Virus record (IMG/VR): IMGVR_UViG_3300005184_000001
Span: 1-24,178 of that record
Direction: 5' to 3' (one strand)
Origin: a virus
DNA: 24,178 nt
Part shown: one piece after another, positions 1-24,178 of the stretch
Position numbering within the stretch: the stretch's first letter is position 1
Layout of the letters: each line of letters opens with the position of its first letter
Translations under genes and position numbers: made by a program
Notes under the pieces: generated by a model
Told to the model about the DNA's origin: nothing
The model's input: the letters and a program-made list of their open reading frames with translations, nothing else
The model's database searches: none

Positions 1-30
1 GCCTTGCAGATCAGCCAGGGTCGCTCGACC
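1..30. repeat. Left copy of 30-bp terminal direct repeat (circular joint)
   Basis: The first 30 bases are identical to the last 30 (24149-24178). The capsid reading frame passes through the joint without interruption and reaches its stop codon at 24132-24130. This is the overlap expected when a circular or circularly permuted molecule is assembled, rather than a biological terminal repeat. The unique circle is therefore 24,148 bp. Confidence 0.93.
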
Positions 31-1202
31 AGGACCACGGCGTCCATCTCGCCCAGCACCGTGACCACGTTCGACTTCATGCCGAGCGCTTCAGTCGCCC
101 GCACGTTTGCCTGCTCACCCACAAACAGCGTCGTGCTCGACGAGAAATCACCCACAACCGCGGTGCCGGCGGCGACTGACGGCAGCTTGATGATCGGGTA
201 GCCCGCGATGCTATTGGCTGTCACCAGCGGGTTGTAGACGCTCAGTTGCGCGTTCAGCAACAGCGCAACGTCGGTCGGGTTCATCAGGATCCCATCCACG
301 ACGCCGCCGTTTCCTTCCACAATGCCGATGGCCACGATGATCTGGCCGAGCAGCGTTGTGGGCGTGGCACCGACGGTCTGTGACACTTGCCCGATGATGC
401 CCAGCATCTGCGGGGCCGTGGCCGGCGCGACGACGGTGCCCGTTCCGGCGACGACGCGCGCCTGAACTTTCGCCAGCACGCCGTTGAGCAGCTCGTTGTC
501 GATCACCGCGCGCAGGGTTGGCAAGGCGCGCAGGATCTGGCGCGGCACTTCCTTCCAATGCGCGATCGTCGACATCTGCACCGTGGCGATCGTGCCGGAG
601 TTGGTCGACTCGGCCTTGGCCTCGGCGAACGCCTGCTCGCGCGCGTTGTTCGTGAAGGTCAAGGGCAGGTAGGGCACCACGAGGTCATTCCACGGCACGG
701 TGTTCAAGAATGACAGCAAGGGGAACTTGAGCCCGGCCTCGAGCGGCGCGATGATCCGCACGTCGCCGTGCGCCTGGGCGATATTGCCGGGGACAAACGC
801 GGCCTTCCTCTCGAGGAACGGGTAGAGCGTCGCGACCGGCATCGGCTCGGTGACGTTGTAGTAATTGTTGCGCGGGTTCTTGAACTCGCGGCTGTCAACC
901 AGGTAGTCGCTGATTGACTTGTGCTCGGTCTGTCCCGGCTTGCCCGTGCTCGGCACGTCATAGCGGGCGCGGGCGGGCTGGATCGGATCGGTCAGGCCAT
1001 CATAGCCGGCCTGGGCTTCGAGCGCCTTCGTCTCGCGCTCGATCGACTTGTCGTACTCGGTTTTCATCCCGCCAAGCTCGACAACCAACGTGTCGATACG
1101 GGACTTGTGTTCCGGGGTCTGTTCGTCCAGCTCGTTGAGCTCCCGAAGCTCGTCCAGCTTCGGGCGCATCTCGGACTTAAGTCTGGCCGCGTATGCTGAC
1201 AT
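1..1202 (-). CDS. Major capsid protein, HK97 fold (continues across circular joint to 24130)
   Basis: This is the shell-forming head protein. ATG at 1202-1200 starts MSAYAARLKSEM and the frame stays open to base 1. Across the joint it continues at 24148 and stops at TAG 24132-24130, giving about 406 residues, normal for HK97-type capsids. The first 100 or so residues are charged and helical (LDELRELNELDEQ and following), as expected of a delta/scaffold domain cut off by the protease. The rest is the usual alternation of beta strands and hydrophobic segments, ending VERPWLICKAAGTIP. It follows the prohead protease gene and overlaps its end by 26 bp, the classic portal-protease-capsid order. 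Assignment rests on position and general sequence character. It is easy to miss because the window cuts the gene in two. Confidence 0.9.
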   Translation of the reverse strand, partial: MSAYAARLKSEMRPKLDELRELNELDEQTPEHKSRIDTLVVELGGMKTEYDKSIERETKALEAQAGYDGLTDPIQPARARYDVPSTGKPGQTEHKSISDYLVDSREFKNPRNNYYNVTEPMPVATLYPFLERKAAFVPGNIAQAHGDVRIIAPLEAGLKFPLLSFLNTVPWNDLVVPYLPLTFTNNAREQAFAEAKAESTNSGTIATVQMSTIAHWKEVPRQILRALPTLRAVIDNELLNGVLAKVQARVVAGTGTVVAPATAPQMLGIIGQVSQTVGATPTTLLGQIIVAIGIVEGNGGVVDGILMNPTDVALLLNAQLSVYNPLVTANSIAGYPIIKLPSVAAGTAVVGDFSSSTTLFVGEQANVRATEALGMKSNVVTVLGEMDAVVLVERPWLICK

Positions 1203-1989
1203 TGGACACCTCGTAGATTGTGCTGACTTCGGAGAGAAGGTCATCAATCGCTGACGAGGTGCGTGCTGGCTGGACCAGCGGGGCGGGCTCGATCAATCGG
1301 ATTGTATCAGGGATTAACTCGGCAAGGATGGCGGCCATCTGGCGTAATGCCGTCAGATCGGCGTGGCTTCCATGCCGCCAGCCGGCTTTGAACTCTTCCA
1401 ACGCTTCCAACACCTTGACGCCCAGGCGCGTGCGGGTTGCCGCGTTCATGGCGTGGCCCGGGAGCGTGGTGCTGATTTCGTAGAGCGCCAGCTCCTTGAT
1501 CCGGCGTGCTTTGCGGCCGTCCGGTCGCGTCTCACGCGCCACGTCAAGGGCGCGATAGCCGATGCTTGCGCCGTAGGGGATGCCTTCCTTGAGGCCATCG
1601 TAGACCTCGGCGCCGCGACCGCTTTTCAAGTAGCGCGAGACGCAGGCGACGCCACCGGTTGCCTCGGGGTACTGCTGTTGCACGTCGGTCGGCAGCTCGG
1701 CACGCCGCAACGTCTGAAAGTCCATGATCCGGGCGATCGCGGGGGAATGAAGGTCATGCATAAAAATATGCGGGATCTTCTCGCGCCGATGGTTGATCGT
1801 CCGCTTGAACGCGGTCACCTCGGCAATATCCCCACCATCGTCCAGGTTATCCACGCTGAACAAGGTTGTGACGTCCCTGTTGTCTATGTCGAGCACGGCC
1901 GTCGCAATGTCGGCTTTGTATTCCATGCGCCCGGTGTCCAGGCTTTGCAGCGCGGCCAGCGCCTCGGCCGCGCGTAGGTCATCACTCAT
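1177..1989 (-). CDS. Prohead maturation protease (HK97 U35 type)
   Basis: This 270-residue protein is the serine protease that trims the capsid scaffold domain during head maturation. The HK97/U35 catalytic pattern is visible: His78 in FMHDLHSPAI and Ser142 in YGASIGY, with the preceding VYDGLKEGIPYG segment typical of the family. The C-terminal 80 residues after the catalytic core (LGVKVLEALEEF onwards) look helical and are probably removed on self-cleavage. The ATG overlaps the portal stop as ATGA (1989-1986), indicating translational coupling, and the gene runs into the capsid start. Size and neighbours fit the family well. Confidence 0.92.
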   Translation of the reverse strand: MSDDLRAAEALAALQSLDTGRMEYKADIATAVLDIDNRDVTTLFSVDNLDDGGDIAEVTAFKRTINHRREKIPHIFMHDLHSPAIARIMDFQTLRRAELPTDVQQQYPEATGGVACVSRYLKSGRGAEVYDGLKEGIPYGASIGYRALDVARETRPDGRKARRIKELALYEISTTLPGHAMNAATRTRLGVKVLEALEEFKAGWRHGSHADLTALRQMAAILAELIPDTIRLIEPAPLVQPARTSSAIDDLLSEVSTIYEVSNVSIRGQT

Positions 1990-4073
1990 GCCAGTACCTC
2001 CGCAAGAATAGGGGCCATGTCACATACGCATGCCGGATGCGCGGGCAGCTCGGGCGCGCTGTCCAGCGGGTAGCGCTTGCCATCCCTGGCCTGGCAGTCG
2101 GGACACGGATCCGGCCCGGTCAGCCATTCGAGCTCAGAGACCACGCCGCTTGCCTGGTAGGCGTCTCGTGCAGCCGTTGAGCTTGCGACCGCAAGCTCGG
2201 TGCGCGTGATCAGCGGCGCGCGTGCTGTGGACCGCTCGAAGCCCAGCTCGGCCAGGGCCGCGGCAATCTCGGCATCGGTCTGTTGCTCGGTCGCGCCCTT
2301 GAGAATCAGGTCGGTGATCTCCTGCTTGGTCGTGTCCGAGATGCCTTTGCAGCGCTCGGCTAGCAGGTCGACCGCGCTGGTCACGTCGCCCGAATCAATC
2401 ACCGCTGGAAAATCAATGCGCTGCGCTGCTGATTTCCATGAATCACCATACGCTTTGCGCTCGTGCGGTCCCAGCACGCCGAAGAGCGCGATGCCACTGT
2501 CCAACTGCTCCCCGATCTCGCGGATCACCGCGTCGGCGCCCTGGTTGTTGCCGGCGATCCACAGCCTGCGGGCTTTTGCGTACTGATCCTTGAGGTACTT
2601 CGTCACGTCGGCATCAAGACGCGCAGAGGGCTTCGGCGCTGCCTTGGTGTCGCGGATATGGAGGAACGAGGGCACCTGGCCCGGTGGCAGCGCCTTCGTC
2701 GCACCCGTCGCCGGCTCGTCTCCCGTGGTCACGGGCGGGGTGCTCGGTGGCACCTGCCAGGGCACCGGTGGCGCGGGCGGCGCCTTGAAGATGTCGCCGT
2801 CAGGATGCGCGGCCAGGCCCATCACCGCGCGCAGCTCGTTCATGGTCACGGCGCCGGCGTCATAGGCGTCACGGTACAACGTGATCTTGGCGTCGACGTC
2901 TTCCTGGTACGGTCCCAGGCCGGACGGATCGAATCTGCACCGGACGATCCCGAGCAGCACGTCGTCGGCGTCTTCATAGAGCGTCAGGAGGGACCAGTTG
3001 ATCCACTCGGCCCACTCTTTGAGCAGGGGCAGCGCGGTCGCGTCCCAGAAGGAGGACCAGGCTTCCTGGAGGTTCGAATAGGTTGCTTTGAGCAGGCCGG
3101 CGTAGGCATAGATGATCAGCGGGGGGACGCCGAAACACATGCAGATCCGCGTCTCGATGAACATGCGCAGCGTTTCGTTGTCCAGCTCGTTGAGCGACAC
3201 GCCGAGCCGCGTATAGCTCTCGATGTTCTCATCGAAAATGGCAGGACCGCCGGCCGCCATGCCCGACGGTCCGAAGCGTTCCATCCACTTCACGCGGAAG
3301 GCATCCGTCAGCGTCTCCGACCAGCTGCCGCGCACCTTGACGATGCCGGAGGGCACGCCGGCATTGGAGAAGAAGCCGCGCATGAAGTCGTTGGATAACT
3401 GGTCCGCTTCCACCGAGCCCAGCGCGGCGATCAGCGGCGGCACATCGGCCCAATCGACGGCCCGCCTGACAATCAGCTGATCGGGCGCAAAGATGACGAC
3501 CGGGCCATCCGGCGGGCGCCAGTCGTAGGAGACAAGCTGGCCATCCTCATAGCGCTCGGTGATGTAGACCGGGTTGAGCGGATTGAGGCCGCGCAGGGCC
3601 CCGGATGCGCTGCCGCGGATTGGCTCGATGTACAGCCGGCCGATGCTCGAGTAGCTTGCCTCGAGGCAGCGCCAGAGCGTCGCCGTGTCGAGGTTGGGAC
3701 CAGGGCGCCTGAGCAGGCCGGTCAGCTCGTGCTCGTGGTCGACGACATAGGTGCCGTCCGGCTGGCGGCGCTCGACGAGGAAGGCGGGCGAGATCAGCAC
3801 CTTCATGCGCTCGCGCATGCAGGCATAGACGATCTCATTCAGGCTCAGCTGGCCGAGCAGACTTGCGGGTGAGGTATCGAGCATCCGCACGGTCTGACCG
3901 TCCACCCCGACCGCCCAGCCGCGCTTCTCGACGCCCTGCAGGAGTGAGAGGGTCGACGACGCCAGCGAGCGCAGCGTGCCGCCGACGGCGCTGAACGTGG
4001 CATCTCGCGTGCGTGACCGCGCGGCTTTCGTAAGCCGCTCCCGGGTGAATGTGGCCAGGCTTCTACTCGTCAT
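1986..4073 (-). CDS. Portal protein fused to C-terminal MuF-like head morphogenesis domain
   Basis: This 695-residue protein is longer than a usual HK97 portal (about 400-450). Residues about 40-440 carry the portal part: Pro/Gly-rich N-terminus, the SLNEIVYACMRERM segment, the CFGVPPLIIYAYAG segment and YSNLQEAWSSFWDATALPLL. A Pro-rich linker (APPAPPVPWQVPP) follows. Residues about 500-695 form a separate domain ending in a Cys/His cluster, C657-x2-C660 and H679-x2-C682-x-C684 (CPDCQARDGKRYP, ELPAHPACVC), the signature of MuF/SPP1-gp7-like minor head proteins. The portal is the dodecameric channel for DNA entry; MuF-like proteins sit inside the head and may be ejected. It starts 3 bp after the terminase stop and overlaps the protease start. 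Confidence 0.9.
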   Translation of the reverse strand: MTSRSLATFTRERLTKAARSRTRDATFSAVGGTLRSLASSTLSLLQGVEKRGWAVGVDGQTVRMLDTSPASLLGQLSLNEIVYACMRERMKVLISPAFLVERRQPDGTYVVDHEHELTGLLRRPGPNLDTATLWRCLEASYSSIGRLYIEPIRGSASGALRGLNPLNPVYITERYEDGQLVSYDWRPPDGPVVIFAPDQLIVRRAVDWADVPPLIAALGSVEADQLSNDFMRGFFSNAGVPSGIVKVRGSWSETLTDAFRVKWMERFGPSGMAAGGPAIFDENIESYTRLGVSLNELDNETLRMFIETRICMCFGVPPLIIYAYAGLLKATYSNLQEAWSSFWDATALPLLKEWAEWINWSLLTLYEDADDVLLGIVRCRFDPSGLGPYQEDVDAKITLYRDAYDAGAVTMNELRAVMGLAAHPDGDIFKAPPAPPVPWQVPPSTPPVTTGDEPATGATKALPPGQVPSFLHIRDTKAAPKPSARLDADVTKYLKDQYAKARRLWIAGNNQGADAVIREIGEQLDSGIALFGVLGPHERKAYGDSWKSAAQRIDFPAVIDSGDVTSAVDLLAERCKGISDTTKQEITDLILKGATEQQTDAEIAAALAELGFERSTARAPLITRTELAVASSTAARDAYQASGVVSELEWLTGPDPCPDCQARDGKRYPLDSAPELPAHPACVCDMAPILAEVLA

Positions 4074-4076
4074 GTT

Positions 4077-5336
4077 TCACCAGATCCCCGCTGATGCGCC
4101 GTACTGCAGGCCGAGGTCGGTTGCCGCGAACACCATAGCGTCGAGACGATTCGGGCTCTTGCCCGTCCCGTCGTAGCTCACCATCTCAGATTCGAGGCCA
4201 TCCACGACGCCGGCCATGTGCAGGCGTCCATGCTCGGAGAGGGCGGCGATTGGATCGGCGCGCACCAGCTTACCGCGGCTCGCATGGACCAGATAGACGA
4301 ACGGGGCACCATCGACCGTCTCGATCGTATGGGCCACCATGTCGCCACCAAAGTTGCTCTCGGCGACGATCCGGTTGGCCTGCCAGCGCTGGTACGCTGC
4401 CACGGCCTGGCCAGCCCAGCGGCCGGGGCTGCCCTGGATCGTGCAATCCTCGAGCACGTAGCCGTGGCCGTCCACGCCCTTGCCGACGACGACAATGCCG
4501 CAGGCGTCGCCGCCGGCGGATCCGGTGGGATCGACGCCGACGGTGATCTTGACCATCTCAGGCACTTTCGAGACGCGCGTCTCGTCGAGCAGCTTCCTGG
4601 TCCACAGCGCGCCTGGCACATCCTCGAGGTCTTCGGCGTCGATCTCCTGCTTGATGCTCTGCTGGGTCATGTCCTGCGCGAGCTCGGCGACCGCGTCCTG
4701 TGAGATATGCGGGTTGTCGCGCGACGTGAAGTGAAACGCCCCCCAGCGACCCGTGGTGTCGTCTGCCGCCTTCGCGAACAGCTTGGAGGCGTGGCGCGGG
4801 TCGTCGGCGCGCGACAGGTGCCTGGTGCGTCTGCTCGGCGGGGTGTAGATGAACACGGCATCGCCGTCGTTGTCGAGCAGCATCGGGGCGCCCACGTCCT
4901 GCCAGGCGCCCTCGTGCATCAGCATGTACTCGTCGAGGATCAGCAGATCGGCGTAATCGCCCCTGAGCGTGTCCGCGTTGAAGGCGGTCTTGCACCTTAT
5001 GCGGTTTTCGGTGCCCCGCTTCTCGAGGTAGCGGCGCGTTTCGTTCTTTTTGTACAGCCCGCGCTCGATCGCCAGCGCAAACGTCGAGGTGACCTCGTAC
5101 CAGAACTTGTCGGCCTGGTCGTCGGTTGGGACGGCATACAAGACGCGCTTGCCCTCCAGGAAGGCGCGACAGGCGAGAATCGCGACGCCCGTGGTCTTGC
5201 CACCCCTGCGGCCGGCTCGAATGACTTTGCGCTTGTATGCTGAATAGACGAAATCAGCTTGCTTCGGATGCGGGATCTTCAAGCTCCATGGCTCGCTCGC
5301 TGGGAGGATTGAGCGCGGCGTAGAGCTGGATGGCAT
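4077..5336 (-). CDS. Terminase large subunit (packaging ATPase/nuclease)
   Basis: This is the DNA-packaging motor and headful/cos nuclease. Counting from the ATG at 5336 (419 residues): Walker A AGRRGGKTT at 41-49, Walker B LLILDEY at 131-137 with the catalytic Asp135-Glu136, and the RNase-H-like nuclease acidic residues D269 (VGVDPTGSAGGD), E326 (AESNFGGD) and D399 (RLDAMVFAATD). All motifs are present, so the enzyme looks intact. The start is uncertain: the frame is open to 5426, the ATG at 5336 has no good ribosome-binding site and overlaps the small terminase by 83 bp, and a TTG at 5282 would begin just before the conserved IPHPKQADF segment. The stop at 4077 is firm. Confidence 0.95.
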   Translation of the reverse strand: MPSSSTPRSILPASEPWSLKIPHPKQADFVYSAYKRKVIRAGRRGGKTTGVAILACRAFLEGKRVLYAVPTDDQADKFWYEVTSTFALAIERGLYKKNETRRYLEKRGTENRIRCKTAFNADTLRGDYADLLILDEYMLMHEGAWQDVGAPMLLDNDGDAVFIYTPPSRRTRHLSRADDPRHASKLFAKAADDTTGRWGAFHFTSRDNPHISQDAVAELAQDMTQQSIKQEIDAEDLEDVPGALWTRKLLDETRVSKVPEMVKITVGVDPTGSAGGDACGIVVVGKGVDGHGYVLEDCTIQGSPGRWAGQAVAAYQRWQANRIVAESNFGGDMVAHTIETVDGAPFVYLVHASRGKLVRADPIAALSEHGRLHMAGVVDGLESEMVSYDGTGKSPNRLDAMVFAATDLGLQYGASAGIW

Positions 5337-5664
5337 AGCTGCCAACGGTGCGAGCAAGATCCCCAAGTTCCTCGGCATTTCGCTGCATGAGCCACTCGCG
5401 CGTCTGGATTTGGCCTGAGATGGCACTAAGCGCCCCCAACATATCTTCGAGTGTGTTCAAGGCAAGTAGCGCCGCTCGCTGCTTGCGCGCCGTTACATAA
5501 CTCACATCGGCCAGGACCTGCGGGCCGCGCGCCACGATCGTCGAGACGTGCGCCGGTGTCAGGTCGTGCGCGGCCGCGACAATGGCGGTCGGCAGCACCA
5601 TCGCCTCAGCCCGGATCTGTTCACGTTCCTCTGGTGACAGGCTGGGCCCGCGCTTGCCAGGCAT
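5254..5664 (-). CDS. Terminase small subunit (probable)
   Basis: 136 residues directly upstream of and overlapping the large terminase. Residues about 8-50 look like a helix-turn-helix (SLSPEEREQIRAEAMVL, then AAAHDLTPAHVSTIVA), which would recognise the packaging site. The remainder is helical (RKQRAALLALNTLEDMLGALSAI...), as in the oligomerisation region of small terminases, with an acidic tail ELEDPASEAS. The ATG at 5664 follows the endolysin stop (5665-5667) with no gap. The assignment relies on the HTH, size and position rather than on a diagnostic motif. Confidence 0.8.
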   Translation of the reverse strand: MPGKRGPSLSPEEREQIRAEAMVLPTAIVAAAHDLTPAHVSTIVARGPQVLADVSYVTARKQRAALLALNTLEDMLGALSAISGQIQTREWLMQRNAEELGDLARTVGSYAIQLYAALNPPSERAMELEDPASEAS

Positions 5665-6423
5665 TCATCCGATCCTCTCGACGACCGTCGCCGTGATGAA
5701 CCCGACGCCGGACGAGGCGTGGACCCATTGGTCATCGCCGTCGATCGGTTCGCCGAACTTGATGCTATCGGCCAGGAACTCGGTGCCCGCGTCGACGTAG
5801 CCGACGATCGGAAAGACGCGCGCCGGACCCTCACGGACCACGGAGCGGTCATACCTGACCCGGTAGCGCCGGCCGTAGGCGTCAAGCGAGACGGCCCCGG
5901 CAGCGCAGCGCGCCACCAGCTCGTCGATCGTGGTACAGCGCGCATCCGAGCGGTAGTCCGGATCGATCGCTGCCACGGCCTGGCTGTGCATGATCAGGTG
6001 CTCGGCATCACGCGGGATGCCATAGAGCGCGCCATACTCGTTGAGCAGGGCGGCCATCGTCGCCAGCTGCGGCTCAGTCGCCGGCGTGCCGTCACAGGCG
6101 CCGTCCAGCTCGATGCCGAGCATCAGGCTGTTGACCTCACCGCCGTCCATCTGCACGCCGTCGATCCAGATCCGCGTATTCACGCCCGCATGAAACGCGA
6201 CATATTGGTCCGCGTCGAGGTAGCGATAGCGCACGCCGTCGCGCCCGATCAGGTCGTGATAGCTGGTCCCTGGTGGATTCTTGAGGTTGTAGTTGAGCGT
6301 GCCGGCGGGGTTGTCGGGATTGGGCGATTGCGTCTCATGGACAATCACGCCGAGCCAGGGCGCATGCCCCGGCGATTTGTTGGCGGTCTTGTTGAGCCAT
6401 TCGGTGTTGGTGGTGTAGCTCAT
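5665..6423 (-). CDS. Endolysin: N-acetylmuramoyl-L-alanine amidase with SH3-like domain
   Basis: A 252-residue peptidoglycan amidase that cuts the MurNAc-L-Ala bond. Residues about 10-175 match the Amidase_2 (T7 lysozyme-like) fold, with probable zinc ligands H29 (VIVHETQSP), H146 (LIMHSQ) and C163 (RSDARC), plus the SYHDLIGRDG and LGIELDG strands. Residues about 185-252 (YRVRYDRSVVREGPA... to ITATVVERIG) look like a bacterial SH3 wall-binding domain. There is no signal peptide, so release needs a holin, and none is encoded next to it. It is the first gene of the late operon, ahead of the terminase genes, which is an unusual place for a lysin. Confidence 0.93.
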   Translation of the reverse strand: MSYTTNTEWLNKTANKSPGHAPWLGVIVHETQSPNPDNPAGTLNYNLKNPPGTSYHDLIGRDGVRYRYLDADQYVAFHAGVNTRIWIDGVQMDGGEVNSLMLGIELDGACDGTPATEPQLATMAALLNEYGALYGIPRDAEHLIMHSQAVAAIDPDYRSDARCTTIDELVARCAAGAVSLDAYGRRYRVRYDRSVVREGPARVFPIVGYVDAGTEFLADSIKFGEPIDGDDQWVHASSGVGFITATVVERIG

Positions 6424-6717
6424 GCGCCCCGTCCCCGATCAGAGAACCCAGGCGCGCCGCCTTCCCGACTGCATAGTTGACGCGCCCGGATTTGACTACT
6501 CATGTCAGCGGCCTTGCCGATTCCCCTGCGCGTCCACAGGGAATGGCGACCGCTTGACGGCTCAACTGTAGCACAAGGTTGCGCCATTTCCTAGTATTTT
6601 GTGACATGGTCTGTCGCGGACTCTGAGGATTCTATAGATTCTGTGGACGGTTTATCTCGTGAGAATGTTCATTCTCAGGAGTTACGTGCTACAGTGGCAC
6701 CGACGCAGGAGATCGCT
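6424..6717. promoter_or_regulatory. Intergenic control region with divergent extended -10 promoters
   Basis: This 294-bp gene-free stretch separates the minus-strand late operon from a plus-strand small gene. The ten-mer GTGCTACAGT occurs once in each direction: minus strand at 6574-6565 and plus strand at 6686-6695. Each contains an extended -10 (TGC-TACAGT) and each points towards a gene; neither has a good -35. A perfect 7-bp-arm palindrome GAGAATG-TT-CATTCTC at 6661-6676 lies where the plus-strand -35 would be, a likely operator. GATTCT is directly repeated at about 6629-6643. A bulged hairpin lies at 6521-6543 (TTCCCCTG ... CAGGGAA). A packaging site could also lie here, but nothing proves it. 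Confidence 0.55.
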
Positions 6718-6999
6718 ATGCGCCTTTGTCTCACTGTCGCCGTTCTGCTCATCGCCGCGTTCGGCGCCCGCGCCATCCTGATTGCCGGGTCCGAGGCCAG
6801 GCCGACGGCGGCGATCTGCTACGCCTTCGACGGCTCGACGGTTGAGACAACCTACCTCGACGGCGGCTTGCACTACTATCCCGCGCCTGTGAGCAGCAGC
6901 GTCAATCCAGTGCCGGACTCGCCGGATTTCATCATCGGCACGACGACGCGCTTTATCTACACCGGGCATCTGGTGTATTTGCCCGAGGTCCAGCGTTAA
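6718..6999 (+). CDS. Small exported protein of unknown function
   Basis: 93 residues beginning MRLCLTVAVLLIAAFGARA, a short basic start followed by a hydrophobic stretch (about residues 4-22), so either a cleaved signal peptide or a membrane anchor. The mature part is polar and Tyr-rich (TTYLDGGLHYYPAP, FIYTGHLVYLPEVQR). The ATG at 6718 has a good ribosome-binding site (AGGAG, 7 bp upstream); the frame is open further upstream but without a better start. It is a single-gene unit: its own promoter region on the left, a terminator hairpin at 7006-7032 on the right, and opposite orientation to both neighbours. That layout is typical of a lysogenic-conversion (moron) gene, perhaps for superinfection exclusion; the function is inference. 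Confidence 0.7.
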   Translation: MRLCLTVAVLLIAAFGARAILIAGSEARPTAAICYAFDGSTVETTYLDGGLHYYPAPVSSSVNPVPDSPDFIIGTTTRFIYTGHLVYLPEVQR

Positions 7000-7005
7000 A
7001 CGAAC

Positions 7006-7032
7006 CAGCCCCGAGTCATTGACTCGGGGCTG
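7006..7032. terminator. Bidirectional hairpin terminator between convergent genes
   Basis: Perfect inverted repeat with arms 7006-7017 and 7021-7032 (arm CAGCCCCGAGTC) and a tight 3-base loop. It lies 7 bp after the plus-strand stop at 6999 and 56 bp beyond the end of the minus-strand gene at 7088. On the minus strand it is followed by a moderately T-rich run (GGTTCGTTT); on the plus strand there is no T tract. Confidence 0.75.
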
Positions 7033-7087
7033 TGGCGAGGCGAGGGGACCAGCCGGCGGCTAGTCTACCATGCTCTGGCTGGCCTGC

Positions 7088-7585
7088 TCACCTCTTTGCC
7101 GCGCGATAGCCGGCGGCCTCGGCATCGGCTGCCGTTGCGAAACATTGCTCGGGGTTCGTGCGGCTATATGAGCTGCTCCCCGGACGATGATAGATCCACT
7201 CGTCGCCCTGATTGCCCTTGATCGGGAAATCGGCCGGGCAGTCGTCGCCCAGCGGCCGGGCCGCGCCGTGTGCAGCTGCAGGTGCTGAAGTTTCAGCAGG
7301 TGCGGAAGTTTCAGCAGGCGCTGGTGCATCAGCGGGCACGACGTCGACGACGGGCTCGAGCGTCGCGGTGGGAGCAAGGTCCACAAGACGCTCGAGCGTC
7401 GCGGTAGGAACTGCGGCCGACCTGGGCGCGGCCGGCGCCGTCGGCGCGAGCAGGCCGCACAGCATGACCAGGCCGAAGAGCGGCCCGACGATCCAGGCCA
7501 CCTTGCGCATGCCCGTCGCGGCACGCACACGGCGCATATAGCCGCGCGGGGCGGCGATCAGGGTACGAATCACACGGTCAAACAT
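7088..7585 (-). CDS. Membrane-anchored protein with C-terminal sunset-like Cys/His domain
   Basis: 165 residues in three parts. Residues 1-28 are basic; residues about 29-47 (VAWIVGPLFGLVMLCGLLA) form one membrane segment. Residues about 48-110 are an Ala/Pro/Thr linker with internal repeats (two ATLE..VD units; two AETSAP units that correspond to an 18-bp tandem repeat at 7287-7322). Residues about 110-165 hold DCPADFPIKGN, IYHRPG, PEQCF and a terminal AGYRAAKR, with C116, H133 and C148. This matches the pattern of the small sunset domain, related to Ada-type metal-binding domains and known from bacterial nucleases and other proteins. The domain would face outwards on a flexible stalk. RBS GAGGAG precedes ATG 7585. 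A terminator at 7617-7650 separates it from the upstream genes. Role unknown. Confidence 0.75.
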   Translation of the reverse strand: MFDRVIRTLIAAPRGYMRRVRAATGMRKVAWIVGPLFGLVMLCGLLAPTAPAAPRSAAVPTATLERLVDLAPTATLEPVVDVVPADAPAPAETSAPAETSAPAAAHGAARPLGDDCPADFPIKGNQGDEWIYHRPGSSSYSRTNPEQCFATAADAEAAGYRAAKR

Positions 7586-7616
7586 TAATAGCTCCTCACT
7601 GAGTACAGAACCAAAC

Positions 7617-7650
7617 AGCGCACGAGTCGGAGTCTACCGACTCGTGCGCT
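7617..7650 (-). terminator. Hairpin terminator after the SWIM operon
   Basis: Perfect 14-bp inverted repeat, arms 7617-7630 (AGCGCACGAGTCGG) and 7637-7650, loop of 6. On the minus strand it follows the gene ending at 7699 and is succeeded by GTTTGGTTCTGT, reasonably U-rich in RNA. It lies just upstream of the sunset-domain gene, so that gene either has its own promoter in the remaining 30 bp or depends on read-through; no clear promoter is visible there. Confidence 0.75.
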
Positions 7651-7698
7651 GGCGGTCTTGGGAACGGATAAGAGTGTGCTGAGGGGACGCTGAGAAGC

Positions 7699-7914
7699 CT
7701 ACCAGGCCCCTACGCGCTGCGGGCGGCCGTCGTCGTCAAACAGGACAAAACGCGCGGGCACAAAACGCGCGTCCGGCGCGAGCTCGAGCAGCGCCGGCAG
7801 CTCGGCGCATGCAGCCACAAATGCCTGCTCGTCGGTCAGGCCCTGCTCGACGATCAATTCGTGCATGAGGTCGAGCAGCTCTTCCAGGTCTGCGTAGGCA
7901 TCAAGGGTGATCAT
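7699..7914 (-). CDS. Small acidic helical protein of unknown function
   Basis: 71 residues, MITLDAYADLEELLDLMHE..., Leu- and acid-rich with two probable helices followed by a short beta-like end (RFVLFDDDGRPQRVGAW). I do not recognise a family. The ATG at 7914 overlaps the stop of the SWIM gene by one base (TGATG), so the two are translationally coupled; a start at 7926 is possible but less economical. The acidic character and coupling to a DNA-binding candidate suggest a partner or modulator of the SWIM protein, which is inference. Confidence 0.65.
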   Translation of the reverse strand: MITLDAYADLEELLDLMHELIVEQGLTDEQAFVAACAELPALLELAPDARFVPARFVLFDDDGRPQRVGAW

Positions 7915-8459
7915 CAGGCGGCCCACAGGTCATCGGCCAGCGCCTGCAATCGGGGGTCGACGTCCATCACGCGCGCCGCGCCCAGCTTGAACGGTGCCGC
8001 CGGCGCATCCTGGCTTTGCACCTGGTCGTACCACTCATCGCCGGCGCGAGCATCGCCGAGCAGCCGCGTATCCTCGAAGGCATCAAAGGGACCGTCCAAG
8101 AATGAGCCAGCGGGGAGGGCTTCCTCGCAGATCGGCAGCGGGAGGACCGCAACGGGGTCCACGCCGGCAGCCGCGAGCGTCGACAGGATGCGCCAGGCGC
8201 CGATGTGCCAGCACACGCCGCGCGTTGTCTCGCAGCTGCACGACTCGCCATCGCACAGATGCACGTCGTTCTTGTGGCTGTAGCTTACGATGTGCAGCAC
8301 GCCCTCGTCGACGCGCCACGCCTGCGACATGAGCCGCGTTTCCGCCTTTTCGAGCGCGCGATGCAACGACGCATCTGCCGGGTGGCATATGCGGACCAGC
8401 ATACTCGCGCTGGTGAGAAGTTGCGCCGTGATCACCGTCTGCCGTACCATCTGTGTCAT
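7914..8459 (-). CDS. SWIM zinc-finger protein
   Basis: 181 residues. The SWIM pattern CxC-x6-CxH is explicit: C74-S-C76-x6-C83-W-H85 (SCSCETTRGVCWH), preceded by short beta-like segments (VLHIVSYSHKNDVHLC), the usual SWIM layout. SWIM domains bind nucleic acid or protein partners. The C-terminal half is acidic and unrecognised. ATG 8459 has a strong ribosome-binding site (AAGGGG) and a near-consensus promoter at 8514-8486. It is the first gene of a two-gene minus-strand operon and diverges from the excisionase-like gene, the position normally held by a phage repressor. Whether it regulates is not shown by sequence. Confidence 0.8.
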   Translation of the reverse strand: MTQMVRQTVITAQLLTSASMLVRICHPADASLHRALEKAETRLMSQAWRVDEGVLHIVSYSHKNDVHLCDGESCSCETTRGVCWHIGAWRILSTLAAAGVDPVAVLPLPICEEALPAGSFLDGPFDAFEDTRLLGDARAGDEWYDQVQSQDAPAAPFKLGAARVMDVDPRLQALADDLWAA

Positions 8460-8477
8460 TATATACCCCTTCCTTAG

Positions 8478-8534
8478 TGATAACGACTATACCACGTCTA
8501 TTATCGCGTGTAAAGGGGTTTACGTATGATAACG
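8478..8534. promoter_or_regulatory. Repeated TGATAACG operator candidates
   Basis: TGATAACG occurs at 8478-8485 and again at 8527-8534, and a related inverted element (TTATCG) lies at 8501-8506. The first copy touches the minus-strand -10, the inverted one lies in that promoter's spacer, and the second copy lies just upstream of the plus-strand -35. The arrangement is what a shared regulator of both divergent promoters would need. The binding protein is unknown; the adjacent HTH protein is the simplest candidate. Confidence 0.5.
8486..8514 (-). promoter_or_regulatory. Sigma-70 promoter for the SWIM operon
   Basis: On the minus strand TTTACA (8514-8509), a 17-bp spacer and TATAGT (8491-8486). 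Five of six bases match the consensus at both boxes. It lies 27 bp upstream of the ATG at 8459 and is followed by a strong Shine-Dalgarno sequence. Confidence 0.82.
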
Positions 8535-8542
8535 GTTCTCAA

Positions 8543-8571
8543 TTGACAAGCGGTTGGCCGGGCGGTATGCT
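8543..8571 (+). promoter_or_regulatory. Sigma-70 promoter for the excisionase-like gene
   Basis: TTGACA (8543-8548, perfect -35), a 17-bp spacer and TATGCT (8566-8571). Transcription would begin near 8578, about 20 bp before the ATG at 8597, which has AAAGGGG at 8584-8590. It is back to back with the SWIM promoter, with 28 bp between the two -35 boxes. Confidence 0.85.
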
Positions 8572-8596
8572 GTTCCCTATCGCAAAGGGGTTGCTC

Positions 8597-8839
8597 ATGA
8601 TGAACGATGAGCTGTTGAGCGCATCGCAGGCAGCCGACTACCTCGGCGTCAGCCGCGTCCGGATCAATCAGCTGGCAAACCTGGGACGGATCAAGCGCGA
8701 GGAAATCGGCGGCTACTATCTGTATCGCCGCTCGGAGCTTGACCGGTGGCGGGAGTCGCCCAAGAGTGTTGGAGGTCGCCCAAAAAATCAGCCGAGTAGT
8801 GTAGAAATAAACAGAGGGCCTGAGTACGTAAGCGTCTAA
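8597..8839 (+). CDS. Excisionase-family helix-turn-helix DNA-binding protein
   Basis: 80 residues. Residues about 7-53 follow the excisionase/MerR-like winged-helix pattern closely: LLSASQAADYLGVSRVRINQLANLGRI, a wing (EEIGGYYLYRR) and the terminal RSELDRWRE. A basic polar tail follows. Proteins of this type direct excision (Xis/Cox) or act as small repressors. The frame is open further upstream, but the ATG at 8597 fits the promoter and AAAGGGG; a second ATG follows immediately. The last codons and the stop lie inside a long hairpin (8810-8867). Divergent from the SWIM gene and next to attP and integrase, it is the best candidate for Xis or for the lysis-lysogeny switch. Confidence 0.82.
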   Translation: MMNDELLSASQAADYLGVSRVRINQLANLGRIKREEIGGYYLYRRSELDRWRESPKSVGGRPKNQPSSVEINRGPEYVSV

Positions 8840-8867
8840 AGCTCAATACGTACTCAGGCCCTCTGTT
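8810..8867 (+). terminator. Long perfect hairpin at the end of the HTH gene
   Basis: Inverted repeat with perfect 21-bp arms (8810-8830 and 8847-8867) and a 16-base loop that contains the TAA stop (8837-8839). The arms contain CAGAGGGCCTGAGTACG and its complement. It should stop plus-strand transcription before it enters attP; the following DNA (TGTCTGCGCTGCTTTCTT) is only partly T-rich. The stem is longer than needed for a terminator. Confidence 0.72.
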
Positions 8868-9038
8868 GTGTCTGCGCTGCTTTCTTGACCGGAGCCCAGC
8901 ACAGGCACGACCCCCTGGCTCAGTACCCCTTGCGGCGCACCTTACCAAGTGAACAGAATGATCGTCCGGGCGATAAGGTCTGCCCGGACAGCAATTTGCG
9001 CGCCGCCGGGACGGTCCGCGGCGCGCTCATGCATCCAG

Positions 9039-9083
9039 TGGTGAGCCATATAGGACTCGAACCTATAACCAACTGATTAAGAG
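9039..9083 (-). other. attP: attP core: 3' part of a tRNA-Lys(CTT) gene
   Basis: Read on the minus strand, these 45 bases are the 3' portion of a tRNA: anticodon loop CTCTTAA (9083-9077; anticodon CTT at 9081-9079), the 3' anticodon stem TCAGT, a short variable loop, a paired T-arm (ATAGG-TTCGAGT-CCTAT), the acceptor strand ATGGCTC, A and CCA. Bases 5' of the loop (GAATC) cannot pair with TCAGT and no D-arm is present, so this is not a tRNA gene. It is the part a prophage restores after integrating at a tRNA 3' end. It lies 12 bp past the integrase stop, as is usual for such attP sites. The exact crossover length needs the host sequence. Confidence 0.85.
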
Positions 9084-9095
9084 GATTCGGGTCAT

Positions 9096-9977
9096 TCAGT
9101 CCGCGGCCGGCAGCGCGTAGCGCAGCGGGTTGACCTGGCGCTTGCGATCGCGGAGCTCATCATCCGCCAGCTGGGCGTAGTGCGCGCTCATGGCGATGTC
9201 TTCATGGCCCAGCAGCCGGCGCAATGATTCCAGATCGCCGCCGGCGCGCAGGTAGTTCTTCGCAAACGTCGCGCGGAAGCTATGCACCAGGCGGCGCACG
9301 TCGCCCCGAATCCCGGCCTCGAGGGCGCGCCGCTCGATCACCTGATGGACGCCGTAGATCGTAAGTGGCCCCTTGCGGCCATACCAGAGAGCCGGGGTAT
9401 CATCGGTGCGCTCCCCGATCATCTCCTCGAGGAGCTCGAGCGTCTCAGGCTCGAGCCAGCCCTGGCGCGGCTTGTTTCCTTTTCCGATGACAGTGAACTC
9501 GCCTGATGTCCAATCGATGTCACGTCGCCGAAGTGACACGAGCTCCGACACGCGCAGCCCGGTATCCAAGAGCATCACGATGATCGCGCGATCGCGCGTC
9601 TTGCACACGGCCAGCAACTGCGCGATCTGTTGGGGCCGGTAGGACGCCGGCCGCGTCTTGGGCACCTTCGGCGCCAGCTTGCGCGCCGGGTTTGTGTCCA
9701 GCAGCTCCTCATCCACCAGCCACGAGCAGAACACGCTCACATCTCGGAAGTAGGCGGCGACGGTCGTCTTGCTCAGTGTCTCATCCGCCTGGAGATGGCC
9801 GAGATAGCCGCGCAGCGTGGCGCGCGTGATGTCATCGTCGCCCAGCCAGGTCGTGAAGTAGGACAGGCGCTGCCGGTAGGTGCTGATGGTCCGCCGCGAG
9901 AGGCCGGCGGCGATTTTGGCGTCGAGAAATGACTCGACCAGGACGCGGGTCGAGGTGGAAATGGTGCTGACAACCAC
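9096..9977 (-). CDS. int: Tyrosine-recombinase integrase
   Basis: About 293 residues, catalysing integration at attP/attB. A SAM-like N-terminal core-binding domain (about residues 10-95, FLDAKIAAGLSRRTISTYRQRL) is followed by the catalytic domain with all active residues, numbered from GTG 9977: R142 (TGLRVSELVSL), K166 (VIGKGNKPR), H232 and R235 (HSFRATF), H258 (LLGHEDI) and Y267 (SAHYAQL). It lacks the long arm-binding N-terminus of lambda integrase and resembles XerC/D-sized phage enzymes. Start: the GTG at 9977 has GGGAG upstream; a TTG at 9995 is in frame but lies inside a hairpin (9988-10005) with no ribosome-binding site. Its stop lies 12 bp from attP. Confidence 0.93.
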   Translation of the reverse strand: MVVSTISTSTRVLVESFLDAKIAAGLSRRTISTYRQRLSYFTTWLGDDDITRATLRGYLGHLQADETLSKTTVAAYFRDVSVFCSWLVDEELLDTNPARKLAPKVPKTRPASYRPQQIAQLLAVCKTRDRAIIVMLLDTGLRVSELVSLRRRDIDWTSGEFTVIGKGNKPRQGWLEPETLELLEEMIGERTDDTPALWYGRKGPLTIYGVHQVIERRALEAGIRGDVRRLVHSFRATFAKNYLRAGGDLESLRRLLGHEDIAMSAHYAQLADDELRDRKRQVNPLRYALPAAD

Positions 9978-10040
9978 GGCGATCTTCTCCCACAAACGTG
10001 TGGGAAAGTCGCGCGCCGGGTGTATCTACAAGACTCAGGA

Positions 10041-10194
10041 CGGGAGCATGGTGCGCCGGCAGTAAGGGCAAGTCCCGGCCGTGCATCACCTCGTCGCTAG
10101 TGTACTCGGGATTGTCGCTCGTTGGGTGAAAGGAGGGCGCACGGCGGGAGCACTCCTGGGCCGCGAGTGAGTGCAAGTCCCGCGCGGCCCAGGA
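10041..10194. repeat. Two related hairpin elements with a shared loop sequence
   Basis: Two copies about 105 bp apart share CGGGAGCA at the left (10041 and 10145) and GCAAGTCCCG in the loop or right part (10068-10077 and 10173-10182), with nearly the same spacing (27 and 28 bp). In the right copy the loop is closed by a perfect 12-bp stem, 10154-10165 with 10183-10194 (TCCTGGGCCGCG). In the left copy a shorter stem GCCGG/CCGGC (10055-10059, 10075-10079) closes it. Different stems around a common AGTRAGKGCAAGTCC loop suggest selection on the loop. It could be a structured RNA or a protein-binding site; the function is unknown. Confidence 0.55.
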
Positions 10195-10272
10195 CATTGA
10201 CCTCCTGACTTTTCCCCCCAGGAGGCTGCACGGATTATACCGATGGGCGCGCCATGCGCCAAACTTAACGAC

Positions 10273-10305
10273 AGCCGCCTCGACGGGGAAAACGTCGAGG
10301 CGGCT
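10273..10305 (+). terminator. Hairpin in the leader of the early operon
   Basis: Perfect 12-bp inverted repeat (arms 10273-10284 and 10294-10305, arm AGCCGCCTCGAC) with a 9-base loop GGGGAAAAC, ending 18 bp before the ATG at 10323. The following bases (TAGATTCAGGATTTGTT) are weakly T-rich and contain the ribosome-binding site. It could be an attenuator, or a terminator that shields the early operon from upstream transcription. Confidence 0.55.
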
Positions 10306-10322
10306 TAGATTCAGGATTTGTT

Positions 10323-11231
10323 ATGCTGAATAGTACCATACCGCGCGACGTTGTTAATGCTCAACCTCGACCAAAGACCAGGACCCGCCAGGCCCAGGCA
10401 TTTCGCACTGGCGAGACCGTCCTCGACGGATCGACGCACGGCGTCGGCCTGCTCTTGTTTTATAAGTACCTTGTTGCCCGCTGTTTCACGGAGTCGAGCT
10501 GCGCGCTGTCCACGATGGACTGTGCGTGTGATAACAATGTCGATCCGCGCACCATCCGGCGCTATGGGCCGATGCTTGAGACGCTCGGCCTCGTTCGGCG
10601 TGCTCCCCTTCGGCGTGGGGTGTGGCGCTACACCATCACGGCCTATGAGCCCGAGGTCGAGCCGATCGCGCCCGCGCTTGCGCCTGTTCCGGAAGTCGTG
10701 GCGATCGAGCCCGATCCCTTCTTTTTGTCGCCTCCAAACGGATCGATCGATCCGGATAAGCGGATCGATCGATCCGTTTCATCCTTTAACGGATCAAGAG
10801 ATCATCAAGGAGAGGCATCCGGGCCAGGCGGCGATCCTGGTTTGGTCGGAGAGGGTTTTTTCAGCCGGGAGGAAGCCGGGAACGCGGAGACAATCGCCTT
10901 GCTTCGTGCCGAGCGCGTCTCGCCGGCGATGTGCCGCCAGCTCGCGTGTCTCCCGCCGTCGTATGTCCGCGAGCAGATCGGCGCCGCCCGGCGGTGCGGC
11001 CGCGGGCGCGACTGGCCAGCCTTCCTGGTGGGCGTGCTGCGCACCGGTGGGGTGTGGGGTTTGTCGGGCTCTCACCCGACGGTGCGGCACGAGCCGCCCG
11101 GCCATAATGCGCCGCCGGCGGCGCTGCCTGGCATCTGTCCAGCGTGCGGCGGTATCTTACCGGGTGAGTGGCAGGGGAATTGCCCGAAGTGTCACCCGGA
11201 GTTGTTTGAGCGTGTGGGAGATGTGCCATGA
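10323..11231 (+). CDS. Winged-helix, zinc-ribbon protein; candidate replication initiator
   Basis: 302 residues. Residues about 40-108 resemble a winged helix (VGLLLFYKYLVAR, a DCACDNNVDPRTIRRYGPMLETLGLV recognition region and a WRYTIT wing), as in phage and plasmid initiators. A long Pro-rich low-complexity linker (about 110-185) follows, then a helical segment (TIALLRAERVSPAMCRQLACLPPSYVREQI) and a C-terminal zinc ribbon C272-x2-C275...C287-x2-C290. It is the first gene of the early operon (RBS AGGA before ATG 10323) and overlaps the next by ATGA. Its linker-coding DNA contains a pair of palindromes (10736-10779), recalling lambda O, whose gene contains the origin. The initiator role is inference; a transcription regulator is the alternative. 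Confidence 0.6.
   Translation: MLNSTIPRDVVNAQPRPKTRTRQAQAFRTGETVLDGSTHGVGLLLFYKYLVARCFTESSCALSTMDCACDNNVDPRTIRRYGPMLETLGLVRRAPLRRGVWRYTITAYEPEVEPIAPALAPVPEVVAIEPDPFFLSPPNGSIDPDKRIDRSVSSFNGSRDHQGEASGPGGDPGLVGEGFFSREEAGNAETIALLRAERVSPAMCRQLACLPPSYVREQIGAARRCGRGRDWPAFLVGVLRTGGVWGLSGSHPTVRHEPPGHNAPPAALPGICPACGGILPGEWQGNCPKCHPELFERVGDVP
10736..10779. repeat. Paired palindromes inside the initiator-like gene; candidate origin
   Basis: A perfect 19-bp inverted repeat: left arm 10736-10754 (AAACGGATCGATCGATCCG), a 6-base spacer GATAAG, right arm 10761-10779. Each arm contains the same 16-bp palindrome CGGATCGATCGATCCG, so the locus is also two iterons in direct repeat, 22 bp apart. A partial third copy, AACGGATCAAGAGATC, follows at about 10788-10803 beside an A/T-richer stretch. 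The DNA encodes a low-complexity linker (residues about 139-153) where sequence constraint from the protein should be weak. Confidence 0.65.
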
Positions 11232-11422
11232 TGAGTGACGAAGAAATGATCGCCCGGATCGCGGAACGGCTGCGTCCGCCTGGTCCGCCCACCATCGGCC
11301 CGTGCCCACGCTGTGGCCAGCCTGCAGAGTATCTCAGCCCCGATGGTGTGCTTGTGCTCTGTCCAATCTGCGCGCCGCTGGCCCTTGAGGCCATGCGCCG
11401 GCAAGCGATGGAGGGTGACTGA
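11228..11422 (+). CDS. Small zinc-ribbon protein
   Basis: 64 residues. An acidic/helical start (MMSDEEMIARIAERL), then C26-x2-C29 (PCPRCGQPAEYL) and a second CPIC knuckle (LVLCPICAPLALEAMRR), a compact zinc ribbon or rubredoxin-type finger. The ATG overlaps the upstream stop (ATGA, 11228-11231) with GGGAG upstream. A small metal-binding protein in an early operon could bind nucleic acid or a partner; no family is recognised. Confidence 0.72.
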   Translation: MMSDEEMIARIAERLRPPGPPTIGPCPRCGQPAEYLSPDGVLVLCPICAPLALEAMRRQAMEGD

Positions 11423-11520
11423 TGAGCAAGTGGATCAGGTACAGGATCGCGGATCTTGTCGAAGCAACACCAGGCTGGATCAGGCGCTGGTACTACTGGC
11501 GCACGCTGGGCAGGCAATGA
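11422..11520 (+). CDS. 32-residue basic, Trp-rich ORF
   Basis: MSKWIRYRIADLVEATPGWIRRWYYWRTLGRQ, strongly basic and aromatic (four Trp, three Tyr), probably an amphipathic helix. The ATG at 11422 shares one base with the previous stop (TGATG) and has the strong site GGAGGG upstream; the stop overlaps the HNH start as ATGA (11517-11520). Without it there would be a roughly 95-bp gap in an otherwise gapless operon, which supports real translation. Function unknown; it may serve mainly to couple translation to the HNH gene. Confidence 0.6.
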   Translation: MSKWIRYRIADLVEATPGWIRRWYYWRTLGRQ

Positions 11521-11843
11521 GCGCCTGGTTTCGCGCCCACCGGCATTTGTACCCGGCAAATTGGGACGAGATCGCCGCTGGTGTGAAGGCCGCGGCTGGC
11601 CACCGCTGCGCGGCGTGCGAGAGCCCCGGCGATGGGCGGAACAGTCTCGGCGTGCATCATGTGAACATGACGCCTGGGGATTGCCAGCCGTCGAACCTGG
11701 TGGCGCTGTGCTGGTCGTGCCACACGGCCGCGCATCGCTTGCGCCCGCGTCCTGTGACCAGAGACGAAACGATTGCACGGTTGCGCCGGCGGCACGAGCT
11801 CGAGATCGGCCAGTTGTGCCTCGCGCTCCGGATCCAACCCTGA
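11517..11843 (+). CDS. HNH endonuclease
   Basis: 108 residues. HNH core: C31-x2-C34 (HRCAACESPG), H47-H48 (LGVHHVNM), N60 (QPSNLVALC) and C65-x2-C68-H69 (CWSCHTAAHR), so both zinc knuckles and the His-Asn-His residues are present. The ATG at 11517 overlaps the preceding 32-residue ORF; the frame is open further upstream but shares no homology-like sequence there. Small phage HNH enzymes often assist terminase in packaging, but those lie beside the terminase genes. This one sits in the early operon, so a role in DNA processing, or as a free-standing homing enzyme, is equally possible. Confidence 0.87.
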   Translation: MSAWFRAHRHLYPANWDEIAAGVKAAAGHRCAACESPGDGRNSLGVHHVNMTPGDCQPSNLVALCWSCHTAAHRLRPRPVTRDETIARLRRRHELEIGQLCLALRIQP

Positions 11844-12193
11844 TGCCGACGAAAACGAGCCACATCACGCGCATCTTTGAGCGCCTGGTCAGAGAGAGCC
11901 GGCGAACGCGCATGATCACCCGCGCATCGCTCACCCACGGCGCGCAGCTGGCGGTCCTGGTGGACCTCGGCACGATCACGCTCACGATCAAGCGCCAGAA
12001 TCAGCCGCTGGGTGAGCGCGAGCTCGTGACCTTCCGACGGGATTGCGGCGTGCCGGAGGATGCCGAGGTTCTCACGCCCGAGATGCAAGGAACGCGCTTT
12101 ATTGCCGTGCGGGTTGAGTACGAGGATGGCACGACGGCGATCGAGCAAGAGACGTGGCGCTATGTAACCTGGCGCTGGAAGGATGAAGCATGA
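11843..12193 (+). CDS. Hypothetical protein, early operon
   Basis: 116 residues, not recognised. A basic N-terminus (HITRIFERLVRESRRTRMITRASL) precedes a beta-rich part (AQLAVLVDLGTITLTIKRQ, TRFIAVRVEYEDGTTAIEQETWRYVTWRW). The ATG at 11843 shares a base with the HNH stop (TGATG) and the end overlaps the next start as ATGA, so it is fully embedded in the coupled operon. The basic start and compact size would suit a nucleic-acid-binding protein, but this is only composition. Confidence 0.68.
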   Translation: MPTKTSHITRIFERLVRESRRTRMITRASLTHGAQLAVLVDLGTITLTIKRQNQPLGERELVTFRRDCGVPEDAEVLTPEMQGTRFIAVRVEYEDGTTAIEQETWRYVTWRWKDEA

Positions 12194-12732
12194 TGATCCT
12201 GACACCGTATACGCTGATGCCGGCATTGGTCCTGGATCTGGACGGAACGATCCGATTGAGCAAGAGTGGCGATTTCATCAACGGCCCCGGCGATGTCGCC
12301 CTGTTCGGCGATGTCGAGGCGAAGCTATGGGAGTATCGAGAGAAGGGGTTCATCATCTGCGGCGTCTCCAACCAGGGCGGCGTTGCCTTCGGCTACAAAC
12401 TGCCGTTTGATGCTGAGGCTGAGCTTGATGCAATGCTCGCGCTGTTCTCGCGGCCCCCATTCCATATCATCAAGCAGGCATACCATCATCCGAAAGGAAC
12501 CGTTCATCCCTGGAATTATCGTTCCCTGCTTCGGAAGCCGGACATCGGCATGCTGGTGCTGTGCGAGATCGACGCGTGGGAGGCCCATATCGTGATCGAT
12601 TGGGATGCAAGCCTGATGGTCGGTGATCGTCAGGAAGATCGGGAGTGTGCCGAGCGCGCCGGTATCACGTTTCAAGACGCGAACGATTTTTTTGGAAGGA
12701 TGGGCAGTGAGCACCATCGCGCCGCCATCTGA
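12190..12732 (+). CDS. HAD phosphatase, GmhB/HisB/PNKP-like
   Basis: 180 residues with the HAD motifs: I, D16-L-D18-G-T (nucleophile and acid/base Asp); II, VSNQGG with S60; III, LLRKPDIGML with K116; IV, MVGDRQEDRECAERAGI with D145 and D150. The RKPxxGM form of motif III and SNQ-G in motif II mark the subgroup that includes heptose bisphosphatase GmhB, HisB-N and polynucleotide 3'-phosphatase. The HHPKG segment matches the GmhB zinc-loop region, but its cysteines are absent. Beside an HNH nuclease in a phage early operon, a DNA 3'-phosphatase (end cleaning) or nucleotide phosphatase is plausible; the substrate cannot be read from sequence. There is no kinase or ligase domain. Confidence 0.85.
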   Translation: MMILTPYTLMPALVLDLDGTIRLSKSGDFINGPGDVALFGDVEAKLWEYREKGFIICGVSNQGGVAFGYKLPFDAEAELDAMLALFSRPPFHIIKQAYHHPKGTVHPWNYRSLLRKPDIGMLVLCEIDAWEAHIVIDWDASLMVGDRQEDRECAERAGITFQDANDFFGRMGSEHHRAAI

Positions 12733-12916
12733 GGTCTTCATCCTGCCCGATCTCGGCTGGTCCTGCCTGCTCGGGCCGATTGCACATGATGCGCGGCCGG
12801 GCGCGGTGCTTGTGACCTACAGCGCGGCGATGCGCGACCTGTGCGAGCAGACGCTGGCGGCGCTTGGACGGACTGACGTGACAGTGGAATTGCGACCAGA
12901 ACTCCGGAGGAATTGA
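12707..12916 (+). CDS. Hypothetical protein, early operon
   Basis: 69 residues, starting at GTG 12707 with a good site (GGAAGGA) inside the end of the phosphatase gene (26-bp overlap). Sequence MSTIAPPSEVFILPDLGWSC... is mixed alpha/beta, with AVLVTYSAAMRDLCEQTLAAL and a charged end VTVELRPELRRN. I do not recognise it. Its stop shares a base with the next start (TGATG). Confidence 0.65.
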   Translation: MSTIAPPSEVFILPDLGWSCLLGPIAHDARPGAVLVTYSAAMRDLCEQTLAALGRTDVTVELRPELRRN

Positions 12917-13398
12917 TGAAAGAACAAACATGGACGTTCGTCGATAAAACGGCATGGCCAGCGGGGCAATGGCAGCACGAGCCGGACAAGATGCAATGGA
13001 CCGACGCGGCAAGTGGCCTGCCATGTCTCGCCGTGCGTAATCATGCGGGCGTCTGGTGCGGATATGTCGGCGTTGCCGAGGGGCATCCGTTGTTTCAGGT
13101 CGGCTATGACGATGTCGAGGCTGACATCGATGTCCACGGTGGTCTGACCTACTCGGCTCTCTGCGACGAAATGAACGCGCCGCATGGCATCTGCCACATT
13201 CCCGAACCTGGCCAGCCCGATCATGTGTGGTGGCTCGGCTTCGACACGGCGCATGCTGGCGATCTGATGCCGCCCTACGCCGCGCTGTACGGGCTGTTGA
13301 GGGGTGATACCTACAAGGATCTGAACTATGTGCGGGCTGAGTGTTCCAGCCTCGCAGCGCAGCTTGCCGCCCTGGTGGCCGACGGATTGACGAGGTGA
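12916..13398 (+). CDS. Conserved phage hypothetical protein
   Basis: 160 residues from ATG 12916, preceded by a strong CGGAGG. The sequence contains GVWCGYVGVAEGHPLF, DVHGGLTYSALC, GICHIPEPGQPDHVWWLGFDTAHAGDLMP and, near the end, YKDLNYVRAECSSLAAQLAALV. This set of motifs recurs, from memory, in a widespread phage protein of unknown function in Actinomycetota and other tailed phages. The His/Cys/Asp-rich centre (GGLTY, CH, FDTAHAGD) hints at a catalytic or metal site. Function not assigned. Confidence 0.78.
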   Translation: MKEQTWTFVDKTAWPAGQWQHEPDKMQWTDAASGLPCLAVRNHAGVWCGYVGVAEGHPLFQVGYDDVEADIDVHGGLTYSALCDEMNAPHGICHIPEPGQPDHVWWLGFDTAHAGDLMPPYAALYGLLRGDTYKDLNYVRAECSSLAAQLAALVADGLTR

Positions 13399-13401
13399 TC
13401 A

Positions 13402-13710
13402 ATGCCCAAACTAGACGTTTCGACGATTTACGGTCACGGCAGCCAGAAGCCAATTGTGGAGCTGCGGCTGCCGAAACCGAGCAAGACGCAGCCGGCGCAT
13501 GAGCAGAAGCGGAACCTCGTGCAGATGAGCGTCGACGAGGCGCGCGATCTGGCGATGAACCTCCTGCAAGCTGCCGAGTCGGCGATCCAGGATGCCTTTA
13601 TCGTCGACTTTATGACCAGGAAGATCGGGCTGGACGATCGGGCCGTCGCCGCATTTCTGGGCGACTTCCGCACGATGCGCCGCGATCGGCAGAATGACGA
13701 GACGGCGTGA
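13402..13710 (+). CDS. Hypothetical protein, early operon
   Basis: 102 residues, start ATG 13402 with GAGGTGA upstream. An N-terminal beta-like part (MPKLDVSTIYGHGSQKPIVELRLP) and a helical C-terminal part (SVDEARDLAMNLLQAAESAIQDAFIVDFM, AVAAFLGDFRTMRRDR). The EARDLAMNLLQAAESA segment is reminiscent of small phage proteins of unknown function. Overlaps the next gene by four bases (GTGA). Confidence 0.7.
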   Translation: MPKLDVSTIYGHGSQKPIVELRLPKPSKTQPAHEQKRNLVQMSVDEARDLAMNLLQAAESAIQDAFIVDFMTRKIGLDDRAVAAFLGDFRTMRRDRQNDETA

Positions 13711-13925
13711 GCAAGAAGCGCAAGAAGACGCCACCCGACGACGCGACCCTGCGCCGAGCCGAGGCCATGACCGTCCATCGTGAGAAGCGCCGCGAGTTGT
13801 GGGAGCGCCTGACGGCAGTGAGCGCCAGGCCCGAGCAGTACGTCGAGGTGATGCGCCTCTATACCATCAAGGGGCCTGCGGCGGCCGAGGCGCGGGTTGT
13901 CGAGATCGAGGACAAGCAGGCATGA
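13707..13925 (+). CDS. Small basic hypothetical protein
   Basis: 72 residues, GTG start at 13707 overlapping the previous stop. It is charged and helical throughout: MSKKRKKTPPDDATLRRAEAM, then VHREKRRELWERL and a final acidic VVEIEDKQA. No family recognised. The four-base overlaps at both ends place it in the coupled operon. Confidence 0.62.
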   Translation: MSKKRKKTPPDDATLRRAEAMTVHREKRRELWERLTAVSARPEQYVEVMRLYTIKGPAAAEARVVEIEDKQA

Positions 13926-14068
13926 GTCGAGACGAAATGGAACGGATCCTCGATGACAGGATGCGGGAGATCGCGGCATGGCATCGCCGGCGGGTCGTGT
14001 GGTTCTGGATTCACCTCCTGGCCGTGCTTGCGCTGACCGTGCTGATGTGGTGGGTTTTCATCCGATGA
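13922..14068 (+). CDS. Tiny single-span membrane protein (holin candidate)
   Basis: 48 residues, MSRDEMERILDDRMREIAAWHRRR followed by one strongly hydrophobic segment (VVWFWIHLLAVLALTVLMWWVFI, residues about 25-47). The basic HRRR before the span predicts the N-terminus inside. The ATG overlaps the previous stop (ATGA). Together with the next gene it forms a pair of tiny membrane proteins at the end of the early operon. With no holin beside the endolysin, these two are the only obvious candidates, though the assignment is inference. Confidence 0.6.
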   Translation: MSRDEMERILDDRMREIAAWHRRRVVWFWIHLLAVLALTVLMWWVFIR

Positions 14069-14208
14069 GCGGGAAGCTCACGGATGACCAGACGGACGGC
14101 CTGTGCCTTGCGCTGGCCTGTCTCGGCGTGCTCACGGCGTCCGTCCTGGTTGTGATCAGCGTGCTCCTGATCATCATCGTCGTGCGCGGCTGTGCGCTCG
14201 GGTGCTAA
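14065..14208 (+). CDS. Tiny single-span membrane protein (second of a pair)
   Basis: 47 residues. A short polar start (MSGKLTDDQTDG) leads into a long hydrophobic stretch LCLALACLGVLTASVLVVIS and VLLIIIVV (residues about 13-40), ending RGCALGC. It overlaps the preceding gene by ATGA (14065-14068) and has no ribosome-binding site of its own, so it probably depends on coupled translation. One long span or a tight hairpin is possible. Could be half of a two-component holin, or an unrelated membrane peptide. Confidence 0.55.
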   Translation: MSGKLTDDQTDGLCLALACLGVLTASVLVVISVLLIIIVVRGCALGC

Positions 14209-14255
14209 TGGCGCAGTATCACGCATAGCATTCTGCGCATGAAAGGATTCCCCCT

Positions 14256-14498
14256 ATGCCAATCACAACCCTTGACGACCTGGCCGTGCCGATCCCGCGC
14301 TCGGCCGAGGTATCGCAGGACGCGCTGAAAATCGCCCTCTTGCAACGGGGCGAGGTCATCAGCCTGGCCCGGCCGAATGGCGAGGGCTGGGTATCGGCTC
14401 GGCGCCGCTTTGATGCCATCGGCGAGCGGCTGGGCTATGACCTCCGGCTCTGGTGGGCCACGACCGGCGAGCGCTGGTACGTGGTGAGAATGCGCTAG
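14256..14498 (+). CDS. Hypothetical protein, last early gene
   Basis: 80 residues, MPITTLDDLAVPIPRSAEVSQDALKIALLQ... ending DLRLWWATTGERWYVVRMR. ATG 14256 is preceded by AAAGGA after a 47-bp gap that contains no visible promoter. The pattern of short beta strands and one helix (SARRRFDAIGERLGY) suggests a small alpha/beta domain; no family recognised. Its TAG stop (14496-14498) lies within the same CTAG as the stop of the converging tail gene, so the genes overlap tail to tail. Confidence 0.7.
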   Translation: MPITTLDDLAVPIPRSAEVSQDALKIALLQRGEVISLARPNGEGWVSARRRFDAIGERLGYDLRLWWATTGERWYVVRMR

Positions 14499-15937
14499 GC
14501 GTCCGTGTGGGCGCGCGCTTCTGCGACCTCGCGCACAAGACGCGCGAGCAGCTCTTGATCGTTCTCAGGCCAGCGATCGCCGGCAGCGACGACGAGTTGC
14601 GGCGTCAGGATGCCGGCGTCTGTCACCTGCGTCGTGCTTTCCAAGACGACGAGGTCGGCGTCGACGTCGACCCAGGTATAGCCGGCTATGACGTCGCGAT
14701 AGACGACGCGGATCGTCTCTCCTGGCATGATCTCGCGGTCGAGCTTGGCGACGTCGAGCTGATACGATCGCTGCGGCTCGCTGTTGGCGCGCAGGTGCTC
14801 AAACGCAGCGTCATAGAGCTGGTTCCGCGCGGCGATCGTCGAGGTCGGGGTCGGGTCGACGTTCGGCGCGGGCTCGGGTGATATGTCCTGATAATTACGC
14901 CGCAGATGGAAGTAGCCGTACTGCGTTTCGGCGGCAGGTCGCACGAGCTGATTATGATCGAGGTCGAGCGTATACCCGGGGGGAGGGGTGCGCGTCGTGC
15001 GGTTCGGATCCGAAGCGCTGTCGGCCAGCGTCAGACGATCCGACGCGCGCCCCGCGCCGAACGGCGATATACGTGATATGAGCTCGCTGCTATCATGCAG
15101 CACGACGAGCGACGTGATATGACAGACGTCGGGATTGCTCGCTGACGGCGACGCTGCGTTGACCGCACGGATGCCCGACGCAGGTCGCACGTCATACAAC
15201 CAGACGACCTCGCGCCCTGTCCCGAGCCGAAAATGCGTCCCGGTCGCGTTTGCCAGCTTGATCAGCAGCTGCAAGACGCTCTCGTCGCCCACCTGGTAGA
15301 AGACCTGCGCGCGCGTGATCGGCACGCCCGGTGCGGTGTTGGTCGCCGGCGAGCTGATCGTCAGCGACGACGCGCCGACGCTGACGACGGTCGCACCTGC
15401 AGGGATGCCGACACCGAAAATAGCGCTCCCCTCGCGGCCTGTCCAGTTGGCGATATTGATCACGTTGGCGATCGTCGTCGAGCCGGTCGTCGTGTCGCCG
15501 GTCGACGCGTAGCCGTAGGTATTGACGAGCCACGGCGCGACCGGCAGCGCGTTTGTCGTCGAGAAGATCAGCGTCAGCGCGTCGACGAGCGGCATCGGCC
15601 CGCTGCCGTTTTTGAGCGTCATCGCGCCCGCAGGTCGCATCGCGAGCTCGCGCAGCAGGTCGTCGCCGCCGATGCTCAGCACGCGCGCAGCGGTGTCGAG
15701 CTCGATGGTATCCACGATGCCGAGCCCGAGATCCGCGCGCACGCCAGCCCGCGACCCGAAGCCGTGCGCGTAGGATCTGAGCTCGACGAGCTGCGCGCGC
15801 GGATCTGTCGCCGCGACCTCAAACGCGATCGCACCTGCGCGGTCGAGCCGGCGCGTGCGGCGCCAGGTCGACGCCGTCGCGAGCGGTCCCTCGCCGCGCC
15901 TGACCCCCGCCGCTGTCTCGACGTCGATCGACAGCAT
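14495..15937 (-). CDS. Tail-tip hub / baseplate protein (Tal-like)
   Basis: 480 residues. The N-terminus (MLSIDVETAAGVRR..., WRRTRRLDRAGAIAFEVAATDPRAQLVELRSYAHGF) and the later GYTLDLDHNQLVRP and DVAKLDREIMPGETIRVVYRDV segments match the beta-barrel hub layout seen in siphovirus tail-tip (gp27/Tal, Gp37-like) proteins. Residues about 149-204 look inserted: TTGSTTIANVI, IPAGATVVSVGASSLTISSPAT is a module common in phage fibres and bacterial adhesins. It is the last late gene, after the spike; hubs usually precede fibres. No peptidoglycan-degrading domain is visible. ATG 15937 lies one base after the spike stop. Confidence 0.7.
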   Translation of the reverse strand: MLSIDVETAAGVRRGEGPLATASTWRRTRRLDRAGAIAFEVAATDPRAQLVELRSYAHGFGSRAGVRADLGLGIVDTIELDTAARVLSIGGDDLLRELAMRPAGAMTLKNGSGPMPLVDALTLIFSTTNALPVAPWLVNTYGYASTGDTTTGSTTIANVINIANWTGREGSAIFGVGIPAGATVVSVGASSLTISSPATNTAPGVPITRAQVFYQVGDESVLQLLIKLANATGTHFRLGTGREVVWLYDVRPASGIRAVNAASPSASNPDVCHITSLVVLHDSSELISRISPFGAGRASDRLTLADSASDPNRTTRTPPPGYTLDLDHNQLVRPAAETQYGYFHLRRNYQDISPEPAPNVDPTPTSTIAARNQLYDAAFEHLRANSEPQRSYQLDVAKLDREIMPGETIRVVYRDVIAGYTWVDVDADLVVLESTTQVTDAGILTPQLVVAAGDRWPENDQELLARLVREVAEARAHTDA

Positions 15938-15938
15938 G

Positions 15939-18713
15939 CTAGGCCGCCCGGTTCGTGCGCGCTTGCACCGACCAGTTGATCGTATGCCCCGCGATGCCTG
16001 TCACCGTCAGACGTACGACCTGCGCCGAGATCCCGAGCGACGCAGCGTATGCCGCCTGACTTTCATAGTCGACGACCGACGAGGCCGGCGCGACGATCGC
16101 CGTCGTCACCCCGCCGACCATCTTATAGATCCCGCGCAGCGTATAGCGCGCATTGTCGTCGCCGTTCGTGCGTCGCGCGATGACCGTGAGCTCGACCTCG
16201 ACGACCTGACCCTCTTGCAGCTGTAGTCGCCAAATAATGTTATTCGGCGTCGCGTCGACCGTCGTCGCGAACCCCTCACCGGGGAAGTTGGCGCCGTAGC
16301 TTCCTGCAAGGTACAGCCGAATATCTGCGGTTGTATTGCCGCTGCCGTAGCAGCCGCGCACGACCGGGTCGACGCTGTTGGCTTCGGCCACCTGGATCCC
16401 GTACTGCTGCGTATGCACCGCTTGATCGTCGACGCCGACACAATCGAGAATTGCAGGTCGCGTCGAGTTGGTCACCAGGATGCCGCGCTGCCCCGTCTGT
16501 CCCTGCCCGTTGTTGAGCGCGCGCGCGCGCTCAACCTGCAAGCGGTCGGTGTAGATCGCAAAAATGCCGTGTCCCTTGTTGAGCGCGGTACGGATCTCGC
16601 TGAGCGCGACGCCAGGTAAATAGCTCGTCGACGCGCCGATGACCCGCACCCCGTCGCTCGTCGTCGAGCCCGCCACGCGGAACCCATGCACCCGATGGTC
16701 GCGCTCCTGCCCGACCTGCGCGCGTCCGAGGCCTCGGCCAGCGTTGGCGATGACAGGAAGCCCGACAGAGATCGTCAGCGTCGACCCGACCTGATCCGTC
16801 GCTGCGGTCGTCGAGTGGGTAAACCCTCCCTCGAGCTCGACGACGACCGACGAGCCGGCTGTAAACGGTGGCCAGGCGACGCCCGTCTCGCTGTCGACCT
16901 CCATTTCGATCGTCAGCACCGTCGCGCCGACGAGCGCGTCGACCGTGAGCCGTGCCTGAATGTCGCCAAGCGTGCGTTTGAGCGCGAGCCCTGCGAGCGT
17001 GTTCTCGGCGCTGCAATCTATAAACTCCGTCTCGCGACCTTCCTGCGCGACGAATCCCGCGATCGTCGAGTTGATCACATGGCAGTTGAGATAGCGCGTC
17101 TTGCGACTTTCGCGTCGCGGATCTGCCGTGGCCCACCCGACGTCAGGGTACGGGTACGTCAGCGCTTGCGTCGACAGCGCTGCGGCATGATACGGCGCGC
17201 TTCCTCGATCGCGGAACCCGATCAGCGTGCGACGCGTGCCGCTCGCGACGACATTCTCGACGAGACAATCCTCGACCAAATTCCTGTTCCCGCCTTTGAC
17301 CTGGAACGCATAATAAAACGGACTGTCGGCGGCGAGACAGCGCTCCAACCGACAGTCATCGCACATATGCAAGAGGAAGCCGAACGATTGCCCGCCCGAG
17401 CCCCTGACGCCGCGCACGACGCAGCGCTCGACGCTCGACTTTTGGCATATGTCGAGCGTGATCGCCGTGCCTGATGCACTCTCTTTGACGACGTCGCGGA
17501 TCGAGCACTCGATCCCCCACGAGATGCGCGGCGCGCGCGCGACCTGCAAGGGGTCGAGGTAGTTCGTCCCAATGCGCCAGTTGACGATGTGAGAATTACG
17601 GACAGCGTTTGACCAATTGCCCGCGACGCCGCTGTCGCCGTTGATGTAAAAGCGCCCGGTCGAGGTGCCGACGACGAGCGCGCCCAAACCGTCGAGCACG
17701 ACGTTACTCGTGCGGATCACGACGTCAGACATGATCAAATAGGAAGCACCAGGACCGCCCGCGACGATGCGCCCGCCCCCGCCCAGGTTGCTCAGGTAGT
17801 CGACGGCTTCCTGAAACGCGGGCGCGCTATCCTTGACGCCGTAGGGGTCGGCGCCGAAAAACTCGACCGCGACCGACTTCGCGAGCACGTCGATCACCTG
17901 CGGCAGCGTCATCCCCGCGCTTTCAGATCCTGGCGCTGCCGTGCGCGCGAGCACGACCTCGCGCGACGAGATCCCGACGACCGAATTGACGCTCGCGACC
18001 TGCTCGTCGAACCAGTCGACTGGAATATGCTCGACGAGGTGAATGATATTCGGCGCGATCGGGGCCTGACAGCGCGCGACATGCAGCCGGCCATAATCGT
18101 TGACGACTTCGAGCCATATTCCCTCGAGGAAGTCGGCGGCATCCTCGACGCGCAGCGCAGCCGTGCAGACGTCGCCGCTCGTCTCGTGCGCGCTGGCGGC
18201 GATCGTCGTCGACGCGCGCAGCTCGTCGGCAGCTGTCACGTCGATCGGGCCGTACCGCCCGTTATACGCGCTCGTGCCGACGACCTCGACATAGTCGCCG
18301 TCGCTCATACGGTGCGCGCCGGCTGTCACGATGACGAGCTGCGCGCCGTCGCTGCCGATATCGGCTATGTGGCGCGCACCTGCAAGATGCGTCAAACGGG
18401 TCGTCTGCGCGCCACAGCAGACGCTCGACATGCTCTCGACGACGTCGAGCCGCTGGTCGAGCGCGCTGTCGTTGGCTTTCCTGACGGCAGCTTCGGCGGC
18501 ATTGTCTCGCGCTCGCGCTTCGGCTTCGGCTGCGTCGGCGGCAATACGCGCGGCGGCTTCGGCCTGGTCGCCGGCGATGCGCTCGGCCTGTTCGTGTGCG
18601 TCGGCATCCATGCGCGCGTCGCGCTCGTCTGCGTCGGCTGCGATACGCGCGTCGCGCTCAGCTGCGACCGATGCCGGCAGCTCGGGCGTCAGCGTTGGAT
18701 CCAGAATACTCAT
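15939..18713 (-). CDS. Tail spike with N-terminal coiled coil and right-handed beta-helix
   Basis: 924 residues, the largest protein here. Residues about 15-90 are an Ala/Asp/Glu/Arg heptad coiled coil (AAERDARIAADADERDAR and variants), a trimerisation and attachment stalk. Residues about 100-270 form a separate mixed domain. From about 280, FFGADPYGVKDSAPAFQEAVDYL is the typical entry motif of pectate-lyase-like beta-helices, followed by many short strand turns (NVVLDGLGALVVG, SVERCVVRGVRG, RLERCLAADSP). The helix is broken by an insert at about residues 590-650 (LTVDALVGATVLTIEMEV...). The C-terminus (about 810-924) is a beta-sandwich-like cap. Such spikes bind and often cleave cell-surface polysaccharide; no catalytic residues can be named from sequence alone. 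Confidence 0.85.
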   Translation of the reverse strand: MSILDPTLTPELPASVAAERDARIAADADERDARMDADAHEQAERIAGDQAEAAARIAADAAEAEARARDNAAEAAVRKANDSALDQRLDVVESMSSVCCGAQTTRLTHLAGARHIADIGSDGAQLVIVTAGAHRMSDGDYVEVVGTSAYNGRYGPIDVTAADELRASTTIAASAHETSGDVCTAALRVEDAADFLEGIWLEVVNDYGRLHVARCQAPIAPNIIHLVEHIPVDWFDEQVASVNSVVGISSREVVLARTAAPGSESAGMTLPQVIDVLAKSVAVEFFGADPYGVKDSAPAFQEAVDYLSNLGGGGRIVAGGPGASYLIMSDVVIRTSNVVLDGLGALVVGTSTGRFYINGDSGVAGNWSNAVRNSHIVNWRIGTNYLDPLQVARAPRISWGIECSIRDVVKESASGTAITLDICQKSSVERCVVRGVRGSGGQSFGFLLHMCDDCRLERCLAADSPFYYAFQVKGGNRNLVEDCLVENVVASGTRRTLIGFRDRGSAPYHAAALSTQALTYPYPDVGWATADPRRESRKTRYLNCHVINSTIAGFVAQEGRETEFIDCSAENTLAGLALKRTLGDIQARLTVDALVGATVLTIEMEVDSETGVAWPPFTAGSSVVVELEGGFTHSTTAATDQVGSTLTISVGLPVIANAGRGLGRAQVGQERDHRVHGFRVAGSTTSDGVRVIGASTSYLPGVALSEIRTALNKGHGIFAIYTDRLQVERARALNNGQGQTGQRGILVTNSTRPAILDCVGVDDQAVHTQQYGIQVAEANSVDPVVRGCYGSGNTTADIRLYLAGSYGANFPGEGFATTVDATPNNIIWRLQLQEGQVVEVELTVIARRTNGDDNARYTLRGIYKMVGGVTTAIVAPASSVVDYESQAAYAASLGISAQVVRLTVTGIAGHTINWSVQARTNRAA

Positions 18714-18726
18714 GCAGGTATACCCC

Positions 18727-19125
18727 TCATGCGACCGTGAGCGCGGGCTTCGCGGTGATGCCGCCCGCAGCGTTTCGGGTGACCAGCGGCTGCGTGACAG
18801 CTTTCCCGCTCAGGACGTGGGTGATGTGGTACGCGTCGACCGCTTCCCAGGTCGTATTAACCGCGTCAGTTGTAAAGGTTCCTGTCGAGCCGTCAGGCCA
18901 CAAGACGCCCGCGCTCGCGACGACACGGACATAGGTCGCGTTATACGTGATCGTCAGCATCTGGTATGCAGCCGCTTCGGTCCACGCTTTGAGCTGCGCG
19001 ACCGTCGCGCCAGCCCCGCCGACGAGGTTCGTCAGCGCTGCGTCGAGCGCCGCGAGGGGCGCATTGACGATCGCCGCGTTTGCCTGCGCGCCGACGGCAA
19101 TCGGTACGTGATAATTTGTCGACAT
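18727..19125 (-). CDS. Small tail protein
   Basis: 132 residues from ATG 19125 (a GTG at 19137 is also in frame). MSTNYHVPIAVGAQANAAIVNAPLAALDAALTNL is typical of the start of small siphovirus tail-tip or fibre-base proteins, followed by beta-rich sequence (TITYNATYVRVVASAGVLWPDGSTGTF). It lies two bases from the distal tail gene and 13 bp before the spike gene; it may link the spike to the tail tip. No family is recognised with certainty. Confidence 0.65.
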   Translation of the reverse strand: MSTNYHVPIAVGAQANAAIVNAPLAALDAALTNLVGGAGATVAQLKAWTEAAAYQMLTITYNATYVRVVASAGVLWPDGSTGTFTTDAVNTTWEAVDAYHITHVLSGKAVTQPLVTRNAAGGITAKPALTVA

Positions 19126-19127
19126 AG

Positions 19128-20021
19128 TTAGGCCCACCCATCGCTATAGATTGCCGTGAGTATCGCGTCAGTCGTGCTCGTGATCGTCACCTCGACGACC
19201 GTCGTCCCTGGATCGAGCTGGAGCCAGCCGGGGATCAGGTGTCCCGCGTCGAGCGTAAAATGCGCGTAATCCCCGACATACGCGCCCGTATCGTTTGTCT
19301 CGACAGCTTGCCGGCCAGCGTCGATCCGCAGCGTGTGGCCTGGAAAGATGGCGCCCGTATAGAGTAGCCGCGCCTGGTCGCTGCCGTCAGGCCCGATCGT
19401 CCTGATGCTGACTTGCGATATGCCGACGGTGCTCGCGCGCACCTCGAAGATAGGATCAAGGATTGTCGCGTTGCCGGCGTTGACCAGGCTGAATATCGTC
19501 ATGCTCGACGCCGACAGGTTGAACACGTCGCCGGTCTGCTCGTCGAAGACGAGCCCCGCGTCGAAGTGATAGCCGGCGTCAAACGTCCAGCCGTCGCCGT
19601 GCGCGCTCCCGCGCCAGGGGGGATCGTAGAGCACAAACTCGGTATCGACGTCGAGCGCCACCTCGGGACAGCCGCGAAACAATGCGCGCGGCTCGCGCAG
19701 CGCGTCGACGCTCGACAGCTCGGCCATGGTCCAGACGACCGACCCGTCAGGTCGTCGCGCATACAGCGGCTGCACGGTGCCGCGCGCTGCACAAAGCGCC
19801 GCAAACGCGACGTCGACCTCGACGAGCGACGCGCCAAGCATCGTCCCCGTCCGGCGCAAGACGCGCGCCCCCTGCGGTGCTTGCTCGACGCCGTAGCCGC
19901 GGTACGCCCCGCCAGCCGGCAGGTCGAGGTATGACGCGCGCGTCCCTGATGCGCCGACGGGCTCGCTCGGGTCATAGATAGGAAGCGCGATCGCGCCGAA
20001 GCGCTCATAGCTCAGCAGCAC
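19128..20021 (-). CDS. Distal tail protein (Dit-like), probable
   Basis: 297 residues, GTG start at 20021 directly after the tape measure stop with AGGGGGTGA upstream. Beta-rich throughout: an N-terminal domain (about 1-130) and a C-terminal half with TFDAGYHFDAGLVF, DPIFEVRASTVGISQVSIRTI, GHTLRIDAGRQAVETNDTGAYVGDYAHF and WLQLDPGTTVVEVTITS. The last two match the C-terminal domain of Dit-type siphovirus tail proteins, which form the hexameric ring below the tail tube. Position right after the tape measure gene supports this. Confidence 0.8.
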   Translation of the reverse strand: MLLSYERFGAIALPIYDPSEPVGASGTRASYLDLPAGGAYRGYGVEQAPQGARVLRRTGTMLGASLVEVDVAFAALCAARGTVQPLYARRPDGSVVWTMAELSSVDALREPRALFRGCPEVALDVDTEFVLYDPPWRGSAHGDGWTFDAGYHFDAGLVFDEQTGDVFNLSASSMTIFSLVNAGNATILDPIFEVRASTVGISQVSIRTIGPDGSDQARLLYTGAIFPGHTLRIDAGRQAVETNDTGAYVGDYAHFTLDAGHLIPGWLQLDPGTTVVEVTITSTTDAILTAIYSDGWA

Positions 20022-21749
20022 TTAGATCACCCCCTGCGAGCGCGCTGTCAGACGCAGACCCTGCGTTGCACCGAGCCGCGCTTGCTGTCTGACCCCTGCG
20101 GGCGTGCCGGCAGCAAACGTCTGGTTGATCGTGATCGACGAGCTCGTCGACTGAGCACCGAAGCCCGACCCGCCGCTCGACTTCGTACCCCCGCCGAGTA
20201 GCGGGATATTCGGCACGGCAGGGATCGAGTTAATAATGCTGATGACGCGGTTGAGCACGTCGATCGCTTGTTGGAGCAGACTGTTAAGCCCGTCGAGCAG
20301 CCCTTGCACGATCGCGCGACCGATGCCGTAAAGCGCGGTACTGGCCCACCCGATCGCACCTGAGATCCAGCCGGTGATCGTCGACTGGATCGTATCGAGC
20401 GCGCCAGGAAGCGCAGGTATGACGACCGTCGCGATCCAGTTCACAAACTCGGCGCCGAGCCGCGCCAGCACCGGCACGACCTCGCGCGCAGCTGACGAGA
20501 TAAAGGTCGTCAGCGCGTCGAGGATCGTCGCGAGCGCGCCAGGAAGCGCAGGAATGACGTCGAGCGCGACCCACTTGACGAACGCCAGCCCGAGCCGCGC
20601 CAGCACCGGCACGACGTCGCCGGTCGTCGAGACAATCCACGCGATCAGATCGCCCGCCATTTTCCCCAGGTTTGCGCTCAGTCCCGGCAGCGCGTCGAGC
20701 ACCCAGGCGATCGCGGCCGCGCCGAAGTCTTTGAGCTGCGCGATCCATCCCGGCAGCTGCGCGACGATCCACGCGAGCATCGTCTGACCGAACGCGCGCA
20801 GGTTCGCGAGCAGCGGCGGCATGGCGTCGACGATCCACGCGACAAACGCTTTGCCCCACGTCAGCAGCTGCGCGATCCAGACCGGCCCCTGCTCGACAAT
20901 CCACGCGGCGATCGAGGTCGCGAGCGCTGCAAGCTGCGGTTGTACGACCGCCCACACGCCGCTAAACCCGCCCTCTTGGAACACCGTCAGGATGCTCGAC
21001 GCCCACGCGGTGACCCCGTTGAGCGCAGGAAGCAAGCGCGCCCCGATACCTTCCGCCATCTCTCCGAGCTGGTCGGTCAGCTGCGCCCACCCACCGTTTG
21101 CAGTAGCGGCAGCTTGCGCGCTTCCTCCAAACTCTTTATTGAGCTCGGCGAGGATCACCGTCTGCGCGCCGGTCATGTCGCCGGCTTCCTGCATGACGCG
21201 GATCTGTTCCTTCTGCTCGTCGGTAAAACTGACGCCGACGCGTGACAGCGCGCTGATGCCCTGTATCGGATCGTTGAGCGCCTTGCCGAGCTGGACGGCC
21301 GCGCCGCCCGCATCCGTACCGAGCGCTTGCGCCATGTCGATCATCGTCTGCGTCGTGTCGGGCAGCACCTCTTTGATATTGGTAAACGTGAGCAACATAT
21401 TTTGGCCCTTTTCGATATCGTCGTCACCGAAAAGGGACTTGCCCGACGCAGCGCTCAGCGAGCCGGCCATGTCTGCAATCTGCTCGGCACTAAACCCCGC
21501 AGCGCCACCGGTACTCTCGATCACGGCTTGCGTCTGCGCGAAGACCTGCGCGGCGTCGCGCGCGTCCGAGATGCCGCCCGCGACCGCGCTCGATAATGCC
21601 TCAAAGCCTTTTGTCGCGATGCCGAGCACGGCGCCGCCCGCGAACGTGCCGACAGCCGTCGCGATCCCCTGCCCGATGCCTGACAGCGTCTTGGTTGCCT
21701 CGTCCTTGGCGCTGACAACAATTTCGACGTTCTCGGTATGTGTCGACAT
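20022..21749 (-). CDS. Tape measure protein
   Basis: 575 residues, the tail-length ruler. The N-terminal 230 residues match the TP901-type core: GIGQGIATAVGTFAGGAVLG, then MIDMAQALGTDAGGAAVQLGKALNDPIQGISALSRVGVSFTDEQ. Residues about 270-490 contain spaced Trp repeats (for example QLLTWGKAFVAWIVDAMPPLLANLRAFG, shown here in part) at roughly 11-residue steps, usual for tape measures, with two near-duplicate units VVPVLARLG..FV.W....VIPALPGAL. At about 0.15 nm per residue the tail would be short, near 85 nm (a rule of thumb). The ATG at 21749 overlaps the gpGT stop by one base (TAATG). Confidence 0.93.
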   Translation of the reverse strand: MSTHTENVEIVVSAKDEATKTLSGIGQGIATAVGTFAGGAVLGIATKGFEALSSAVAGGISDARDAAQVFAQTQAVIESTGGAAGFSAEQIADMAGSLSAASGKSLFGDDDIEKGQNMLLTFTNIKEVLPDTTQTMIDMAQALGTDAGGAAVQLGKALNDPIQGISALSRVGVSFTDEQKEQIRVMQEAGDMTGAQTVILAELNKEFGGSAQAAATANGGWAQLTDQLGEMAEGIGARLLPALNGVTAWASSILTVFQEGGFSGVWAVVQPQLAALATSIAAWIVEQGPVWIAQLLTWGKAFVAWIVDAMPPLLANLRAFGQTMLAWIVAQLPGWIAQLKDFGAAAIAWVLDALPGLSANLGKMAGDLIAWIVSTTGDVVPVLARLGLAFVKWVALDVIPALPGALATILDALTTFISSAAREVVPVLARLGAEFVNWIATVVIPALPGALDTIQSTITGWISGAIGWASTALYGIGRAIVQGLLDGLNSLLQQAIDVLNRVISIINSIPAVPNIPLLGGGTKSSGGSGFGAQSTSSSITINQTFAAGTPAGVRQQARLGATQGLRLTARSQGVI

Positions 21750-22239
21750 TAGCGGCGCTTCCTCCGGATGCGAGCGCGAGCGCTTTCGACCTTCTGGTGC
21801 TCAGCTTCGGCAGCTAAGCACGCGAGGTGCGCGAGCACGACGTCGAGCGGCTGCTCGTCGAGCTCGCGCGGCGTACAGTGATACACGCGGCATAGGCTCA
21901 ACGTCAGGTAGTGCGGCGATCCAATCAGGCCGCGCCGCAGTCCGTCTATGACGGCGCGGCCTGTGGGTTTTTTGGTGACATTTCCTCATTGATCTGCGCC
22001 ATGAGCGCGAGGATCACCGCGCGTGTCTCTTTGAGGGGGATCGCGTCGAGCCCGCCGACGACGACCTTCGCGAGCACGTCGTCGAGCACATCTTGTGCTG
22101 CAGTCGTGCCCTCTTGCATGGTTCGCAGACGGCGCATGTCGCCGTAGCTCAGCGCGGCCAGGTCAAACGTCACCGAGACAGTACCCGCCTCGCGGGAAGG
22201 CGCGCTGGCTGTCTCGATAGGTGCTGTTCCGTTGCTCAT
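21749..22239 (-). CDS. Tail assembly chaperone GT, -1 frameshift fusion product
   Basis: Ribosomes that slip -1 on A_AAA_AAC (21973-21967) leave the G frame after 91 codons and read 72 more residues in the T frame before TAA at 21751-21749, giving about 163 residues. The T part reads KPTGRAVIDGLRRGLIGS, HYLTLSLCRVYHCTPREL and DEQPLDVVLAHLACLAAEAE, the recognisable layout of gpT-type domains. It has no start codon of its own in a sensible place and is otherwise an unexplained 200-bp gap before the tape measure gene. As in lambda gpG/gpGT, the long form recruits the tape measure and the tail-tube protein. This frame was deduced by hand. Confidence 0.9.
21926..21973 (-). promoter_or_regulatory. 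Programmed -1 frameshift signal: slippery heptamer plus hairpin
   Basis: On the minus strand A_AAA_AAC lies at 21973-21967 in the correct register (CCA AAA AAC). Three bases later begins a perfect 12-bp stem, 21963-21952 with 21937-21926 (arm CAGGCCGCGCCG), with a 14-base loop that includes the zero-frame TAG stop (21948-21946). The pieces match those of known dsDNA-phage G/GT frameshift sites, and the stem is very GC-rich. Confidence 0.9.
21946..22239 (-). CDS. Tail assembly chaperone G (zero-frame product)
   Basis: 97 residues between the major tail and tape measure genes, the standard place of the G chaperone. MSNGTAPIETASAPSREAG is followed by VTFDLAALSYGDMRRLRTM and helical DVLDDVLAKVVVGGLDAIPLKETRAVILALM. 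ATG 22239 overlaps the stop of the major tail gene (ATGA); an upstream start at 22260 is possible. Translation normally ends at TAG 21948-21946; a fraction shifts to the GT form. Confidence 0.88.
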   Translation of the reverse strand: MSNGTAPIETASAPSREAGTVSVTFDLAALSYGDMRRLRTMQEGTTAAQDVLDDVLAKVVVGGLDAIPLKETRAVILALMAQINEEMSPKNPQAAPS

Positions 22240-22670
22240 GGCGCTGGAATGTCGCGCCAATCGACCGTCGGCGCGCTGAGCGTGGCGATAAAGAACAGGG
22301 GCGTGTCGGCGTCGTTGTCCAGGTCCGGCTCGTCAAAGCTGGTGACCCGCGCATCGGGCGCGTACCACTCTTTCGTGCCTCCGGACGGGGACCAGCGCGC
22401 CTGGATGATGTCGCCCGAGTAGTGCAGCGCGCGCAACGTCGCGTAGAGCCCCGTATCATCCTCCTGATACAGATTGTCGATCTCCACCTGGGTCTCGGGC
22501 GCTGCGCCGGCGCAGGTCACCGCGCCGTCCGACGTCATGTACGTTAAGACGTCCCGATCGCGCGACGCCGGGTTGACATGCCGCACGGTCGCGCGGTGAT
22601 TGGTCCAGGTTGTCCCGTCTGGACTGGTTTGCAGGTCAAACCCACTTGGACAGAATGACTCGACAGCCAT
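22236..22670 (-). CDS. Major tail (tube) protein, probable
   Basis: 144 residues with a strong ribosome-binding site (AAAGGGGG) before ATG 22670, the best in the late operon and suited to a highly made structural protein. Beta-rich: SFCPSGFDLQTSPDGTTWTNHRATVRHV, GDIIQARWSPSG, TPLFFIATLSAPTV. Directly upstream of the G/GT chaperones, which is where the tube protein gene lies in siphoviruses. Assigned by order and character, not by a motif. Confidence 0.78.
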   Translation of the reverse strand: MAVESFCPSGFDLQTSPDGTTWTNHRATVRHVNPASRDRDVLTYMTSDGAVTCAGAAPETQVEIDNLYQEDDTGLYATLRALHYSGDIIQARWSPSGGTKEWYAPDARVTSFDEPDLDNDADTPLFFIATLSAPTVDWRDIPAP

Positions 22671-22681
22671 AGCTTCCCCCT

Positions 22682-23068
22682 TTAGCCATTGGATAGGACC
22701 AGCACCAGATCGGCAACGCGAAAATCCACCCCGCCGATGGTGCGCCAGTCATAGGCGACGCTTTCCAGCGTGCATTTGCAGACGCCCTCGAGCTGCGCGC
22801 CGTGCAGATCGTTGGCGACCAGGTCGACCAGGTCGATCAGCTGATACTCGGCCGCCGGCGCGTCCTGATAGGAGACGACGAGCGTCAGCGTCGGCCGCAG
22901 ACCAACGAACGCAAACGTGCGCGGCGGTCCTGCGACCTGGGTCGACAGCAGATAGGCGCCAGGAAGCCGCTGCATGGCGCGTGGTAAGCCGATGAGCAGC
23001 TCGAGGTCAAGAACTGCCAGCCGCGCTGCCAGCGCCTCGTAGGCGGCCCGCTGTGCGAAGAGCGCCAT
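22682..23068 (-). CDS. Tail terminator / head-tail joining protein, probable
   Basis: 128 residues. A helical start (AQRAAYEALAARLAVLDLELLIGLPRAM), then beta strands (AFVGLRPTLTLVVSY, CTLESVAYDWRTIGGVDFRVADLVLVLS), the alpha-beta layout of phage tail-terminator (gpU-like) proteins. It lies between the gp10-like gene and the tube protein gene, the expected place. ATG 23068 is one base after the preceding TAG. Confidence 0.65.
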   Translation of the reverse strand: MALFAQRAAYEALAARLAVLDLELLIGLPRAMQRLPGAYLLSTQVAGPPRTFAFVGLRPTLTLVVSYQDAPAAEYQLIDLVDLVANDLHGAQLEGVCKCTLESVAYDWRTIGGVDFRVADLVLVLSNG

Positions 23069-23069
23069 G

Positions 23070-23504
23070 CTAGCCCTGCCTCGTCACGATGCGCGCACCG
23101 CAGCGCTCGACGATCTGGCGTATCGTCGGCTGGCTCTTGTCCAGCGCGCGCGTCATGAACGGGTTGCCTTTGGTGGCAGGATGCTCGACGAGCCTGACCG
23201 GATGCAGCGCACCCTTCCAGTACAGCGCCTTCTTTGCTCGAGGCACGATGGTCCGCGCTCGAGCGCCTTCATGCACCGGCACGGCATAGGGCACGTTCGG
23301 CGCGACGACATAGCGCGCGGGGCCGCCGGCCTGGTACGCGATGCCGCGACGCAGCCGCCCGGTCCGGGATGGCGCTTCCCTCTTCGCGGCCGCTGTCAGG
23401 ACGGTCGCGGCCTCGAGCGTCGCGCGCGCTGTCTCAGGCCCGACGGCGTGCGCCCAGCGCTGGATGCGCGCCGCGATCTCGGCCGCGTTGCTCGACAGCT
23501 TCAC
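23070..23504 (-). CDS. HK97 gp10-like head-tail protein
   Basis: 144 residues, GTG start at 23504 overlapping the connector stop (GTGA). Family features: an N-terminal helix (EIAARIQRWAHAVGPETARATLEAA), then APSRTGRLRRGIAYQ, a PYAVPVHEGARARTIVPR strand-loop and the closing NPFMTRALDKSQP, which together match the HK97-gp10-like pattern (TG.LR, YA...E.G, P....NPF...A). The protein helps connect head and tail. Confidence 0.87.
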   Translation of the reverse strand: MKLSSNAAEIAARIQRWAHAVGPETARATLEAATVLTAAAKREAPSRTGRLRRGIAYQAGGPARYVVAPNVPYAVPVHEGARARTIVPRAKKALYWKGALHPVRLVEHPATKGNPFMTRALDKSQPTIRQIVERCGARIVTRQG

Positions 23505-23842
23505 ATCGCCACCGCGCCTGCTTCGATGCGCAGCTGCCGCAGCGCCGCCTTCTGGCGATCGTTGAGCTGCCCCACATACTGATAGCCGGACTGCCCCTCG
23601 GCGCCGACCGTTTCGAGCAGGCTGCTTGTGCCTTTGGTGAGGAAGATGCTGGACGCGAGCTCCACGGTGATCTGCTTGAGGTCAGCCGGCGCGGGCAGGA
23701 CGATCAGCACGCCGACGAGCAGGCGCGCGATGGTCGACTCGGCCGCGTCCAGCGCCCATTCCAGGGCCGCGTCCTGTTCGGCGCCCTGCGGGACTTGATC
23801 GAGCGCGATACGCAGCTCTGAGATTGTGACCCATGTTGCCAT
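23501..23842 (-). CDS. Head-tail connector (gp6-like)
   Basis: 113 residues, mainly helical. MATWVTISELRIALDQVPQGAEQDAALEWALDAAESTIARLL is the typical start of gp6-like connectors (a short bundle with a small residue-rich second helix), and ADLKQITVELASSIFLTKGTS matches the third helix of the family. It forms a ring under the portal. ATG 23842 is 5 bp after the preceding gene. Confidence 0.82.
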   Translation of the reverse strand: MATWVTISELRIALDQVPQGAEQDAALEWALDAAESTIARLLVGVLIVLPAPADLKQITVELASSIFLTKGTSSLLETVGAEGQSGYQYVGQLNDRQKAALRQLRIEAGAVAM

Positions 23843-23847
23843 CGGCC

Positions 23848-24054
23848 CTAGCCCTCACTCGCCTCTTTAGGCGTCTTGCGGATCGGCGTGGCCTTCTCAG
23901 GCGTGGCCACGGGTTGCGGCTCCACGGGCGCGGGCACCGGGAACACCTGCCCCGTCTCGCCGTCGATCCAGCCGCCTTTGTCCGGGACCGGAACCGTCTC
24001 ACCTTCCTGGTACACGGGCGTCTCGCCTGTCGTGATGGTTGGCTTCTCGCTCAT
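23848..24054 (-). CDS. Small Pro-rich protein between capsid and connector genes
   Basis: 68 residues from ATG 24054 (AAGGA upstream). Pro/Glu/Thr-rich with little hydrophobic core: MSEKPTITTGETPVYQEGE, WIDGETGQVFPVPAPVEPQP, TPEKATPIRKTPKEASEG. Probably disordered. Small proteins at this place can be head decoration or capsid-associated factors, but I see no family match. An in-frame ATG at 24099 lies within the hairpin and is less likely. Confidence 0.65.
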   Translation of the reverse strand: MSEKPTITTGETPVYQEGETVPVPDKGGWIDGETGQVFPVPAPVEPQPVATPEKATPIRKTPKEASEG

Positions 24055-24076
24055 AGCTCGTCTTCCTTTTGCTGGT

Positions 24077-24108
24077 GGCCCGCGCGTGATTCGCACCACG
24101 CGCGGGCC
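24077..24108 (-). terminator. Hairpin after the capsid gene (partial terminator candidate)
   Basis: Perfect 12-bp inverted repeat with arms 24077-24088 (GGCCCGCGCGTG) and 24097-24108, loop of 8. It lies 22 bp after the capsid stop and before the next late gene, the only sizeable gap in the head operon. No T tract follows. It could stabilise the 3' end of capsid mRNA or lower expression downstream. Confidence 0.65.
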
Positions 24109-24129
24109 GGTTGGCGATCGTCCACTTGC

Positions 24130-24178
24130 CTAGGGAATGGTGCCGGCAGCCTTGCAGATCAGCCAGGGTCGCTCGACC
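24130..24178 (-). CDS. 3' end of the major capsid gene (other part at 1-1202)
   Basis: In the circle the capsid frame reads ...RPWLICKAAGTIP and stops at TAG, 24132-24130. Bases 24149-24178 duplicate 1-30, so only 24130-24148 are additional sequence. The short piece has meaning only when joined to 1-1202. Confidence 0.9.
   Translation of the reverse strand, partial: VERPWLICKAAGTIP
24149..24178. repeat. Right copy of 30-bp terminal direct repeat
   Basis: Identical to bases 1-30; shows that the sequence closes into a circle. No sign that it is a functional repeat, since it lies inside the capsid coding sequence. Confidence 0.93.

What the first reader, a model, noticed from the sequence alone, without database searches (positions are those of the whole stretch)
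10736..10779. Pair of 16-bp palindromes inside the initiator-like gene: candidate origin
Two copies of CGGATCGATCGATCCG, 22 bp apart, form a perfect 19-bp inverted repeat in the low-complexity linker of a DNA-binding protein gene, followed by a partial third copy and A/T-richer DNA. Lambda O and several plasmid systems hold the origin within the initiator gene. The 22-bp periodicity is about two helical turns, so both sites face the same side.
Basis: partly seen in the sequence, partly recalled or inferred. Interest (0 to 1): 0.6.

Follow-up and report, generated by a model that had tools for sequence, protein, structure and literature searches.

The report
Phage replication origin inside initiator gene
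A small circular soil phage appears to carry the start point for copying its DNA as repeated mirror-image sequences inside the gene for the protein that should bind them, an arrangement like that of phage lambda, and the same kind of repeat turns up in replication-initiator genes of otherwise unrelated phages.

Summary
Two exact copies of CGGATCGATCGATCCG (10739-10754, 10761-10776; 22 bp apart) form a perfect 19-bp inverted repeat with a degenerate third copy at 10790-10805, in the predicted disordered linker of a 302-aa protein with a modelled winged-helix DNA-binding domain. The contig is a complete circular phage genome (24,148 bp). Family searches of nearly all its proteins found no polymerase, helicase, primase or loader, so this gene is the only replication-initiator candidate. 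A motif search gave independent evidence instead. Paired GGATC-N4-GATCC dyads are rare (14 loci in 2.9 million viral contigs; 1 non-identical pair in 500 bacterial genomes). Of the six loci with identical repeated dyads, four (three protein families) lie just behind the winged helix of phage proteins that match replication-initiation (O-like) families. Spacing there is mostly 22-24 bp, as in lambda ori. Best explanation: an intragenic, lambda-O-like origin whose dyads are initiator-binding iterons. Binding, melting and initiation are inferred. The AT-rich element is weak and no lambda P-like loader was found. Works like lambda O; not shown to be a homolog.

The parts
10323..11231 (+). Initiator-like gene, 302 aa: winged helix, disordered linker, helical C-terminal domain, CxxC...CxxC motif
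   Evidence: ORF; AlphaFold2 layout; no family hit by sequence
10407..10664 (+). Winged-helix DNA-binding domain (residues 29-114)
   Evidence: AlphaFold2 on a 5-sequence alignment: mean pLDDT 79.6, pTM 0.68, H-E-H-H-E-E; Foldseek matches to many winged helices, including lambda GpO N-terminal and replication initiator models
10545..10583 (+). Predicted recognition helix (DPRTIRRYGPMLE)
   Evidence: helix 47-59 of the model; R76 and R79 aligned in all five proteins
10644..10877 (+). Predicted disordered linker that carries the dyads
   Evidence: pLDDT under 50 over residues 108-126, 128-143 and 145-185
10736..10779 (.). Perfect 19-bp inverted repeat with 6-nt loop, made of the two palindromes plus AAA/TTT
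10739..10754 (.). Iteron 1, CGGATCGATCGATCCG
10761..10776 (.). Iteron 2, CGGATCGATCGATCCG
10790..10805 (.). Degenerate iteron 3, CGGATCAAGAGATCAT
   Evidence: 1 mismatch to GGATC-N4-GATCC; same reading frame as iteron 1
10756..10805 (.). AT-richer stretch, candidate unwinding element (42% G+C over 50 bp)
   Evidence: weak: the 60 bp beyond iteron 3 are 60% G+C
10884..11045 (+). Four-helix C-terminal region, candidate contact to host helicase or loader
   Evidence: single-sequence AlphaFold2 helices 188-241, moderate confidence; function inferred
11136..11192 (+). CxxC-x11-CxxC zinc-ribbon-like motif
   Evidence: direct reading of the translation
1..30 (.). Left copy of 30-bp terminal direct repeat; the other copy is 24149-24178
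   Evidence: major capsid ORF reads across the join, so the genome is circular and complete

Best explanation
The palindromes are initiator-binding sites (iterons) of a replication origin that lies inside the initiator's own gene, as in phage lambda O. The protein of gene 10323-11231 would bind each GGATC-N4-GATCC dyad as a dimer through its winged helix, with the two strong sites on the same face of the helix (22 bp, about 2.1 turns) and a weaker third site 29 bp on. The complex would melt the AT-richer DNA at and beyond site 2, and the C-terminal part would bring in the host replicative helicase, because no phage loader, helicase or polymerase was found. Shown here: the repeats, their place, the winged-helix model, the complete genome without another recognised replication protein, and the recurrence of the same dyad in the same place of other phage initiator genes. 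Inferred: dimer binding, melting, helicase recruitment, and that replication starts here.
For: Exact duplicate palindromes beyond chance, in different codon frames. Scan of viral contigs for paired GGATC-N4-GATCC: 14 loci; six have identical repeated dyads (L130, L131, L132, L140, L141, L146), and four of these (L130, L132, L140, L146) sit right behind the winged helix of proteins matching PHROG replication-initiation or O-like families. Arrays: 3 copies (33, 24 bp), 4 (34, 22, 22), 5 (18, 23, 23, 23); homologs L140 and L146 keep identical spacing. L130 lies downstream of a Sak4-like annealing protein and a Gam-like protein. Background: no pair in 301 genomes of the phylum of a Chloroflexi MAG and one non-identical pair in 199 genomes of the phylum of an Acidobacteria MAG. 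Winged-helix model. Complete circular genome without another recognised replication gene. Lambda ori layout fetched for comparison; iterons in the middle of O bound by O, two iterons plus AT-rich region enough for unwinding (PMC7466680; PMC5043065).
Against: No homolog of the protein was found, so conservation could not be tested in its own family. Only two strong sites and one degenerate site. The AT-richer stretch is modest, and the 60 bp beyond iteron 3 are 60% G+C, unlike lambda, L130, L140 and L146 (20-32%). No lambda P-like loader was recognised. GC skew gives no origin signal separate from gene direction. Winged helices are common in repressors too. The comparison loci are themselves identified only by family matches, not by experiment.
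Confidence: 0.72

Rival explanations
1. The dyads are operator sites for the winged-helix protein acting as a transcription factor (for example intragenic autoregulation), and replication starts elsewhere.
For: The winged helix resembles many transcription regulators. An isolated half site ACGGATCGA lies near the gene start at 10426.
Against: The sites are more than 400 bp inside the coding region, not at a promoter. The same arrays sit in genes matching replication-initiation families. No other initiator was recognised in the complete genome.
Confidence: 0.12
2. The inverted repeat works as RNA: a 19-bp hairpin in the initiator mRNA that pauses, cleaves or attenuates expression.
For: Strong predicted fold, z = -5.3, no shuffle as stable.
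Against: Any two copies of a palindrome give such a hairpin. The terminator scan did not list this hairpin, there was no Rfam match, and the comparison genes have 3-5 dyads rather than one hairpin.
Confidence: 0.06
3. Chance or slippage product: (GATC)3 is self-complementary, so two short tandem runs give palindromes without function.
For: GATCGATCGATC is a tandem repeat; single 14-16-bp palindromes are not rare in this genome.
Against: Only five GATCGATC in 24 kb, four of them here; flanking CG and AAA/TTT extend the match beyond the GATC run; 6 of 5000 shuffles; the half site GGATC and its position recur in other initiator genes.
Confidence: 0.07
4. A partition (parS-like), recombination or telomere-resolution site, or a mobile palindromic element.
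For: Palindrome pairs occur at such sites (general knowledge, not tested).
Against: No ParA, ParB or protelomerase recognised; a tyrosine integrase is present; the centre GATAAG is not palindromic; the genome closes as a circle; no other copy of the element in the genome or in the phage records by blastn.
Confidence: 0.03

Closest known systems
Phage lambda O gene with ori-lambda (and Stx-phage O genes)
   Same: Dyad iterons in the middle of the gene for the initiator, spaced 20-24 bp, at codons 117-145 of 299 (here about 139-161 of 302); DNA-binding N-terminus, middle that carries the sites, C-terminal part.
   Different: No sequence homology detected; iteron sequence differs (TCCCTCAAAACGAGGGA type against GGATC-N4-GATCC); two strong sites instead of four; weak AT-rich element; no P-like loader found.
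O-like initiators of uncultivated phages L130, L132, L140, L146
   Same: Same half site GGATC, same N4 spacer, same place behind the winged helix, iteron 1 read in the frame giving GSxDP, mostly 22-24 bp spacing.
   Different: 3-5 copies with non-palindromic centres; marked AT-rich DNA beyond the array in L130, L140 and L146; proteins only 16-20% identical to this one overall.
Phage initiators L171/L190 (PHROG 1408)
   Same: Repeated GGATC units in the linker of a replication initiation protein.
   Different: Tandem 8-bp direct repeats (GGATCTAA), not dyads.
Iteron plasmids (P1, F, RK2, R6K)
   Same: Repeated initiator sites in phase with the helix (PMC5043065).
   Different: [quoted passage not shown] no plasmid Rep family matched here.

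Membership tests
Lambda-O-type intragenic origin (as a functional kind) | Repeated dyad sites inside the initiator-like gene | tested here: met
Lambda-O-type intragenic origin (as a functional kind) | Encoded protein has an N-terminal winged-helix DNA-binding domain | tested here: met
   AlphaFold2 on a 5-sequence alignment, core pLDDT about 90; a prediction
Lambda-O-type intragenic origin (as a functional kind) | Site spacing of about two helical turns | tested here: met
   22 bp between the strong sites; 29 bp to the degenerate one
Lambda-O-type intragenic origin (as a functional kind) | Adjacent AT-rich unwinding element | tested here: inconclusive
   Local G+C minimum at 10714-10813 (47%), but the 60 bp beyond iteron 3 are 60% G+C
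Lambda-O-type intragenic origin (as a functional kind) | Protein binds the sites and replication starts there | not testable with these tools
   needs DNA-binding and plasmid replication assays
Lambda O protein family (Pfam and PHROG O-like families) | Significant sequence match | tested here: not met
   no significant Pfam, PHROG or NCBIfam match; hhalign to the O-like set not significant
Lambda O/P replication module | Neighbouring helicase-loader gene (P-like) | tested here: not met
   none recognised in the genome
GGATC-N4-GATCC iteron class in phage initiator genes (proposed here) | At least two identical dyads in the linker just behind the winged helix | tested here: met
   window and L130, L132, L140, L146
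Intrinsic terminator | GC-rich hairpin followed directly by a T run | tested here: not met
   not listed by the terminator scan
Protelomerase target (telRL) | Perfect central palindrome, linear prophage with protelomerase | tested here: not met
   centre GATAAG not palindromic; circular genome; integrase present, no protelomerase recognised

The most novel reading that the evidence does not exclude
GGATC-N4-GATCC is a shared iteron class: replication initiators from several unrelated phage lineages recognise the same half site through a conserved R-[TN]-[IV]-R recognition helix and carry the sites in their own linker (seen as GSxDP peptides), so origins could be read directly from sequence in uncultivated phages.
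Probability: 0.35. Interest if true: 0.65.

Novelty: new member of a known kind. Interest (0 to 1): 0.5.

Why it matters
If true, this gives the origin and initiator of a phage with no recognised replication gene and no close relative, and the same motif marks candidate origins in several unrelated uncultivated phages. It would make origin prediction and plasmid tests possible for phages known only from metagenomes, and raises the question why unrelated initiators share one half site. A literature search found lambda-type intragenic origins but no description of this iteron; most subscription papers are not held, so absence there is weak evidence.

Tried and rejected
Homologs of the initiator: none in viral contigs, one-genome-per-species contigs, phage or plasmid records, in the loci fetched by then, or in 400 genomes of one phylum (only weak partial hits, most with stops inside). 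Single-copy palindrome hits in 26 viral contigs look like chance: no exact second copy nearby. Whole-protein AlphaFold2 without alignment was poor (mean pLDDT 49). Cumulative GC skew follows gene direction. blastn of the region in phage records: no match. Rfam and tRNA searches: nothing. My first control for repeats counted only perfect palindromes and misses interrupted dyads; it was redone for 5-N4-5 dyads.

Full report
OBSERVATION. The two copies of CGGATCGATCGATCCG lie at 10739-10754 and 10761-10776 and are the only exact matches in the window. With three flanking bases on each side they form a perfect 19-bp inverted repeat with a 6-nt loop, the second longest in the genome after one at 8810-8867. 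A degenerate third copy is at 10790-10805. Each strong copy holds three overlapping GATC sites. Two palindromes of at least 14 bp within 60 bp arose in 6 of 5000 synonymous-codon shuffles of the gene and in 2 of 100 Markov genomes; in 1.38 Mb of control loci there was no pair of identical perfect palindromes of 12 bp or more and only two identical 5-N4-5 dyad pairs, neither with GGATC. The two copies are in different codon phases, so the duplicated thing is the DNA sequence, not a peptide.

THE GENOME. The window is a whole viral record. Its ends share a 30-bp repeat, and the major capsid ORF reads across the join and stops a few codons beyond the cut, so it is a complete circular genome of 24,148 bp. 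It encodes terminase, portal, protease, major head protein, connectors, tape measure, tail spike, amidase, a tyrosine integrase and an excisionase-like protein. Nearly all ORFs that look like genes were searched; no polymerase, helicase, primase, loader or known initiator was recognised. Two fragments from other samples (L029, L030) carry identical terminase; the next relatives are 69-76% identical in terminase and do not reach, or do not share, this region.

THE GENE. The 302-aa product of 10323-11231 is the first gene of the rightward cluster. It has no significant Pfam, PHROG or NCBIfam match. Alone it models poorly, but the layout is helix-turn-helix and wing (to residue 107), unstructured 108-185, four helices 188-241, then a CxxC...CxxC motif. 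With an alignment of five proteins the first domain models as a winged helix with core pLDDT about 90. Foldseek finds winged helices in general; among viral models are proteins named lambda GpO N-terminal, replication initiator and replisome organizer, alongside many unnamed ones. The alignment behind this model was chosen because of the shared DNA motif, so it supports the fold, not homology; hhalign to the other four was not significant.

INDEPENDENT EVIDENCE FROM THE MOTIF. Because no homolog of the protein was found, I searched for the motif. Paired CGGATC-N4-GATCCG hit three viral contigs, and paired GGATC-N4-GATCC hit 14. Eight of the 14 have differing spacers and read as chance. Of the six with identical repeated dyads, L130, L132, L140 and L146 carry them directly behind the winged helix of a protein matching PHROG replication-initiation or O-like families (best E from 2e-4 for L132 to 1.9e-9 for L146); L131 has them at the end of an unidentified gene and L141 in no long ORF. 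L140 and L146 are homologs (75% identical over the first 100 residues), so this is three independent families plus the window. Spacings are 33-24, 34-22-22 and 18-23-23-23 (identical in L140 and L146); here 22-29. The window's first dyad is read in the frame giving GSxDP, as in the others. DNA beyond the array is AT-rich in L130, L140 and L146 (20-32% G+C), less so in L132 (53%) and here (60%). In bacterial genomes the pair is nearly absent: none in 301 and one with differing spacers in 199. A further phage initiator family (L171/L190, PHROG 1408, E 4.5e-35) has tandem GGATCTAA repeats in its linker.

MECHANISM. Lambda ori lies in the middle of O, with iterons at 39034-39118 of the record, 20-24 bp apart; O binds the iterons, each an imperfect inverted repeat, and two iterons with the AT-rich region suffice for unwinding in vitro (PMC7466680). 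Lambda iterons bind O dimers, in contrast to plasmid iterons (PMC5043065). By analogy, dimers of this protein would sit on the two palindromes on one face of the DNA, melt the AT-richer stretch 10756-10805, and recruit the host helicase. Everything after the anatomy is inference.

LIMITS. The own-family conservation test could not be done. The AT-rich element is weak, there are only two strong sites, no loader gene was recognised, and GC skew is uninformative. The count of six loci with identical dyads is small, and the choice to look at identical spacers was made after seeing the hits. The L132 family match is weak. I therefore put the origin reading at about 0.72 and call it a new member of a known kind: it works like lambda O, but membership of the lambda O protein family was tested and not met.

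Noticed in passing
1-30 and 24149-24178: 30-bp terminal direct repeat; the record is a complete circular genome of 24,148 bp.
   Followed up: yes
8810-8867: Longest perfect inverted repeat in the genome (21-bp arms, 16-nt loop) at the end of the excisionase-like gene, between convergent genes; probably a two-way terminator, possibly part of the attachment site.
   Followed up: no
L029 and L030 (whole contigs): 4.6-kb viral contigs from two other samples encode terminase identical to the window's, so the phage recurs across samples.
   Followed up: partly
L190:4765-4850 (minus strand, counted from that strand's start), L171: Phage replication initiation protein (PHROG 1408) with tandem GGATCTAA/GGATCGAA repeats in its linker: another GGATC-based array inside an initiator gene.
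   Followed up: partly
L131:2820-2950: GGATC-ACCG-GATCC repeats at the end of a gene for a Cys-rich protein that matches no replication family; also read as GSPDP.
   Followed up: no
L141:588-671: Three identical GGATC-GTAC-GATCC repeats about 35 bp apart in a stretch without an ORF of 100 aa or more.
   Followed up: no
12190-12732: HAD-family phosphatase resembling polynucleotide 3'-phosphatases in the early gene cluster of a small phage.
   Followed up: no
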